Below are positions 1-57,949 of a DNA stretch of 57,949 nt, piece by piece (the first letter of the stretch is position 1; every line of letters begins with the position of its first letter). The notes below the pieces were generated by a model. It had not been told where the DNA came from, did not search any database, and worked only from the letters and a program-made list of their open reading frames with translations. This stretch comes from Leptolyngbyaceae cyanobacterium clean351 (GTDB taxonomy: Bacteria; Cyanobacteriota; Cyanobacteriia; DAIDHW01), in NCBI GenBank assembly GCA_027451865.1, contig DAIDHW010000011.1, positions 1-57,949 on the forward strand. The letters are read 5' to 3'. The translations under genes and the position numbers were made by a program.

Positions 1-1
1 T

Positions 2-17
2 CCGGGGGGCGCTTTTT
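2..17. repeat. Left arm of a terminal inverted repeat (half of a terminator hairpin)
   Basis: The 16 bases here (CCGGGGGGCGCTTTTT) are the exact reverse complement of positions 57933-57948 at the other end. On its own this arm ends in a T-run and looks like the 3' half of an intrinsic terminator. Whether the molecule is circular, or the contig simply broke at a strong or repeated hairpin, cannot be told from the window. Confidence 0.8.
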
Positions 18-37
18 GATTGCGCTAATCTATAGGC

Positions 38-2875
38 ATGAGTGCCATTGTTGGTCTACTAGTTATTTTCGGCCTATGCCCTCTCCTGGGGGCTTTGCCA
101 TTGATTGGCATTCTCACCTATCTAAGCAGCGGTAAATCCTTAGATCGTTTGGGTACCGGCAATCTGAGTGTGGCCGCTGCCTTCTATCACGGTGGTACTT
201 GGTCTGGACTGTTGGCAGTCGGCTCAGAAGCCTTTAAGGGGATTGCGGCAGTACTTCTAGCCCGACACTTTTTCCCGGGGGAGCCCGCTTGGCCATTGCT
301 TGCCTTGAGTACCCTAGTGTTAGGACGCTACTATCTGGGAAGGGGAGCCGGAACTACAAACGTGGTTTGGGGTTGTCTAGTAGCTGCCCCGGTGACCAGT
401 TTCTTCACCCTACTCCTTGGTACTCTGGGGTTTACCCTAGTGCGAGAACGGCGCTGGGCTCGCCTGGGGGTGTTGGGCTTGTTTGTGGCAGTTACAGTTC
501 TGCGCCATGGGAATGACCCGGCCTTGGTGGTGGCAGCCTTGGTCTTAGCGGGAGTTTTAGCCCTGGTTTATCAGCACCTGCCTGACGACCTGGACCTACC
601 GGAACCTCACCAATCCCCCAGTTCTCAGGCCATGTTTAAGTTTTTTCGGGGGGACCGCAGTTTAGTGTCCCTAGAACGCCCCCTAGACCCGCAGCGCTTC
701 GGAGCCAAGGCTGCCACCTTGAGCCGGCTGCGGACTTGGGGTTACCCCGTCCCTCCCGGATGGGTGTTAGCCGCCGGAGATGACCCGGAACCTCTCATCT
801 CCTTCCTTGAGCCATCCCTCAGCCATCCCTTGGTAGTGCGCTCCTCAGCCCTCGGGGAAGATGACATCTCAGCCTCCAGCGCCGGTCAGTATCAGACTAT
901 CCTGCAGGTGGTGGACCGACCCGGCCTAGAAAAAGCGATTCTCACCTGTTTTGCCTCCTATAGTGACCCAGTGGCCGAGCGATACCGCCGGGATCGAGGG
1001 CTCCAGGAAGCCAGTATGGCCCTAGTGATCCAACCCCAGATCAACGGGGTTTTTTCTGGGGTGACTTTCAGCCGCAATCCCGTGACGCGTCAGGGTAGTG
1101 AAGTGGTTGTTGAAGCTTTACCAGGACCCGCTAGCCTAATTGTCTCGGGCCGAGTCACCCCTGAGAGCTACCGGGTAACGCTCCCGCCCGTGGATTTCAA
1201 GGACAGTTGGGTACTGCCAGAATCCGGCGGCTGGCAGGTAGACGGCCGGGGCGATGTACCACCACACCTGATTGCCCAGGTAGCTTTTTTAGCTCGCCAT
1301 TTAGAGGGTCGTTACCATGGTGTCCCCCAGGACCTAGAGTGGACCTACGATGGCCAGAGCCTTTGGCTGCTGCAGGCCCGGCCTGTCACCACCCTGATGC
1401 CAATTTGGACTCGCCGCATTGCCGCTGAAGTTATCCCCGGTCTAGTTCATCCTTTGACCTGGTCGATCAATCATCCCCTAACCAGCCAAGCCTGGGGAGA
1501 CCTGTTCAGGTTGGTACTGGGGAAAAAGGCTGCTGGCCTCGAATTTTCCCGCTTAGCAATCCTGCACCACGGCTATGGATACTTCAATGCCTCCTTGTTG
1601 GGGGAAATTTTCCAGCGGATGGGGTTACCGGTAGAAAGCCTAGACTTTCTGACCCGGGGTGGTTCCTTGTCTCGTCCTTCCTGGCAAGTGACCTTGAGGA
1701 ATCTGCCCGGACTTTTGGCCTTGGCCAAACGCGAGTGGTCTGTCGGCCGAGATTTTGCCCGGGATTTGCGCACCTTCTTTCAGCCCGCCCTAGCGGCCCT
1801 GCACCCCCTAGGAGATAGTTCTCAAGCGGACTTGATTCAACGAGCCCGGACCCTGATCCGGCTCCTGGAGCGGGCTACCTACTACAGTATTCTGGTGCCC
1901 CTAGGGGTGGCCCTGCGGCAGGCCCTAGGGCTGATTCCCCCTGGAGCCCGAGGTTATGCCCCAGAACTAGCCGCCTTGGCCCAGGTCCAAACCCTAGCCC
2001 AACAGGTCCGACTGAAGTTTCCGCAAATTCAGGCCGAAGCGGTTTTTACCACCCTCGAGAAACATCCGGAAGGCCAAGAGTTACTCACCGCCCTTGCACA
2101 GATCAAGACCAGTTTTGGGTACCTGAGCGCTGCTGGTACCGATATCACCGTGCCTACCTGGCAGGAAGACTCAGGTCCCCTCGAGCAAATGTTTATTCAG
2201 AGTTGTGGGGGCCAGCTACCCAGCCAACTCCCCTCCCAGGAAAATCCCCGTTTGACCCTCAAAGGCCAGGTCAGTGAACTCTACAGTCAGCTAATGGCTC
2301 AGTTGCGCTGGACCTACTTGGCCTTGGCCCAGCAATGGTGTGACAAGGGAAACCTCCGAGTACCAGAAGATATTTTCTTTCTGGAGCGGCCGGAAATCGA
2401 GTCCCCAGACTTCTCCCAGTTCCCGGCCAAAATTGCCCAACGCCGGGAAGCCCACAGCCAAAATGCCAAGCTTGATGTCGTCCCCCCCCTGGTTTACGGC
2501 CAGACGCCCCCAGAGTTATACTCTCTATCCACTCGTCCTACCAGTCGCCGGTACCAAGGGGTAGGGGCTAGTCCGGGACGGGTGGAAGGGCGAGTGAAAG
2601 TGCTGCGTAATTTAACTGCCCTGCCGCCCCTTGACCGTAGCCTCATCCTAGTAGTACCCTACACGGATGCTGGTTGGGCTCCAGTCTTAGCTCAGGCTGG
2701 AGGGCTGATTGCAGCCACAGGGGGGTGTTTATCCCACGGGGCCATCATCGCCCGGGAGTATGCAATCCCGGCGGTGATGGATATTCAGGAGGCCATGGCT
2801 ATTTTTGAAGACGGGCAGTTGGTGCGCCTTGATGGGGAAAGGGGTGTGGTAGAAATTCTGGCTTTGCGGCTATGA
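38..2875 (+). CDS. PlsY-like membrane domain fused to a PEP-synthase/rifampin-phosphotransferase-like enzyme
   Basis: 945 residues. Residues 1-185 are hydrophobic with about six membrane segments and resemble PlsY acylphosphate:glycerol-3-phosphate acyltransferase: a GTGN motif near residue 40 and SEAFKG near 63. The second PlsY glycine/histidine motif is replaced by GRYYLGRGAG, so acyltransferase activity is doubtful. From about residue 205 follows a pyruvate-phosphate-dikinase/PEP-synthase ATP-binding domain (VVRSSALGEDD near 268; FSGVTFSRNP near 342). A helical middle region (about 460-860) comes next, then a swivelling phosphohistidine domain with GGCLSHGAIIAREY near 895-908, its His near 900. 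The C-terminal TIM barrel of PEP synthase is absent. ATP-grasp, helical domain and His domain in that order is the layout of rifampin phosphotransferases. Inferred role: ATP-dependent phosphotransfer to an unknown, perhaps membrane-associated, acceptor. No upstream gene is visible in the window. Confidence 0.85.
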   Translation: MSAIVGLLVIFGLCPLLGALPLIGILTYLSSGKSLDRLGTGNLSVAAAFYHGGTWSGLLAVGSEAFKGIAAVLLARHFFPGEPAWPLLALSTLVLGRYYLGRGAGTTNVVWGCLVAAPVTSFFTLLLGTLGFTLVRERRWARLGVLGLFVAVTVLRHGNDPALVVAALVLAGVLALVYQHLPDDLDLPEPHQSPSSQAMFKFFRGDRSLVSLERPLDPQRFGAKAATLSRLRTWGYPVPPGWVLAAGDDPEPLISFLEPSLSHPLVVRSSALGEDDISASSAGQYQTILQVVDRPGLEKAILTCFASYSDPVAERYRRDRGLQEASMALVIQPQINGVFSGVTFSRNPVTRQGSEVVVEALPGPASLIVSGRVTPESYRVTLPPVDFKDSWVLPESGGWQVDGRGDVPPHLIAQVAFLARHLEGRYHGVPQDLEWTYDGQSLWLLQARPVTTLMPIWTRRIAAEVIPGLVHPLTWSINHPLTSQAWGDLFRLVLGKKAAGLEFSRLAILHHGYGYFNASLLGEIFQRMGLPVESLDFLTRGGSLSRPSWQVTLRNLPGLLALAKREWSVGRDFARDLRTFFQPALAALHPLGDSSQADLIQRARTLIRLLERATYYSILVPLGVALRQALGLIPPGARGYAPELAALAQVQTLAQQVRLKFPQIQAEAVFTTLEKHPEGQELLTALAQIKTSFGYLSAAGTDITVPTWQEDSGPLEQMFIQSCGGQLPSQLPSQENPRLTLKGQVSELYSQLMAQLRWTYLALAQQWCDKGNLRVPEDIFFLERPEIESPDFSQFPAKIAQRREAHSQNAKLDVVPPLVYGQTPPELYSLSTRPTSRRYQGVGASPGRVEGRVKVLRNLTALPPLDRSLILVVPYTDAGWAPVLAQAGGLIAATGGCLSHGAIIAREYAIPAVMDIQEAMAIFEDGQLVRLDGERGVVEILALRL

Positions 2876-2889
2876 TGAAAAGGCTTAGA

Positions 2890-2963
2890 CGGGATGTAGC
2901 GCAGCTTGGTAGCGCATCTGCTTTGGGAGCAGAGGGTCGCAGGTTCGAATCCTGTCATCCCGA
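2890..2963 (+). tRNA. tRNA-Pro (anticodon TGG)
   Basis: A 74-base cloverleaf can be folded by hand. It has a 7-bp acceptor stem (CGGGATG with CATCCCG), a D-arm GCGC/GCGC, an anticodon stem TCTGC/GCAGA with loop TTTGGGA (anticodon TGG), and a T-arm GCAGG/CCTGT with loop TTCGAAT. CCA is not encoded; the discriminator base is A. It sits 14 bases after the preceding fusion gene, on the same strand, and 3 bases from the end of the convergent yraN gene. Confidence 0.95.
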
Positions 2964-2966
2964 TTT

Positions 2967-3347
2967 TTAAATGCAGTCGGCTTCGAAGGCCCCCGGGACA
3001 TACTCCCAAAGCTCTAACTTCTGGTCAGGGCGCCTGCTCACCAAGGCCACATCAAACCGGCAGGCATAGTCAGACCATTGGGGATAGGCTCCCAAGAAAG
3101 CGATAGCAGCTTGGGTGAGATGTTCTCGTTTTTTGGGGGTGATAGCCAAGCGTCCCCCCTGGTCCCAACTGCCGCGGCTGCGAGTCTTCACCTCCACAAG
3201 GGCGATTACTAACTCCTGGCGGGCAATTAAGTCTATTTCTCCCCCTCCGCCGCGCCAGCGCTGCCTGAGGATCTCCCAGCCCTGGGCGCTCAGCCAGTCG
3301 GCCACCACTGCCTCACCCCGGGCTCCGAGGGTAGAGTCTCTGGGCAT
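2967..3347 (-). CDS. yraN: YraN/UPF0102 family endonuclease-fold protein
   Basis: 126 residues starting at the ATG at 3347 (MPRDSTLGARGE). A longer frame reaches 3524, but its extra 59 residues do not resemble the family and would overlap the divergent gene's start. GARGEAVVADWL near residue 8, GGEIDLIA and ALVEVKTRS near 40-60 match the UPF0102 family, which has a PD-(D/E)XK nuclease-like core (E-I-D-L and E-V-K). The length fits the usual 115-130 residues. The cellular role is poorly known; a link to Holliday-junction processing has been proposed for some members. It is transcribed toward tRNA-Pro, leaving only 3 bases between them. Confidence 0.88.
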   Translation of the reverse strand: MPRDSTLGARGEAVVADWLSAQGWEILRQRWRGGGGEIDLIARQELVIALVEVKTRSRGSWDQGGRLAITPKKREHLTQAAIAFLGAYPQWSDYACRFDVALVSRRPDQKLELWEYVPGAFEADCI

Positions 3348-3503
3348 GTCACACTCCCCACGTGGGGGGAACACAATCGTGTATCCTGGGATGGTTATGT
3401 CGAGTTGTATTCGGAACCATCCATAAGAGTAAAAAAGATCTAATCTCTTTCCCCACAGCCCACTTGAATTTACAATTTTCTTGCACCCTAATCTCCCTTG
3501 GTT

Positions 3504-3968
3504 ATGAATGATCAAAATAAACAAGAATTAGAAGCAGCCGATAAACCGGTAGATTCCTCTCCTCCTGGCCCTTCTCTACCTATCTCTAGTCCCATGACCC
3601 ACAATCCTCAATCTAGTCAGCAACCCGGAGACCGCCCCCCCCTCACCGCTGAGCAGGTCAGCGCCCTTAGCAAGCAACTGCTAGAGTTTATCCAGCAGCT
3701 GCCCGTTTATATGTTCAACACCTTTCAAACCAGCCCCCTGCGCACGGCTGGTCTAGTTCTGGGGGCTATCTTTGGGGTCAAGCTTGGCTTTGCCATCCTT
3801 GATGCCCTTAACGATATTCCCCTAGTATCTCCTACTTTTGAACTAGTGGGGATTGGCTACACGGCTTGGTTCACCTACCGTTACCTGCTCTTCGCCCCCA
3901 ACCGCAAGGAGCTCGGTGAACAGATCGATACTATCAGCGCCAAGATTCTTGGCAAAAAAAATAACTAA
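3504..3968 (+). CDS. CAAD-domain (CURT1-type) thylakoid membrane protein
   Basis: 154 residues from the ATG at 3504; a TTG two codons upstream is also possible. The first 50 residues are polar, Pro/Ser-rich and disordered. An amphipathic stretch follows (VSALSKQLLEFIQQLP). Two hydrophobic helices joined by a short loop (LRTAGLVLGAIFGVKLGFAIL and FELVGIGYTAWFTYRYLLF) come next, and then a charged amphipathic tail with RKELGEQIDTISAKILG. This is the CAAD layout found appended to some cyanobacterial aminoacyl-tRNA synthetases and in plant CURT1, which shapes thylakoid membranes. Here the domain stands alone, so a thylakoid-membrane role is inferred. A bidirectional-looking hairpin at 4050-4076 may end its transcript. 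Confidence 0.85.
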   Translation: MNDQNKQELEAADKPVDSSPPGPSLPISSPMTHNPQSSQQPGDRPPLTAEQVSALSKQLLEFIQQLPVYMFNTFQTSPLRTAGLVLGAIFGVKLGFAILDALNDIPLVSPTFELVGIGYTAWFTYRYLLFAPNRKELGEQIDTISAKILGKKNN

Positions 3969-4049
3969 ATGAAGCCAGGGGAGCACCCTAGTTTCAGCAG
4001 GTGTAATAACTCTCTCGCCTTGATGGAGGACGAGGTTGGGTTAGTCCCG

Positions 4050-4076
4050 GGAGGTTCCCAGCTATTGGGAACCTCC
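4050..4076. terminator. Perfect 11-bp hairpin, possible bidirectional terminator
   Basis: GGAGGTTCCCA (4050-4060) pairs perfectly with TGGGAACCTCC (4066-4076) around a 5-base loop. It lies 81 bases after the CAAD gene on the plus strand and just after the end of the minus-strand relic at 4095. No long T-run follows on either strand, so it may be a weak or factor-assisted terminator. Confidence 0.55.
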
Positions 4077-4094
4077 TGATGTTAAGGCTTTTGA

Positions 4095-4666
4095 TTAGCG
4101 GTAGAGCCGGCTTACATCCACTTCCCGCTGGGAGTCAGTAATCCGGCGAGGTCCGCCAGGCAGGTGTGCGCGCTGCTCTGGGACCCGCGCTGGGGCAAGT
4201 TTAGTCTGGCTCCTGGCTTAAAGGGGCGGATCTACGAGCGGCGGAGTAATTTGTCTCCCGACATCCTTTCCCTGATTTGTTTTGCCACGAACGGCCAGAT
4301 CCCAAGTCCGGGGGGCTTCGACTGCCATTTGGTTAAAGGCTGTTGTCTTGCTTGGTAAGGGGGATTGCTGGCATGGGGGGTAATCAGAGTTACTTACTCA
4401 ACAACGGTTAGGGATATCGGGTAGTAACTATCAGGAAGTCCTTCCAGACCCCAACTATCAGCCATCCCAGGACTACGGGGGGTGAGGGCCTTGACTGCAC
4501 CTGCAGCGGGATGGTTGAATTTACCGGACTGACGAGAGGTTGGCTGCATTTGAGAAATCCTTACCTGGGGACTGGTGTCAGTGCCGGGGCTGTTACTGGG
4601 ATGAGCATGGGTCAGCGGGGGGTTAGAGCGCGCCTCTAGACCGGTGATGTAGGGGCTGGGGACAAA
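4095..4666 (-). pseudogene. Decayed minus-strand reading frame, Pro/Ser-rich, function unknown
   Basis: Translating the minus strand shows two abutting open stretches. One runs from 4666 to a TAA at 4394-4396 (about 90 codons, ending SLTVVE). The other is in a different frame from 4397 to a TAA at 4095-4097, interrupted once by a TAA at 4218-4220 and ending DVSRLYR. One frameshift near 4395 and one stop change would join them into about 190 codons rich in Pro, Ser, Thr and Arg. This composition is typical of a disordered or envelope-type tail. No start codon or ribosome site is evident upstream; the frame above 4666 is closed by TAG. I recognise no family. The hairpin at 4050-4076 lies directly downstream, as expected for a former gene end. 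It could also be chance openness in GC-rich DNA. Confidence 0.3.
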
Positions 4667-4836
4667 CTAATGTACAGTTTCCATGAAGTCAGCTTTGAAC
4701 CCTTAGCAGCCCCCTCCTAGTCCAGACCCTGGCCTTCACCCGTGGCGGTCGGGAACCTGTGATGCTCTTCGGGCGGGAGTGGCTTTGTTGGGGGAGGGCA
4801 GCAAAGGGCAGGTTAAAGACCGGAGGGCTATTCTGG

Positions 4837-5002
4837 TAGTGCAGCCCTCGAAGCCGGGGAAAACTGGCGCCCCTGCCGTAATCCCCTCGGCTGTCAATTG
4901 TTCTTCTCCATCAAAACTATAGTGCAGCCCTCGAAGCTGGGGAAAACTGGCGCCCCTGCCGTAATCCCCTCGGCTGTTAATTGTTCTTCTCCATCAAAAC
5001 TA
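4837..5002 (+). repeat. 83-bp tandem direct duplication abutting the Coq4-like start
   Basis: Positions 4837-4919 and 4920-5002 are two adjacent copies of the same 83 bases, differing at only two sites that I see (CGAAGCCGGG against CGAAGCTGGG, and GCTGTCAATT against GCTGTTAATT). The second copy ends exactly in the ATG of the Coq4-like gene at 5002. The first copy ends in the same bases but continues TATAGT instead of TATGCT. So the leader, and possibly its promoter or control element, has been duplicated. Confidence 0.92.
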
Positions 5003-5712
5003 TGCTGAAACAACTTGAAGACCTGACCCGGACGGTTCGTAATCTGCACACAGTTATGGACCTAATCAAGTCTATGGGGGAGAAAACCGAAAACGTCTTT
5101 GATATTGAGGATAACTTCCGGGATAGTGAACAGATGGAAGCCTGTGTTAATCGGGTGAAGGCAATCCCTGGGGCTAAGGCCATGCTGGAAGAGCGCTACA
5201 TGGGCCCTGATATGGACCTGGTAGCCTTATCCCAACTACCCCGCGGCACCCTGGGGCACAGCTACGCCACCGTCATGAATGCCCTAGGCTACGACCCTAA
5301 CTTCTACCGGCGGCGAGTCGTGGAAACCGATGGCGACTGGGTGACTATGCGTCTGCGCAAGACCCATGATATTGGTCATTTGGTCACTGGCTTTGGTCCT
5401 ACCGGTGGTGAATCGGGGGTGTTATCGATCCAAGCTGTGCAGATTGGTTATCCCATGTGCGTCCTTCTGCAGGCGGCTAGTCTTGCCCTGGCCCTCAAAC
5501 TTCAGCCGGAAAATCTCCCAACTATTACTAGCCAGACAGCCCGCGGCATGGGCATGGCCCTGGAGATGCAACCCTTAATTGCCCAGCGATGGGAAGAGGG
5601 GTGGGACAAACCCCTCAGCCGGTGGCGCCAAGAGCTGGGAATCACAAATCCGGTTATTGAGGAGTCCTACAGCCTGAAAAACCGCCTCCCGGGTCTAGAC
5701 CTGGACTGGTAG
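5002..5712 (+). CDS. Coq4 family protein
   Basis: 236 residues from the ATG at 5002; a TTG seven codons upstream lies inside the duplicated leader. The family signature is present: RKTHDIGHLVTGF with His122, Asp123 and His126, followed by Glu137, corresponding to the HDxxH...E zinc/iron site of Coq4. In eukaryotes and proteobacteria Coq4 acts in the ubiquinone ring pathway (oxidative C1 decarboxylation has been assigned to it). Cyanobacteria make plastoquinone instead, so a role in quinone or isoprenoid-lipid chemistry is inferred only. No other quinone gene is adjacent. The gene is preceded by about 1 kb without a recognisable intact gene and by the 83-bp tandem repeat. Confidence 0.82.
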   Translation: MLKQLEDLTRTVRNLHTVMDLIKSMGEKTENVFDIEDNFRDSEQMEACVNRVKAIPGAKAMLEERYMGPDMDLVALSQLPRGTLGHSYATVMNALGYDPNFYRRRVVETDGDWVTMRLRKTHDIGHLVTGFGPTGGESGVLSIQAVQIGYPMCVLLQAASLALALKLQPENLPTITSQTARGMGMALEMQPLIAQRWEEGWDKPLSRWRQELGITNPVIEESYSLKNRLPGLDLDW

Positions 5713-5779
5713 GCTACGGGGTTGATAGCCTCGAGGGGTGGCTGCTGTGTCCCTTGGCAGATCCCCTGAGGTTCCCTCC

Positions 5780-5811
5780 TTGACAAACTTCCCCAGGGTA
5801 ATCGCTACAAT
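5780..5811 (+). promoter_or_regulatory. Possible promoter for the secreted-protein/exporter genes
   Basis: TTGACA at 5780-5785 matches the -35 consensus exactly and TACAAT at 5806-5811 matches the -10 at five of six positions. The spacer is 20 bases, longer than the usual 16-18, so one of the two boxes may be wrong. It lies about 70 bases before the ATG at 5880. Confidence 0.4.
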
Positions 5812-5879
5812 ATGGGTTATATCAACAGACTTAGCGCCCCTGAATCTGTTTTCCTCCGCTTCAACTCTAAGGTTTATCC

Positions 5880-6683
5880 ATGCTGCAGTCCCTCTTTCGG
5901 CGGCCCCTTAAATTTGCATCCTCCTCAGGACTGCTGTTACTCTTGGGAGTGACTTTAGGGGTGGCTCCGGCCCGGGCAGACCAGGTTCCTCCTGCCCTTA
6001 CTACCCTACTGACCCAACTTGACCAAGCCGCCTCCTCCCAAAACCTCTCGGGAGTCCTAGGCTACTTTAGTGCTAACTTTACTGGCAGCGATGCTCTGAA
6101 CAAAGACGGCCTTAAAAGTAGTCTCCAGTCCCTGTGGCAGCAGTATCCCCACCTGAGCTACCACACGGAGCTGATCAAGTGGCAGCCCCAGAGAGACGGC
6201 TATACTACTAAGACTCGAACAACGGTCACCGGGGCAGATACAGTGCAAGGAAGGCTAGTCAATCTGCACGCCACAATCGTCTCACGGCAAACGATCCAAA
6301 ACCAGCAAATTACCTCCCAGACTGTCCTGGAGGAACAAAGCCAAGTCAGCTTCGGTGACCAACCGCCTACGGTACAGGTCCAAGCTCCGGCGCAGGTGCG
6401 AGTTGGGTCAACCTACCCCTTTGACGCTATTGTCCAAGAGCCCCTAGGGAACAGTTTGCTGATCGGTCTGGCCACGGAGAGCCCCGCTACCCCCGGCAAA
6501 TTCCTTGCCCCTGCTCCGGCTGATCTATCCCTGCTGGATATGGGCGGTCTGTTCAAGGATGGCACGGCCCCTGGCACCCCCCAAACTCTCTGGTTATCAG
6601 CGGTGCTTCTGGGGGAGAAGGGGGGAGTCTTTATCACCCGGCAGCTAGACGTCGGTCCTCTGACTAAAGACCATGGAAGTTAA
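5880..6683 (+). CDS. Secreted protein with NTF2-like domain
   Basis: 267 residues. A typical Sec signal peptide is present: basic start RRPLKFASS, hydrophobic LLLLLGVTLGVA, cleavage site near APARA-DQ at about residue 34. Residues 38-150 (LTQLDQAASSQNLSGVLGYFS, later LHATIVSRQTI) resemble the SnoaL/NTF2-like cone fold, although no catalytic residues can be named. Residues 150-267 look like a beta-rich domain (VQVQAPAQVRVGSTYPFDAIVQ). Predicted location is the periplasm or thylakoid lumen. It stands 36 bases before an exporter adaptor gene on the same strand, so it may be part of that unit. Function unknown. Confidence 0.7.
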   Translation: MLQSLFRRPLKFASSSGLLLLLGVTLGVAPARADQVPPALTTLLTQLDQAASSQNLSGVLGYFSANFTGSDALNKDGLKSSLQSLWQQYPHLSYHTELIKWQPQRDGYTTKTRTTVTGADTVQGRLVNLHATIVSRQTIQNQQITSQTVLEEQSQVSFGDQPPTVQVQAPAQVRVGSTYPFDAIVQEPLGNSLLIGLATESPATPGKFLAPAPADLSLLDMGGLFKDGTAPGTPQTLWLSAVLLGEKGGVFITRQLDVGPLTKDHGS

Positions 6684-6719
6684 ATCCTGACAGGGCAGTA
6701 AATTCAGAGGTCAGGAGCT

Positions 6720-8027
6720 TTGGGGAAACATCGCCACCCCTGGTTGTGGGCATTGGGGGCACTGGTGGTATTGGGGGGGGCAATTTATCTCTGGCGGCGG
6801 CCGACGACGCCCTCTGTAGACTTAGCAGCCTTGACAGTGCCAGTGCGCCAAGCTGACGTCACCCTGCGGATCCCTGCTAGCGGTACCGTAACCCCCGTGC
6901 ACACGGTGAACCTTAGTCCCAAGACTGCCGGATTGCTATCGGCCCTGTACGTTGACCAGGGAGATAGGGTGTACCGAGGAGAAGTACTCGCTCGCATGGA
7001 AAGCCAGGATATCTATCCCCAACTGCTGCAGTTTCAAGGGGTGCTTAGGCAAGCCCAAGCTAACCTGCTCCAGCTTGAGCATGGTAACCGTCCCCAAGAT
7101 ATTGCCCAGGCCCGGGCCCAAGTCAACCAAGCCCGGGCTAAGCTCCAGGCGGCTCGAGCCCAGTTCCGCCTAGACCAGGAGCGCCTTAATCGTAATGCCT
7201 TATTGGCGAGCCAAGGGGCCATTAGTCGAGATACCCTAGACGGGTTTCGCACCAGCGCCCAAGCTTCCCAGGCGGACCTTGCCTTGGACCAAGCCGCCCT
7301 CCACCAAGCCCAAGAGCAGCTGAGCCTAATGCTTGCGGGTACTCGACCAGAGCAGATTGCCCAGGCCCAAGCCCAAGTTTTACAGGCGGAAGGCCAGTTG
7401 GAGGCAGTCAAGGTCCAGCTGAGTGACACATTGCTGCGAGCGCCCTTTAACGGCATTGTTACCCAGCGCTATGCTGAGCCCGGGGACTTTGTTACCCCTA
7501 CCACCTCCGCCTCTAGCACCGCCTCGGCCACATCCACCTCCGTAGTAGCCCTGGCGGAGGGCCTAGAGGTGTTAGCCAAGGTACCCGAAGTAGATATCAG
7601 TGAGGTCCACACCGGTCAACTGGTGGACATTGTGGCTGATGCCTATCCTGAGCTAGTGTTCCGGGGCCGGGTGCGGCTGGTGGCCCCCGAAGCAGTCGTA
7701 GACCAGAATGTCACCTCCTTTCAGGTCCGGGTCTCCCTCCTGACCGGCAGTCAAAAATTACTCTCGGGGATGAACGTTAACCTGTACTTCCATGGCCAAC
7801 ACCTCCGCCAGGCGTTGCTAGTACCAACGGTAACTATCACTACCCGGGGTGGCCAGACCGGCGTCCTAGTACCCGGGGCCCAGAACCAACCTCGCTTTCA
7901 ACCCATCACTACGGGCCCCTCAGTCAAGGACCAAACCCAGGTACTCCAAGGTCTGGGACCGGGAGAGCGGGTGTTCATCCAACTCCCCCCCGGGGAAACC
8001 CTCAAGGATATCCTCAAGGAACCCTAA
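6720..8027 (+). CDS. HlyD/MacA-type membrane-fusion adaptor of an ABC exporter
   Basis: 435 residues from a TTG at 6720; no ATG is available and the AGGAG at 6713-6717 is close, so a slightly later TTG or GTG start is possible. One N-terminal membrane helix (about 8-25) is followed by a beta-barrel/lipoyl half (RIPASGTVTPV, VDQGDRVYRGEVLARME). A long Gln/Ala-rich coiled-coil hairpin (about 100-225) comes next, then the second lipoyl half (LRAPFNGIVTQRYAEPGDFV) and membrane-proximal beta domains. This is the MacA-like layout. Its stop overlaps the ATG of the permease gene by one base (TAATG), implying translational coupling. The ATPase that normally completes MacAB/DevBCA-type exporters is not adjacent. 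Confidence 0.9.
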   Translation: MGKHRHPWLWALGALVVLGGAIYLWRRPTTPSVDLAALTVPVRQADVTLRIPASGTVTPVHTVNLSPKTAGLLSALYVDQGDRVYRGEVLARMESQDIYPQLLQFQGVLRQAQANLLQLEHGNRPQDIAQARAQVNQARAKLQAARAQFRLDQERLNRNALLASQGAISRDTLDGFRTSAQASQADLALDQAALHQAQEQLSLMLAGTRPEQIAQAQAQVLQAEGQLEAVKVQLSDTLLRAPFNGIVTQRYAEPGDFVTPTTSASSTASATSTSVVALAEGLEVLAKVPEVDISEVHTGQLVDIVADAYPELVFRGRVRLVAPEAVVDQNVTSFQVRVSLLTGSQKLLSGMNVNLYFHGQHLRQALLVPTVTITTRGGQTGVLVPGAQNQPRFQPITTGPSVKDQTQVLQGLGPGERVFIQLPPGETLKDILKEP

Positions 8028-9244
8028 TGCGACTGTGGGAAAGTGTACAGATGGCGGCTCAGACTCTACTTGCCCATAGGCTGCGCAGCTCCCTGACTAT
8101 GCTCGGAATAATCATCGGCAACGCCTCAGTAATTGCGGTGATTGGCATCGGCCGGGGCACCCAGCAACTAGCAGCCAGTCAGTTTGCTTCCCTAGGACCG
8201 AACCTGATTTTCATCACCCCCGGCACCCCCATAGCCCAGCAGCGTACCTTCACCCTCCCTAAAACCTTGGTGTACGCTGACGCCCAAGCCATTGCCACCC
8301 AGGTGCCGGCGGTGCGAGAGGTTACCCCCCAGATTCAACAGCAACTGCCAGTGGTCTACGGCAGCCGCAATACTAGCACCCTAGTAGTGGGAACTACCCC
8401 CAACTTTACTGTCGTGCGCAGTTCTCCCGTGGCTCAAGGCCGATTCCTCAACCAGTCCGATCTAGACCGAGACAATGCTGTAGCCGTGCTGGGCACGGAT
8501 ACGGACCACGCCCTCTTTGGCAGTCGTAACCCCATTGGCCAGGACGTACGCATTAACAATCTCAGTTTTCGCGTGGTGGGATTGATGCAGGCTAAGGGCG
8601 CCTTCCTTGGCAATAGTCAAGACGACACTATCTTCATCCCCATCACCACCATGGGCAACCAGATCGTCGGCAACACCTCCCCCTACGGAATGGAAGTTAC
8701 CTTCATCTCAGCCATGGCCAAGAATTCTCAAAGTATTGACGCTGCGGAATTTCAGATCACCAATCTCCTGCGACTGCGGCACAAAATTGTCACCGAGGAC
8801 GACTTCACCGTCCGCACCCAGGAAGACATTCTCAGCATCGTCGGCAACATCACCGGGGCCTTGACCCTGATGTTGACCTTCATTGCCGCTATCTCCCTAC
8901 TAGTAGGAGGGATCGGAATTATGAACATCATGCTGGTCTCGGTGCACGAGCGTACCCAGGAGATCGGTTTGCGCAAGGCGATCGGAGCGCGGCAGCGAGA
9001 TATTCTGCAGCAGTTTATTTTAGAAGCGGTAATTCTCTCTGCCCTTGGGGGGCTTTTGGGCACCCTGATTGGGGGTGGGGTGGTGGTGCTAGTAGGCTCG
9101 CTTACCCCTCTACCCGCCAGTGTTTCCCTGGTGGCAGTGTTTCTAAGCGTCAGTGTATCTGGGGGAATCGGCCTGGTGTTCGGGGTGGTTCCAGCCCGCC
9201 AAGCCGCCCAACTAGACCCGATAGTAGCTCTGCGCAGCGCCTAG
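8027..9244 (+). CDS. MacB/FtsX-family ABC exporter permease
   Basis: 405 residues. An N-terminal membrane helix (LRSSLTMLGIIIGNASVIAV, about 20-42) precedes a large periplasmic MacB-core domain (about 45-265). Three C-terminal helices follow, with the FtsX signature GGIGIMNIMLVSVHERTQE and the conserved IGLRKAIGARQRDI coupling segment near 315-330. The nucleotide-binding domain fused to the N-terminus of true MacB is missing, so an ATPase from elsewhere is required. With the adaptor immediately upstream this is expected to span the inner membrane and export a peptide, lipid or metabolite. The end overlaps the convergent cysH gene by four bases (CTAG, stop on both strands). Confidence 0.9.
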   Translation: MRLWESVQMAAQTLLAHRLRSSLTMLGIIIGNASVIAVIGIGRGTQQLAASQFASLGPNLIFITPGTPIAQQRTFTLPKTLVYADAQAIATQVPAVREVTPQIQQQLPVVYGSRNTSTLVVGTTPNFTVVRSSPVAQGRFLNQSDLDRDNAVAVLGTDTDHALFGSRNPIGQDVRINNLSFRVVGLMQAKGAFLGNSQDDTIFIPITTMGNQIVGNTSPYGMEVTFISAMAKNSQSIDAAEFQITNLLRLRHKIVTEDDFTVRTQEDILSIVGNITGALTLMLTFIAAISLLVGGIGIMNIMLVSVHERTQEIGLRKAIGARQRDILQQFILEAVILSALGGLLGTLIGGGVVVLVGSLTPLPASVSLVAVFLSVSVSGGIGLVFGVVPARQAAQLDPIVALRSA

Positions 9245-9975
9245 ATATGGATGCCGCACTCGGTTTTACCAGTCCCCCGCCAGCGGCCTGCCCGTTCGTC
9301 TTCCCCGGGAGCAACGGGGGTAGTCAGGGGCTCATCTCCGATGCTGGCGTAGCCCCGGTCGTGGAGGGGATTGTAGGGGACATGATGCTCAGCCACATAG
9401 GCCCAACTGTCCGCCCGGGTCCAGGAGGCCAGGGGATTCACCTTCAGACGGCGGGCACTATCTAATTCAAAAACCGGCATATTGGCCCGGGTGACAGCTT
9501 GGTCGCGGCGGCGGCCGGTGATCCAAGCTAAGGTCTGCAGTTCTTCTAGACCTCGCTGAAGAGGCTCAATTTTCGTCAACTGGTGAAACTTGCTCACGTC
9601 GGTATCCCACAGCTGCTCCCCGTAAAGGGCAGCGAATTCAGCCCGGGAATTTACGCCCGGGGTTTGGTAGGTGTGCAGCTGGAGGGAGTACTGAGAATCG
9701 ACTTTTTGCACTAATTCCAGAGTTTCCGGGAAGTGGTGGAGAGTTTCCAGAAAGAGTACAGGTATTGGCCGCCCCAGCTCCCGGTAGAGAATATCCGTAA
9801 TCACTAGGTCATCGACGTTGAAGGCGCTAGTTTGGATCAACCGGTGGTTAGGAATATTAAGAACGCACCAGCCGAGGATTTTAGCCGGGCTAGCTTGGTC
9901 AAACTCTCGGTTTAGGAGCTCTAGGTTTAGTTCTAGGGAAGAAAGGGGAGTGGCAGCAACGGATGTTACACTCAT
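9241..9975 (-). CDS. cysH: Phosphoadenylyl-sulfate reductase (thioredoxin-dependent)
   Basis: 244 residues, the normal length for PAPS reductase. The C-terminal catalytic motif GTGKTECGIHI carries the single redox cysteine (ECGIH). LETLHHFPET near residue 80 and AWITGRRRDQA near 152 match the substrate-binding regions. The paired cysteines of the iron-sulfur APS reductases are absent, pointing to the PAPS-using type. It reduces PAPS to sulfite in assimilatory sulfate reduction, in the cytoplasm. It is a single gene here: no other sulfur-assimilation gene adjoins it. Its stop shares CTAG with the permease on the other strand. Confidence 0.95.
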   Translation of the reverse strand: MSVTSVAATPLSSLELNLELLNREFDQASPAKILGWCVLNIPNHRLIQTSAFNVDDLVITDILYRELGRPIPVLFLETLHHFPETLELVQKVDSQYSLQLHTYQTPGVNSRAEFAALYGEQLWDTDVSKFHQLTKIEPLQRGLEELQTLAWITGRRRDQAVTRANMPVFELDSARRLKVNPLASWTRADSWAYVAEHHVPYNPLHDRGYASIGDEPLTTPVAPGEDERAGRWRGTGKTECGIHI

Positions 9976-10241
9976 AGGGTCTTGGGGAAAGCTGGTGGAA
10001 CGTACTCGAGGGTAATTGTACAGTATCTTGAGCGGAAAATGCAGAATTATTTTTCCCTAGCTCAGGTCTGGAGGCATTGGAGCTGCCGGGCGGTACCCAT
10101 AATCTTAACATAAATTTAATTTCTGGTTCCCCCCGTTGACTTTCCCTGGCATAGAAGATGGGGGATGTTAATCCTTAAGCTACAACCCCTGGGTCAGATG
10201 GTAGCGGTGTCCGAACTTAAACTTACAACTCTCGGAGCGTT

Positions 10242-10931
10242 ATGGACCTTTCTCCTCTTTTCCTGGCGGTCTTTTTAGGTTTGCGCCATGGAGCGGACCC
10301 TGAGCACATTGCCGTGGTGGATGGTCTAACTCGCCTCCGGCCTAGTCCTTGGAATGGGGCATTATTTGCCCTTGGTCATGGCTTAATGGTGCTGCTATTG
10401 GCGATCGGCCTGGGAGAAGTGTTAGCTCCCCTAGAGGATGCTGCGGGTTGGCTGCTGCTGATCCTCGGGGGACTAACCCTAGTGAAGTTGGGGCGGGTCA
10501 GTCCCCAGTTCCATTTTTCTCTGCCCGCCTGGGTGGAAACTGGTCCCTTCCGCCTCGGGACAGCATTTACGCCGCTCCTGCTAGGAGGAGTATTTGGGGT
10601 GGCCTTAGATACCGCCGGCCAATTAGCTGCTGCTGGGACTGCAAGTCACGTTAGCCCCTGGGTTCTAGGGGGAATATTCACCCTAATGATGCTAGCCATT
10701 GAGGGTCCAGATGGCTATTGGGCTGCTCGTACCCAGTCCCAAGCCCTGACCGGGGATGGCCGGGCTCGTAAAGCCTCCTTTTTGTTGGGGATTTTAGTGG
10801 TGATTTACTCCTTTGGGCTGGGGATTTTAGACCTTACCAATCAAGACCTGGGTGGCTTTGAGACCCCTCTAGGCTTGGCCCTGGTGGCTGTCCTCCTGGG
10901 CTTGCGCTACTGGAGCCGCCGCCCCGTTTAA
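10242..10931 (+). CDS. NicO/HoxN-type nickel/cobalt permease-like membrane protein
   Basis: 229 residues, about six membrane helices. The signature of nickel/cobalt transporters is near the start: RHGADPEHI (His16, Asp19, Glu21, His22), a variant of the HxxDADH motif with Glu in place of the second Asp. A second motif, FALGHGLMVLLL near 43, and ALDTAGQ near 122 match the other conserved helices. Likely imports Ni or Co, but the altered motif leaves specificity open. I checked the 266-base upstream gap (9976-10241) for a cobalamin or nickel riboswitch and saw none. The last 98 bases overlap the convergent DUF4129 gene. Confidence 0.8.
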   Translation: MDLSPLFLAVFLGLRHGADPEHIAVVDGLTRLRPSPWNGALFALGHGLMVLLLAIGLGEVLAPLEDAAGWLLLILGGLTLVKLGRVSPQFHFSLPAWVETGPFRLGTAFTPLLLGGVFGVALDTAGQLAAAGTASHVSPWVLGGIFTLMMLAIEGPDGYWAARTQSQALTGDGRARKASFLLGILVVIYSFGLGILDLTNQDLGGFETPLGLALVAVLLGLRYWSRRPV

Positions 10932-11517
10932 GCTGCTGTATTTGCCTAATACACTGGTTGTAGGCCTGCTGGCACTGCTCGAAGTCGGCGGCAGAAATCT
11001 CAGCGGTGCTAAAGCACAGGCGTCCATGGGTAGACAACAGTAGTTGCCAAGGCGGGAGTAAACGGGCCACTAAGGTTTCCAGAGCGCGGAGGTACTCGCC
11101 GTCGGTGCGACTGAGCTCGTGGGGAAGGATCTGCTGGTCGTTAAGCTGCTCGAGCAAGTTCAGGTAGAGGGCGCGACAGGCTTCACGGTAGTTCCCTTGG
11201 TGCTGCCAATAGTGGGCAGGGTACCGTTCTTCGGGGAGGGAGATGGGGTAGGCGGGAGAACGCCGCCCCCTAGTCCAGGCAGTAGCCCTTGCTAACCGAT
11301 ATAACTGCTTGCCAATCCAGTAGGCCAATAATCCCAACCCCAAACAGGCTAGCCAAATACACAGGTGCTCTAGCCATACGGGCCAGCCTGGCAGTCGCCA
11401 AGAGGTGGGGATCTGGCTGAACCAACTGTTAAGTTGCCACTCGATCTCCTCTTGGAGGTTACGTAGCTGCAGCTGGATTTGCCAAGGAATACTGTTGGTT
11501 TGGTAGATGGCCATCAC
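10834..11517 (-). CDS. DUF4129 membrane protein
   Basis: 227 residues. An N-terminal amphipathic part is followed by one membrane helix (about 50-68, LEHLCIWLACLGLGLLAYWI) and a cytoplasmic DUF4129 region (about 95-195). That region carries the conserved LPHELSRTDGEYLRAL, LLPPW and CFSTAEISAADFEQ segments. DUF4129 is usually found at the C-terminus of transglutaminase-like membrane proteins; here it stands alone. Function unknown. The last 30 residues are Gly/Ser/Pro-rich and are encoded antisense to the end of the NicO permease, suggesting the tail arose by stop-codon loss into the neighbour. Confidence 0.75.
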   Translation of the reverse strand: MMAIYQTNSIPWQIQLQLRNLQEEIEWQLNSWFSQIPTSWRLPGWPVWLEHLCIWLACLGLGLLAYWIGKQLYRLARATAWTRGRRSPAYPISLPEERYPAHYWQHQGNYREACRALYLNLLEQLNDQQILPHELSRTDGEYLRALETLVARLLPPWQLLLSTHGRLCFSTAEISAADFEQCQQAYNQCIRQIQQLKRGGGSSSASPGGQPPGPSLEGSQSHPGLDW

Positions 11518-11659
11518 CGAATTTAGGGAGGGGGCATAGAGTCAGTCTAGGTCCTAAGTACAACCAGTGACCAAGGCCAAAATCTTCCCTCCTTCGTCTA
11601 AACAAGGCCCAATACCCCACAATGGTTAGGAGCCAATTCTATGCCAAGGAGGGTGAATA

Positions 11660-12475
11660 GTGAATATCCGGTTACTGGTGCTGGACATAGATGGCACGAT
11701 GGTTGGTCCGAGCAATGAGATCCGGCCTCGGGTGTTGGAGGCCCTGGCGGCAGTCCAAAGTCAAGGAATTCCCGTGGCCTTAGCTACGGGACGGATGTAC
11801 CGCTCGGCGGTGCGCTTTCATCACCAGATTCAGTCCTCTATGCCGGTGATTAGCTATCAAGGGGCTTTGATCAAGGACCCCTTAACTGGCAAGGTCTACC
11901 GTCACCTGTCAGTCCCCCCACCTTTGGCCCTGGGGTTTTTGGACTACTTAGAGGAGCCCTCCCTGCGCTCAGAGGTATCTATTCACTTCTACCTCCAGGA
12001 TGAACTGTACGTGCGGGAGATGTCGAATCAGACAGCCTCCTACTGTCAGCGTTCAGCCGTAGAGCCAAATATTGTCGGGGACCTACGCCGGATTGTTGAC
12101 CAGGAACCAACCAAGGTGATAGCCCTGGCGGAAGACACTAGCTTAATCAAGCGGCTGCTAGTTAAACTGAGAGCCGTATATCAGCCCCAGGAGCTGTACC
12201 TCACCACCTCAGTACCTAACTTCCTAGAGGCCACTAACCCTCGCGCCAATAAAGGCCAGGGAGTCGCCTACCTAAGCGAGGAGATTTTAGGCCTTAAACC
12301 AGGGCAAGTGATGGCAATTGGTGACAACATGAATGATTTGGAAATGCTTCGTTACACTGGGGTGAGTATCGCCATGGGGGGTTCTCCACCGGACCTCCAG
12401 TCCGTGGCTACCTGGGTTGCTCCGGGGGTTGAGGAAGACGGAGTAGCCGTGGCCATCGAAAAATTTATCCTGTAG
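11660..12475 (+). CDS. Cof-type HAD-superfamily sugar/nucleotide phosphatase
   Basis: 271 residues from a GTG at 11660 preceded by a strong ribosome site (AAGGAGG at 11646-11652). Motif I is VLDIDGTMVG (Asp nucleophile near residue 8), motif II ALATGR near 41, motif III a Lys in NKGQGVAYL, and motif IV AIGDNMNDLEML near 218. The large cap between motifs II and III is the type IIB cap of the Cof/YbiV group, which dephosphorylates sugar phosphates, FMN or similar small molecules. Substrate unknown. It is followed after 23 bases by malic enzyme on the same strand. Confidence 0.92.
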   Translation: MNIRLLVLDIDGTMVGPSNEIRPRVLEALAAVQSQGIPVALATGRMYRSAVRFHHQIQSSMPVISYQGALIKDPLTGKVYRHLSVPPPLALGFLDYLEEPSLRSEVSIHFYLQDELYVREMSNQTASYCQRSAVEPNIVGDLRRIVDQEPTKVIALAEDTSLIKRLLVKLRAVYQPQELYLTTSVPNFLEATNPRANKGQGVAYLSEEILGLKPGQVMAIGDNMNDLEMLRYTGVSIAMGGSPPDLQSVATWVAPGVEEDGVAVAIEKFIL

Positions 12476-12498
12476 AACTCAAGGGACCACCCCCCAAC

Positions 12499-13890
12499 AT
12501 GGTACATCTAACACCTAACCCCAGCTTTAGTGTTACGGTTCGTGTGCAGCTGCCCCACCGGGCCGGCATGCTGGCAGCAGTTACCCAAGCCATCGCGGAG
12601 GTAGGCGGTAATCTAGGCCGGATTGACTTGGTAGAGCAAAACCGCTACTGGCTAGTGCGGGACTTGGCCATTGACGCCACAAGTACTGACCATGCTGAGG
12701 AAATTGTCCAGCAGATCCGCATCCTGGACCAGGTAAAGGTCATAGACGTCTACGACCGGACCTTCAAGCTCCACTACCGCGGTAAAATCACCGTCCAGAG
12801 CAAGGCACCCCTAGAACACCCGGATGACCTGGCCATGGCCTATACCCCCGGGGTAGGTCGGGTGTGCAAGGCGATTGCTAATGATCCATCCCAGGTGTAT
12901 AACCTGACCATCAAAGCTAACACCGTGGCAATTGTTACTGATGGCAGTGCCGTGCTAGGCCTGGGGAACCTTGGTCCGGAGGCCGCCCTACCAGTGATGG
13001 AGGGTAAGGCAATGCTATTTAAAGAATTTGCCGGCATAGACGCTTTTCCCATTTGTCTAGATACCCAAGACCCGGAGGAAATCATCCGGACAGTTAAATA
13101 CCTAGCACCGGTATTTGGCGGCGTGAACCTAGAAGATATCGCTGCTCCCCAATGCTTTGTGATTGAAGAGCGTCTGCGCCGGGAGTTGAAGATCCCAGTT
13201 TTCCATGATGACCAACATGGCACTGCCATAGTCAGTCTAGCGGCCATGATCAACGCCCTGAAGTTAGTGGGTAAGTCCCTAGCCGAAGTGCGCATTGTGA
13301 TCAACGGGGCTGGGGCCGCCGGGGTGGCAGTAGCCCGGTTGCTCCAAGAGGCGGGCGCTAACCACATCGTTCTGTGTGACTCCCAGGGAATCATCCACAG
13401 CGGCCGGCCCAATTTAACAGCAGAAAAACGAGAGTTTGCCGTTTCCCAGGGGGGGTCCTTGCCAGATGCCCTCCAGGGAGCGGATGTGTTTCTGGGGGTG
13501 AGCGTGCCTGGGGTGTTGACCCCCGAGATGGTGAAGACCATGGCCCCAGGCCGGATTGTCTTTGCCATGGCTAACCCGATTCCCGAAATTCAGCCAGAGC
13601 TGATCGCCGGGGAGGCCGCGGTAATCGCCACCGGCCGCAGCGACTACCCTAACCAAATCAACAACGTCCTTGCCTTCCCGGGCCTATTTCGGGGGGCCCT
13701 CGATTGCCATGCGGTGGCCCTGACCTCTTCTATGTACCTGGAGGCCGCCTACGCTATTGCCTCCCTAGTCAGCGCCGCGGAACTGAGTGCGGAGAAGATT
13801 GTACCTTCAGTCTTTGATAAACGGGTGGCAGCGACGGTGGCGGCAGCGGTCCAGCGGGCAGCCCGTCAAGCCGGGGTCGCTAATGCTTAA
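12499..13890 (+). CDS. NAD(P)-dependent malic enzyme with N-terminal ACT domain
   Basis: 463 residues. Residues 8-85 form an ACT regulatory domain (VRVQLPHRAGMLAAVTQAI), a fusion common in cyanobacteria. The malic domain follows: TDGSAVLGLGNLG near 150, VFHDDQHGTAIVSL near 235, and the NAD-binding GAGAAGVAVARLL near 270. It converts malate to pyruvate and CO2, feeding carbon and reductant metabolism; the ACT domain suggests control by an amino acid or other small ligand. The class lacks the long N-terminus of eukaryotic malic enzymes. Its stop overlaps the convergent thymidylate kinase by 11 bases. Confidence 0.94.
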   Translation: MVHLTPNPSFSVTVRVQLPHRAGMLAAVTQAIAEVGGNLGRIDLVEQNRYWLVRDLAIDATSTDHAEEIVQQIRILDQVKVIDVYDRTFKLHYRGKITVQSKAPLEHPDDLAMAYTPGVGRVCKAIANDPSQVYNLTIKANTVAIVTDGSAVLGLGNLGPEAALPVMEGKAMLFKEFAGIDAFPICLDTQDPEEIIRTVKYLAPVFGGVNLEDIAAPQCFVIEERLRRELKIPVFHDDQHGTAIVSLAAMINALKLVGKSLAEVRIVINGAGAAGVAVARLLQEAGANHIVLCDSQGIIHSGRPNLTAEKREFAVSQGGSLPDALQGADVFLGVSVPGVLTPEMVKTMAPGRIVFAMANPIPEIQPELIAGEAAVIATGRSDYPNQINNVLAFPGLFRGALDCHAVALTSSMYLEAAYAIASLVSAAELSAEKIVPSVFDKRVAATVAAAVQRAARQAGVANA

Positions 13891-14629
13891 GCAGTTGGTG
13901 GTCTAGCCAGGTGCTCAATACCCCTTGAATGCGCTGCGCCACCTGGGCCACTGAGCCTTGGGCGTTGACTACCACCACCCGCTCCGGTTGCGCCCGGGCT
14001 AGGTCAGCGAACCCCTGATAAACTGCCCGGTGAAATTCAATGCTGGCCTGCTCCATCTGGTCTAGGCTGCCCCGGTTCCCAACCCGGGCCAACCCCTGTT
14101 CTACCGGTAGGTCAAGCCAAAGGGTTAGGTCCGGCAGCCGGCCTCGGGTAGCAAAGCGGTTGAGGGAGCGGATTACCCGGGGAGGAATACCCCGACCATA
14201 ACCCTGGTAGGCGAGGGTGGAATCGATGTAGCGGTCACACAATACTAGGGCCCCCTGGTTGAGGTAGGGGGTAATTACTTGGGCGACGTGCTGGGCCCGG
14301 TCGGCCATGTAAAGCAGGAGTTCCGCCTGGGGGTCCAGGGTTTGGGCTAGTAAAATCCGGCGTAACTGATGGCCCAACTCCGTGTCACCTGGTTCTCGAG
14401 TCAGTATAATTGGAGGGCAGAGGCGGTCTTGAGCAGCGAACCATAAGGGGAGCCAGGTTTTGGCCTGGTGCAGTTGGGTTGTTTTACCGCTGCCTTCCGT
14501 GCCCTCAAAGGTGATCAGTCTTCCGATTATTCCTGCACTTGAAGATAATTTATGGCCCGTTATACCTGTTTTTTTACCGTCGCTACCCCCCTCAGCCAAT
14601 TGCGGCCCGTCCTGACCGAAGTCTTGCAC
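13880..14629 (-). CDS. tmk: Thymidylate kinase
   Basis: Recognised by the P-loop FEGTEGSGKTTQL, the DRYIDSTLAYQGYGRG motif near residue 135 and a dTMP-binding region with TREPGDTELG. It phosphorylates dTMP to dTDP. The start is a real problem. Family members begin a few residues before the P-loop segment (here GRLITFEG near 14521), but no ATG, GTG or TTG exists there in frame. The only in-frame starts are an ATG at 14629 and a TTG at 14599, both inside the divergent neighbour that begins at 14552. Either a long overlapping N-terminus is made, or a rare ATA, ATC or CTG start is used near 14520-14532. Ends inside malic enzyme by 11 bases. Confidence 0.9.
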   Translation of the reverse strand: MQDFGQDGPQLAEGGSDGKKTGITGHKLSSSAGIIGRLITFEGTEGSGKTTQLHQAKTWLPLWFAAQDRLCPPIILTREPGDTELGHQLRRILLAQTLDPQAELLLYMADRAQHVAQVITPYLNQGALVLCDRYIDSTLAYQGYGRGIPPRVIRSLNRFATRGRLPDLTLWLDLPVEQGLARVGNRGSLDQMEQASIEFHRAVYQGFADLARAQPERVVVVNAQGSVAQVAQRIQGVLSTWLDHQLLKH

Positions 14630-14908
14630 GCTTGTAACCTCCCTGTGATCTACGATAGTGCTGACTACATGATGGCGCGGGAGTTGCCGGGTAAGGTTGC
14701 CTTCGCCAAGTTAGTCACCGTAGAGGTTCTAATCGACCATACTACCGCCACTGACCAGGGAGTTCAGGTAAATCTGGTGATCAAGAACGAAGAACTGCCC
14801 CTACAAATCAACAATCACTGTCGGCAAATATTTGACCAGTTACATACTCGGATATTAGAGAATTCCCATTGTCACTTGATTGCCAGCGTTGCCGACGGTG
14901 ACAAGTAG
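14552..14908 (+). CDS. Conserved-looking small protein of unknown function
   Basis: 118 residues, no membrane segment and no signal peptide. The sequence looks like a compact alpha/beta domain: alternating beta strands (YTCFFTVAT, KVAFAKLVTVEVLID, VQVNLVIKNEE) and two helices (LRPVLTEVLHAC, INNHCRQIFDQLHTRIL). I do not recognise the family; it has the look of a cyanobacterial lineage-specific protein. Codon use is like its neighbours. It ends four bases before the DegT-type aminotransferase and is probably co-transcribed with it. Its first 78 bases oppose the annotated 5' end of tmk. Confidence 0.65.
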   Translation: MARYTCFFTVATPLSQLRPVLTEVLHACNLPVIYDSADYMMARELPGKVAFAKLVTVEVLIDHTTATDQGVQVNLVIKNEELPLQINNHCRQIFDQLHTRILENSHCHLIASVADGDK

Positions 14909-14912
14909 TTCC

Positions 14913-16064
14913 ATGCCTTCTCGTCCATCGATTCCGATCCTAGACTTAACTCGCCAGCACCAGGCTTTGGCTCCAGCTTTGACTGAGGCAATGGCTGCGG
15001 TAATGTCCTCTGGGGCTTTTATCGGCGGCCCGGTAGTGGAATCCTTCGAGTCTCAGTTTGCGGCTTACCTAGGGGCAGCCCACTGTGTTAGCTGTAATTC
15101 TGGCACTGATGCTTTGTACTTAGCCCTGCGGTCTTTAAATGTCGGTCCTGGGGATGAGGTGATCACTACCCCCTTCACTTTCATTGCCACAGCCCAAACT
15201 ATTAGTGCCGTCGGGGCTACCCCAGTATTTGTTGATGTCCATCCCCGAAGCTTTAACCTGGATCTAGACCGGCTGCCCCAGGCCATCACTCCCCGCACCC
15301 GAGCAATTGTCCCTGTGCACCTGTTTGGTTTACCCCTAGATATGGGGCGCCTGATGGATATTGCCCAGGCCCACCGGCTAGCAGTGATTGAAGACTGTGC
15401 CCAGGCTACCGGAGCTGATTGGGAAGGTAAAAAAGTCGGTACTTGGGGTCAGATTGGTTGCTTTAGTTTCTACCCCACTAAAAATCTGGGGGCCTGTGGG
15501 GATGGGGGAGCCATGATCACCCAGGATGATGCCCTGGCCACTACTCTGAGGCAGCTGAGGAACCATGGCCGCACAGGCCTCTATAGTCACGAACTATTAG
15601 GGGTGAACAGTCGTTTAGACGCTCTCCAGGCCGCCCTCCTAGAGGTCAAACTTCCTCACTTGGACACGTGGAATCAGCAGCGCCGCCAAGTAGCTCAAGA
15701 GTACACGAGGTTGCTGGAGGGGATGAGGGGGATTGTTCCTCCCCAAGATGGGCCGGGGCATGTTTGGCACCAGTACACCCTCCAGGTTCAATCTCTGCCG
15801 GCCAATTTTGATCGGCAGTCCCTCCAGGCCACTCTGAAGGCGGCCGGCATCGCTACTATGGTCTACTACCCGCTTCCCCTCCACCTGCAGCCAGTGTACC
15901 AGCAACTGGGATATCAGCCAGGGGCATTTCCGGTGGCTGAACGCCTAGCCAGTCAGGTCTTGTCCCTGCCCATGTTCCCGGAGCTAAGACCAGAAGAACA
16001 GCAACGGGTAGTAGATACCCTCCGCCAAGCCCTGGCTCTGGAGACTAAAATCTTACTAGGTTGA
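14913..16064 (+). CDS. DegT/DnrJ/EryC1/StrS-family sugar aminotransferase
   Basis: 383 residues from the ATG at 14913 (MPSRPSIPILDLTRQHQAL). A frame extending 11 codons upstream would overlap the previous gene. PLP-binding lysine in FYPTKNLGACGDGGAM near residue 190; substrate-site residues in SCNSGTDALYLAL near 63 and EDCAQATGA near 165. Family members transaminate nucleotide-linked keto sugars for cell-surface glycans (WecE, FdtB, PglE types). The exact sugar cannot be told. UDP-sugar genes occur at 31.9-34.3 kb but not adjacent. A hairpin directly at the stop (16059-16078) probably ends the transcript. Confidence 0.92.
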   Translation: MPSRPSIPILDLTRQHQALAPALTEAMAAVMSSGAFIGGPVVESFESQFAAYLGAAHCVSCNSGTDALYLALRSLNVGPGDEVITTPFTFIATAQTISAVGATPVFVDVHPRSFNLDLDRLPQAITPRTRAIVPVHLFGLPLDMGRLMDIAQAHRLAVIEDCAQATGADWEGKKVGTWGQIGCFSFYPTKNLGACGDGGAMITQDDALATTLRQLRNHGRTGLYSHELLGVNSRLDALQAALLEVKLPHLDTWNQQRRQVAQEYTRLLEGMRGIVPPQDGPGHVWHQYTLQVQSLPANFDRQSLQATLKAAGIATMVYYPLPLHLQPVYQQLGYQPGAFPVAERLASQVLSLPMFPELRPEEQQRVVDTLRQALALETKILLG

Positions 16065-16078
16065 GGGTTGTCTCAACC
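16059..16078 (+). terminator. Hairpin at the end of the aminotransferase gene
   Basis: GGTTGAG (16059-16065, containing the TGA stop) pairs with CTCAACC (16072-16078) around a 6-base loop. A C-rich tail rather than a T-run follows, so it is a candidate only. Confidence 0.4.
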
Positions 16079-16112
16079 CCCTATAACCCCAGGCCCTCTT
16101 AGCAGGTGAATC

Positions 16113-16754
16113 ATGCTTGATCTATACTACTGGCCAACCCCTAACGGCCACAAGATTACTATCTTTCTGGAGGAGTCGGGCTTGCCCTACCGGATCAAGC
16201 CGGTGGATATCACGGCTGGGGACCAGTTTAAACCAGAATTCCTAGCAATTTCCCCTAATAACCGCATGCCGGCCTTGGTGGATCCAGAGCCCCAGGACGG
16301 GGGTGCCCCGGTGACAGTATTTGAGTCTGGGGCCATTTTAATGTATCTGGCCCAGAAGACGGGTCAATTTCTTCCCGGAACTTTGCGAGAGTATCTAGAG
16401 GTCCTGCAGTGGTTGTTTTGGCAGGTGGGGGGCCTCGGACCCATGGCCGGGCAGAATCATCACTTTGTCCAGTACGCTCCCGAGCGTATCCCCTACGCCA
16501 TGGAGCGCTACGTCAAGGAAACTGCACGACTCTACGGGGTCCTAGACCGGCGGCTGCAGGACCGTGAGTTTGTAGCTGGTGCCTACTCCATCGCTGACAT
16601 GGCCTGCTATCCCTGGATAATCCCCCACCAACGCCAACAGCAGCGATTGGCGGATTTCTCCCACCTCCAAGCCTGGTTTGAACACCTGCAAGCGCGCCCG
16701 GCAGTCCGGCGGGCTTACCAGCTAGGTGAGCAAGTCCGGCCTACCTCGACCTAA
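16113..16754 (+). CDS. Glutathione S-transferase, YfcG/Ure2-like
   Basis: 213 residues. The N-terminal thioredoxin-like domain has YYWPTPNGHKITIFLEE and NNRMPALVDPE (cis-Pro loop). FESGAILMYLAQKTG near 70 is the glutathione gamma-glutamyl site. The C-terminal helical domain has WLFWQVGGLGPMAGQNHHF and ADMACYPWI. The Asn-Gly-His following the Pro matches the nu-class/YfcG group, which has disulfide-bond reductase activity with glutathione. The formaldehyde-glutathione pathway at 19.7-21.7 kb is nearby but on the opposite strand. Starts 48 bases after the aminotransferase. Confidence 0.92.
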   Translation: MLDLYYWPTPNGHKITIFLEESGLPYRIKPVDITAGDQFKPEFLAISPNNRMPALVDPEPQDGGAPVTVFESGAILMYLAQKTGQFLPGTLREYLEVLQWLFWQVGGLGPMAGQNHHFVQYAPERIPYAMERYVKETARLYGVLDRRLQDREFVAGAYSIADMACYPWIIPHQRQQQRLADFSHLQAWFEHLQARPAVRRAYQLGEQVRPTST

Positions 16755-16777
16755 ACCTGACGGGTAGGGGCACTGCC

Positions 16778-17413
16778 TTGAATAATCGCCAGTCGCCACC
16801 CCTAACCCCGGCCCTTAGCCATTTGACCAGGGTCGATCCCCGATTGGGAGACTGGATCCAGGTGGTCGGCGCCTGTGGCTTGCCAGTCACGCCGATGGGG
16901 GAGCTTTATCCAGCTCTAATCCGGGCAGTTGCCCATCAGCAGCTCCATCAGGGTGCCGCCCAGGCGATACTCCGCCGCTTGGAAGAGCGAGTGGGTTGCT
17001 CCTATCCTGCCCCATCAGTCCTAGCAGACCTCCCCGAGGCAGACCTGCGCCAGTGTGGCTTCTCAGCTCGCAAAATCAGGACCTTGCGGGAGTTGGCTGG
17101 TTATTCGATTCCCACCCGTGCCCAAGCTGAGCAGTTGTCAGACCAGGCACTGATCGAACACCTTACCCGCGTTTATGGCATTGGTCCTTGGACGGTGCAG
17201 ATGATGTTGGTCTTTACTCTAGGCCGGCCAGACGTGTGGCCAGTAGATGATCTGGGGGTGCGCTCTGGCTATGCCCGGGTCCACCAGTTGAACCAACTAC
17301 TCTCCCCCCGAGCCCTAGCCCAGGCTGGCTCAATGTATAGTCCCTACAGCAGCACTGCAGCCTGGTACTACTGGCAGGCTGCTGACCAGGGTAAGGGGTG
17401 TCCCAGCAATTAG
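16778..17413 (+). CDS. DNA-3-methyladenine glycosylase II (AlkA-like, HhH-GPD)
   Basis: 211 residues from a TTG at 16778. Helix-hairpin-helix VYGIGPWTVQMMLVF near residue 130-145 is followed by the catalytic Asp in WPVDDLGVRSG. LADLPEADLRQCGFSARKI near 85 is typical of the family. It excises alkylated purines in base-excision repair. It is shorter than E. coli AlkA because the N-terminal beta domain is missing, as in many bacterial homologues. The last four bases (TTAG) are shared with the stop of the convergent PsiE-like gene. Confidence 0.9.
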   Translation: MNNRQSPPLTPALSHLTRVDPRLGDWIQVVGACGLPVTPMGELYPALIRAVAHQQLHQGAAQAILRRLEERVGCSYPAPSVLADLPEADLRQCGFSARKIRTLRELAGYSIPTRAQAEQLSDQALIEHLTRVYGIGPWTVQMMLVFTLGRPDVWPVDDLGVRSGYARVHQLNQLLSPRALAQAGSMYSPYSSTAAWYYWQAADQGKGCPSN

Positions 17414-17973
17414 TCCAGGCTAGAAGGGGCCGATTCAGTGGCTTGGGCTTTAGCCATTTGCGAGCGTTTGATCCGGCGTTCTGGATCAATACCTTCAAAG
17501 GTAGGCGGCAACCAAACCCTCACCACCAGCAGAACAGCCAGCACTAGCAGCAAGGCGCAGGCGCCGAGGATCTTAGTAACGGGGGTTTCCAAGACTCCCC
17601 GGATAATAATTTCCCGCAGCACCGATACAATCGATACCTCCACAGCCACCCCGATGGATACCCGGTGCTCCTGTAGATAAATAATCAGCAGGCGAAACAA
17701 CTCCACGAAAATCAGCAGAGAGAGGATATCGGAGGTGACAAGGGGAAAGTCTAAACTGGGCAGGAGCGACACAAAAACCGTCTTCAACTGCAACACCATC
17801 ACGGCAAATAAGCCGATGCACAGGGAGATCACGATCAAGTCTTGAACGGTTTCGAGGCCGCGGACTAACTTCTGACGGTTGCCTGAACCAAGGCGCTCGG
17901 ATAATACTTCTGTTTTTAATTCGACCTTTCCCAGGGTAGGGGAGGCGTGTCCTTGCTGTGATTTCTCTTCCAT
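17410..17973 (-). CDS. PsiE-like (phosphate-starvation-inducible) membrane protein
   Basis: 187 residues from the ATG at 17973; a longer frame to 18129 would overlap the upstream gene and adds a non-conserved segment. Four hydrophobic helices (about 55-75, 86-103, 118-135 and 142-160) and the segment VELFRLLIIYLQEHRVSI...VSIVSVLREIIIR match the PsiE family. Function unknown in general. It is the last gene of a five-gene minus-strand run that begins with the formaldehyde dehydrogenase at 21655. A 53-base gap separates it from the alpha/beta hydrolase, so it may also be transcribed alone. Confidence 0.75.
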   Translation of the reverse strand: MEEKSQQGHASPTLGKVELKTEVLSERLGSGNRQKLVRGLETVQDLIVISLCIGLFAVMVLQLKTVFVSLLPSLDFPLVTSDILSLLIFVELFRLLIIYLQEHRVSIGVAVEVSIVSVLREIIIRGVLETPVTKILGACALLLVLAVLLVVRVWLPPTFEGIDPERRIKRSQMAKAQATESAPSSLD

Positions 17974-18026
17974 AGTACTTAAGTTAGCAGAACACGTACC
18001 AAGTTTTCCCCCCTTCAACCGCCCCC

Positions 18027-18962
18027 TCACTTCCAAAATAAAGAGGCGTAACCCCGGGAAAACCGGAGTAATCCATCGGAGCGCAGGAAGGCCAGGGCTT
18101 GGGGGTGGTGGCGCAGGTGAGCATCCCAAAAGGCTAGGACGGCGGTTTTAATGTAGGAGTGGACCGGGGTGGCGGCCGAGTCGCGGGGGGCTAAGTTCTC
18201 TTCCCCGTAGGAGAAATGGCTAGCACCAGCCAGCAGTAGGTGGTACTTATTTCCCGGGCTACTGTGGATAAAAGCCTCCAAGCGCCAACTAGGGGGCTTC
18301 TTGTCGCGACTAGAGGTGCCAGGACCGACACTCCAGCCCACATCCCGGGTTCCGCTGATGGTCATTAGGGGACGCCGGATCGCTCTCCAGGATTCCCGAG
18401 TTAACCCATTGCCTGTGCCTTGGGGGGAGATGGCGAGGAATGCCCCGGGGCGTTGGTCTACCAGGCGGTCTCCCGGGGTGTCGGGCAAATCCAGAGCTGC
18501 TCCAGCTAGCAGGACAGTTACTAGAGCTCCGTAGGAATGACCCGCTACCCCAATCCTCTCCCGGTCTAGGGTACCGGGCCAAGGGAATAATCGTCGCCCA
18601 ATTTCCCCGAGAGAGTCAATAATGTATGTGATATCCCGAGGCCGCAGGGACAGAAGACCAGGATTATCCATGTAGGTGCGAATTTCGATCAGGCCCTTTT
18701 CCCTCAGAACGGCGGCGTCCGTATCCAGGTGGGTGGGATGGATACATAGGTAGCCGTGACTGGCCAGGTGATAGCTAAGGTAGGAGAAGGCATCCTTAGT
18801 GCCCCCAATCCCATGGGAGAAAATTATTACTGGTGCCAAGCCAGGCTGCTGGGGCAGGTATATCCTTAAAGGAATTGACCGACTGCGTCCCTGGTCACTC
18901 AGGGTGAGGGTGGGAAGAATCCGGACTGGGCAAGAGGCCGCTGCTGCCGGATAGAAAGCCAT
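18027..18962 (-). CDS. Alpha/beta-hydrolase (dienelactone-hydrolase/PAF-acetylhydrolase-like)
   Basis: 311 residues. Oxyanion region IIFSHGIGGTKDAF near residue 46. Nucleophile Ser in AGHSYGALVT near 142. Acid Asp probably in SGTRDVG near 215 and catalytic His in GASHFSYG near 252. The order and spacing fit a carboxylesterase-type triad. There is no convincing signal peptide (MAFYPAAAASCP is short), so it is probably cytoplasmic. Six bases separate it from the membrane-protein gene upstream, indicating the same transcript as frmA-frmB. Substrate unknown; chlorophyllase- and PAF-hydrolase-type esterases share this pattern. Confidence 0.8.
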   Translation of the reverse strand: MAFYPAAAASCPVRILPTLTLSDQGRSRSIPLRIYLPQQPGLAPVIIFSHGIGGTKDAFSYLSYHLASHGYLCIHPTHLDTDAAVLREKGLIEIRTYMDNPGLLSLRPRDITYIIDSLGEIGRRLFPWPGTLDRERIGVAGHSYGALVTVLLAGAALDLPDTPGDRLVDQRPGAFLAISPQGTGNGLTRESWRAIRRPLMTISGTRDVGWSVGPGTSSRDKKPPSWRLEAFIHSSPGNKYHLLLAGASHFSYGEENLAPRDSAATPVHSYIKTAVLAFWDAHLRHHPQALAFLRSDGLLRFSRGYASLFWK

Positions 18963-18968
18963 GGGCCG

Positions 18969-19691
18969 CTACCGGGGCTTGGGGTGGGAGTGCCCCCAAC
19001 GCCAGAGGACTAGGGCGGCCAGGAGGCTATATATAAGTACTAGTATTGGTATACTCAGATCCCCTCTCCACCAGGGCCATCCCCAGCCTTCTCCGAACCA
19101 AAAGGTGCCTAGGCTGACTAGGAGGACCCCGGAGACCAACTTGATCCAGACCTCGGGAATTTGCCTGAGGTAGGCGTGCAGACAGATAACTATGCTGCCT
19201 GATAAGACCAAAGCCACCGCCGTGGCCCCCAGGACTTCTGCCCAAGCCTGGGAGGCTAGACCAAGGTTGACGACAACTAGGGCTACTTCTAGCGCCTCTA
19301 GGGCCGCACTTTTAGCCATCACGAGAAAATTTATCCAGTTAAACCCCTGGGCCTGGGGAGCTAGCTGGATGTGCTCTTTTACCAGGACATCTTCACCGAT
19401 CCAGCCAGCCCGCCGACCAGTTATTAATCGTTGGAGGGACTTAATAGCCCACTTGGCGCCAAACCAAACCAGCAGCAGGCCGACGGCAACCTGCAGCCAG
19501 GACCGGGGCACAAGGACTAGTAAGCGTCCGCTGATGGTTGCCCCGAGTCCGACCGTTACAAATCCAGTTATGGTACCTATCCAGGCTTCCCGAGGGAAAC
19601 CAGAGCGGCCAATGGCGTAGGCAATCGCGGCGGTTTCCAGAAACTCTACACTAGCCGCCCCCAGGGCCGCACTGAAAACACTCCCATTCAT
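18969..19691 (-). CDS. Multi-pass membrane protein, two-repeat type, function unknown
   Basis: 240 residues from the ATG at 19691. About six or seven membrane helices with an internal duplication. Each half opens with an acidic membrane motif: AASVEFLETAAIAYAIG near residue 10 and SAALEALEVALVVV near 130. This recalls COG4280/UPF0016-like (GDT1/TMEM165) two-repeat cation transporters, but the strict EGDKT motif of UPF0016 is absent, so the family call is tentative. It sits 7 bases after frmB and 6 bases before the hydrolase, firmly inside the formaldehyde operon. Confidence 0.7.
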   Translation of the reverse strand: MNGSVFSAALGAASVEFLETAAIAYAIGRSGFPREAWIGTITGFVTVGLGATISGRLLVLVPRSWLQVAVGLLLVWFGAKWAIKSLQRLITGRRAGWIGEDVLVKEHIQLAPQAQGFNWINFLVMAKSAALEALEVALVVVNLGLASQAWAEVLGATAVALVLSGSIVICLHAYLRQIPEVWIKLVSGVLLVSLGTFWFGEGWGWPWWRGDLSIPILVLIYSLLAALVLWRWGHSHPKPR

Positions 19692-19698
19692 AGTCTCC

Positions 19699-20538
19699 TT
19701 ATGCTCCCAGGTTCCAAGCGTGGTAGGCCAAGTGGTCAGCCATAAAGGTGGCAACGAAGTAGTAACTATGGTCGTAGCCGGGGCGCAGATGAAACTGCAG
19801 GTCTTGACCGGCCTGCTCACAGGCGGCCAGGAATTTCTGTGGTTGCAACTGCTGCTCCAGGAAAGGGTCTGCCCCCCCTTGGTCAATCAGGACCGGGTAG
19901 GGCAGGGGCCGTTGGAGTACCAGATCAGTGGCATCGTAGGCCCGCCAAGGGCTCTGGTCCGCCCCCAAGTAGTGGGTAAAAGCCTTCTGGCCCCAGGGGC
20001 ATTGGCGGGGGGCCACAATCGGGGCAAAGGCGGATAGGGAACGGTACTGCCGGGGGTTACGAAGGGCGCACACCAGGGCCCCATGTCCGCCCATGGAATG
20101 GCCACACAGGCCCTGGCGCCCTTCGTCAAGGGGAAAGTGCTCGGCGATCAGGGAGGGGAGTTCCTGGGTAATGTAGGTGTACATCTGGTAGTGGCTGGCC
20201 CAGGGGTCTTGAGTGGCATCCAGATAAAATCCCGCCCCACTGCCTAGATCAGTTGCCTCGTCTTCTCCGGGGATGCCTGTAGCTCGGGGACTGGTGTCGG
20301 GGGCAATTAGGATCAGCCCCAAGGCGGCGGCCATCCTCTGGGCCCCAGCCTTGGCAAAGAAATTTTCCTCTGTGCAGGTAAGACCCGAGAGAAAATACAA
20401 ACCTGGGCGGGGTCCGGGTTGGGGGGGCACAAAGACGGCAAAGCGCATCGGTGCTCGGCAGGCCCAGGACTGGTGCTCGTAGAAGCCAACTGTGCCTCCA
20501 AAACAGGTGGACTGGGAGCGCACAATCAGATTAGCCAT
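19699..20538 (-). CDS. frmB: S-formylglutathione hydrolase
   Basis: 279 residues from the ATG at 20538; 13 further upstream codons are open but unneeded. Esterase-D fold: YFLSGLTCTEENFFAKAG near 47, nucleophile Ser in CGHSMGGHGAL near 148, Asp in DQGGADPFL near 222 and His in GYDHSYYF near 258. It hydrolyses S-formylglutathione to formate and glutathione, the second step of formaldehyde oxidation. It lies 7 bases downstream of the glutathione-dependent formaldehyde dehydrogenase, so the two steps are co-expressed. Confidence 0.95.
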   Translation of the reverse strand: MANLIVRSQSTCFGGTVGFYEHQSWACRAPMRFAVFVPPQPGPRPGLYFLSGLTCTEENFFAKAGAQRMAAALGLILIAPDTSPRATGIPGEDEATDLGSGAGFYLDATQDPWASHYQMYTYITQELPSLIAEHFPLDEGRQGLCGHSMGGHGALVCALRNPRQYRSLSAFAPIVAPRQCPWGQKAFTHYLGADQSPWRAYDATDLVLQRPLPYPVLIDQGGADPFLEQQLQPQKFLAACEQAGQDLQFHLRPGYDHSYYFVATFMADHLAYHAWNLGA

Positions 20539-20545
20539 GAAGAAT

Positions 20546-21655
20546 TTAGAAGGTAAGTACGGTCCGGACTCCTTCACCCCGCTGCATCATTGCCAAGGCA
20601 TCGTTGATACGCTCTATGGGCATGACGCTGGTGATTAGGTCGTCAATATTGATTCTGCCGTCCATGTACCAGTCTACAATTTTGGGTACCCCAGTCCGCC
20701 CCCGGACACCACCAAAGGCCGTCCCTTTCCACACCCGCCCGGTGACTAGTTGAAAAGGGCGAGTACTTATTTCCTCTCCGGTCCCTGCTACCCCTACTAC
20801 CACACTAACTCCCCACCCCTTATGACAGCACTCTAGGGCTTGGCGCATCAGCTTGACGTTGCCCACACACTCGAAGCTATAGTCAGCCCCTCCGCTCGTA
20901 AGCTCTACTAGGTGTGCCACCAAGTCCCCCGCCACTTCCCTAGGGTTAACAAAGTCGGTCATACCCATTTTTTCCGCCAGAGGCCGCTTAGCGGGGTTGA
21001 TGTCAACGCCGATAATCTGCCGAGCACCCACCAGACGGGCCCCTTGGATCACGTTCAGTCCGATCCCCCCGAGGCCAAACACTACCACGGTTGCCCCTGG
21101 CTCTACCCGGGCAGTATTGATCACAGCCCCCAGACCGGTGGTCACCCCGCAGCCGATGTAACAGACCTTGTCGAAGGGGGCGTCGGAGCGAATCTTCGCC
21201 AGGGCAATTTCTGGGACTACGGTGTAATTGGCAAAGGTGGAGGTACCCATGTAGTGGAATAGCTGTTGGTCTCCACAGGAAAAGCGACTAGTGCCATCGG
21301 GCATCAAGCCCTGACCTTGGGTAATCCGGATTGCCTGACAAAGATTGGTTTTACCGCTGAGGCAGTAGAGACACTGACGGCACTCTGGCACGTACAGGGG
21401 GATTACGTGGTCCCCAGGCCGGAGGGACTGCACCTGGGCTCCTACCTCCACTACTACCCCGGCTCCCTCATGGCCGAGGATAGCAGGGAATAGGCCCTCT
21501 GGGTCTGCCCCGGACAGAGTGTAGGCGTCGGTGTGGCAGACGCCGGTAGCCTTGATTTCCACCAGCACCTCTGTAGCCTGGGGGCCCTCCAGGTGGACGG
21601 TCTCGAGAGTTAGGGGCTGACCAGGAGCCCAGGCCACTGCAGCTTTGACGTCCAT
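20546..21655 (-). CDS. frmA: S-(hydroxymethyl)glutathione dehydrogenase (class III alcohol dehydrogenase)
   Basis: 369 residues, the standard length. Catalytic zinc ligands in TGVCHTDAYTLSG near 40 and GHEGAGVV near 60. The structural zinc cluster is in ECRQCLYCLSGKTNLC near 92-107. Rossmann motif VFGLGGIGLNVIQGARLVGA near 190. The class III features (FHYMGTSTFANYTV and GVTTGLGAV) are present, identifying it as the glutathione-dependent formaldehyde dehydrogenase rather than a general ADH; it also reduces S-nitrosoglutathione. First gene of the operon; 55 bases separate it from the end of infB, which lies upstream on the same strand. Confidence 0.96.
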   Translation of the reverse strand: MDVKAAVAWAPGQPLTLETVHLEGPQATEVLVEIKATGVCHTDAYTLSGADPEGLFPAILGHEGAGVVVEVGAQVQSLRPGDHVIPLYVPECRQCLYCLSGKTNLCQAIRITQGQGLMPDGTSRFSCGDQQLFHYMGTSTFANYTVVPEIALAKIRSDAPFDKVCYIGCGVTTGLGAVINTARVEPGATVVVFGLGGIGLNVIQGARLVGARQIIGVDINPAKRPLAEKMGMTDFVNPREVAGDLVAHLVELTSGGADYSFECVGNVKLMRQALECCHKGWGVSVVVGVAGTGEEISTRPFQLVTGRVWKGTAFGGVRGRTGVPKIVDWYMDGRINIDDLITSVMPIERINDALAMMQRGEGVRTVLTF

Positions 21656-21710
21656 GCTTTATCCCTCAATAACTGGAGTATAAAGAAGCAACTGCAGGTT
21701 TGGCAATTTC

Positions 21711-24608
21711 CTAGGCTGGCTTGAGGCTGCGCCGTTTACTGACTAGGCGGTAGACATCAATTATGTCCCCGACTACCCAGCTATTGAAAGCCTCCGTACC
21801 CACGCCACACTCGTAGCCGGCGTTTACTTCCCGGGCATCCTCTTTCATCCGCTTGAGGGAGTCGAGAATCCCTTCGTGGACTAGGACCTTATCCCGCCGG
21901 ACGCGAAGGCGGCTGTTGCGCACCAGCTTACCCGAGAGCACATAACACCCGGCCACACTCCCGCGGCCTACCGGAAACACCGCCCGGACCTCCGCTTGGC
22001 CGAGAGACTCCTCAACCATTTCTGGCTCTAGGAGTCCTTCCATAGCCCCTTGGATATCATCTAGGAGTTTGTAGATAATGTTGTATTCCCGGACATCTAC
22101 CCCTTGCTGATCGGCCGCCTGCCGGGCTCCCGTCGCCAAGGTGGTATTAAAGCCCACGATCACCGCGTCACTGGCAGCCGCCAGGTCCACGTCAGTTTCA
22201 GTCACTTCTCCGGGGGCCGCCAAGAGCACCCGCACCTGCACCTCATTCTGGGGCAGTTGTTTCAGGGCGGCTAGGATCGCCTCTAGGGACCCTTGAACGT
22301 CTGCTTTCAGGACTAAATTTAGTTCCTTGAGCTCTCCCTCCTCGGCCTTAGCTGACAGAGTGTTGAGACTCACCCGCCGCGATGAGAGGGCCTGTTGCAG
22401 CCGCGAGTGCCGCTGGGCTTCACTGCGAGCTGTGGCTGTGGCCCGGGCCTGCTTTTCGTCGGGGAAGACTTCAAACTCATCCCCGGCTGCCGGCACATCT
22501 CCTAAACCCAGAACTTCCACTGCAAAGGAGGGCAGGGCTGCCTCAACCCGCCGGCCCCGGTCATCCACCATTGCCCGCACCTTACCTAAACTAGACCCGG
22601 CCACCAGGACATCCCCCACCCTGAGGGTGCCATTCTGGATTAGCAGGGTGGCAACAGGACCTTTAGCTTTGTCTAGGTGGGCTTCAATCACAGTGCCCAT
22701 CGCGGGACGATCTGGGTTAGCGTAAAGGTCCTCCACCTCCGCCACCAGTAAGATCATCTCTAGCAAAGTGTCCAGGTTAGTTCTGGCAATGGCACTCACG
22801 GGCACCATAACCGTGTCTCCCCCCCACTCTTCCGGGACAAGGCCGTACTCGGTGAGCTCCTGCTTAACCCGGTCTGGCTGAGCGTCGGGCTTATCTACTT
22901 TGTTGATGGCCACCACGATAGGCACTTCCGCAGCCTTGGCATGACTAATAGCCTCAATGGTCTGGGGTTGGACCCCATCATCAGCGGCTACCACTAGCAC
23001 CGCAATGTCAGTCACCCGAGCTCCCCGAGCCCGCATGGCGGTAAAGGCCTCGTGGCCCGGGGTGTCTAGGAAGACTACCTGTTGCATTTGACCCTCGTGC
23101 TCCACATCCACGTGGTAGGCGCCGATATGTTGGGTGATCCCCCCCGCCTCTCCCTGGGCCACCTTAGTTTTGCGGATCCCATCCAGAAGCGTAGTCTTGC
23201 CGTGATCCACGTGGCCCATGATCGTTACCACAGGCGGCCGTCGATGGAGATGGTCGAGGTCCTGATGGTCAAGGATTTCCCGGACCTTGCGCGCCTCAGC
23301 TTCCTGGGTAGCCATTTCTATGGTCAGTCCCAGGCCATCGCAGACGATGGTGATGGTGGGAATATCCAGCATTTGATTAATGTTGGCGGCAATCCCCTTG
23401 AAGAACAAAGTTTTAATCACCGTCGCTTCGGGCACTGCTAGGGCGTTGGCCAATTCCTGGACAGTCATTGTATTGCTATTGAGCACCAGCTTATCTGGCC
23501 GTTGGGGTGCAACCTCACTTTCCCGGCGGTCTCGCCGTCGTCCCCGTTCCGTGTCCTCACCGGCCGGCTTTTTGCTGCGAGGGGCAGCCGCCGCCGGCTT
23601 CACCTGAGCAGCCTTTTGTTTTGGTTTCGGGGGCCGGGCAATTGATAGGGTCGCTTGGACAAGGGCGGGGGGGAGTCGCCTCTCCTCTTCGGTGTTGTCC
23701 TCTTCTGTCCCCTCCACCAACTCATCAATGTCCTCAAAGACCAGGTCCGTATCCTCAAGGTCGTCGTGGCCGCGACGCTTAGTCTTTGGACCTACCTTGG
23801 CGGTCTTGTCTGTCAGGTCGAGGATATCCTCTCGGTCGTCCACATCCCGGCCCTTAGTACGCTTGGGGGGCCGGGCCGCGGTCGGCCGCTTCAGTTCCGG
23901 ATCAATCAGGACATCAGCCGGCCCTGGGGCAGCTGGTCGGGCCTGAAAGCCTTCACCCGGCCGGCGGGGAGCTACTCCTGGAGCCCCGGGTCGGGCAGGT
24001 CGGGGCCGCTGCAGGTCGGCCGGTCGTGGGTCAGCCGGGTCCCGCCTCTGGGGCCGGGGAATAGGAGTCGGCAGAGTTGCTTCAGAGCGGTCTGCCTCTG
24101 GCTGAGTGCGCCGCAGAATTGGCCGCTCAGCAGTAGGAGCAGAGCGAGGAGCATCACCTAGAGCCCGGCTGACTACCGGAGCAGGATTGATCACCGGGCG
24201 GGGAGAGCGGACAGGGCGGGGAGGAGGGCTGATAGTAGTAGCCGTTTGACCTGAGTCTTCCTGGTCTTCTCCTAGGGGCTCAGGCGGCAGCTGGGACCGG
24301 GGCACAGGCTTGCGTACCTCAAGAATCTGTTGCTTCTTCTGGGGAAGCTGTAGGGGCTTGGGGTTAGAATCCCTGACGGGTGAGACGCGCGACCGGGGTT
24401 CAGGCTTATCGGGAGAGTTTTCCTTAGGGGGATGTTCCTTACTGTCGGTGTGGAGGGCAGTACGAATCTGGGCTGCCTCCTGCTCAGAAATAGTGCTGCT
24501 GTGGGATTTGACTGTAATGTTCAACCGTTCGCAAACCACTAAAATATCTTTGTTATCCAAATTCAATTCCCGTGACAACTCGTAAATTCGGACTTTGCCG
24601 CTATTCAT
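21711..24608 (-). CDS. infB: Translation initiation factor IF-2
   Basis: 965 residues. An IF2_N domain is at the start ([21 protein letters not shown]), then a long Pro/Arg-rich disordered region (about 60-380). A second IF2_N-like segment ([20 protein letters not shown]) follows, then the GTPase core: G1 [12 protein letters not shown] near 462, G3 [16 protein letters not shown]4 [10 protein letters not shown]. Domains II-IV run to the C-terminus ([17 protein letters not shown]). It delivers initiator tRNA to the 30S subunit. Last gene of the rimP-nusA-ylxR-infB operon, 28 bases after ylxR. The very long disordered linker is usual for cyanobacteria. Confidence 0.98.
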
Positions 24609-24636
24609 CCCCGGTCCCTCGTCGTACCAATTGCAA

Positions 24637-24948
24637 TTATCTGTCGCGCTGGCTGCTAATCGTAGGAGGAAGCGCCTGGATCAGAGATGTAGTTCCGGCC
24701 TCGGCTGTCAATCGTCCCCAAAGACTCTGATAGAGAGGCTTGGGGACAGATGCCTTGAGAGCCCGCTCTAGGCGACGCTTTCTCTCAGCAGTCCGCAGAC
24801 AATTATCCTGGGGACACAGGTAGGCAGACCTACCCACCCCCTGGTCAAGCTCCACAGAATGGGACGGGTGCAATCGCACCACCCGCCAGAAACTTGCTTT
24901 GGAAGCAATCTTACCACAACTGACGCAGCGCCGTTCTCCTGGCCTCAC
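24637..24948 (-). CDS. ylxR: YlxR/RnpM family RNA-binding protein
   Basis: 103 residues from a GTG at 24948 that overlaps the nusA stop (GTGA), so it is translationally coupled. The family signature is clear: [20 protein letters not shown] with the CxxC pair near residue 8, and [20 protein letters not shown] near 38-58. YlxR proteins bind RNA and in Firmicutes modulate RNase P. The last 35 residues diverge from the core family. Position between nusA and infB is the classical one. Confidence 0.93.
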
Positions 24949-26171
24949 GCTTCCTCCTCTAGATCCTCTTCATCCCAGGCTTGGTCCTGATGCCGAGCAT
25001 CAAGAATCGCGGTCATTTTCTCATCTTCCTCCGCGGCGTTGTACTTGGCTGCGTCCTTGATGTCAATTTTCCAGCCTGTCAGACGGGCAGCCAAGCGGAC
25101 GTTTTGCCCCTCCTTACCGATCGCCAAGCTTAGTTGGTCATCACCTACAAGCACATGAGCTTGGTGCTCCTCCGGGTCCATCAACCTTACATCCTGGACT
25201 CGGGCCGGACTGAGGGAGTTAGCAATGTAGGTAGCCGGGTCGGGGGACCAGCGGATCACGTCGATCTTTTCGCCCCGCAGCTCGTTAACCACCACCTGAA
25301 TTCGTGAACCCCGAGCGCCAATGCAAGCTCCTACGGGGTCTACATCCCGCTCGAGGGTATCAACGGCGATCTTGGTGCGGGGTCCCACAAACCGGGAAGG
25401 GGGGTTAGCTTCACGCGCCACAGCCACAATTCGTACTACTTCATCCTCAATTTCCGGTACCTCATTGGCAAACAGATACACCACCAGACCTGCATCGGCC
25501 CGGGACACTAGCAGCTGTGGGCCACGATGAGGGGCATCAGCTACTCGCTTTAGGTAAACTTTGAAGGTGGTATTAGCTCGGTAGTTGTCGTTGGGTAGTT
25601 GTTCCCGCTTGGGTAGCTCCGCCTCCACCTCTGGCTGAGAAAAACCACTGGTAATAGCCAGGATTACTGACTGACGCTCAAATCTCAGGACCCGGGCCGA
25701 CAAGACTGTCCCCTCTAGATCTTGGAACTCTTCCTGGACCATACGTCTTTGCTGGTCACGGAGCTTCTGGGCTAGGACTTGCTTAGTTTGCATGGCAGCC
25801 ATGCGACCAAAGTCCCCCTGGTCAGGGGTTACATCTAGCACTACTTCACTACCCATTTGGGCCTCTTCAATCACCTCCTGCTGGACCTCCTCTAGAGAAA
25901 TCTCGTGGTCAGGATCACGGACTTGGTCAACAATGATTTTGGTAGCCAGGATCCGAAAGCCGCCGTCTTCAGGGTCAAGCTTGATTTCAAAGTTATCAAA
26001 GTGATGCTCTTCGAAGTGACTGCCGTCTAGGTGCTGGGTACGCCGGTAGCGTTCGTAGCCCTTAAGGAGTGCTTCACGCAGAGCCTCCTGAACAGCGTGT
26101 TTGGGCAAGTTGCGTTCCCGGCTGATGTTGTCGATAAGATCCTTTAGACCAGGGAGGCTGACCATGGACAT
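24945..26171 (-). CDS. nusA: Transcription termination/antitermination factor NusA
   Basis: 408 residues. The N-terminal polymerase-binding domain starts [21 protein letters not shown]; a second ATG two codons on is equally possible. An S1 domain covers about 135-200 ([22 protein letters not shown]). Two KH domains follow, with [21 protein letters not shown] near 280 and [24 protein letters not shown] near 345. The C-terminal acidic repeats of E. coli NusA are missing, as in other cyanobacteria; an acidic tail (EEDLEEEA) takes their place. It regulates pausing, termination and antitermination. Starts about 55 bases after rimP. Confidence 0.97.
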
Positions 26172-26226
26172 GAGGGGAGAATCTCCTGATGGTATTGATA
26201 TTCAGTTGGGGGAGGGGATAGAGTCA

Positions 26227-26679
26227 CTACTCGGTCCAGAGTTCCACTTTCGAGACTAGGTGCTCCGGGATGGTAATCCGGCGCCCCTTGCGGCTAAGGG
26301 TGATTCCCTGAGCTTGGCGGTTCAGAAGTTGACCGATCCACTCCTGCTCGCCCATGAACGGAGCAGTAACCTTGACCACAAAGCCCTTAAACACCGTGAA
26401 GTCACGGTCTGTGGTCAACAACTGCGAAACTCCCGGGCTAGAAACCTCCAAGACGTAGCGGTCAAGAGGTAAACCTTGCCCTTCCAAAGTCAGTTCCAGG
26501 GTCCGGCTCAGGCGTTCACAATCAGCCAAGCTAGTGTCCTGGTGAAGATTGCGAATGCTGATGCGCAGCAGGGGGGGAGATTGATGGGTGTGCAGCTGGA
26601 CTTCCACCAACTCCAAACCCAGCTGGCTGGCCACGGGGGCTGCAAACTCTATAATCTGAGGAATGAGGGGGTGATTCAT
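26227..26679 (-). CDS. rimP: Ribosome maturation factor RimP
   Basis: 150 residues from the ATG at 26679 (MNHPLIPQIIEFAAPVA), which matches the family's usual beginning; an ATG 19 codons upstream is open but not needed. N-terminal alpha/beta domain with LGLELVEVQLH and SLADCERLSRTLE, family motif VLEVSSPGVSQLL near 88, then a C-terminal Sm-like barrel (VKVTAPFMGEQEWIGQL, SRKGRRITIP). Needed for 30S subunit maturation. First gene of the nusA-infB operon. Confidence 0.95.
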   Translation of the reverse strand: MNHPLIPQIIEFAAPVASQLGLELVEVQLHTHQSPPLLRISIRNLHQDTSLADCERLSRTLELTLEGQGLPLDRYVLEVSSPGVSQLLTTDRDFTVFKGFVVKVTAPFMGEQEWIGQLLNRQAQGITLSRKGRRITIPEHLVSKVELWTE

Positions 26680-27151
26680 CAGCGGCAAAGGCTCCAATTG
26701 GCTAAGGAGAAGTGCGGGCGTGCTACCCCGAGCCAATTCTCTGGTTCACCCACCCGGACTCACGCCCTCACCCACCCAAGGCCACACCGCGGTTGTCTGG
26801 AGAGGGTTAGGAAATTGGGCAAGACTCGCCGACTCTCCTCCCAAGAGCCCAGAGGCATAACCCCAGGGGTATTAGGCGGTCCTCCTATCTTATCACTCCC
26901 TTGAGCTAGGGTGCCACCGGGGACGAATATGCCCTCTGATTATATCTGATGCAACACTGGCGGTGGCGAAGCTGGCTGGCGACTCGATTTGGTGATGGGC
27001 TACAGTAGGGGGTAGCTGGCAGACCATACTTTGAACCCATTGCGCCGTCGGTGCTGCCTGGGCCCAATTTAGTCATCAACAAGAACATCAGCAAGAATTA
27101 AACTGGCCTGCGCTTAATTTTGTCTAAGACCACAACTCTCCACCAAGCCCT
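26680..27151. other. Gene-free divergent spacer between rimP and the Ctp protease
   Basis: 472 bases between two divergent transcripts. Short frames on both strands do not resemble proteins. I looked for a metY tRNA, 6S RNA or other structured RNA, sometimes found upstream of rimP, and saw none. Both promoters must lie here, but no convincing -35/-10 pair could be singled out. Confidence 0.6.
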
Positions 27152-28450
27152 ATGAACCGATCCCCCCTACGTCCTCGTTGGCAACCAGTTATATTGGCGG
27201 GTAGTGCTGTGGCGGCCATGTCCCTGGCCGTCCTTGCCCCTGAATTGACCCGCACCGTACACGCGACCCTGAAAGACAGTCCCAAGGCTGTGCTGGACGA
27301 GGCTTGGCAAATTGTCAATCGAGAGTACGTAGATGGTACTTTCAACGGTGTGAACTGGCAGGCAGTCCGGCAGCAACTCCTAGACCGTCACTATACTTCC
27401 CGTGACCAGGCCTACGCTGCCCTGCGGGCCGCCTTGGCGAAGCTGCAGGACCCCTACACCCGGTTTATGGATCCGAAGCAATACCGAGCCTTAAATGATG
27501 AGACCTCTGGGCAGTTGTCGGGAGTGGGTATAGAACTAGAGGTCGATAAGAAGACTAAAATCTTGACAGTGGTGCAACCTATAAGTAATTCTCCAGCTTC
27601 CCGAGCCGGTATTAAAGCGGGTGATCAGATCCTAGCTATTGACGGCACTCCTACCTACGGCATGGATGTGGAAGAAGCCTCCAAGCTGATTCGGGGCAAG
27701 GTGGGCACTAAGGTGACCCTCCGGGTGATGAATCCGGAAGGTCATGATACCACCGTAGACCTGACCCGCGCGGTCATCAATGTACCCTCCGTAAATTACG
27801 CCCTGCGCCAGGAGGGGCCCTACAAAATTGGCTACATTCGCCTGAGTGTTTTCAGCGCCAATGCCCCCGACGAAATGGAGCACGCCATCAAAGCTCTCCT
27901 GGCCGATAAGGTGAATGGTTTCGTACTCGATTTACGCGATGACCCCGGTGGCTTGTTGGAAGCTAGCGTCGCCATTAGCCGCATGTGGATGAATTCTGGA
28001 GCAATCGTACGCACCGTTGACCGGGAGGGAGATAGTGACCAGATCAATAACAACCACACGGCCCTGACGAATTTACCCTTGGCGGTGCTTGTAGATGGAA
28101 ATTCTGCTAGCTCCAGCGAGATTCTCACCGGGGCCCTCAAGGATAACGGCCGGGCCATTATCGTTGGGACCAAAACCTTCGGGAAGGCGCTGGTGCAATC
28201 CGTTCACCAGTTGTCTGATGGGTCGGGATTAGCGGTTACTATTGCCCACTACTACACCCCTAAGGGAACCGACATTAATCACGTGGGGATCGAACCTCAA
28301 ATTAAGGTGAGCCTAGATAGTGCTGCCCGGCAGCGGCTAGCTGCTGACCCCCAATTGATCGGCACTGATGCGGACCCTCAGTACGCCCGAGCTGTGCAGG
28401 CCCTAGAACAAACCGCGCTTACCCAGACGCCAGTGAAGCAGAGCAACTAA
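27152..28450 (+). CDS. Carboxyl-terminal processing protease (S41 family, PDZ-containing)
   Basis: 432 residues. Signal/anchor helix at about 15-32 (ILAGSAVAAMSLAVLAP). N-terminal helical cap with EAWQIVNREYVDGTFNG, PDZ domain about 115-195 (VVQPISNSPASRAGIKAGDQIL), then the protease core. The Ser is in VDGNSASSSEIL near 320 and the Lys in GTKTFGKALVQ near 345, forming the Ser/Lys dyad. Cyanobacteria carry CtpA, which matures photosystem II D1, plus CtpB and CtpC. The N-terminal wording here looks closer to CtpB/CtpC to me, but I cannot settle which paralogue it is. Likely in the periplasm or thylakoid lumen. Its end overlaps convergent murQ by 32 bases. Confidence 0.92.
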   Translation: MNRSPLRPRWQPVILAGSAVAAMSLAVLAPELTRTVHATLKDSPKAVLDEAWQIVNREYVDGTFNGVNWQAVRQQLLDRHYTSRDQAYAALRAALAKLQDPYTRFMDPKQYRALNDETSGQLSGVGIELEVDKKTKILTVVQPISNSPASRAGIKAGDQILAIDGTPTYGMDVEEASKLIRGKVGTKVTLRVMNPEGHDTTVDLTRAVINVPSVNYALRQEGPYKIGYIRLSVFSANAPDEMEHAIKALLADKVNGFVLDLRDDPGGLLEASVAISRMWMNSGAIVRTVDREGDSDQINNNHTALTNLPLAVLVDGNSASSSEILTGALKDNGRAIIVGTKTFGKALVQSVHQLSDGSGLAVTIAHYYTPKGTDINHVGIEPQIKVSLDSAARQRLAADPQLIGTDADPQYARAVQALEQTALTQTPVKQSN

Positions 28451-29342
28451 GCAAGGCTGCCCGCAACTTGCCTTGGTGCTGGCGCAGCAGGCCTTCTGCT
28501 ACGCAGCGGCTGACCCCTGCTGCCTGCATCAGCAAGGCTGTCTTTACAGACCCGCCACTTGCCTCAAGCAGCCGGCGGGAGCTCTCCCGGTCGAGCCCAG
28601 TTAAGTCTTGGAGGATTTTCAAGGCTCGGTCGTGGAGTTTTTGGTTGCTGACTGCCATGTCCACCATCCGGTTACCATAAACTTTTCCCAGACGCACCAT
28701 CACTGCCGTAGAGAGGGTATTCAAAACCATTTTGGTCGCTGTACCGGCTTTTAGTCGTGTAGACCCAGCGAGGATCTCGGGTCCCACTAAAACCCGAATG
28801 TCTACGTCCACGGCGACAGCCACAGCACTAGGGGGGACGCAGGCGAGAAAAATAGTGGCCGCTTCCTGCTCTCGAGCTGCTCCGAGGGCTCCGTGGACGT
28901 AGGGGGTAGTCCCGCCAGCGGCAATACCCATCACCACGTCTTGCCGAGTAACTCCCCCCTGGGCGATTGCTAGGGCCCCAGCCGTCGGGTCATCCTCCAA
29001 GCCCTCGGAACTGCGCACGAGGGCAGGGGGGCCGCCAGCGATAATCCCTTGGATAAGGTCAGGGGGGGTGCAAAAGGTGGGGGGGCACTCAGATGCGTCT
29101 AAGACTCCGAGGCGGCCACTGGTCCCGGCCCCCACATAAAATAGTCTCCCTCCCTTGTCCAGGCGGGCAGCTGTAAGCTCAATCGCTGCCGCCACCTGTT
29201 CGCGGGCCTCAGCCAAAGCCTCTACCACCCTTTGATCCTCACGGGCAAACAGGTCCACCAAGGCTAGGGTAGACATTTGGTCTAGGTTGTGACTGGCAGG
29301 GTTAGGCTGCTCAGTCAGGAGATGGCTACGGCTGAGGTTCAA
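28419..29342 (-). CDS. murQ: N-acetylmuramic acid 6-phosphate etherase
   Basis: 307 residues from a TTG at 29342 that overlaps the previous stop (TTGA). SIS domain with YVGAGTSGRLGVLDASECPPTF near 70-91 (catalytic Glu in ASEC) and VVMGIAAGGTTPYVHGAL near 135. MVDMAVSNQKLHDRALKIL near 233 is characteristic. It cleaves the lactyl ether of MurNAc-6-P to GlcNAc-6-P during cell-wall recycling. No PTS or anhydro-MurNAc kinase gene is adjacent, so the source of MurNAc-6-P is not shown here. Its 3' end overlaps ctp by 32 bases. Confidence 0.96.
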   Translation of the reverse strand: MNLSRSHLLTEQPNPASHNLDQMSTLALVDLFAREDQRVVEALAEAREQVAAAIELTAARLDKGGRLFYVGAGTSGRLGVLDASECPPTFCTPPDLIQGIIAGGPPALVRSSEGLEDDPTAGALAIAQGGVTRQDVVMGIAAGGTTPYVHGALGAAREQEAATIFLACVPPSAVAVAVDVDIRVLVGPEILAGSTRLKAGTATKMVLNTLSTAVMVRLGKVYGNRMVDMAVSNQKLHDRALKILQDLTGLDRESSRRLLEASGGSVKTALLMQAAGVSRCVAEGLLRQHQGKLRAALLSCSASLASG

Positions 29343-29674
29343 AGCAGTTCTTCTAAGCGCCGGCGGAGGTCATCCGTAGTTGATGCCTGGGGCAGATTCT
29401 GGGGGGGAGGTGCTAATAGCAACCGCTCTGCTTCCGTACTAGGCAAGAACCCGGCCGGCACCAGCTGCCACTCGTAGTCCATTTGCTCGATTTCCTCTCG
29501 GTCTATGGCCTCTACCGTTAAGGGAGGAAAGTCTTGGGCTTCTAGGAGGAGAGCATAGCGAGTGGCATCATCTTCCGACTCAAACATCAGCACGACGTTG
29601 CGGTCACCGACAGTCAGAGAATGAACTGCTTCATTATCCTGGCGAGCATTGTGCAATAGGAGATAAACAAGCAT
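29339..29674 (-). CDS. DUF3110 protein
   Basis: 111 residues. MLVYLLLHNARQDNEAVHSL at the start and VVLMFESEDDATRYALLLEAQDFP near 27-50 match the cyanobacterial/plastid DUF3110 family. Function unknown; soluble. The stop overlaps the TTG of murQ by four bases. A hairpin (29703-29720) separates it from psbH upstream, so a partial read-through from psbH is conceivable. Confidence 0.85.
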   Translation of the reverse strand: MLVYLLLHNARQDNEAVHSLTVGDRNVVLMFESEDDATRYALLLEAQDFPPLTVEAIDREEIEQMDYEWQLVPAGFLPSTEAERLLLAPPPQNLPQASTTDDLRRRLEELL

Positions 29675-29702
29675 AGGTCAGCAGTGAAGGAAGACCGAAC
29701 AA

Positions 29703-29720
29703 CCCCGGTACACACCGGGG
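29703..29720 (-). terminator. Hairpin between psbH and the DUF3110 gene
   Basis: CCCCGGT (29703-29709) pairs perfectly with ACCGGGG (29714-29720) around four bases. Read on the minus strand it follows the psbH stop by 14 bases and is followed by a T-rich stretch (TTGTTCGG). It is a plausible terminator or attenuator of psbH transcription into DUF3110-murQ. Confidence 0.55.
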
Positions 29721-29734
29721 GGGATTCGTTGGGT

Positions 29735-29938
29735 TTAGTTGCCGAGGCTCTGCCAGTCAACGTCGACCCCTTCAATCATCAGGCTGGAGTTATATAGCTG
29801 CAGAATGATCAGCAGGAATACGAAGAATAAACCCATAAACACGGCCATAAGCCCAGTGGTGCCCCAACCGGGGGTGACCTTGCCATACTCAGAGTTGAGG
29901 GGCTTGAGCAAATTTCCTAGACGAGTCTGTTGCGCCAT
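29735..29938 (-). CDS. psbH: Photosystem II protein H
   Basis: 67 residues, normal for cyanobacterial PsbH. N-terminal [20 protein letters not shown], then [20 protein letters not shown], a single membrane helix (about 28-47) and a short lumenal tail. Stabilises the acceptor side of PSII and the binding of CP47 and bicarbonate in the thylakoid membrane. Divergent from psbN with 81 bases between the starts, the common cyanobacterial and chloroplast arrangement. Confidence 0.98.
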
Positions 29939-29983
29939 ACTAATGATCCTCAGAAGATTAAACTGGCTTTAACTTTCCGTAAT

Positions 29984-29989
29984 ATTATA
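29984..29989 (-). promoter_or_regulatory. psbH: -10 box (TATAAT) for psbH in the psbH/psbN spacer
   Basis: On the minus strand this hexamer reads exactly TATAAT, 45 bases before the psbH ATG. It sits inside a near-palindromic TAATATTATA, so the plus strand also offers TATTAT toward psbN. No TTGACA-like -35 is found at the right distance (TAATCT lies 17 bases upstream), so an activator or extended -10 is likely. Confidence 0.5.
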
Positions 29990-30019
29990 GGAGAATCCTC
30001 TGCCCAAGATTACTCCTCC

Positions 30020-30151
30020 ATGGAACCTGCAACAGTTCTTAGTATTTCCATTGCCGTGGCTACAGTGGCAATTACCGGTTTTCTTGTTTATGTGTCTTTT
30101 GGTCCCCCCGGCCAAGAACTGCGTGACCCCTTTGAGGAGCACGAAGACTAG
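30020..30151 (+). CDS. psbN: PsbN, photosystem II assembly protein
   Basis: 43 residues from the ATG at 30020. MEPATVLSISIAVATVAITG begins the single membrane helix, followed by [22 protein letters not shown], the highly conserved PsbN C-terminus. It is not a core PSII subunit but is needed for assembly and repair of the reaction centre. The stop TAG lies in CTAG, so the last four bases are shared with the sigma-factor stop on the other strand. Confidence 0.97.
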   Translation: MEPATVLSISIAVATVAITGFLVYVSFGPPGQELRDPFEEHED

Positions 30152-31104
30152 CCGGCCAGATATTCCTTCACCAGAGCCCTTTGCTTACGTAGTTTGCTCA
30201 GGGCCTCCCGTTCGATTTGACGCACCCGCTCGCGGCTGATGTGCAGGTGATCACCAATTTTGGCTAGGGTCAAGGATTGGCCGTCCTCTAGGCCGAACCG
30301 CAGGGCCAGCACCTGCCGCTGCTGGGCAGTCAGGTCAACCATCATGGCTTCGAGTTCTTGGCGCAGGGAAGACTGAAATACTAAGTCTTCCGGAGAGGGA
30401 CTTGCATCTTCCAAAAGCTCACCCAACTCGGTATCCTGGTTATCCCCAAGACGCAGATCGAGGGACAAGGGCTGCCGACTGCGGTCTAGGTACTCACGTA
30501 CTTGTGCTGAGGTGAGCCCTAACTCTGCTGCTAGCTCACTAGGGGTAGCCGCCCGGCCAAGGCGCTGGGATAACTGGCGTTGAGCCTGCTTGATCCGGTT
30601 GAGTTTTTCGGTAATGTGGATGGGCAACCGAATTGTCCGACTCTTCTCGGCGATGGCGCGAGTAATCGCTTGGCGGATCCACCAGTAGGCGTAGGTGGAA
30701 AAGCGGTAACCCCGGGTAGGGTCAAACCTTTCTACTCCCCGCTGCATGCCAATAGTCCCCTCCTGGATCAAGTCAAGCAGGTCTATGTTTCGCTTGGTGT
30801 ATTTTTTAGCGATGGAGACTACCAGACGCAGATTCGCTTCTACCATCCTGCGCTTGGCCTGTTGTCCCAATTCCAAGGTATCCTGCAGGCTTGATGCAGA
30901 TAACCCAACGGCGGCGCTCCACTCCTCGAGAGTGGGTTCTCGCCCTAGCTCTTGCGCTAGAGATGTCTTGCGGCGCTGCAGCATCACAACCTGTTGGACT
31001 TGCTTGCCGTAGATGATCTCATCTTCTTGGCTGAGGAGGGGAACACGGCCAATTTCACGCAGGTAGGTGCGCACTAGGTCAGAGGAGGTTTGGGTGGTCT
31101 TCAT
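30148..31104 (-). CDS. Group 2 RNA polymerase sigma factor (sigma-70 family, SigD-like)
   Basis: 318 residues. Region 1.2 [20 protein letters not shown] at the start. Region 2 has [41 protein letters not shown] and [14 protein letters not shown]. Region 3 has [16 protein letters not shown]. Region 4 has [18 protein letters not shown] and [18 protein letters not shown]. The long region 1.1 of the primary sigma is absent, placing it in group 2; the N-terminus looks most like SigD. Such factors adjust transcription to light, redox or nutrient stress. The stop overlaps psbN by four bases, so this factor's mRNA end is antisense to psbN. Confidence 0.95.
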
Positions 31105-31580
31105 AGGGCTTGGCCTGAGCTAGGTAAGCGATGATATAGGGGAAACTTAGGATAAGTGGTTACAAAATTAACAATTCCTCGGCAGGAGCGAGGGGGACAC
31201 AGCCTAGGGACGAAAGAGTAGGATTGGAGATAGCCTCTGCCCAGGGTCTTCGCTACTGACTCCTGGCTGCACTGTTGGAAGCCAGGCGCTCTAAATTAAT
31301 GTGCTTCAATAATCTTAACATTACTCCCGTCGATAACCCAGTTACCCTTAATGATCGATTTGTTTTTGACGGTCTCTGGAGATAGACCTCCGGATAACCT
31401 GTCTGGCGAGACGGGCTGATCCTTTGCCCGGGATTCTGGTTAGGATCTGAGGAGGTTTAGGAAGATTACCTGGGCATGGCTTAGGTTACCCTCATTTGTC
31501 GTGAAGATTATCCTCCAGGCCTGGCAGGAACTCCCAAACCTTAGTTCTCTGAATTGAGTTTCTAGTGAGGATCTAATATT
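31105..31580 (+). other. Gene-free spacer with two tandem hairpins upstream of the DUF2237 gene
   Basis: 476 bases between the divergent sigma-factor and DUF2237 genes, with no credible frame. On the plus strand it holds two adjacent 7-bp stem-loops (31375-31394 and 31398-31415), 165-205 bases before the ATG, preceded by a T-rich TGTTTTTGACGG stretch. No known riboswitch consensus was recognised. Confidence 0.5.
31375..31415 (+). ncRNA. Candidate structured leader or small RNA
   Basis: TCTGGAG (31375-31381) pairs with CTCCGGA (31388-31394), one G-U, 6-base loop. After three bases CCTGTCT (31398-31404) pairs with AGACGGG (31409-31415), one G-U, 4-base GGCG loop. Two adjacent stems of equal length in an otherwise empty spacer suggest an RNA element. 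No family is recognised. Confidence 0.25.
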
Positions 31581-31949
31581 ATGACCGAGGCAAAAAATAT
31601 TTTGGGCGGGCCTCTGCGGGATTGTTGTACTGACCCAATGACCGGCTACTATCGGGACGGCAAGTGCAACACTGGGGCAGGGGATACTGGAGCCCACGTG
31701 GTTTGCGCCCAGATGACGGCAGAGTTTTTGAGTTTTAGTCGCTCCCGGGGTAATGACCTAATCACCCCCATGCTCATGTACGACTTCCCAGGCTTAAAGC
31801 CCGGCGACCGGTGGTGTCTGTGTGCCGCCCGCTGGCAGGAAGCCCTAGAAGCAGGGGTGGCGCCGCCGGTAATTTTAGAGGCTACCAATGCGGTCACCCT
31901 AGAGCACCTAGACTTTGCGGACCTCAAGCAGCACGCCTTGCCAGTTTAA
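31581..31949 (+). CDS. DUF2237 protein
   Basis: 122 residues. The DUF2237 pattern is clear: NILGGPLRDCCTDPMTGYYRDG, GDTGAHVVCAQMTAEFLSFS, GNDLITPMLMYDFPGLKPGDRWCLCAARWQEA. Six cysteines, several paired, suggest redox or metal sensitivity, but the function is unknown. Soluble. It ends with TTAA shared with the stop of the convergent UDP-glucose dehydrogenase. Confidence 0.92.
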   Translation: MTEAKNILGGPLRDCCTDPMTGYYRDGKCNTGAGDTGAHVVCAQMTAEFLSFSRSRGNDLITPMLMYDFPGLKPGDRWCLCAARWQEALEAGVAPPVILEATNAVTLEHLDFADLKQHALPV

Positions 31950-33310
31950 AGGCTGTGGTAGCCAATCCCTAGGTAGCGAAAACCGGCTGCTTCTAGGGTT
32001 TTGGGGTCTAGGAAGTTGCGACCATCGATCAGGACGGGATTATCCATCAGGCTGGCTAGGGCGCTGTAGTCTAGGTGACGGAACTGCTCCCACTCCGTCG
32101 TCAATACCAAGGCGTCACAACCCTTACAAAGGTCCTCAGGATTCGCCTCAATCACTACCCCAGAGGGTTCAGCTTGGGTCCGGCCCTGGGAGATGACCGG
32201 GTCGTAGGCCTTTACCCGGGCTCCTAAACGGTTGAGGTGGTCGGCAAGCAATAGGGCCGGGGCATCCCGCAGGTCATCGGTATCCGGCTTAAAGGTCAGG
32301 CCGAGAATGCCGATGGTCTTGCCGTTGAGAATTTTGAGGGTTTGTTGGAGCTTCTCGACGACGACCCAGCGTTGACGCTGATTGACACTGACTACTGCCT
32401 TGAGGAGTTGGGCGTTGTAGCCGTAGTCATCGGCGGTGTGGATCAGGGCGGCGACGTCCTTAGGAAAGCAGGAGCCTCCCCAACCAATCCCGGCCCGGAG
32501 AAATTTTTGGCCGATCCGGGAGTCAAGGCCAATCCCGCGGGCGATTTGTTGCACGTCTGCCCCTACCCGGTCGCAGATATTGGCGATTTCGTTGATAAAG
32601 CTGATTTTGGTGGCCAAAAATGCATTGGCAGCGTACTTAATCATCTCCGCTGAGTTCAGGTCCGTAACTACCACGGGGACTGACTCAGGTGCGCCGGGCG
32701 GAGCCCAACCCGGGACCTGATGATGGACGATGGGGGCATAGAGGGTCTGCATCCAGCGGAGGGCGCGCTCACTACTGCTGCCAAGGACGATCCGGTCAGG
32801 GCAAAAAGTATCTTGGATCGCTACTCCTTCGCGCAGGAACTCGGGATTACTGACCACATCAAAGTCCACGGACTGGGAGGAACCCCGGGTCCTACAACCC
32901 TCCAGGATCAGCATCCTCACCCAGTCTCCGGAGCCAATGGGCACAGTTGATTTATTGACAACCACACGATACCCCGGGGTGAGATGCTCACCAATCCCCC
33001 GGGCCACTGCCTCTACGTAGCTAGTGTCACTGGCTCCTCCGGATAATGCCGGTGTCCCGACAGCGATAAAGAGGATTTCTCCATGGGCGACCCCCAGGGC
33101 TACATCGGTGGTAAATTCTAACCGACCTGCCTTGAGGTTGTCTTGGAGGAGTTCCCCAAGGCCTGGCTCAAAAATAGGGGATAGGCCTTGTTTAAGCAGA
33201 GCAATTTTCTGGGTGTTGTTGTCCACACCTAGGACCTGGTGGCCAATATGGGCCAGACATACTCCTGTCACTAAACCGACATAGCCGGTGCCAATTACGG
33301 AAACTCGCAT
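31946..33310 (-). CDS. ugd: UDP-glucose 6-dehydrogenase
   Basis: 454 residues. NAD-binding start VSVIGTGYVGLVTGVCLAHIG. Central IKYAANAFLATKISFINEIA near 230. Catalytic Cys in GIGWGGSCFPKDVAAL near 275. C-terminal ILGLTFKPDTDDLRDAPAL near 335. It oxidises UDP-glucose to UDP-glucuronate. The UDP-glucuronate decarboxylase lies 14 bases upstream on the same strand (33325-34269), so the pair makes UDP-xylose for exopolysaccharide or glycan synthesis. Four bases of its 3' end overlap DUF2237. Confidence 0.97.
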   Translation of the reverse strand: MRVSVIGTGYVGLVTGVCLAHIGHQVLGVDNNTQKIALLKQGLSPIFEPGLGELLQDNLKAGRLEFTTDVALGVAHGEILFIAVGTPALSGGASDTSYVEAVARGIGEHLTPGYRVVVNKSTVPIGSGDWVRMLILEGCRTRGSSQSVDFDVVSNPEFLREGVAIQDTFCPDRIVLGSSSERALRWMQTLYAPIVHHQVPGWAPPGAPESVPVVVTDLNSAEMIKYAANAFLATKISFINEIANICDRVGADVQQIARGIGLDSRIGQKFLRAGIGWGGSCFPKDVAALIHTADDYGYNAQLLKAVVSVNQRQRWVVVEKLQQTLKILNGKTIGILGLTFKPDTDDLRDAPALLLADHLNRLGARVKAYDPVISQGRTQAEPSGVVIEANPEDLCKGCDALVLTTEWEQFRHLDYSALASLMDNPVLIDGRNFLDPKTLEAAGFRYLGIGYHSL

Positions 33311-33324
33311 ACGGTACTAGTACA

Positions 33325-34269
33325 CTATAGGTAAGAGCTCTCGGTCCCCAACCGCTCCTGAAAGTAGGCGATCGTAGTCCGCAATCCTTCCTCTAGGGCC
33401 ACGGTTGGCTGCCAGTCGAGCAGCTGGCGGGCGCGGGTGATATCCGGCTGTCGCCGGCGGGGGTCATCCTGGGGTAGGGGCCGCATTTCAATGGGTAGAT
33501 CCGGGTTGATCATGGCCCGGATCCTTTGGGCAAGTTCTAGGACCGTAAATTCTCCGGGGTTGCCCAGGTTAATTGGTCCTGGGTATTCTCCATCCATCAG
33601 GGCGCGCAAGCCTGACACTAGATCCGAAACGTAGCAGAAACTGCGGGTTTGGCTGCCATCTCCGTAGACTGTGAGGGGTTTTCCCTGCAGGGCCTGGACA
33701 ATAAAGTTACTCACGACTCGGCCATCATTTTCCAGCATCCGGGGCCCGTAGGTGTTAAATATCCGAGCCACTCGGATCTGCACCTGGTGACGACGATAGT
33801 AGTCAAAGGCGAGGGTTTCGGCAATTCTTTTCCCTTCGTCGTAGCAGGCCCGCTGACCGATAGGGTTAACGTTACCCCAATACTCCTCAGTTTGGGGGTG
33901 CACTTCTGGGTCACCGTACACCTCCGAGGTGGAGGCAAGGAGGATTCTGGCTTGGAGGCGTTTTGCCAAGCCCAGCATATTCATGGTGCCCACAAAGCTG
34001 ATCTTGGCGGTCTTGATGGGGTTGCGCTGGTAGTGGACCGGAGAGGCTGGGCAGGCCAAGTGATAGATCCGGTCTACTTCAATGTGTAGGGGATCAGTAA
34101 TATCATGGCGAATCAACTCAAATTTCGGATGGCCGATCCAGTGGTGGATATTCGCCTTGTGCCCCGTATAGAAGTTATCAAGACAGATCACCTCTTGGGC
34201 TTTTTCCATCAGGGAGTCTATTAGATGCGAACCAACAAAGCCCGCCCCTCCCGTTACCAGAACTCGCAT
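33325..34269 (-). CDS. uxs: UDP-glucuronate decarboxylase (UDP-xylose synthase)
   Basis: 314 residues, extended SDR fold. Rossmann motif [16 protein letters not shown]. YxxxK in [19 protein letters not shown] near 142. [17 protein letters not shown] near 75 and the [16 protein letters not shown] region near 205 are characteristic of the UXS group. It decarboxylates UDP-glucuronate to UDP-xylose. It precedes ugd by 14 bases, giving the two consecutive steps in one operon, although written product-before-substrate. The 283-base region upstream (34270-34552) to argD holds no gene that I can see. Confidence 0.95.
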
Positions 34270-34552
34270 AGAGTTTTAGTTTAGGTAGTAATTGGTCATA
34301 AATTTCACCAACAGGCGCCCCGGAGGGCTGGGGATGTCGGTGAGTGCAAGGCCATAAACTGACGTTCGGATTTTCCTGGGGCGCTATGGCAGGCAGTCCT
34401 TATAATACCCTGCCCTCATAGCCGTGGGAGCACTTTAGTCCGGATCTGATAAAAATATCACCAGGGGATTGGGTTAGGGAGACCAGGCATAGGCACCCAC
34501 AAAACTGGCCAAGATACTAGAATCAAAGGCAAAAGTGAATCTAGGTGTTGCC

Positions 34553-35806
34553 ATGAGTCCTGACGCTATCCTTGACCTTCCTGCCTCCCCTCCTAACTTT
34601 AATCGGGCAGACTTTGACCGCTACGTGATGGCGACCTACGGACGATTCCCCATCACCATGGTCCGGGGCCAAGGTTGCAAGCTCTGGGATGCGGAGGGCC
34701 GGGAATACCTAGACTTTGTGGCTGGAATTGCCACCTGTACCCTGGGGCATGCCCATCCAGCCCTAATTAAACTGGTCACCGACCAGATTCAAACCCTGCA
34801 CCACGTCTCTAACCTGTACTACATTCCCCAGCAGGGGGAGTTAGCCCGTTGGCTTGTGGAACACTCCTGTGCTGACCGGGTATTCTTTTGCAACTCCGGG
34901 GCGGAAGCTAACGAAGGAGCAATTAAGTTAGCTCGTAAGTATGCCCATACAGTAATGGGTATTAGCCAGCCGGTCATTCTGACTGCCCAGGCCAGCTTCC
35001 ATGGCCGGACCTTGGCCGCGGTCACCGCCACGGGTCAACCCAAGTATCACAAGGGTTTCGACCCCCTAGTCCCCGGCTTTGACTACGTACCCTACAACGA
35101 CTTGGCTGCCCTGAACGCCAGGGTTGAGGACTGGAACCGAGAGGGTCGGCGGGTAGCGGCTATTCTCCTGGAGCCCCTCCAAGGGGAAGGAGGAGTACTG
35201 CCTGGGGATCCGACCTACTTCCAAGGAGTCCGGGACCTGTGTGACCGGCAGGGCATGCTCTTGATTCTGGATGAAGTACAGGTGGGGATGGGCCGCACCG
35301 GCAAGCTGTGGGGCTATGAGCACCTAGGGATTGAACCGGACATCTTCACCACCGCTAAGGGTTTAGGGGGCGGTATTCCCATTGGGGCCCTCCTGTGCAA
35401 ATCCAAGTGTGATGTCTTTCAGCCGGGGGACCATGCTAGCACCTTTGGTGGTAACCCCTTTGCCTGTGGGGTAGCCCTGGGGGTTTGTCAGACCCTGGAG
35501 CGAGAAGGCCTGCTGGAGAACGTGGTCCGACGGGGAGAACAACTGCGCTCTGGACTAGGGCGTCTGGCCCTGACCTATCCCACCTTGATTGCTCAGGTTC
35601 GTGGCTGGGGGTTGATCAATGGTCTGGAGCTCCAGGGTGACCTCAAGGCGGCTGAGGTGGTGCAGGCAGCCCTGCAAAAAGGCCTACTAGTAGTACCGGC
35701 TGGACCCAAGGTGGTGCGGTTGGTACCTCCCCTCATCGTCGACCAGGCTACCGTCGACCAAGCCCTAGGGTGCTTGGACCAGGCCCTGGGCACGCTGGTA
35801 GCCTAG
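34553..35806 (+). CDS. argD: Acetylornithine aminotransferase
   Basis: 417 residues from the ATG at 34553; a GTG six codons upstream (34535) is an alternative with a similarly weak ribosome site. Class III PLP aminotransferase: YVMATYGRFPITMVRGQGCKL at the start, CNSGAEANEGAIKLARK near 112, ILDEVQVGMGRTGKLWGYE near 240, and the PLP lysine in FTTAKGLGGGIPIGALL near 270. It acts in arginine biosynthesis; many homologues also take succinyldiaminopimelate. An acetyltransferase gene follows after 6 bases. Confidence 0.95.
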   Translation: MSPDAILDLPASPPNFNRADFDRYVMATYGRFPITMVRGQGCKLWDAEGREYLDFVAGIATCTLGHAHPALIKLVTDQIQTLHHVSNLYYIPQQGELARWLVEHSCADRVFFCNSGAEANEGAIKLARKYAHTVMGISQPVILTAQASFHGRTLAAVTATGQPKYHKGFDPLVPGFDYVPYNDLAALNARVEDWNREGRRVAAILLEPLQGEGGVLPGDPTYFQGVRDLCDRQGMLLILDEVQVGMGRTGKLWGYEHLGIEPDIFTTAKGLGGGIPIGALLCKSKCDVFQPGDHASTFGGNPFACGVALGVCQTLEREGLLENVVRRGEQLRSGLGRLALTYPTLIAQVRGWGLINGLELQGDLKAAEVVQAALQKGLLVVPAGPKVVRLVPPLIVDQATVDQALGCLDQALGTLVA

Positions 35807-35812
35807 ACCGGG

Positions 35813-36364
35813 GTGGAGAATAATATTTTCTTGCGGGCAGCAACCCTAGAGGATGCCGCCGCCATTGCTCGTCTGGAAGTAAACATCTGGTGGGTAAGCT
35901 TCCACCACTTGATTCCGGCTGCCCATTTAGCCCGCCTATCCTACGACCAACAACGCCAGAGTTGGCAGCGTAACTTGGCCAAGGCCGGGGCAGCCGGTCC
36001 CTGGGTTTACGTGGCGGTCAACCCCCCCGGTCAAGTAGTTGGCTTCGCGGCGGCTGGCCCGGAGCGCACGGGGAAGTTACCCTACGCCTGGGAAGTCTAC
36101 TCCATCTGTGTTCTGGAGAGTTGGCGCCGGCGGAAGCTAGCCACCCAGCTGCTGCTGAGCCTAGCGGTACACCTAAAGGTCAAGGACTGCCGCTCCCTCA
36201 TCCTCTGGACACCCCAGGCAGCCCTGGCAGCCCGGGGGCTCTGTGAAGCCCAGGGGGGACACCTGGTATACCAGCGCTCCGGTAACTTACCCCAGGTGGC
36301 CTATGCCTGGGAGGATGTGCGGTCTTTCATTTCCCCGAGCGTCCAAGGTCAAGCCGGAGTTTAA
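35813..36364 (+). CDS. GNAT-family N-acetyltransferase
   Basis: 183 residues from a GTG at 35813. N-terminal IFLRAATLEDAAAIARLEVNIW, then VYVAVNPPGQVVGFAAAGPE and the acetyl-CoA region EVYSICVLESWRRRKLATQLL. The usual Q/RxxGxG/A loop is degenerate (RRRKLAT), so cofactor binding may be altered. Substrate unknown. The 6-base spacing from argD implies one transcript, which invites the guess of an arginine-pathway or amino-acid substrate. Twelve bases separate it from the convergent glycosyltransferase, the only convergent protein pair in the window that clearly does not overlap. Confidence 0.82.
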   Translation: MENNIFLRAATLEDAAAIARLEVNIWWVSFHHLIPAAHLARLSYDQQRQSWQRNLAKAGAAGPWVYVAVNPPGQVVGFAAAGPERTGKLPYAWEVYSICVLESWRRRKLATQLLLSLAVHLKVKDCRSLILWTPQAALAARGLCEAQGGHLVYQRSGNLPQVAYAWEDVRSFISPSVQGQAGV

Positions 36365-36376
36365 TCGACCCAGGAT

Positions 36377-37447
36377 TTATGGTGGTGTCGCCCTCAAGGC
36401 TGCCTCAAACCACCCCTCGAGCCGCTCTCCCAGGGCTGATAAGGAGTACTCAGCCTCGGCTTGGCGGCGACAGGCCCGACGGTCTAGCTGGTCTAGTCGG
36501 GTGATGGCTTGGACTAACCCCTGCCGGTCTTCCGGTGGCACTAGCCATCCTGTCTCCCCGGGGCGAACAATTTCCGCCGGCCCCCCCCGATCGTAGGCGA
36601 CTACAGGCAGTCCACAGGCTAAAGCCTCCATGGCCACATTGCCGAAGGCCTCTAACCAGTGGGGGGTCATTACCAGGGCCCGGTGGTCCCCCAGGCGGCG
36701 GCGCAATTCCTCAGAGGGAATGAAGCCCTCGTAGCGGACGGGAGCTTGGGGGTAGGCAGCTTGAATCTCCTCCCAGTATTTTTGGTCCTGCAGGACCCCA
36801 AACACGTGCAGCGGTATGCCCGTCCTCTCAGCTGCCCAAACCGCGTCTTCAAGGCCCTTTTCCCGGGCAATGCGGCCGAGCCAGGCTAACTCCCGCCCCG
36901 GTTGGGCCCAGAAAACGTACTGGTCTAGGTCCAGACCGTTACCCAAGATATGATAGCCCGAAGGAAGGTTGAAAGTATCTGCCTGGGCGCGGGTGTGGAC
37001 TGCAATATAGTCTGGGCAGGTTTTAGCGACCTCCCCAATCACTTGGTCCATGGCCTCACTGAGGGACCCCATGCTGACCAGGTGCACTACCGGTCGGTGG
37101 AAGAAGGGGGTGAGGTAGAAGGGCAGCCAGTCGTAGGCGAAGTTGAGCAGGAGGTCCCAGTCGGCTTGGACTTGACGGGCATAGGTCCACATGTTGGCCA
37201 ACACGCTATGGGCAGGTAACACCAGGGGGTCTTGGCGGCCCTGGTGTTGGGCTGTGGGTTGGAGAGCACCGGCAATCGGGGTGACATCTCCGAGGGAACC
37301 CTGGGGAGCAATCACACCTAGGGTGTGGCCTCGCTGCCTGAGACTAAGGGCGATGTTCTGGAGGGTCAATTCTACCCCTCCTCCCAATCCCGACCCCAGG
37401 GGACCGACAGGGGTAGACATTAGGAGTACCCTGAGGGACTGGATCAT
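36377..37447 (-). CDS. Family 4 glycosyltransferase
   Basis: 356 residues, GT-B fold. The N-terminal glycine loop [19 protein letters not shown] is near residue 16-34. The donor-site signature [27 protein letters not shown] near 265-290 contains the conserved E-x7-E. No membrane helix. It transfers an unknown sugar, perhaps to an envelope glycan or compatible solute. Its ATG overlaps the hisG stop (ATGA), so it is translated with hisG although no metabolic link is obvious. Confidence 0.9.
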
Positions 37448-38073
37448 AGTTCGGCCAGCTGGTTAGACCAACTCTGGAGGTTGTGGGTGTTTAGGCGATA
37501 ACTAAGGGGGTGGGCAATCAGGCGAGCGGTGCTTTGAAACAAAATTTCAATTTCCACTAGGCCATTTTCCCTGAGAGTCTTGCCGCTGGAAACTAGATCA
37601 ACAATCGCCTCTGACATACCAGTGATGGGTCCTAGCTCCACCGAGCCGTACAGGGGAATTATTTCCACGGGCAGGTTGAGCTGTTGGAAGTACTCGTGGG
37701 CGCAGTGGACGAACTTGGACGCCACCCGACTGTAGGGGGGCAAGGCCTGGGGAGTATGGTACGGGCTGGTGGCTTTCACCGCCACCGACAGACGACATTG
37801 GCCGAATCCCAGATCCATCAGTTGGGCCACCTGGGGGGTTTTCTCCCGGAGTACGTCGTAGCCGACAATACCCAGTTGGGCTTGACCGTACCCCACGTAT
37901 ACTGGTACATCCTGGGTTCTGACCAGGAGAGCGCGCGCTTGGCAAGTCGGGTCTTCAATCTGCAGTTGACGGTTTTCCGGGGCTAGAAAGCTGCTAAAGT
38001 CTAGGCCCACCCTCTGAAGTAGCTGGATGCTATCCCCTAAAAGGGCTCCCTTGGGGAGAGCGATGGTTAACAT
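37444..38073 (-). CDS. hisG: ATP phosphoribosyltransferase, short form
   Basis: 209 residues: [25 protein letters not shown] at the start, [20 protein letters not shown] near 75, and the PRPP loop [21 protein letters not shown] near 155. The C-terminal regulatory domain is absent, so this is the short HisG that needs the HisZ subunit, not seen in this window. It performs the first step of histidine biosynthesis. The ferredoxin gene is divergent, 196 bases away. Confidence 0.96.
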
Positions 38074-38269
38074 AGTCAGGGAGTTGTCCTGGTTTGTACC
38101 GATAAACTATAAGTAATCAAGATGAAAGCCGCCAATTTGATTACGAATACCATTCACATTATCTACCTCAGGGGTGTTAGATATTTTAGTGGGGATGGCA
38201 AGCGATAATCAACATACCCGTTCGTCCCCCTGAAAGCTCGATAATTCACCACTCACGAAGGATTTTCCC

Positions 38270-38569
38270 ATGGCAACCTATAAAGTCAGGTTGATCAACG
38301 AGGCCGAAGGGCTAGACAAGACCATCGAAGTGCCCGATGACGAGTACATTCTTGATGCTGCTGAAGAGCAAGGCCTTGACCTGCCCTACTCCTGCCGCGC
38401 CGGAGCTTGCTCCACCTGTGCTGGCAAGATGAAGGAGGGTACCGTAGACCAGTCTGACCAGTCATTTTTGGATGATGACCAGATCGAAGCGGGCTTTGTC
38501 CTTACCTGCGTGGCCTACCCCACCTCCGACTGCACCATCATTACCCACCAAGAAGAGCAACTATACTAG
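38270..38569 (+). CDS. petF: Plant-type [2Fe-2S] ferredoxin
   Basis: 99 residues. Cluster ligands in [14 protein letters not shown] (C-x4-C-x2-C, residues about 43-51) and a fourth Cys in [12 protein letters not shown] near 81. [21 protein letters not shown] and the acidic end HQEEQLY are typical of photosynthetic electron-transfer ferredoxins. It takes electrons from photosystem I and supplies FNR, nitrogen and sulfur reductases and thioredoxin reductase. It has its own leader with an AAGGA ribosome site and is followed by a hairpin terminator. Confidence 0.97.
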
Positions 38570-38584
38570 CTCTTCCCAGTGAGC

Positions 38585-38605
38585 CCCTGGGCATCTTGCC
38601 CAGGG
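38585..38605 (+). terminator. petF: Hairpin terminator after petF
   Basis: CCCTGGGCA (38585-38593) pairs perfectly with TGCCCAGGG (38597-38605) around a 3-base loop, 15 bases after the petF stop. A T-run does not follow, but stem strength and position fit a transcript end. Confidence 0.65.
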
Positions 38606-38636
38606 AATCAACCTGCCGTCTCAGCTGGTCGGAACT

Positions 38637-39011
38637 TTGCGCTTAAAAGTAATTAGGATTTTGAGGCCATCCTACTTCTGGCCTCTGGCCTTGTCTGCCT
38701 CCTTGATGGGTCTGGGAGGTTGTGGTCAGTTGGCTCGCCTGGGGATTGGCGACACTCCTATCGCCCAAGTCACTAGCAACCCTAGTCAGCATCCAGAGGT
38801 GACCATTCACGGTCAGGTAGTCAACTTGGTTAGCCTCTTTGGGCAAGGGGCTTATGATGTGCGTGACAACTCTGGAGATATTTGGGTAGTGGCGGCCCAT
38901 GGAGTGCCAGCCCTCAACACCACAGTGACTGTCGAGGGGACACCCCTGCAGGGACTTAGCCTGGGCAGTCAGACGGTTGGGGTGGCTTTGAAGGAAGTAC
39001 GCCGCTTCTAA
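38637..39011 (+). CDS. Small predicted lipoprotein
   Basis: 124 residues from a TTG at 38637; a second TTG seven codons on is possible, since no ATG exists. A hydrophobic signal (FWPLALSASLMGLGG) ends in a lipobox LGGC with Cys near residue 29, implying lipid anchoring and lipoprotein processing (lnt occurs at 49.7 kb). The remaining 90 residues are beta-rich (VTIHGQVVNLVSLFGQGAYDV, GDIWVVAAHG, TVTVEGTPLQG) and read like an OB-fold domain. Function unknown. The last four bases (CTAA) overlap the CobW gene stop. Confidence 0.7.
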   Translation: MRLKVIRILRPSYFWPLALSASLMGLGGCGQLARLGIGDTPIAQVTSNPSQHPEVTIHGQVVNLVSLFGQGAYDVRDNSGDIWVVAAHGVPALNTTVTVEGTPLQGLSLGSQTVGVALKEVRRF

Positions 39012-40006
39012 ACTCCCTCCCCCAGGACCGCAGCAATCTGAGTTGGTTCTAAGTCTTTACCAATAAAAACCAGGCGGGTTTTCCGGGCCTCTGCCGGTTC
39101 CCAGGGCCGGTCGTAAAAGTAGTCGAAGCGGCGTCCCACCCCTTGGAAAACTAGCCGCATGGGTTTTTGAGGCACCGCCACAAATCCCTTGACCCGGTAG
39201 ATTTCTTGGGTTTTGAGCAGCTTTACCAGTCGCTTCTCTAGGTCTGCCGGGTCAAATCCCCCTGCGATCACCACTTGAGCAGCGTTCACCTCCGGGTCAT
39301 GGTCGTGGTCCTCTAGGTTGTCGTGGTGACTGGGGCGCTGCTCCAGGTGGTCCTCTACTTGGGCTCCTAACCCCAGTAACACTCTCGGGTCTACCTGCCC
39401 GTGGGTACAGGTAATGATTTTTACTTCCCGGGGTAGTTCAACACTCACCTGGGCTCGCACTCGGTCAAGGCTTGGTGTATCAAGCTGGTCAGTCTTGTTC
39501 AGCACCACCAGGTCGGCGCAGGCTAGCTGGTCAGCAAATAGCTCTTCTAGGGGGGTGCCGTGAGCCAAGATCTCCCCGGGTTGAGAGGCTCCCTGGTCTA
39601 GGGCCTGGCAGTCTACCACGGTCACAACCCCGTCCACCGTGGCCCCATGGCGTATCTCTGGCCAGCGGAAGGCTTGCAGGAGTGGCTTAGGCAGGGCTAG
39701 ACCTGAGGTCTCAATTAAGATCTGGTCCAGTTGGTGACGGCGTTGCAGTAACTCTACAAGGGTAGGCAGGAATTCCTCCTGGACGGTGCAACACAAGCAA
39801 CCATTAGCTAATTCAATAATCTGAGTGGCCGGCGGACAGGTTTGACAGCTACGCAGCAGGTCCCCATCAATGCCAAGCTCCCCGAATTCATTCACTAACA
39901 CAGCCATCCGCCAACCCTGATTGTGCTCTAGGAGATGACGAATCAGGGTGGTCTTACCACTGCCAAGAAAGCCAGTGATTACGGTGACCGGAATTTTACT
40001 AGCCAT
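39008..40006 (-). CDS. CobW/COG0523-family GTPase (metal chaperone)
   Basis: 332 residues. P-loop GFLGSGKTTLIRHLLEH near 12, metal-site CxCC in ELANGCLCCTVQEE near 68-72, G3-like ILIETSGLALP near 97, and guanine motif VVLNKTDQLD near 168. A His/Asp-rich stretch (RPSHHDNLEDHDHDPE) near 222-238 is typical of zinc-handling members. C-terminal CobW domain with VIAGGFDPADLEKRL. Likely delivers Zn, Co or a related metal to a client enzyme. It follows the GvpF/L-like gene by 70 bases on the same strand and could share its transcript. Confidence 0.92.
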   Translation of the reverse strand: MASKIPVTVITGFLGSGKTTLIRHLLEHNQGWRMAVLVNEFGELGIDGDLLRSCQTCPPATQIIELANGCLCCTVQEEFLPTLVELLQRRHQLDQILIETSGLALPKPLLQAFRWPEIRHGATVDGVVTVVDCQALDQGASQPGEILAHGTPLEELFADQLACADLVVLNKTDQLDTPSLDRVRAQVSVELPREVKIITCTHGQVDPRVLLGLGAQVEDHLEQRPSHHDNLEDHDHDPEVNAAQVVIAGGFDPADLEKRLVKLLKTQEIYRVKGFVAVPQKPMRLVFQGVGRRFDYFYDRPWEPAEARKTRLVFIGKDLEPTQIAAVLGEGV

Positions 40007-40076
40007 GGATGGGGCTCAACTAACCAGTTTCCCAACATAACACAGACCCCCTACCCGGTGCATTACCCACCTGCGC

Positions 40077-40730
40077 TCAAGCTAGGAAGTGGTAGGGGGG
40101 CATAACTGGCCCCAGGGTGAGAAGCCAGTCTGGGCAGTGAGCTTGCCAGTGGTCTAGCTGCTTCAGAAGGTGACCAGTCTGGGCCGGGGTGGCCAGGAGG
40201 TACAGCCCAGTTGTGGCCCGGGGGCAAGTGGGGTATTCAGCCATCAAGGTTTGGGCAAGCCAGCTCAACTGGTTAGCTTGGCGCTCAGCTCTGGTGATCT
40301 GCTGTTGGTAGCGATCCTTCTTGGCCAGAAAATATTCCCGTCCTTGCCTGGGTAGTTCTGAGCTCGGCTTTTCGGGCGGGGAGTGCCACTCTAGGAGGTA
40401 TTCGCCGCGGTGGCCTAAAAGGTCCAACTGCTGCTTGTAGCGATGACCGTGCTGAAGCAGATATTCTTCAAGAGCTTCTAGGGATCCAAAACAAGTACCA
40501 AACCGCAGAGGCAAGATGGGTATCTGCTGGAAAAGGGTTTGGAGAATCTGGTCGTGGTCACAGAGGGCCCGCAACAACTCCTCTGCCTCGGTGGGGAGAC
40601 TGTCCAGGGTCAGATCTGGCTCTACTACTGCCCCCAGTCCAGCCTTCTCTACCCACTGCAGGGGGCCGGCAATCCCTCGCGCCAAAGCTGAGGGATGAGG
40701 GGAGGTCTCACAAAAGCCATACACGTACAT
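40077..40730 (-). CDS. GvpF/GvpL-family (gas-vesicle-protein-like) protein
   Basis: 217 residues. The start MYVYGFCETSPHPS and the central PILPLRFGTCFGSLEALEEYL near 70-90, followed by LDLLGHRGEYLLEWH, are the GvpF/L family pattern. KKDRYQQQITRAERQANQLS near 137 and YLLATPAQTGHLLKQLDHW match its C-terminal alpha/beta half. In gas-vesicle clusters GvpF/L help shell assembly, but no gvpA, gvpC, gvpN or other gas-vesicle gene lies in this window. It is third in a minus-strand run after the CHAT-FHA protease and an unknown protein (24-base gap), so it may have been co-opted as a partner or target there. Confidence 0.8.
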   Translation of the reverse strand: MYVYGFCETSPHPSALARGIAGPLQWVEKAGLGAVVEPDLTLDSLPTEAEELLRALCDHDQILQTLFQQIPILPLRFGTCFGSLEALEEYLLQHGHRYKQQLDLLGHRGEYLLEWHSPPEKPSSELPRQGREYFLAKKDRYQQQITRAERQANQLSWLAQTLMAEYPTCPRATTGLYLLATPAQTGHLLKQLDHWQAHCPDWLLTLGPVMPPYHFLA

Positions 40731-40754
40731 ATAAGCTAGTTAGCTCGAGAGCAG

Positions 40755-41357
40755 CTAGGCCTGCAACTCCCGCAGGACGGCATCAGCAGCTGCCAGGGCT
40801 AATCTGGCTTTTTCCAGGTCTGACAGCTCCGACCAGTCGAGGGGGCGTACGGTACGCAAAAGACTTTCACGGGCGGCGACCTCACCCCCCCGCATGGCGC
40901 AGGCCAAGGGGCGGCCGAGCACTTGCAGATCTTCGGAGCTCCACTCGGGAAGGGCTGCTTGCACACAGGCAACTAAGCGGTCCAACCACTGCCTAGCCAT
41001 AACTTGCTCAGCCTGGTGCACAATGGCGGTCATGATCTCCTGGGGCAAGCTGTGAAACTGAGCTGCTAGATGGCTCAGCAGGGTCTGCCGTTGGTCCAAT
41101 CGTCCCCAAATCCGCTCTAGGACCGAGAAAAACTCATCCCCACTCAGACTGTCGTCAACGGCAAACTCTGGATCTGGGGCGGCAGCTGCCAGATGGGTGT
41201 AGAACACCTCCTCCTTAAGGAGACTCAACAGGAAGTCGTGTTCGACTGCAACCTGGAGTTCCGAATGAACTGAACTTTTCTGCGTTGCTGAGGGACTAGT
41301 CATAGAGAGAGAGGGGTTAGGGGGATGACAGGAGTCATCTACAGGATGATTCGTCAT
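40755..41357 (-). CDS. Unknown helical protein, partner of the CHAT-FHA protease
   Basis: 200 residues, soluble. The first 35 residues are Ser/Pro-rich and disordered; an internal ATG near residue 19 could be the true start. The rest is predicted mostly helical (DFLLSLLKEEVFYTHLA, EFFSVLERIWGRLDQRQTLL, IVHQAEQVMARQWLDRLVAC, KARLALAAADAVLREL). I recognise no domain. Its ATG overlaps the CHAT-FHA stop by one base (TAATG), so the two are translationally coupled and probably interact. It has no catalytic-looking motif. It could be a substrate, inhibitor or effector of the protease. Confidence 0.75.
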   Translation of the reverse strand: MTNHPVDDSCHPPNPSLSMTSPSATQKSSVHSELQVAVEHDFLLSLLKEEVFYTHLAAAAPDPEFAVDDSLSGDEFFSVLERIWGRLDQRQTLLSHLAAQFHSLPQEIMTAIVHQAEQVMARQWLDRLVACVQAALPEWSSEDLQVLGRPLACAMRGGEVAARESLLRTVRPLDWSELSDLEKARLALAAADAVLRELQA

Positions 41358-42982
41358 TATTCCGCAGGAGGGAGAGGAGAAGACTGGACGACAAATTCTA
41401 GGGTCTGACCACGAGAACTACCAAACTTTAACTTAGTCCCGGAGGTTATGAGCACTTCCCGATGATGGACTCGGTCCCAGTCCTGGGTCTCAGTACTCAC
41501 CAAGGTACCGTAACGGGAAAAGTCTCGCAGAAAGAAAGCCGGACGATTAGTTTCCACTAGGATGGTATCCCGACAGAAGATTTCCGCATGACGTTGAGAT
41601 ACCCACTGTTCAGGGATTACTAGGTCGTTACCCTCTCGGCGGCCAATGCGCATCAGGCCGTCCCGGACCAGCCAAGAGCGACTAGGGCTAACTAGCAAGC
41701 GGACAAAAGCCTGGAAGTGTTGGTAAGAAGCAGTGAGGACTGTCCGGTCTGGGAGTTCAGTCATCCCCTCATCGGTGCTTTGGATCAGTTCACCGTTGAA
41801 CTGGGGATGCATGTAGAGAACCGGCAGGGTCCAGGCGGGCTGGTTGAATTTGTAGAGGGTGATCAAGGTTTGGCGCGCCACAGCTACGGCCTGGTCAATC
41901 GGCAGCCGGCGACTCAGGCCACGGGTGAGGGCCTGGATAAAAGTAGTAGCCTCCTGGTCGGCAATGGGGTCGCGCATAGCCAACACCGCCGGCACCCCAT
42001 GGTGCAGCAAAACTTCTGCCAGACTACTGCGGTGGGTTAACCCAAGGCTATTGCGGTCTGGGTAAGCTCCCCAACAGGAGTTAAATACCGCCAAACTCAC
42101 CCGACACCGGGTGAGAACCTGGGCCAGTTCAGTACCATTCATGGTTTGGTGAGGAGCGATAAATAGGATCCCCCCATCAGGACCGGTCAAGCCATGGCCA
42201 GCGTAAAAAAAAATGTTGTAGGCGCCCGACTCCAAGCTGGCTATCAACTGGGTGGCAGTCGGCTCTAGGAGGGTGTCCACCTGGCAGGGGACTGGGGCTA
42301 GGGGATAATCATCAGACCCCTGGTCAATTGTTTGAGCATCCTTGAGCACTCGCACTAGACTGGCAGCCTCCTGCTCTAGGGCCAGGGGTGAATGACCGTT
42401 GTCGTGGCCAAGGACGAGAAGAAAGCGTAGGCCTTGTTCTGGTTCTAGGTCCGGGAGCGGGTCTACATCGCTAGTGGTGCGACTGAAAAGGACCTGTTGA
42501 CTGAGGGAAATGGCTTGTTTACCCGGTTGGGGTTGCATGATCTCCCAAGGGAGGGTGATTAGGTTGGGGGTGCGCACATCTAGGCGCAGGCGTAGGGGCT
42601 TGTTTTGCCCCATGGCAATCCCCTGACTATGGCTGAAGCTGGTTTGGATGGGGCCGTGGAATACCCACTGCCATAGTTCAACCCCCAGGTCTTGCATCAG
42701 CCGCCCGCTATGGCTCGCGCCAGCTTCAGGCGCCAATCCCAGGTCATTGCCCTGTTCCCCAAGGGTGAACATACTTTGCCAAGCTCTCCAGGTAGTCTGC
42801 AGCTTTGAGGGCCATAGGCAGTCATGGTGAACATAGCCGCCCGGGTAGGGAGCCTGGAGAATCCAGATCGCGAAGTGGTCCTCCTCCGTAGTGAGGAGCT
42901 GGTCAATCCCTAGGTTGAGGCAGGGGAAATCTGAGCCTGGCATGGCAAGGCAGAAAAGTCTGCGGTGTGGGCTGTCAGCCAC
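41357..42982 (-). CDS. CHAT-domain caspase-like protease with C-terminal FHA domain
   Basis: 541 residues. N-terminal region (1-120) without a recognised domain; CHAT core about 125-390. The catalytic His is in FFYAGHGLTGPDGG (His near 263) and the catalytic Cys in AVFNSCWGAYPD (Cys near 303), the caspase-type dyad in the expected order. Then comes a linker and an FHA phosphothreonine-binding domain (about 430-535) with RIGRREGNDLVIPE, SQRHAEIF and LRDFSRYGTLV, all key FHA loop residues present. No membrane helix. A protease steered by a phospho-Thr signal is implied, hence linked to Ser/Thr kinases. It is followed by the unknown 200-aa protein (1-base overlap) and the GvpF/L-like protein. 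Confidence 0.92.
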   Translation of the reverse strand: MADSPHRRLFCLAMPGSDFPCLNLGIDQLLTTEEDHFAIWILQAPYPGGYVHHDCLWPSKLQTTWRAWQSMFTLGEQGNDLGLAPEAGASHSGRLMQDLGVELWQWVFHGPIQTSFSHSQGIAMGQNKPLRLRLDVRTPNLITLPWEIMQPQPGKQAISLSQQVLFSRTTSDVDPLPDLEPEQGLRFLLVLGHDNGHSPLALEQEAASLVRVLKDAQTIDQGSDDYPLAPVPCQVDTLLEPTATQLIASLESGAYNIFFYAGHGLTGPDGGILFIAPHQTMNGTELAQVLTRCRVSLAVFNSCWGAYPDRNSLGLTHRSSLAEVLLHHGVPAVLAMRDPIADQEATTFIQALTRGLSRRLPIDQAVAVARQTLITLYKFNQPAWTLPVLYMHPQFNGELIQSTDEGMTELPDRTVLTASYQHFQAFVRLLVSPSRSWLVRDGLMRIGRREGNDLVIPEQWVSQRHAEIFCRDTILVETNRPAFFLRDFSRYGTLVSTETQDWDRVHHREVLITSGTKLKFGSSRGQTLEFVVQSSPLPPAE

Positions 42983-43010
42983 TTATTTTACCAGACTCCC
43001 ATGGTAGGAC

Positions 43011-43901
43011 TCAGGTCAACCATACCCACAGAGGCAAGCCTAGGGGCAACAGCACAGCCCCTAGGGCCAAAGTAGTGGCTGCCAAGTCCCGGTCTAGGTT
43101 GTAGGCTTCGGCGATTACCAGGGTAGCAAAGGCGGGGGGCATGGCCGCTTGTAAAACCAACACCCTGGCCAAATCACCCCCGAGGTTTCCCCAGGCCAGA
43201 CCAGCCGCCACCACTAGGGGAACTAGAAGCATTTTCAAGGCCAGGAGTGATCCTAGGCGTCTCCAGGGTTGCCGTCGGGGTAAGCGGCTAATCCGCATGC
43301 CGATCAAAACCAGGGCCAGGACCACTACTGTCCATCCCACGGTGTCAAGGCCGAGGCGCAGCCAAACCGGCAAGGAAATCCCGTGCAAGACCAATCCCAG
43401 CACTAGACTCCCGAGGGCGGGATTGGCGGCTAGGGCTCCCAGGAGCCGGGTGCGGGGATTTTGGTCAAAATGAGCAGCCACCATGACTCCTAACCCGTAA
43501 GCCGCCACGGTGGTACCTAAAAGGTCGTAAAACAAGGCCCAAGCAAACCCGGCCGGCCCTACTAACAGCAGCACTACTGGATAGCCCAGATAACCAGTGT
43601 TGCCCACCATGGACCCGAGGATGAAGCTACCTTGAGTAGGAGGCGGCCAGGCCTGGGTGCGGGCTACTAACCAGGCCAATCCTCCTCCCAAGCCCACCGC
43701 CCCCCAAGCCACCAGGGGGGCTAGCCAGAGATTTTGGTGGAGGGGAGCTTGGGGTAAGAAGGCCAGAATCCCCAAGGGTACCCCAATCCAGAAGAGACCC
43801 CGCCCCAACCGGTCTGGCAGAGGGGTAGGCCCCCACCGCCCCAGAATCATCCCTGTGCCTATTCCCAGACCTAGGTAAGCGTAAAGCCACCCTAACGGCA
43901 T
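43011..43901 (-). CDS. AEC-family (auxin efflux carrier-like) permease
   Basis: 296 residues from the ATG at 43901, which overlaps the yidD stop (TGATG); a GTG one codon earlier is also possible. About ten membrane helices in two halves. Conserved GSMVGNTGYLGYPVVLLLVG near 96-115 and the C-terminal AAMPPAFATLVIAEAYNLD near 250 match the AEC/PIN-type fold. The substrate, probably an organic acid or amphipathic anion, is unknown. It is 28 bases upstream of the CHAT gene on the same strand. Confidence 0.9.
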   Translation of the reverse strand: MPLGWLYAYLGLGIGTGMILGRWGPTPLPDRLGRGLFWIGVPLGILAFLPQAPLHQNLWLAPLVAWGAVGLGGGLAWLVARTQAWPPPTQGSFILGSMVGNTGYLGYPVVLLLVGPAGFAWALFYDLLGTTVAAYGLGVMVAAHFDQNPRTRLLGALAANPALGSLVLGLVLHGISLPVWLRLGLDTVGWTVVVLALVLIGMRISRLPRRQPWRRLGSLLALKMLLVPLVVAAGLAWGNLGGDLARVLVLQAAMPPAFATLVIAEAYNLDRDLAATTLALGAVLLPLGLPLWVWLT

Positions 43902-44143
43902 CACTGCCGGTTAATCTCTAGGGGTACTGGGTCATAGCCCCCGGGGTGGAAAGGATGGCAACGCAGGAGCCGTTTGAGGGCTAACCAACCCCCTAGCCAG
44001 GGGCCAAACCGCTCCACTGCCTCTAGGGCGTAGACCGAACAGGTAGGTTGATAGCGACAGGCCCGGGGCAAAAGGGGGGAAATCAAGCAGCGATAGAAGT
44101 GCAACAGACCAAGGAGAACAGACTTCACAGGCGATGGCGGCAT
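43901..44143 (-). CDS. yidD: YidD membrane-protein insertion efficiency factor
   Basis: 80 residues from the ATG at 44143 ([19 protein letters not shown]); upstream ATGs at 44176 and 44224 are open but extend beyond the family. Signature: [27 protein letters not shown] with the two paired cysteines, and [16 protein letters not shown]. It aids YidC-dependent insertion at the membrane. Overlaps the AEC gene start. Confidence 0.93.
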
Positions 44144-44229
44144 TAATTGTGGGTAGCCCTCTTGAGCTTTGGTCATCTCTAGACTTATACTAGTATTCCC
44201 GATAATATCTACAAGGACCACCATTACCT

Positions 44230-44838
44230 ATGTCACGTTACAGGGGCCCACGCCTGCGTATCGTTCGTCGGCTGGGAGACCTGCCCGGCTTGACCCGTAA
44301 AACTGCTAAACGCGCCTATCCCCCCGGACAACACGGGCAAAACCGCAAAAAGCGCTCCGAGTACGCGGTGCGCTTAGAGGAGAAACAAAAACTCCGTTTC
44401 AACTATGGTCTGAGCGAACGTCAGCTCCTGCGCTACGTGCGGCGGGCCCGTCGGGCGGGGGGCTCCACTGGTCAGATTTTACTGCAACTGCTGGAAATGC
44501 GCCTGGACAACACGGTGTTCCGCCTTGGTATGGCACCTACCATCCCGGGAGCCAGGCAGCTGGTGAACCATGGCCACTTTACGGTCAATGGCCGGGTGGT
44601 AAACATTGCCAGCTATCAGTGTCGGCCGGGGGATGTGGTCGCGGTGCGCAACAAGGAGCAGTCCAAGCGGGTAGTGGAGCAAAATCTCCAGTCCCCTGGT
44701 CTAGCCAATCTTCCTAGTCACCTGGAACTGGACAAGACGAAGCTAGAAGCTAAGGTTAACGGTGTTGTGGAACGGGAATGGGTGGCTCTCCAGGTTAATG
44801 AGCTGCTGGTGGTTGAGTACTACTCACGGCAAGCCTAG
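44230..44838 (+). CDS. rpsD: 30S ribosomal protein S4
   Basis: 202 residues: [20 protein letters not shown], the [13 protein letters not shown] segment, [18 protein letters not shown], the S4 RNA-binding domain with [33 protein letters not shown], and [19 protein letters not shown] at the end. A primary 16S rRNA binder. Stand-alone gene, as in many cyanobacteria. The last 44 bases overlap convergent purN, unusual for such a conserved gene. Confidence 0.98.
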
Positions 44839-45466
44839 CCGCCATACTCAAAGCTAATGGCAGGATGCGGTGCTCTTGGACCTGAATGCGCTCGTGCAGA
44901 CTGCTAGGAGTATCTTGGTCTAAAACTGGCACGGCTGCCTGACAGATAATTGGCCCCCGGTCTACCTCAGGACTGACGTGGTGGACTGTACAGCCACTGA
45001 TTTTAACCCCGGCCGCCAGGGCTTGCTCCACAGCCCGCAGGCCCGGGAAACTGGGGAGTAGGCTGGGGTGGATGTTGATAATTCGGCCCGCGAAGGCATC
45101 AATCAGGACCGGCGTGACCACCCGCATCCACCCAGCCATCACCACCCATTCCACCTGGTGTTTCCTGAGGGTGTCGACAATCATCGCGTCTAGGGGTTCA
45201 CGCTCAGGAAACCGGCGGTGGTCTATAAATACTGCTGGTACCTGTTCATCCCTAGCCCGCTGGGCCACTCCGGCTGTAGCCTGGTTGTACACTACCACCC
45301 GGAGGCAGGCCTGGAGCCGGCCCTCCTGAATTGCCCTGGCCAGGGCAGTAAAGTTGCTGCCGGCACCCGAGGCAAGCACACCTACCGATAGACAAGGGTG
45401 ATCGGGGCGCAGATCAGTCCAGGGAGAAATTAGGCTAGGGGTAGAATCGGAGAGGAAACTGCTCAC
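44795..45466 (-). CDS. purN: Phosphoribosylglycinamide formyltransferase
   Basis: 223 residues. [18 protein letters not shown] near 30 binds the phosphoribosyl part. The active site has [20 protein letters not shown] (Asn-x-His near 135) and [19 protein letters not shown] with Asp near 173. It transfers formyl from 10-formyl-THF in purine synthesis. The N-terminal 28 residues precede the usual family start, so translation may begin later. The C-terminal 14 or so residues are encoded antisense to rpsD. Confidence 0.96.
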
Positions 45467-45482
45467 AAACCAGGCATCCTAA

Positions 45483-46385
45483 TTGCGGTACATCAGGTTA
45501 GATCCTAAACATTGGTTAGACCATCAGGAAGCGTCGGCGGCGATTTTCCTGGCCCCAGCAGTAGCATTTCTAGGGGTGTTTGTGTTTTGGCCGATCCTGT
45601 ATCTGGCCGGGTTGAGTTTTACGGTGGGCAGTTTCACCCAAGCCGGGGCGCGGTGGGCTGGTTTGCGCAACTACTGGCGGCTAGCCCTAGACCCGGATTT
45701 TATTCAGGTGTTAGGCAACACGGTTTACTTTACCCTGGCCACAGTTGTACCAAGCTTGGTCATCCCTTTAGCCTTAGCAGTCCTGTTGCACCGGGCTGTC
45801 CGCCGGCGGGGGGTGTGGTCTACGATCTACTTTTTGCCCTCGATCACATCCCTGGTGGCGGCGGGGCTGGCCTTCCGGTGGTTGTTCCAAACCCAAGGCC
45901 CTGTTAATGACCTGCTCACCTGGTTGGGAGTGCCCCCAGTGCCCTGGCTCAGCAGTCCAGTTTGGGGCATGCCGGTGTTAATTGTATTGAGCATCTGGAA
46001 GCAACTAGGTTTTAACCTGGTGGTGTTTTTGGCGGGGCTACAGGCTATTCCCCAACACCTCTACGAAGCAGCGGTCATAGACGGAGCCAACGCCTGGCAA
46101 CAACTGCGTCACATTACTTTGCCGAGCTTGCGCCCCACCCTGCTGTTTGCCCTGATTACCACTACCCTATTTACCCTGCGCAGTTTTGAACCGGTCTACG
46201 TGATCACCGGCGGGGGGCCCTTAAATTCCACTAACCTCCTGGTGTACTATATATATACTCAGGCCTTTGGCCAGTTTGATTTTGGCTACGCCGCTGCCGC
46301 GGCCACCCTCCTGCTGCTACTAGCTTTAGGTCTGGTTTATCTACAGTTGCGAGGAGGCTTTGCCGCTAGTCCTCCGGGGGAATAG
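45483..46385 (+). CDS. ABC transporter permease, sugar/glycerol-phosphate type (MalF/UgpA-like)
   Basis: 300 residues from a TTG at 45483. Six membrane helices. The EAA loop YEAAVIDGANAWQQLRHITLP near 198-218 contacts the ATPase. AIFLAPAVAFLGVFVFWPIL and GGPLNSTNLLVYYIYTQAFGQF are typical of MalF-type permeases. A complete importer also needs a binding protein, a second permease and an ATPase; none lies beside it. The ABC gene downstream is of exporter/regulator type and has its own promoter. It is an orphan subunit, completed elsewhere. Divergent from purN with 16 bases between the starts. Confidence 0.92.
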   Translation: MRYIRLDPKHWLDHQEASAAIFLAPAVAFLGVFVFWPILYLAGLSFTVGSFTQAGARWAGLRNYWRLALDPDFIQVLGNTVYFTLATVVPSLVIPLALAVLLHRAVRRRGVWSTIYFLPSITSLVAAGLAFRWLFQTQGPVNDLLTWLGVPPVPWLSSPVWGMPVLIVLSIWKQLGFNLVVFLAGLQAIPQHLYEAAVIDGANAWQQLRHITLPSLRPTLLFALITTTLFTLRSFEPVYVITGGGPLNSTNLLVYYIYTQAFGQFDFGYAAAAATLLLLLALGLVYLQLRGGFAASPPGE

Positions 46386-46446
46386 AAGGGTGACCATCCC
46401 TGGCGATGTTGTACCATATCAGCATGACTAACTTCCTCACCAGGGT

Positions 46447-46476
46447 TTGACAACAGGAAGGGTGTTAGTCTATCAG
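46447..46476 (+). promoter_or_regulatory. Probable promoter of the ABC ATPase gene
   Basis: TTGACA at 46447-46452 is a perfect -35 box. TATCAG at 46471-46476 (18-base spacer) matches four of six -10 positions. The ATG follows 20 bases later, leaving a very short leader. Confidence 0.45.
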
Positions 46477-46495
46477 CGGTCCTCAACCCTTAACT

Positions 46496-47464
46496 ATGTC
46501 AGCTGTCCATCACAACCCGGCCGCCCCTAAGGTTCCGGCGGTAGAGACACTCAACCTAGAAAAGACCTACCGGACTGGCTTCTGGTTAAACCAAAAGGTT
46601 CTCTCCCTCAAGCCCTGTAACCTGACCGTATATCAGGGGGAAACCTTTGGTCTGCTAGGGCCCAATGGGGCCGGCAAAACTACCCTCCTGAAAACCCTGT
46701 TGGGAATCGTCCGGCCTACCCGGGGTCGAGGGGCGCTCTGGGGAGAGCCAATTGGCACCCAAACTGTCAAGCAGCGCCTCGGCTACCTGCCGGAGAATCC
46801 CTACTTTTACGATTACCTGACGGGCTGGGAATACCTAGAGTTTACTGCTGGCCTCTTTCAAATCCCTCGCCCCCGCCGCCGCCAGCGCATCCCCGAGTTG
46901 CTAGCCCTAGTCGGCTTGACAGAAAAGACTGCTCAGAAAAAGCAGCTGCGCCAGTATTCTAAGGGAATGCTACAGCGCCTGGGTATGGCCCAAGCCCTGA
47001 TCAATGACCCGGATCTACTGTTCCTAGACGAGCCCATGTCTGGTCTTGATCCCCTCGGCCGCTACCAGATGCGGGAAATCATTCTTGCCCTTAAGCAACA
47101 AGGTAAAACCATTTTTTTTAACAGTCACATTCTCTCGGACGTGGAGATGATCTGTGACCGGGTAGCCCTGCTCGTGCAGGGAGAACTAGTGTGCGTGGGG
47201 TCCTTGGGGGAACTTTTAGGTCCCGACAACTCCTACCGGGTACGTGGTCAGGGCGGGGATCCCAAGTTACTCGAGCAGTGGCTGACCAACTTTAAGATCC
47301 AAGGGAACTCCTGGTCAGGATTACTCCAGGGCTTGCCCGGGGAATTTCTCTTGCACCTGCAGAATACTAGCGCTCAAATCTGGGACCTCCACCAAGCTCG
47401 TCCCTCCCTGGAGGAATTTTTCCTGCAACAGGTGCAAAAGCAGGTGGTAGTTACCGACCGTTGA
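46496..47464 (+). CDS. ABC transporter ATP-binding protein (CcmA/NatA type)
   Basis: 322 residues. Walker A LLGPNGAGKTTLLKTLLG near 55, ABC signature QYSKGMLQRLGMAQALI near 158, Walker B LLFLDEPMSGLDPLG near 178, and H-loop IFFNSHILSDVEM near 210. An extra 80-residue C-terminal domain follows. This is the ABC-2 exporter class (NatA, DrrA, YadG); the permease partner is not adjacent. The last 144 bases overlap convergent tsaE. Preceded by its own promoter-like sequence. Confidence 0.93.
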   Translation: MSAVHHNPAAPKVPAVETLNLEKTYRTGFWLNQKVLSLKPCNLTVYQGETFGLLGPNGAGKTTLLKTLLGIVRPTRGRGALWGEPIGTQTVKQRLGYLPENPYFYDYLTGWEYLEFTAGLFQIPRPRRRQRIPELLALVGLTEKTAQKKQLRQYSKGMLQRLGMAQALINDPDLLFLDEPMSGLDPLGRYQMREIILALKQQGKTIFFNSHILSDVEMICDRVALLVQGELVCVGSLGELLGPDNSYRVRGQGGDPKLLEQWLTNFKIQGNSWSGLLQGLPGEFLLHLQNTSAQIWDLHQARPSLEEFFLQQVQKQVVVTDR

Positions 47465-47887
47465 TCCACCTACCCGGATGCTTACCTGTCGGCCCTGGTC
47501 TGTTATCCAATCCAATTCCAGAGCCAGGTAGGAATCGGGGTAGGTGACTAGGCGCTCAGGCCACTCGATAGCCGTGACTCCAGGGGGGGTTTCCTCGGCC
47601 TGCCAGTACCCCTCGGGGTGTAGTTGCTCCACACTGGCGCAGGAGAGGCGATAGAGGTCTAGGTGGTAAAGGGGCAGCCGGCCCTCTAGGTATTCACACA
47701 CTAGAGTAAACGTAGGGCTGACTATACTTTCGGTAATTCCTAGTCCCCGGCCCAAGCCCTGGACTAGGCAGGTTTTACCACTTCCTAGTTCCCCACTGAG
47801 CAGAATTACAGTCCCGGGGGTGGCTATCTCCCCCAGCCAGCAGCCCACCTGGTGCGTCGCCCTAGCATCAGGCAGAATTAAGCGCAT
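47321..47887 (-). CDS. tsaE: tRNA threonylcarbamoyladenosine ATPase TsaE
   Basis: 188 residues from the ATG at 47887. P-loop LLSGELGSGKTCLVQGLGRGLG near 30-50; ITESIVSPTFTLVCEYLEG near 52; LYHLDLYRL near 76; VTAIEWPERL near 105. It supports TsaB/TsaD in making t6A37 on tRNAs. The core fits 145-150 residues; the extra 40 at the C-terminus lie antisense to the ABC ATPase gene. The start overlaps the M61 protease stop by ten bases. Confidence 0.95.
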   Translation of the reverse strand: MRLILPDARATHQVGCWLGEIATPGTVILLSGELGSGKTCLVQGLGRGLGITESIVSPTFTLVCEYLEGRLPLYHLDLYRLSCASVEQLHPEGYWQAEETPPGVTAIEWPERLVTYPDSYLALELDWITDQGRQVSIRVGGSTVGNYHLLLHLLQEKFLQGGTSLVEVPDLSASILQVQEKFPGQALE

Positions 47888-49632
47888 TGCAATTCCCCCG
47901 GCCCGATTCCCAACCACGCCTGACAGGTTGCAGCTTGGCTAGGAGTGAACCCCTGGCGGGCCCTGATAGAGTAGACACTAGGTTGGGGAGGGGCCAAACT
48001 GACTCGGTGGGTTTGCAGGAGGTCCTGCCGGAAAATCGTTACCTCCACTACTTCCCCGGGACAGAAGTCCATCAGCCTTGGGGCAAATCGTCCTGGGGCC
48101 AGGCGCACTCCGGCAATCGCTAGGATTTCATCACCGGGGACCAGACCAGCTGCCTCCCCTGGAGAATGGCGCTGGACTGATTGAATCACCTCCCGTCCCT
48201 GCTGGCTTTTAACTCCGAGACCAGTGAACGGTACAGAAGAACTAGTGGCGACTAATTCCAGGCCAAAGGGTTCCAGGTAGGCGTTAAATGACAATTCCGC
48301 AGTGCCATACAGGTATTGCTCCCAGAACTCCCCTAGGTCCCTTTGGGCTATCGCCCCAATCCGATCCAGGAGCTGGGGCTCAGTAAAACCTACGTCGGGC
48401 TGGCCAAACTCCTGCCACAGGTCGCGTAGCACATCATCTAGACTGCGACTATTCTCGGAGTAGGCTCGCAGGTGTAGATCCAACAGCCAAGCAACTATCT
48501 CTCCCTTCAGGTAATAGGAGACCTGGGAGTTGCTGCTGTGGGGATCAGGTCGGTAGAGCTTGATCCAGGCATCGAAACTAGAGCTGGCTAGGGACTGAAC
48601 TAGCCGCCCTGGGGTGGTAAGGTAGCGGCTGACGTCCTGGGCAAGCTTGCGCAAAAACTCCTGGGGCCCGTAGATGCCCGCACGCCAGGGCATTACTAGG
48701 TCGTAGTAACTGGTGACTCCTTCACTGAACCATAGACAAGTGGTGTAGTTTTCTCGGTCGTAGTCGGGGTGGTCAAATACCCGGGGCCGAATCCGCTTGA
48801 CGTTCCACACATGAAAGAATTCATGGGCTACCAACTGCATAAACCCCTGGTAACTCTCGGGGTCACCAAACCCCAAGCGGGGGTACTGGAGAGTACAACA
48901 GTCTCGATGTTCTAGGCCACCCCTCCCTTGGGCACACAGATGTACGATGAACAGGTAACTAGAGTAGGGCAAGCTACCAAATAGCTCCGCTTGCACGTGA
49001 ATCAGCTTTTGGATATCAGTAACTATAGTGGGCACGTGTAGGTTACCAGTACCCCAGATGGCTAGGCGATGGGGGCGGTTTTGGACGGTAAACTCCTCCA
49101 GGGTGTGGGTGCCCAACTCACAGGGGCTATCAATTAAGGCATGATAGTCGGGGGCTCGAAAGGTGTTGGGGTGGCCGGCTACCGGTGGCAGAGCAGTAGT
49201 CACCTGCCAGTTAGGGTAGGGAACAATCACCTCTAGGGTTAGAGGTAGGCCTTGCCAAGTGGGAGTGTACAGAAAGAGGGCTGCCCCATTAAAGTAGCCG
49301 TGGCTGTGGTCGAGATGGTTGGTACGAACGGTTAAGTCGTGGGCTGAGACGGTGTAGCGAACTACCACCACTCCATCCGGGCCAAGCTCCTCAGTGGACA
49401 CCTGCCAGTGGTTCTTAGTGATCTTCCGCCAAGGGAGAAGCCGACCAGCGGCGTCCTGGGGGCATAACTCCTCCACGTGGCGGGCATACTCCCGCACTAA
49501 ATAAGAGCCGGGAGTCCACACGGGCATCTTCAGGTCTAACCAGGCTCCCGCCCATCCCTCCAGGGTAAAGGTGACGTGGAAGAGGTGGTTATGGGGGTGG
49601 GGGCAGGTGACCTGGTAGTGTCTAGCGCTCAT
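47878..49632 (-). CDS. M61-family metallopeptidase with PDZ domain
   Basis: 584 residues. N-terminal beta domain (YQVTCPHPHNHLFHVTFTLEG), thermolysin-like core with the zinc motif VAHEFFHVWNVKRIRP near 265 and downstream LWFSEGVTSYYDLV (third ligand Glu), helical domain, then a PDZ domain (about 490-565) with SPGEAAGLVPGDEILAIAGV. The order matches the glycyl-aminopeptidase family M61. No signal peptide, so cytoplasmic. It is followed by tsaE with a ten-base overlap, probably one operon. Confidence 0.94.
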   Translation of the reverse strand: MSARHYQVTCPHPHNHLFHVTFTLEGWAGAWLDLKMPVWTPGSYLVREYARHVEELCPQDAAGRLLPWRKITKNHWQVSTEELGPDGVVVVRYTVSAHDLTVRTNHLDHSHGYFNGAALFLYTPTWQGLPLTLEVIVPYPNWQVTTALPPVAGHPNTFRAPDYHALIDSPCELGTHTLEEFTVQNRPHRLAIWGTGNLHVPTIVTDIQKLIHVQAELFGSLPYSSYLFIVHLCAQGRGGLEHRDCCTLQYPRLGFGDPESYQGFMQLVAHEFFHVWNVKRIRPRVFDHPDYDRENYTTCLWFSEGVTSYYDLVMPWRAGIYGPQEFLRKLAQDVSRYLTTPGRLVQSLASSSFDAWIKLYRPDPHSSNSQVSYYLKGEIVAWLLDLHLRAYSENSRSLDDVLRDLWQEFGQPDVGFTEPQLLDRIGAIAQRDLGEFWEQYLYGTAELSFNAYLEPFGLELVATSSSVPFTGLGVKSQQGREVIQSVQRHSPGEAAGLVPGDEILAIAGVRLAPGRFAPRLMDFCPGEVVEVTIFRQDLLQTHRVSLAPPQPSVYSIRARQGFTPSQAATCQAWLGIGPGELQCA

Positions 49633-49702
49633 GGGTTTCCGATGATATTAAGTAGTCAAGGCAGTTATCTGGCCTGAGGGCAGTCGGGGAGCGGTTCGCC
49701 CC

Positions 49703-51280
49703 TCAAGCCCCTTGGCTGCGTCCCCACCGACCCCCTATACTGTTTAAGCCTGCTGACCCTAGGAGGATCGGCGTCAGCCAATCTCCCCAGCGGTCGTAGG
49801 GAGTGCGGGTCTGTCGTAGGCCGATTTCACCGTGATGGATGGTGTAGGTATGGGGGGCAGACCGCCAGCGGATCTGCCCGTGGGGATCAATCACCCCTGA
49901 GTAACCCGTATTAGTTGCCCGCAGAGCCCAGCGGTCGTTTTCCACTGCCCTCATTGCGTCCTGGGCTTGGTGTTGAGCCATCAGGGCCCGGCCAAAGGGG
50001 TCAAGGTTGGCTGAGCTGAGGATAAATCGGGCACCCTGCGCTACTTGCGTCCGCAGGACCTCCGGGAAGGCTGACTCATAGCAGATGGCAACTGCTGCCC
50101 GCCCCCAGGGGGTTTCCAGATGCTGATTGGGGGTGCCAGCTGCCCCATTAAGGGCCACCAGGGAAAGGCGCCACCTACCAAGCAAGGATTCGAAGGGGGT
50201 ATACTCTCCCAGGGGTACTAGTTTTTGCTTATCATAGTAGCTCGAGACCCGACCATCCCCGAGTATATTCAGGAGGCTGCGAGCCAGACCCCCGGAGCTG
50301 CTAGTAAAGGTTCCTAGCCATAGGTCTACCCCAGCTGCCTTAACCGCTAAGGTAAGGGGATTGGTGGCCGCGGTGGCTCCTGCCCAAATCACCGGGATAG
50401 CCCCTTCAGGAGTCAAGACAGCTTCCACCCCGGCGGCGGCCAGTTCTCGGTACCCCTGGGTATAGGCTTGCCATGATTGCTGTAGACCTAGAGCCTCCAG
50501 TTTGATCCGAGTGGGGATGTTACCTTGGATGACTCCTACAGTCAGGCGTTCCTGATCGGGTACGCTGGAGGAATAGACGTATAAACCGAGGCCCAAACCG
50601 TGGGCAACTACAATTAGGACCCCCGCCATGGCCATGAACTCCCGGCGGTGGGGACGCTCGCGCCAGGTTTCTGCCAGGAGGCCATTGACTCCTACTAATA
50701 CAGCACTAATACCAGTAGGGCCAGACAACTGCCCCAAGTGCAGTAGCCAAGGGTTGCCCGGGCTTTGGGTTAAGGCCAGGGAGTTCCAGTCTAGGGGGCC
50801 CCAGCTCCAGAGTACCTCTAGGCCACACCAAAGAGCTACCCCCAATAGCAAGCGGCCGCCGGGGCTGAGGGGGTGGGGAAAGCGCGATAAGATGTAAAGC
50901 AGGCCGGCCCAAAGAATCACTTGGGCAGTCCCCCAGAGGGTGACAAATCCCCAGCAGCTCCCGGCAATCAGTAGACTGGCTAACCAGGGGACTCCTAACC
51001 ACGTCAGAGGATGGAGACCAGTAATCCAAAACAAGGTGGGGCCATAATAGCCTAGGCCCCAGGCCATGGCCAACAGCATTGACTGACCTAAACCTAGGTC
51101 TCTGCTTACCAACCACCAGAGGGGGGCTAAGGCCACCCAAGCCAAACCCCATATCCCTACCGCCGGGTCTGCCTGGGCCATTAGCAGTCCACTGCCTAAA
51201 GCGCTGCCCCAGGAAATTGTCCAGTGCCAGTTGGACCTAGATTGAAAGAGGGATTTGATCGGCCTCAAGTTTTGCACCAT
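49703..51280 (-). CDS. lnt: Apolipoprotein N-acyltransferase
   Basis: 525 residues. N-terminal six to seven membrane helices (1-245), then a periplasmic nitrilase domain: catalytic Glu in VLTPEGAIPV near 292, Lys in YYDKQKLVPLGEYTP near 350, Cys in AVAICYESAFPE near 403. A final helix returns to the membrane (about 495-515). It adds the third acyl chain to lipoproteins in the cytoplasmic membrane. 26 bases separate its start from divergent fumC. Confidence 0.96.
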   Translation of the reverse strand: MVQNLRPIKSLFQSRSNWHWTISWGSALGSGLLMAQADPAVGIWGLAWVALAPLWWLVSRDLGLGQSMLLAMAWGLGYYGPTLFWITGLHPLTWLGVPWLASLLIAGSCWGFVTLWGTAQVILWAGLLYILSRFPHPLSPGGRLLLGVALWCGLEVLWSWGPLDWNSLALTQSPGNPWLLHLGQLSGPTGISAVLVGVNGLLAETWRERPHRREFMAMAGVLIVVAHGLGLGLYVYSSSVPDQERLTVGVIQGNIPTRIKLEALGLQQSWQAYTQGYRELAAAGVEAVLTPEGAIPVIWAGATAATNPLTLAVKAAGVDLWLGTFTSSSGGLARSLLNILGDGRVSSYYDKQKLVPLGEYTPFESLLGRWRLSLVALNGAAGTPNQHLETPWGRAAVAICYESAFPEVLRTQVAQGARFILSSANLDPFGRALMAQHQAQDAMRAVENDRWALRATNTGYSGVIDPHGQIRWRSAPHTYTIHHGEIGLRQTRTPYDRWGDWLTPILLGSAGLNSIGGRWGRSQGA

Positions 51281-51306
51281 AAACCTAGTTAATTTTAGGC
51301 TTTCCC

Positions 51307-52722
51307 ATGTCTAGCCTTAACACACGAATCGAAACTGACAGCCTAGGACCCGTGGCGGTTCCCGCCGACCGCTATTGGGGAGCTCAGACCCAACGTTCTC
51401 TAAAATACTTTGCCATTGGGGAAGAGCGCATGCCCCGGAGACTGATCCGGGCCTTGGGCTTAGTGAAACTGGCGGCGGCTACAGTTAATTCTCAACTGGG
51501 CTGTTTACCGGCAGCTAAGGCTAACTTGATTCGTCAGGCTGCCTTGGAGGTGGTAGCGGGCACCCTAGATGACCACTTCCCCTTGCGGATCTGGCAGACT
51601 GGCAGTGGCACCCAGACGAATATGAATGTTAACGAGGTGATTGCCAACCGGGCCATTGAGCTAGGGGGGGGAGAGTTGGGGAGTAAGACTCCCATCCACC
51701 CCAATGACCACGTGAATTGTTCCCAGTCCTCCAACGACGTCTTCCCCACGGCCATGCATATTGCTACCGCCGAGGCTCTCCAGGGGGAACTCATCCCCCA
51801 AGTCAAGCGCCTGCAGCAGGCTATAGGGGAAAAAACCCACCAATTTGCCGAGGTGATCAAAGTTGGCCGCACTCACCTGATGGATGCAGTACCCCTCACC
51901 CTCGGTCAGGAGTTCTCCGCCTTTGGCGCCCAGCTAGACCAGAGCAGCAGCTATCTAGAAATGACCCTACCTGGGTTATGGGCTCTGGCAGTGGGCGGCA
52001 CCGCCGTTGGTACCGGGCTTAACGCCCCCCCAGGTTTTGGATCAGCCATGGCTCATCAGCTGCAGGGTCTGACTGGGCTGCCTTTTGTCAGCGCTGATAA
52101 TAAGTTTGCGGCTCTGGCCAGCCATGAACCCCTCGTCATGGCCAGTAGTGCTCTACGGACCCTGGCCTGCACCCTGATGAAGATCGCCAATGACTTGCGC
52201 TGGCTAGGTTCGGGTCCCCGGTGTGGCCTAGGAGAACTGCTTTTACCGGCCAATGAACCGGGGTCGTCCATCATGCCCGGGAAGGTAAACCCCACCCAGT
52301 GTGAAGCCATGACTATGGTGTGCGTGCAGGTAATGGGTAATGACGCAGCGGTCGGCTTCGCGGCCAGCCAGGGGAATTTTCAGTTGAATGTGTTTAAGCC
52401 GGTTCTAATCTACAATCTGCTTCAGTCTATGACCCTACTAACGGATGCCTGTCGTTCCTTTACGGACTATCTGGTCCTAGACATCCAACCTAATCGGTCC
52501 CGAATCCAGTTACTGCTTGACCAGTCTTTAATGGTGGTAACTGCCCTCAATCCAGTCCTAGGCTATGACCGGGCCGCCCAGGTGGCTAAAAAGGCCTACC
52601 AGGAAGATAAGACCCTGCGCCAAGCCTGTTTGGAGCTAAACTACCTGAGCGGGGAGGACTTTGACCGTTTGGTAAGGCCGGAAGACATGCTAGGGGCAAG
52701 CAGAAGGCTTGGATCTACCTAA
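51307..52722 (+). CDS. fumC: Fumarate hydratase class II
   Basis: 471 residues: [21 protein letters not shown] at the start, [19 protein letters not shown] near 98, [13 protein letters not shown] near 139, [21 protein letters not shown] near 187, and the flexible signature loop [20 protein letters not shown] near 318. Interconverts fumarate and malate; malic enzyme is at 12.5 kb. Its last 14 bases overlap the start of the WD40 gene. Confidence 0.97.
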
Positions 52723-54028
52723 GTTTTACCCCGAGGAAAAGATCCGCCAGGTGCTCGCGGATGTGCTACCTAGCCTAGCCCGAGCCCACGCCCGAGGCCG
52801 GGTCCATGGTCACTTGCGACCTGAGTATCTCCAGCCAGACCTGCGGACGGGAAGATACCGAGTCCTGGGGTGGGGAGAGACGGGGGTAGACCCTGAGTAC
52901 GCGGCACCTGAGCAGCTGCGGGGTTTGACCTGTCCTGGCAGTGATCTGTACAGTTTGGGTTTAATTTGCTCCCAGTGGCTTACTGGGCTGACCCCCTTTT
53001 CCCTGGTGTCCCAAGATTCATTCCAGCTGTTGTTAGCTGGGGTAGAGCCGACCATGGCCCGGGTGTTAGAGCGCCTGTGTCATCCTGACCCCCAGCAGCG
53101 ATTTGCTGAAGCTGATCAAGTACTAATAGCCCTGGGACTACCTCCCCCCCTCCCCCTATGGCAAGTTTGCCAGCAGTTGCCGATCGGAGCACGGGTGTCT
53201 AGCCTCAAGTTTTCCCCCTCTGGTCAGACCCTAGCCATTGGGACTGAAAACGGATCTGTGGTTCTATGGCAGAGAGAGACTAATGAAGAGCAGGAAATTT
53301 TCACCACTGCCCTGCCAGTCCGGGCTATTGCTTGGGCCCAATCCACCCTGGCCATTGCTGGAGATGACCAACGGGTTTACCTATGGGATACGAACACCCG
53401 TGAGGTGCGGAACATCCTTGCCGGCCATAGCCGAGGGATCAGAGCCCTGGATTCTGCCCCCTCTGGTCAGCTGCTAGCAAGTGGTGGCTCCGATAAGACA
53501 GTGCGGCTGTGGTGCCCCGAAACCCAAGCTTGCCTGCAGGTACTACCCCATCCCCTGCAAGTAAACTGTCTGCGGTTTAGTCCCCAGGGAACACTCCTGG
53601 CTACCGGTGGGTCAGATTGCCGAGTGCGGCTTTGGGACCTCCAGGCACCCCCTCGAGTTAGGCATGTCCTAGAAGGCCATACTATGCCCGTGCTAGCTGT
53701 GGCTTTTCATCCCCAGGGTGAGATCCTTGCCACTGCCGGCACCGACCGCACCGTAAGGTTGTGGCACCCCCAGTCTGGCCGCTTGCTCAGTACTCTGGGA
53801 GGGCATCCCTGGCAGGTGACCTGCTTGGAATTTAGTGCTGAACACCTGTTAAGTGGTAGTTGGGACTGTACGTTGAAGATTTGGGACCCCCAGCAGGGCC
53901 GCGAACTAGAGGTACTGCGAGGTTCAGAGAAGCCGATCCAAGCTTTAGCCATCGGCCCTCAGGGCTTGGTAGTCGGCGGCGGCTGGGATCAGCAGGTTTG
54001 GTTCTGGCGCCCGATTGCAGAGGTCTAA
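52709..54028 (+). CDS. Truncated pseudokinase fused to a seven-blade WD40 propeller
   Basis: 439 residues from a TTG at 52709 inside the end of fumC. Residues 8-145 are a Ser/Thr-kinase C-lobe without its N-lobe: no glycine loop or ATP-binding lysine. The catalytic HRDLKPxN is degraded to [13 protein letters not shown] to GWGE, yet APEQLRG and [16 protein letters not shown] are kept. It therefore cannot be an active kinase. Residues 158-437 make seven WD repeats (for example [42 protein letters not shown]), enough for one closed propeller. Likely a scaffold derived from the kinase-WD40 proteins common in cyanobacteria. No separate N-lobe frame is seen upstream. Its stop overlaps argS by four bases (CTAA). 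Confidence 0.85.
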
Positions 54029-55776
54029 AGTCGCTCTAGGACTGGGATCCCCAACAGTTCTAGACCCAGTTTGAGGGTGGCGGCGGTCAAGTTGCACAGG
54101 GCCAGCCGGGAAGCTCGCTCCTCCTCTTCTTGTACTAGCACTGGGCAGGTCTCATAGAACTTATTGAACTTCTGGCTTAGGTCAAACAGGTACTGACAAA
54201 GGCGATTGGGGAATAAATCCCGGGCCACCTCCTCTAATACATCGGGAAACTGGACCAGATGCTTGCCGAGCAGCAGTTCAGTCTCCTGCTCTAGGTTCAC
54301 CACCGCAGCCGTTAACTGTTCGCCACCCCGGCGATAGATCCCCTGGATGCGCACGTAGGCGTAGAGCAGGTAGGGGGCAGTATTTCCCTGGAGAGATAAC
54401 ATCTTGTCGTAACTGAAGCTATAGTTACTCAGTCGATTCTGGCTGAGGTCTGCGTACTTGATGGCCGCAATCCCCACCCGGGTGGCAACGGAGGTGCAAA
54501 ACTCCGGGGTTTCTGCTCGGCCACTCGTGGCTAAGCGCTCAGTCAAGTCGGCGTGGGCTCGAGCTTTGGCCTCGTCTAGAAGTGACTGTAACCGCACCGT
54601 GTCCCCGGAGCGGGTGCGGAATTTCTTGCCGTCCTCCCCCATCACTAGACCAAAGGGAACATGGACTAGTTCTACCCCCGGAGGTACCCAGCCAGCCCGG
54701 CGCGCCACCTGAAAAACTTGGGCAAAGTGGGTCGCTTGGCCGGCATCGGTGACGTAGAGGAGGCGTTGGGCTCGGTCTTGCTCAATCCGATACCGGAGCG
54801 CTGCTAGGTCCGTGGTGGCGTAGTTATATCCCCCGTCAGACTTTTGCACGATCAGTACTTGGGGTTTACCTTCCTTGTTGACAAAATCCTCCAGGATGAC
54901 GCAGCGGGCCCCCTGGTCTTCAACCAACAGGCCAGCCTGGGCTAAGTCCGCTACCACTCCGCTGAGCATGGAGTTGTAAAAGGATTCACCCCGTTCAAGC
55001 AAGGCGACCCCCAGTTGCTCGTAGAGATGCTCAAATTCTTGACGGGACTTGCGGCAGAGAAATTCCCAGGCTGCCCGAGAAGGGGGGTCCCCAGACTGTA
55101 GGTCCACAACTGCCTGGCGACAGAGTTGCTGGAAAACCGGGTCGCTGTCAAAGCGCGCCTTGGCAGCTCGGTAAAACTCCACCAGGTCTCCTAACTCTAG
55201 CTCCTCCAGGTTGTTGGGCTGGACTACCTGTCTTAGGTAGGTAATCAGCATGCCAAACTGGGTCCCCCAATCTCCCACGTGATTAAGGCGCAGCACTCCT
55301 TGGCCCTGAAATTCCAAAACCCGCGCTAGGCAATCGCCCAAAATCGTTGAGCGTAGGTGACCGACATGCATTTCCTTGGCGATGTTGGGACTGGAAAAAT
55401 CCACCACCACCCGTATCGGCTCGGAGATCTGGGGGACTCCCAGGCGGGCGTCTCCCTGGAGGGCTTGGAGTTGCCGTCCTAGACAGACCGGTTGCCAAGT
55501 CAGGTTAATAAATCCGGGTCCCGCGATCTGGGGTGGGTAACACAGGTCATCTAAGGCCAAGTAGTGAAGGATCTGATCAGCAACTTGGACTGGGGCTCGC
55601 CCAAGATGTTTGCCTAGGGACAGGGCCACGTTAGATTGATAGTCGCCAAATTTCGGCTGGCTAGCGGGGACAAGTAGGGGGTCAAAAGTGGCGAATTCAG
55701 GCCCAAAGGCTGCCCCGAGGGCTTGATGGAAGCGCTGCCGCAGTTGAGTAAGGAGGGTAGGCAATGGATTACTCAA
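54025..55776 (-). CDS. argS: Arginyl-tRNA synthetase
   Basis: 583 residues from a TTG at 55776. Class I: N-terminal Add1 domain ([19 protein letters not shown]), HIGH-equivalent [12 protein letters not shown] near 137, [14 protein letters not shown], and [17 protein letters not shown]-type region at [17 protein letters not shown] near 378 in place of a strict KMSKS. The DALR anticodon-binding C-terminus ([18 protein letters not shown]) closes it. Its 3' end overlaps the WD40 gene. Confidence 0.97.
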
Positions 55777-56100
55777 TCCTTGAGGAGGGAGAGATGAATG
55801 AGGGTGCGAGGGACCGCACTCTCACCTGAGACTACGTCCGCGGACTTAGATCATAAACTGAAATTCCCCTGGTGCAGCGCTTTGGATCTTGACTATGCTC
55901 CGCGGTCAGACGGCAATACCAATCATCCCCAACATACTCCAGTGGGAAATGGGCGTCAGAGGCATAGAGAGAGTATAATTAATTTATAACTATAAAGTCA
56001 TTAATTTGCTTGTGTTAGCTACGATCGTATGAGCTTTGTTCGCGATCTCCGGGTTTTAGGGGGTCTCGAGGGAGACAATTACATCTAGGAGAGAGTTACC
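55777..56100 (+). other. Divergent spacer argS / SQR-like gene, with promoter elements
   Basis: 324 bases with no credible gene. The last 130 bases are distinctly AT-rich. TATAAT occurs at 55974-55979 and AGGAGAG, the ribosome site for the next gene, at 56087-56093. No TTGACA-like -35 box is found 16-18 bases before the TATAAT, so the promoter may need an activator, fitting an inducible sulfide-responsive gene. Confidence 0.55.
55974..55979 (+). promoter_or_regulatory. -10 box (TATAAT) upstream of the SQR-like gene
   Basis: Exact TATAAT 122 bases before the ATG at 56101, in an AT-rich run (TATAATTAATTTATAACTATAA is split by several weaker alternatives). No matching -35 box is visible. Confidence 0.4.
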
Positions 56101-57909
56101 ATGGCCAACATTGTTTTGATTGGGGCTGGGCTGGGGGGCCTACCCACAGCCTACGAGTTGCGGCAGATCTTGCCCCGAGAGCATCAGATTACCCTCATTT
56201 CCCCCGGTGCGAAGTTCACTTTTATTCCCTCTCTTCCCTGGGTTGCCTTAGGTTTAGTGCCCCTCAGTCGGCTGCAGGTTGATCTAGGGTCAGTACTGTC
56301 TCGGCGGGGGATTCAATGGTTATCGGGGTCAGTAACTAGACTTGACCCTAAGCAACAGCAGGTCTGGGTTGGTGAACAGACTATTACCTACGACTACCTA
56401 GTCATTGCGACTGGCGCCGATCTAGATCTAGAAAGCGTACCGGGACTAGGACCGGAACATGGCTACACTCAATCTGTTTGTACTCCTCACCACGCCGAGT
56501 TAGCTTGGCAGGCTTGGCAGAGATTCCTGGAACAGCCCGGGGAACTTGTGGTAGGGGCAGTTCCGGGGGCTAGCTGTTTTGGACCCCTCTACGAGTTTGC
56601 TCTTTTGGCCGATTTCGTTTTACGACAGAAAGGTCTCCGAGTGCCGATAACCATAGTCACTCCAGAACCCTACGCCGGGCATCTAGGCATTGGGGGAATG
56701 GCTAACTCTGCTCAGCTGGTAACTCGTCTGTTGTGGGAGCGCCAGATCAACTTAATAGACAATGTGGCCATCACAGCCATCACTCCCCAGACGGTAGTCT
56801 TAGCCTCAGGAGAGAGCTTGCCGTTCAAATTTGCCATGGTTTTACCTCCCTTTCGGGGGCCCCAATTCGTCCGCCAAACCCCCGACCTAGGAGATCACCA
56901 AGGATTTATCCCCGTTTTAAATACTTATCAACATCCCCAATACGCCAACATTTACAGTGTTGGTGTAGTCACTCAATTAGCTCCCCCTGAACCAACCCCA
57001 ATCCCCATCGGCGTACCCAAAACCGGCCAAATGACAGAGGCCATGGGTCTAGCCGTCGCCCATAACCTTGCCTATACCTTGGGAGAGATTCAGGCTCCAC
57101 CCGTACAACCCACCCTCGAGGCAGTTTGCTTCGCCGATTTTGGCAACACAGGAATTCTATTTGTGGCTGCCCCAGTAATAGTGCCGGCAGGTGAACGCCA
57201 CCGTACCCTAGCTCTTCGGGGTCCTTGGGTAGGTCTGCTTAAGACTGGATTTGAGCGTTATTTTCTGTGGAAGATGAGCCTAGGTCTAGGAGTTCCCTGG
57301 TTTGAGCGCTGGGCACTGCGAGGGCTAGGTCTAACCCTGACCCGACCTCTGCCCCAACGGGAACCTATAGGTCCTGGGCAATTATCCGAGGACAAAAGGG
57401 GGAGATATTTATCTCGAGTGTTGTGGTTAGTGGTGTTATTTTGGTTGGTCGGTTGGGGATTGGGGATGTTTGTCCAGACTCCCGCCGGGGCGACCATCAG
57501 ACCATTGGAGGAATCTGCCGGTCAATTCATCTACCAAACCCGCCAGACCCTCACCGACCGGCAGGGCCAACCCTGGCAGGCGATCGCCTTCCGGCGCACC
57601 GGTCAAGTTCATTTGCGACTGGTGGGATTTCCGGGGACAGTGAACATTGACCACTCCCGACCCCTAGAGATCAGTGACGCCCAGGGTAAGATCCTCCAGG
57701 CAGCTGATCTATCTTCCATTACCTTCACAGACTCCTATCATCCGCAGGCCAATGTTGGGGAATACGAACTTGGGTCTGTGGCATCTGAGCTTGCTACCCA
57801 GGCTCCTCTAAGTCTGACCGTCCCCACCAAAACTGGGATACCTGTGCACATCCCTGTTCCTTCAGCCTTCGTGGTAGAGTGGCAACTCCTCAAGGGACTA
57901 CCTGATTAA
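56101..57909 (+). CDS. Sulfide:quinone oxidoreductase-like flavoprotein fused to a membrane helix and a DUF3122 domain
   Basis: 602 residues with a good ribosome site (AGGAGAG). Residues 1-430 are a sulfide:quinone oxidoreductase: FAD loop IVLIGAGLGGLPTAYELR, VIATGADLDL near 105, and three conserved cysteines. These are Cys127 (SVCTPHHAE), Cys159 (GASCFGPLYEF) and Cys343 (EAVCFADFG), the set that carries polysulfide in characterised SQRs. After the usual amphipathic end comes a membrane helix (about 438-458, LSRVLWLVVLFWLVGWGLG). A beta-rich segment follows to residue 602, beginning ATIRPLEESAGQFIYQTRQT, which matches the cyanobacterial DUF3122 pattern, probably on the far side of the membrane. 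Predicted reaction: sulfide oxidation feeding the plastoquinone pool. The fusion is unusual to me. Confidence 0.88.
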   Translation: MANIVLIGAGLGGLPTAYELRQILPREHQITLISPGAKFTFIPSLPWVALGLVPLSRLQVDLGSVLSRRGIQWLSGSVTRLDPKQQQVWVGEQTITYDYLVIATGADLDLESVPGLGPEHGYTQSVCTPHHAELAWQAWQRFLEQPGELVVGAVPGASCFGPLYEFALLADFVLRQKGLRVPITIVTPEPYAGHLGIGGMANSAQLVTRLLWERQINLIDNVAITAITPQTVVLASGESLPFKFAMVLPPFRGPQFVRQTPDLGDHQGFIPVLNTYQHPQYANIYSVGVVTQLAPPEPTPIPIGVPKTGQMTEAMGLAVAHNLAYTLGEIQAPPVQPTLEAVCFADFGNTGILFVAAPVIVPAGERHRTLALRGPWVGLLKTGFERYFLWKMSLGLGVPWFERWALRGLGLTLTRPLPQREPIGPGQLSEDKRGRYLSRVLWLVVLFWLVGWGLGMFVQTPAGATIRPLEESAGQFIYQTRQTLTDRQGQPWQAIAFRRTGQVHLRLVGFPGTVNIDHSRPLEISDAQGKILQAADLSSITFTDSYHPQANVGEYELGSVASELATQAPLSLTVPTKTGIPVHIPVPSAFVVEWQLLKGLPD

Positions 57910-57932
57910 ACCCTGAGGGGGACCAAGAAAGA

Positions 57933-57948
57933 AAAAAGCGCCCCCCGG
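57933..57948. repeat. Right arm of the terminal inverted repeat (terminator half)
   Basis: AAAAAGCGCCCCCCGG here is the exact reverse complement of positions 2-17. It begins 24 bases after the SQR-like stop, where a terminator is expected. Joined to the left end it would make a 16-bp stem with a two-base centre (GT) and flanking A and T runs, a strong bidirectional terminator. Confidence 0.8.
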
Positions 57949-57949
57949 G

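Follow-up and report, generated by a model that had tools for sequence, protein, structure and literature searches.

Four kinds of described systems stand closest to the locus analysed here. The plasmid pSYSM of Synechocystis PCC 6803 carries, in this order, genes for a sulfide:quinone reductase (SQR), an ArsR regulator, a DUF3365 (Tll0287-like c-haem) protein and a DUF3122 protein, with DUF302 and chrA genes divergent; it is apparently the locus given as suo by Nagy et al. (2014). Stand-alone exported DUF3122 proteins (PF11320) consist of the whole domain preceded by a signal peptide with an A-x-A motif, and the library that we searched contained no paper naming DUF3122. The type I SQRs of A. 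ferrooxidans and Aquifex aeolicus and the sqr1 products of Geitlerinema/Oscillatoria limnetica are alike in fold and in how long their catalytic part is, and they have in common three active-site cysteines and a C-terminal 'FExYFLxKM...PWFE' region. In Geitlerinema, sqr1 is found with arsR; the paper describing this (PMC5061849) also cites the plasmid operon of Synechocystis, which includes a DUF302 gene and suoT. Type I sqr genes also occur in the early-branching Thermostichales and Gloeomargaritales, with ArsR, ArsA, ArsB, ChrA and petC2 encoded nearby; the paper describing these clusters (PMC11304991) mentions neither DUF3122 nor a fusion in its passages on sqr.

The gene described here comes from a 2.48-Mb, 98.8% complete cyanobacterial genome. 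Its SQR part, type I-like as in those early-branching lineages, has all the common traits of type I enzymes listed above, but the known ones end at about the point where the linker starts, whereas this protein goes on into a transmembrane helix and a DUF3122 domain. It likewise has the complete domain and signal peptide of the stand-alone DUF3122 proteins, all others of which, as far as seen, are encoded by separate genes, whereas here the domain forms the C-terminal part of an enzyme. The two proteins, their order and their strand are those of pSYSM, but there they are separate genes with the ArsR and Tll0287-like genes between them. We consider it fairly probable that two genes adjacent in a cyanobacterial operon for sulfide oxidation were joined naturally, with the SQR on the cytoplasmic face of the membrane and DUF3122 facing the lumen or periplasm in an accessory role. 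The fusion and topology parts of this explanation are much stronger than the part concerning the accessory role.

The fused gene and its parts

The window, that is, the whole stretch of DNA analysed (57,949 nucleotides), is an entire contig (C11). Close to its end, an uninterrupted open reading frame of 602 residues begins with ATG and runs from 56101 to 57909 on the plus strand, and the contig ends 40 bp past its last base. Its features are as follows.

56101..57909, plus strand: fused gene for SQR, retained signal peptide/transmembrane helix and DUF3122 (ORF reading, Pfam)
56101..57342, plus strand: type I-like SQR domain, residues 1-414 (PDB phmmer, AlphaFold2, Foldseek)
56479..56481, plus strand: Cys127 codon, aligned with Cys128 of A. 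ferrooxidans SQR; cysteine in 34 of 42 aligned SQRs
56575..56577, plus strand: Cys159 codon, aligned with Cys160 of the same enzyme; invariant (42/42)
57127..57129, plus strand: Cys343 codon, aligned with Cys356 of the same enzyme; invariant (42/42)
57343..57408, plus strand: short linker RPLPQREPIGPGQLSEDKRGRY, residues 415-436, made up of the SQR C-terminal end and the basic n-region of the DUF3122 signal peptide (SQR homologues end here; AlphaFold2 disorder at 422-435)
57394..57402, plus strand: AAAAGGGGG run just 5' of the signal peptide, where a one-base indel, false or real, would split the ORF (frames read)
57409..57492, plus strand: DUF3122's former Sec signal peptide, predicted to form an internal transmembrane helix, residues 437-464 (AlphaFold2 helix 437-454; family signal-peptide pattern)
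57484..57492, plus strand: A-G-A signal peptidase I-like motif, residues 462-464 (alanine at -1 kept in 118 of 121 DUF3122 proteins)
57490..57888, plus strand: DUF3122 domain, PF11320 (Pfam; AlphaFold2 pLDDT 88.6)

The frame comprising SQR, helix and DUF3122 is thus confirmed as real in this DNA. An A+T-rich stretch, TAATTAATTTATAACTATAAAGTCATTAATTTGC, lies upstream of it (window 55970-56015) and is a possible ArsR-type operator or promoter.

The domain search proposed in the earlier note returned both expected families. PF07992 matched residues 3-248 (E 8.8e-13), in agreement with an FAD/NAD(P)-type fold with two dinucleotide-binding domains. The best PDB match of the SQR part was A. ferrooxidans SQR (3sz0; phmmer E 6.6e-92, residues 2-414), followed by that of Aquifex aeolicus (3hyv; E 1.2e-90). 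Since these E-values are far better than those for the more distant SQRs of Acidianus (3h8i; 2e-32) and human (7e-20), the comparison classes the part as type I-like rather than as type II or V. Its nearest relatives are cyanobacterial SQRs, and it has no signal sequence of its own. The AlphaFold2 model has pLDDT values mostly of 93-98 in this part, and in Foldseek it matched 3hyv (target TM-score 0.93; 0.90-0.93 for 3hyv and 3t2z together). The whole 602-residue protein contains exactly three cysteines, the three listed above, which bears out the claim that all catalytic cysteines are kept. The flavoprotein part indeed looks active.

The tail was correctly assigned to DUF3122. The Pfam match covers residues 464-596 (E 1.2e-35; 123 bits against a cut-off of 25 bits) and positions 1-133 of the 134 in the model. 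The six residues invariant in the family (D31, W37, Q38, R51, L67 and W139 of A1) are all present, at positions 486, 492, 493, 506, 522 and 594 of the fusion. The predicted fold is beta-rich with a C-terminal helix (pLDDT 88.6, pTM 0.83); no PDB structure matched it in Foldseek with E <= 0.001, nor did searching PDB sequences with a profile give a significant match. In the family, 128 of 130 members are devoid of cysteine, which, together with the identity of these six invariant residues, argues against persulfide or haem chemistry in DUF3122. In the DUF3122 tree, the fused domain is on a long branch (1.03; median 0.15), possibly a sign of relaxed constraint. A whole-genome profile search found no other DUF3122 match in this genome, and among 14 named control genomes the only match was in a cyanobacterium.

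We then compared the junction with the N-termini of other DUF3122 proteins (133 distinct frames gathered, 130 used). A hydrophobic stretch directly precedes the domain in 129 of the 130, a net-positive n-region precedes this stretch in 122, and an AxA-type motif marks the domain boundary in 123. The fusion has the same layout in an internal position, as can be seen from its sequence RGRYLSRVLWLVVLFWLVGWGLGMFVQTPAGA-TIRPLEE beside that of the stand-alone protein of locus L036, RIRKFLSWLLLLGAIVLVVLLRLGLLNPPLAAA-DIRELEE. On the SQR side, homologues end soon after the aligned '...LSLVxPL', a little beyond the start of the linker. Together, the signal-peptide pattern of nearly all DUF3122 proteins and the end of the SQR homologues at the linker indicate that a complete SQR and an entire DUF3122 precursor are joined with hardly any extra sequence between them. 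The membrane crossing after the SQR claimed in the earlier note is upheld by the modelled helix (residues 437-454), but that helix, as judged from sequence, is DUF3122's own Sec signal peptide kept internally and not a new linker.

A retained signal peptide might still be processed. It is quite possible, although we would stop short of calling it probable, that signal peptidase I cuts after Ala464, leaving the SQR anchored in the membrane by its C-terminus and releasing a mature DUF3122 protein, so that the fusion would link their expression 1:1 and nothing else. The A-G-A motif, whose alanine at -1 (A464) is the one conserved in 118 of 121 homologues, and the resemblance of the preceding stretch to an ordinary DUF3122 signal peptide are consistent with such a polyprotein. 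Nevertheless, internal hydrophobic segments frequently stay uncut, and the stretch with the 437-454 helix has the length needed to span the membrane. Both this outcome and a lasting tether are compatible with the natural joining of two operon genes.

Gene neighbourhoods of SQR and DUF3122

We analysed 386 genomes of the phylum for co-occurrence. DUF3122 was found in 154 of them and an SQR of this type in 35. DUF3122 is present in 34 of the 35 SQR genomes, the exception being G060, as against 120 of the 351 others (Fisher p 5e-14, phylogeny ignored). In G060, the SQR cluster (L125) codes for ArsR, SCP2-like, rhodanese and further proteins, and the genome-wide absence of DUF3122 amounts to a natural loss.

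The two genes are also neighbours, as had been suggested for other genomes. Of the 34 other SQR genomes, 14, representing nine family codes, have DUF3122 within ~6 kb of the SQR gene. The pair is on the same strand in 13 (G118, G296, G172, G054, G368, G215, G282, G247, G286, G179, G089, G170 and G085) and divergent in G111; three further linked genomes (G388, G389 and G402) lie beyond the phylum sample count. The estimated probability of such adjacency by chance is ~6e-22, again ignoring phylogeny. Besides pSYSM, a Pseudanabaena ABRG5-3 plasmid carries the order SQR - ArsR - DUF3122 - SCP2 - rhodanese - RND pump. In G118, SQR and DUF3122 are in the same frame, separated by a 51-bp gap with the TAG of the SQR gene and one more stop; this arrangement is a near-fused state. 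Its open frame of 656 residues had been considered as a second fusion and was rejected because the DNA shows these two stops between the genes. Thus, a complete type I-like SQR in frame with a complete DUF3122 precursor, together with the operon neighbours found elsewhere, indicates that two operon genes are read as one. Just upstream of the fused gene, the window contains neither the ArsR nor the Tll0287-like neighbour of the operon.

In the DUF3122 tree, the SQR-linked label required 12 changes, compared with a mean of 18 after shuffling. These are spread over several branches rather than one clade, and hence the linkage was gained or lost repeatedly. The fused protein is placed in an unresolved group (21 rows, nine of them SQR-linked).

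A survey of 91 DUF3122 loci revealed other neighbours. The commonest is the Tll0287-like (DUF3365) c-haem protein, encoded at 17 loci in 10 families and always on the same strand, followed by SQR (16 loci, 12 families), RibD (15 loci, mostly in one family of small, marine-picocyanobacterial-looking genomes) and rhodanese (13 loci, 8 families). The Tll0287-like neighbour occurs both with and without SQR (L109, L111, L118, L120, L209 and others), and this protein is possibly an overlooked partner in cyanobacterial sulfide oxidation. The RibD-adjoining proteins form a divergent DUF3122 clade (L182-L199, family f20), in genomes that lack this SQR except for G370. In family f7, DUF3122 is found among [NiFe] hydrogenase genes in the order HoxU-like - DUF3122 - HoxY-like (8 loci each); it is on the same strand as the hydrogenase operon, with intergenic gaps ranging from a few bases to some tens (L130, L131, L135, L143, L156 and others). 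In family f6, DUF3122 is beside genes for a metallo-beta-lactamase-fold protein, rhodanese and TauE (L147, L149), and these genomes lack this SQR in the sample. By our reading of its sequence, the metallo-beta-lactamase-fold protein is probably ETHE1-like, i.e. persulfide-dioxygenase-like. With 154 genomes having DUF3122 and 35 having SQR, DUF3122 cannot be a partner of SQR only. Similarly, the linkage in several branches and the 120 genomes with DUF3122 but not this SQR do not imply an SQR-specific function.

The prevalence of the c-haem neighbour bears on a further proposal, that DUF3122 is a lumenal link of SQR, the c-haem protein and cytochrome b6f (PetC) in a sulfide-driven electron-input complex. 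In addition to those 17 loci, a gene for the PetC Rieske protein lies near SQR at L113, and petC2 adjoins sqr in the Thermostichales clusters described in PMC11304991. The genome with the fusion itself, however, has no Tll0287-like gene by a PF11845 search that was positive in six control genomes, and we regard the proposal as unlikely.

Membrane topology and role of the DUF3122 part

Sec signal peptides insert with the N-terminus inside and the C-terminus outside. This orientation, the lack of a signal of the SQR's own and its FAD binding together lead us to infer that the SQR is on the cytoplasmic face and DUF3122 across the membrane, on the lumenal or periplasmic face. After folding in the cytoplasm, the N-terminal flavoenzyme would sit on that side of the photosynthetic (or plasma) membrane. 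Sulfide would be oxidised at Cys159/Cys343 and the electrons passed through FAD to plastoquinone. The signal sequence would place DUF3122 on the other side, where it would stay tethered to the SQR or be freed by signal peptidase. There it may serve as an accessory protein, stabilising or positioning membrane redox modules, the partner being SQR here and other enzymes elsewhere.

That DUF3122 is such a non-catalytic accessory is a tentative guess from genomic context, favoured because DUF3122 also occurs in the Hox hydrogenase and persulfide-dioxygenase-like clusters. The idea that it anchors the enzyme, put forward earlier, is possible, but an anchor is unneeded given that related SQRs are membrane-bound without any tail. 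As for the SQR of R. capsulatus, it is reportedly periplasmic, judging by the title of a 1999 paper by Schutz et al., which is at odds with the cytoplasmic placement proposed here. Taken further, the fusion might be a natural topology reporter, showing that the cyanobacterial SQR is on the cytoplasmic face, unlike that of R. capsulatus, and DUF3122 might assist membrane electron-input modules in general from the lumen side (SQR, Hox hydrogenase and persulfide oxidation); we view this extended proposal as speculative and rather doubtful.

The earlier note had also suggested that DUF3122 handles the sulfur product, a suggestion that our results do not support. Binding of polysulfide or S0 from the SQR and its transport by DUF3122 would agree with the linkage of the family to SQR, rhodanese, the persulfide-dioxygenase-like gene and TauE. 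Yet the family has no conserved cysteine, which makes a sulfur carrier unlikely, the signal-peptide logic puts the domain across the membrane from the SQR, and members of the family are also encoded in Hox operons and in the marine picocyanobacteria-type genomes that lack this SQR. We therefore judge a sulfur-handling role very improbable.

Equally slight is the likelihood that separate, overlapping SQR and DUF3122 genes were fused by a one-base sequencing or assembly error near AAAAGGGGG. The fusion is known from one MAG-like genome, the sole representative of its order in the sample, with the gene at a contig end; none of 84 further SQR genomes has a second fusion, and a scan of genome contigs returned only SQR relatives from outside the cyanobacteria, none of them a fusion. 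We read the other two frames across the junction. In the +1 frame, a shifted SQR would stop at TAG 57428-57430, and an in-frame GTG at 57418 is a possible DUF3122 start. Against such an error, both conserved parts are whole in one frame, the five-base run is short and the linker has no good start codon. The basic n-region KRGRYLSR, homologous to those of other DUF3122 signal peptides, is upstream of the GTG, the sole in-frame start, and would hence be lost; a frameshift or internal start was rejected on these grounds. An assembly chimera as the main reading was discarded in view of the single frame, the expected operon neighbour and the signal-peptide homology through the junction.

DUF3122 is found in ~40% of the sampled cyanobacterial genomes. 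The fusion, backed by a gene order conserved across roughly a dozen families, provides the first concrete functional link for the family, namely to sulfide-driven quinone reduction. The fusion also bears on the unsettled membrane side of SQR, which decides where sulfur is deposited and protons are released in sulfide-driven photosynthesis. Thus, the fusion suggests that the DUF3122 family is tied to sulfide oxidation and indicates on which side of the membrane the enzyme may work.
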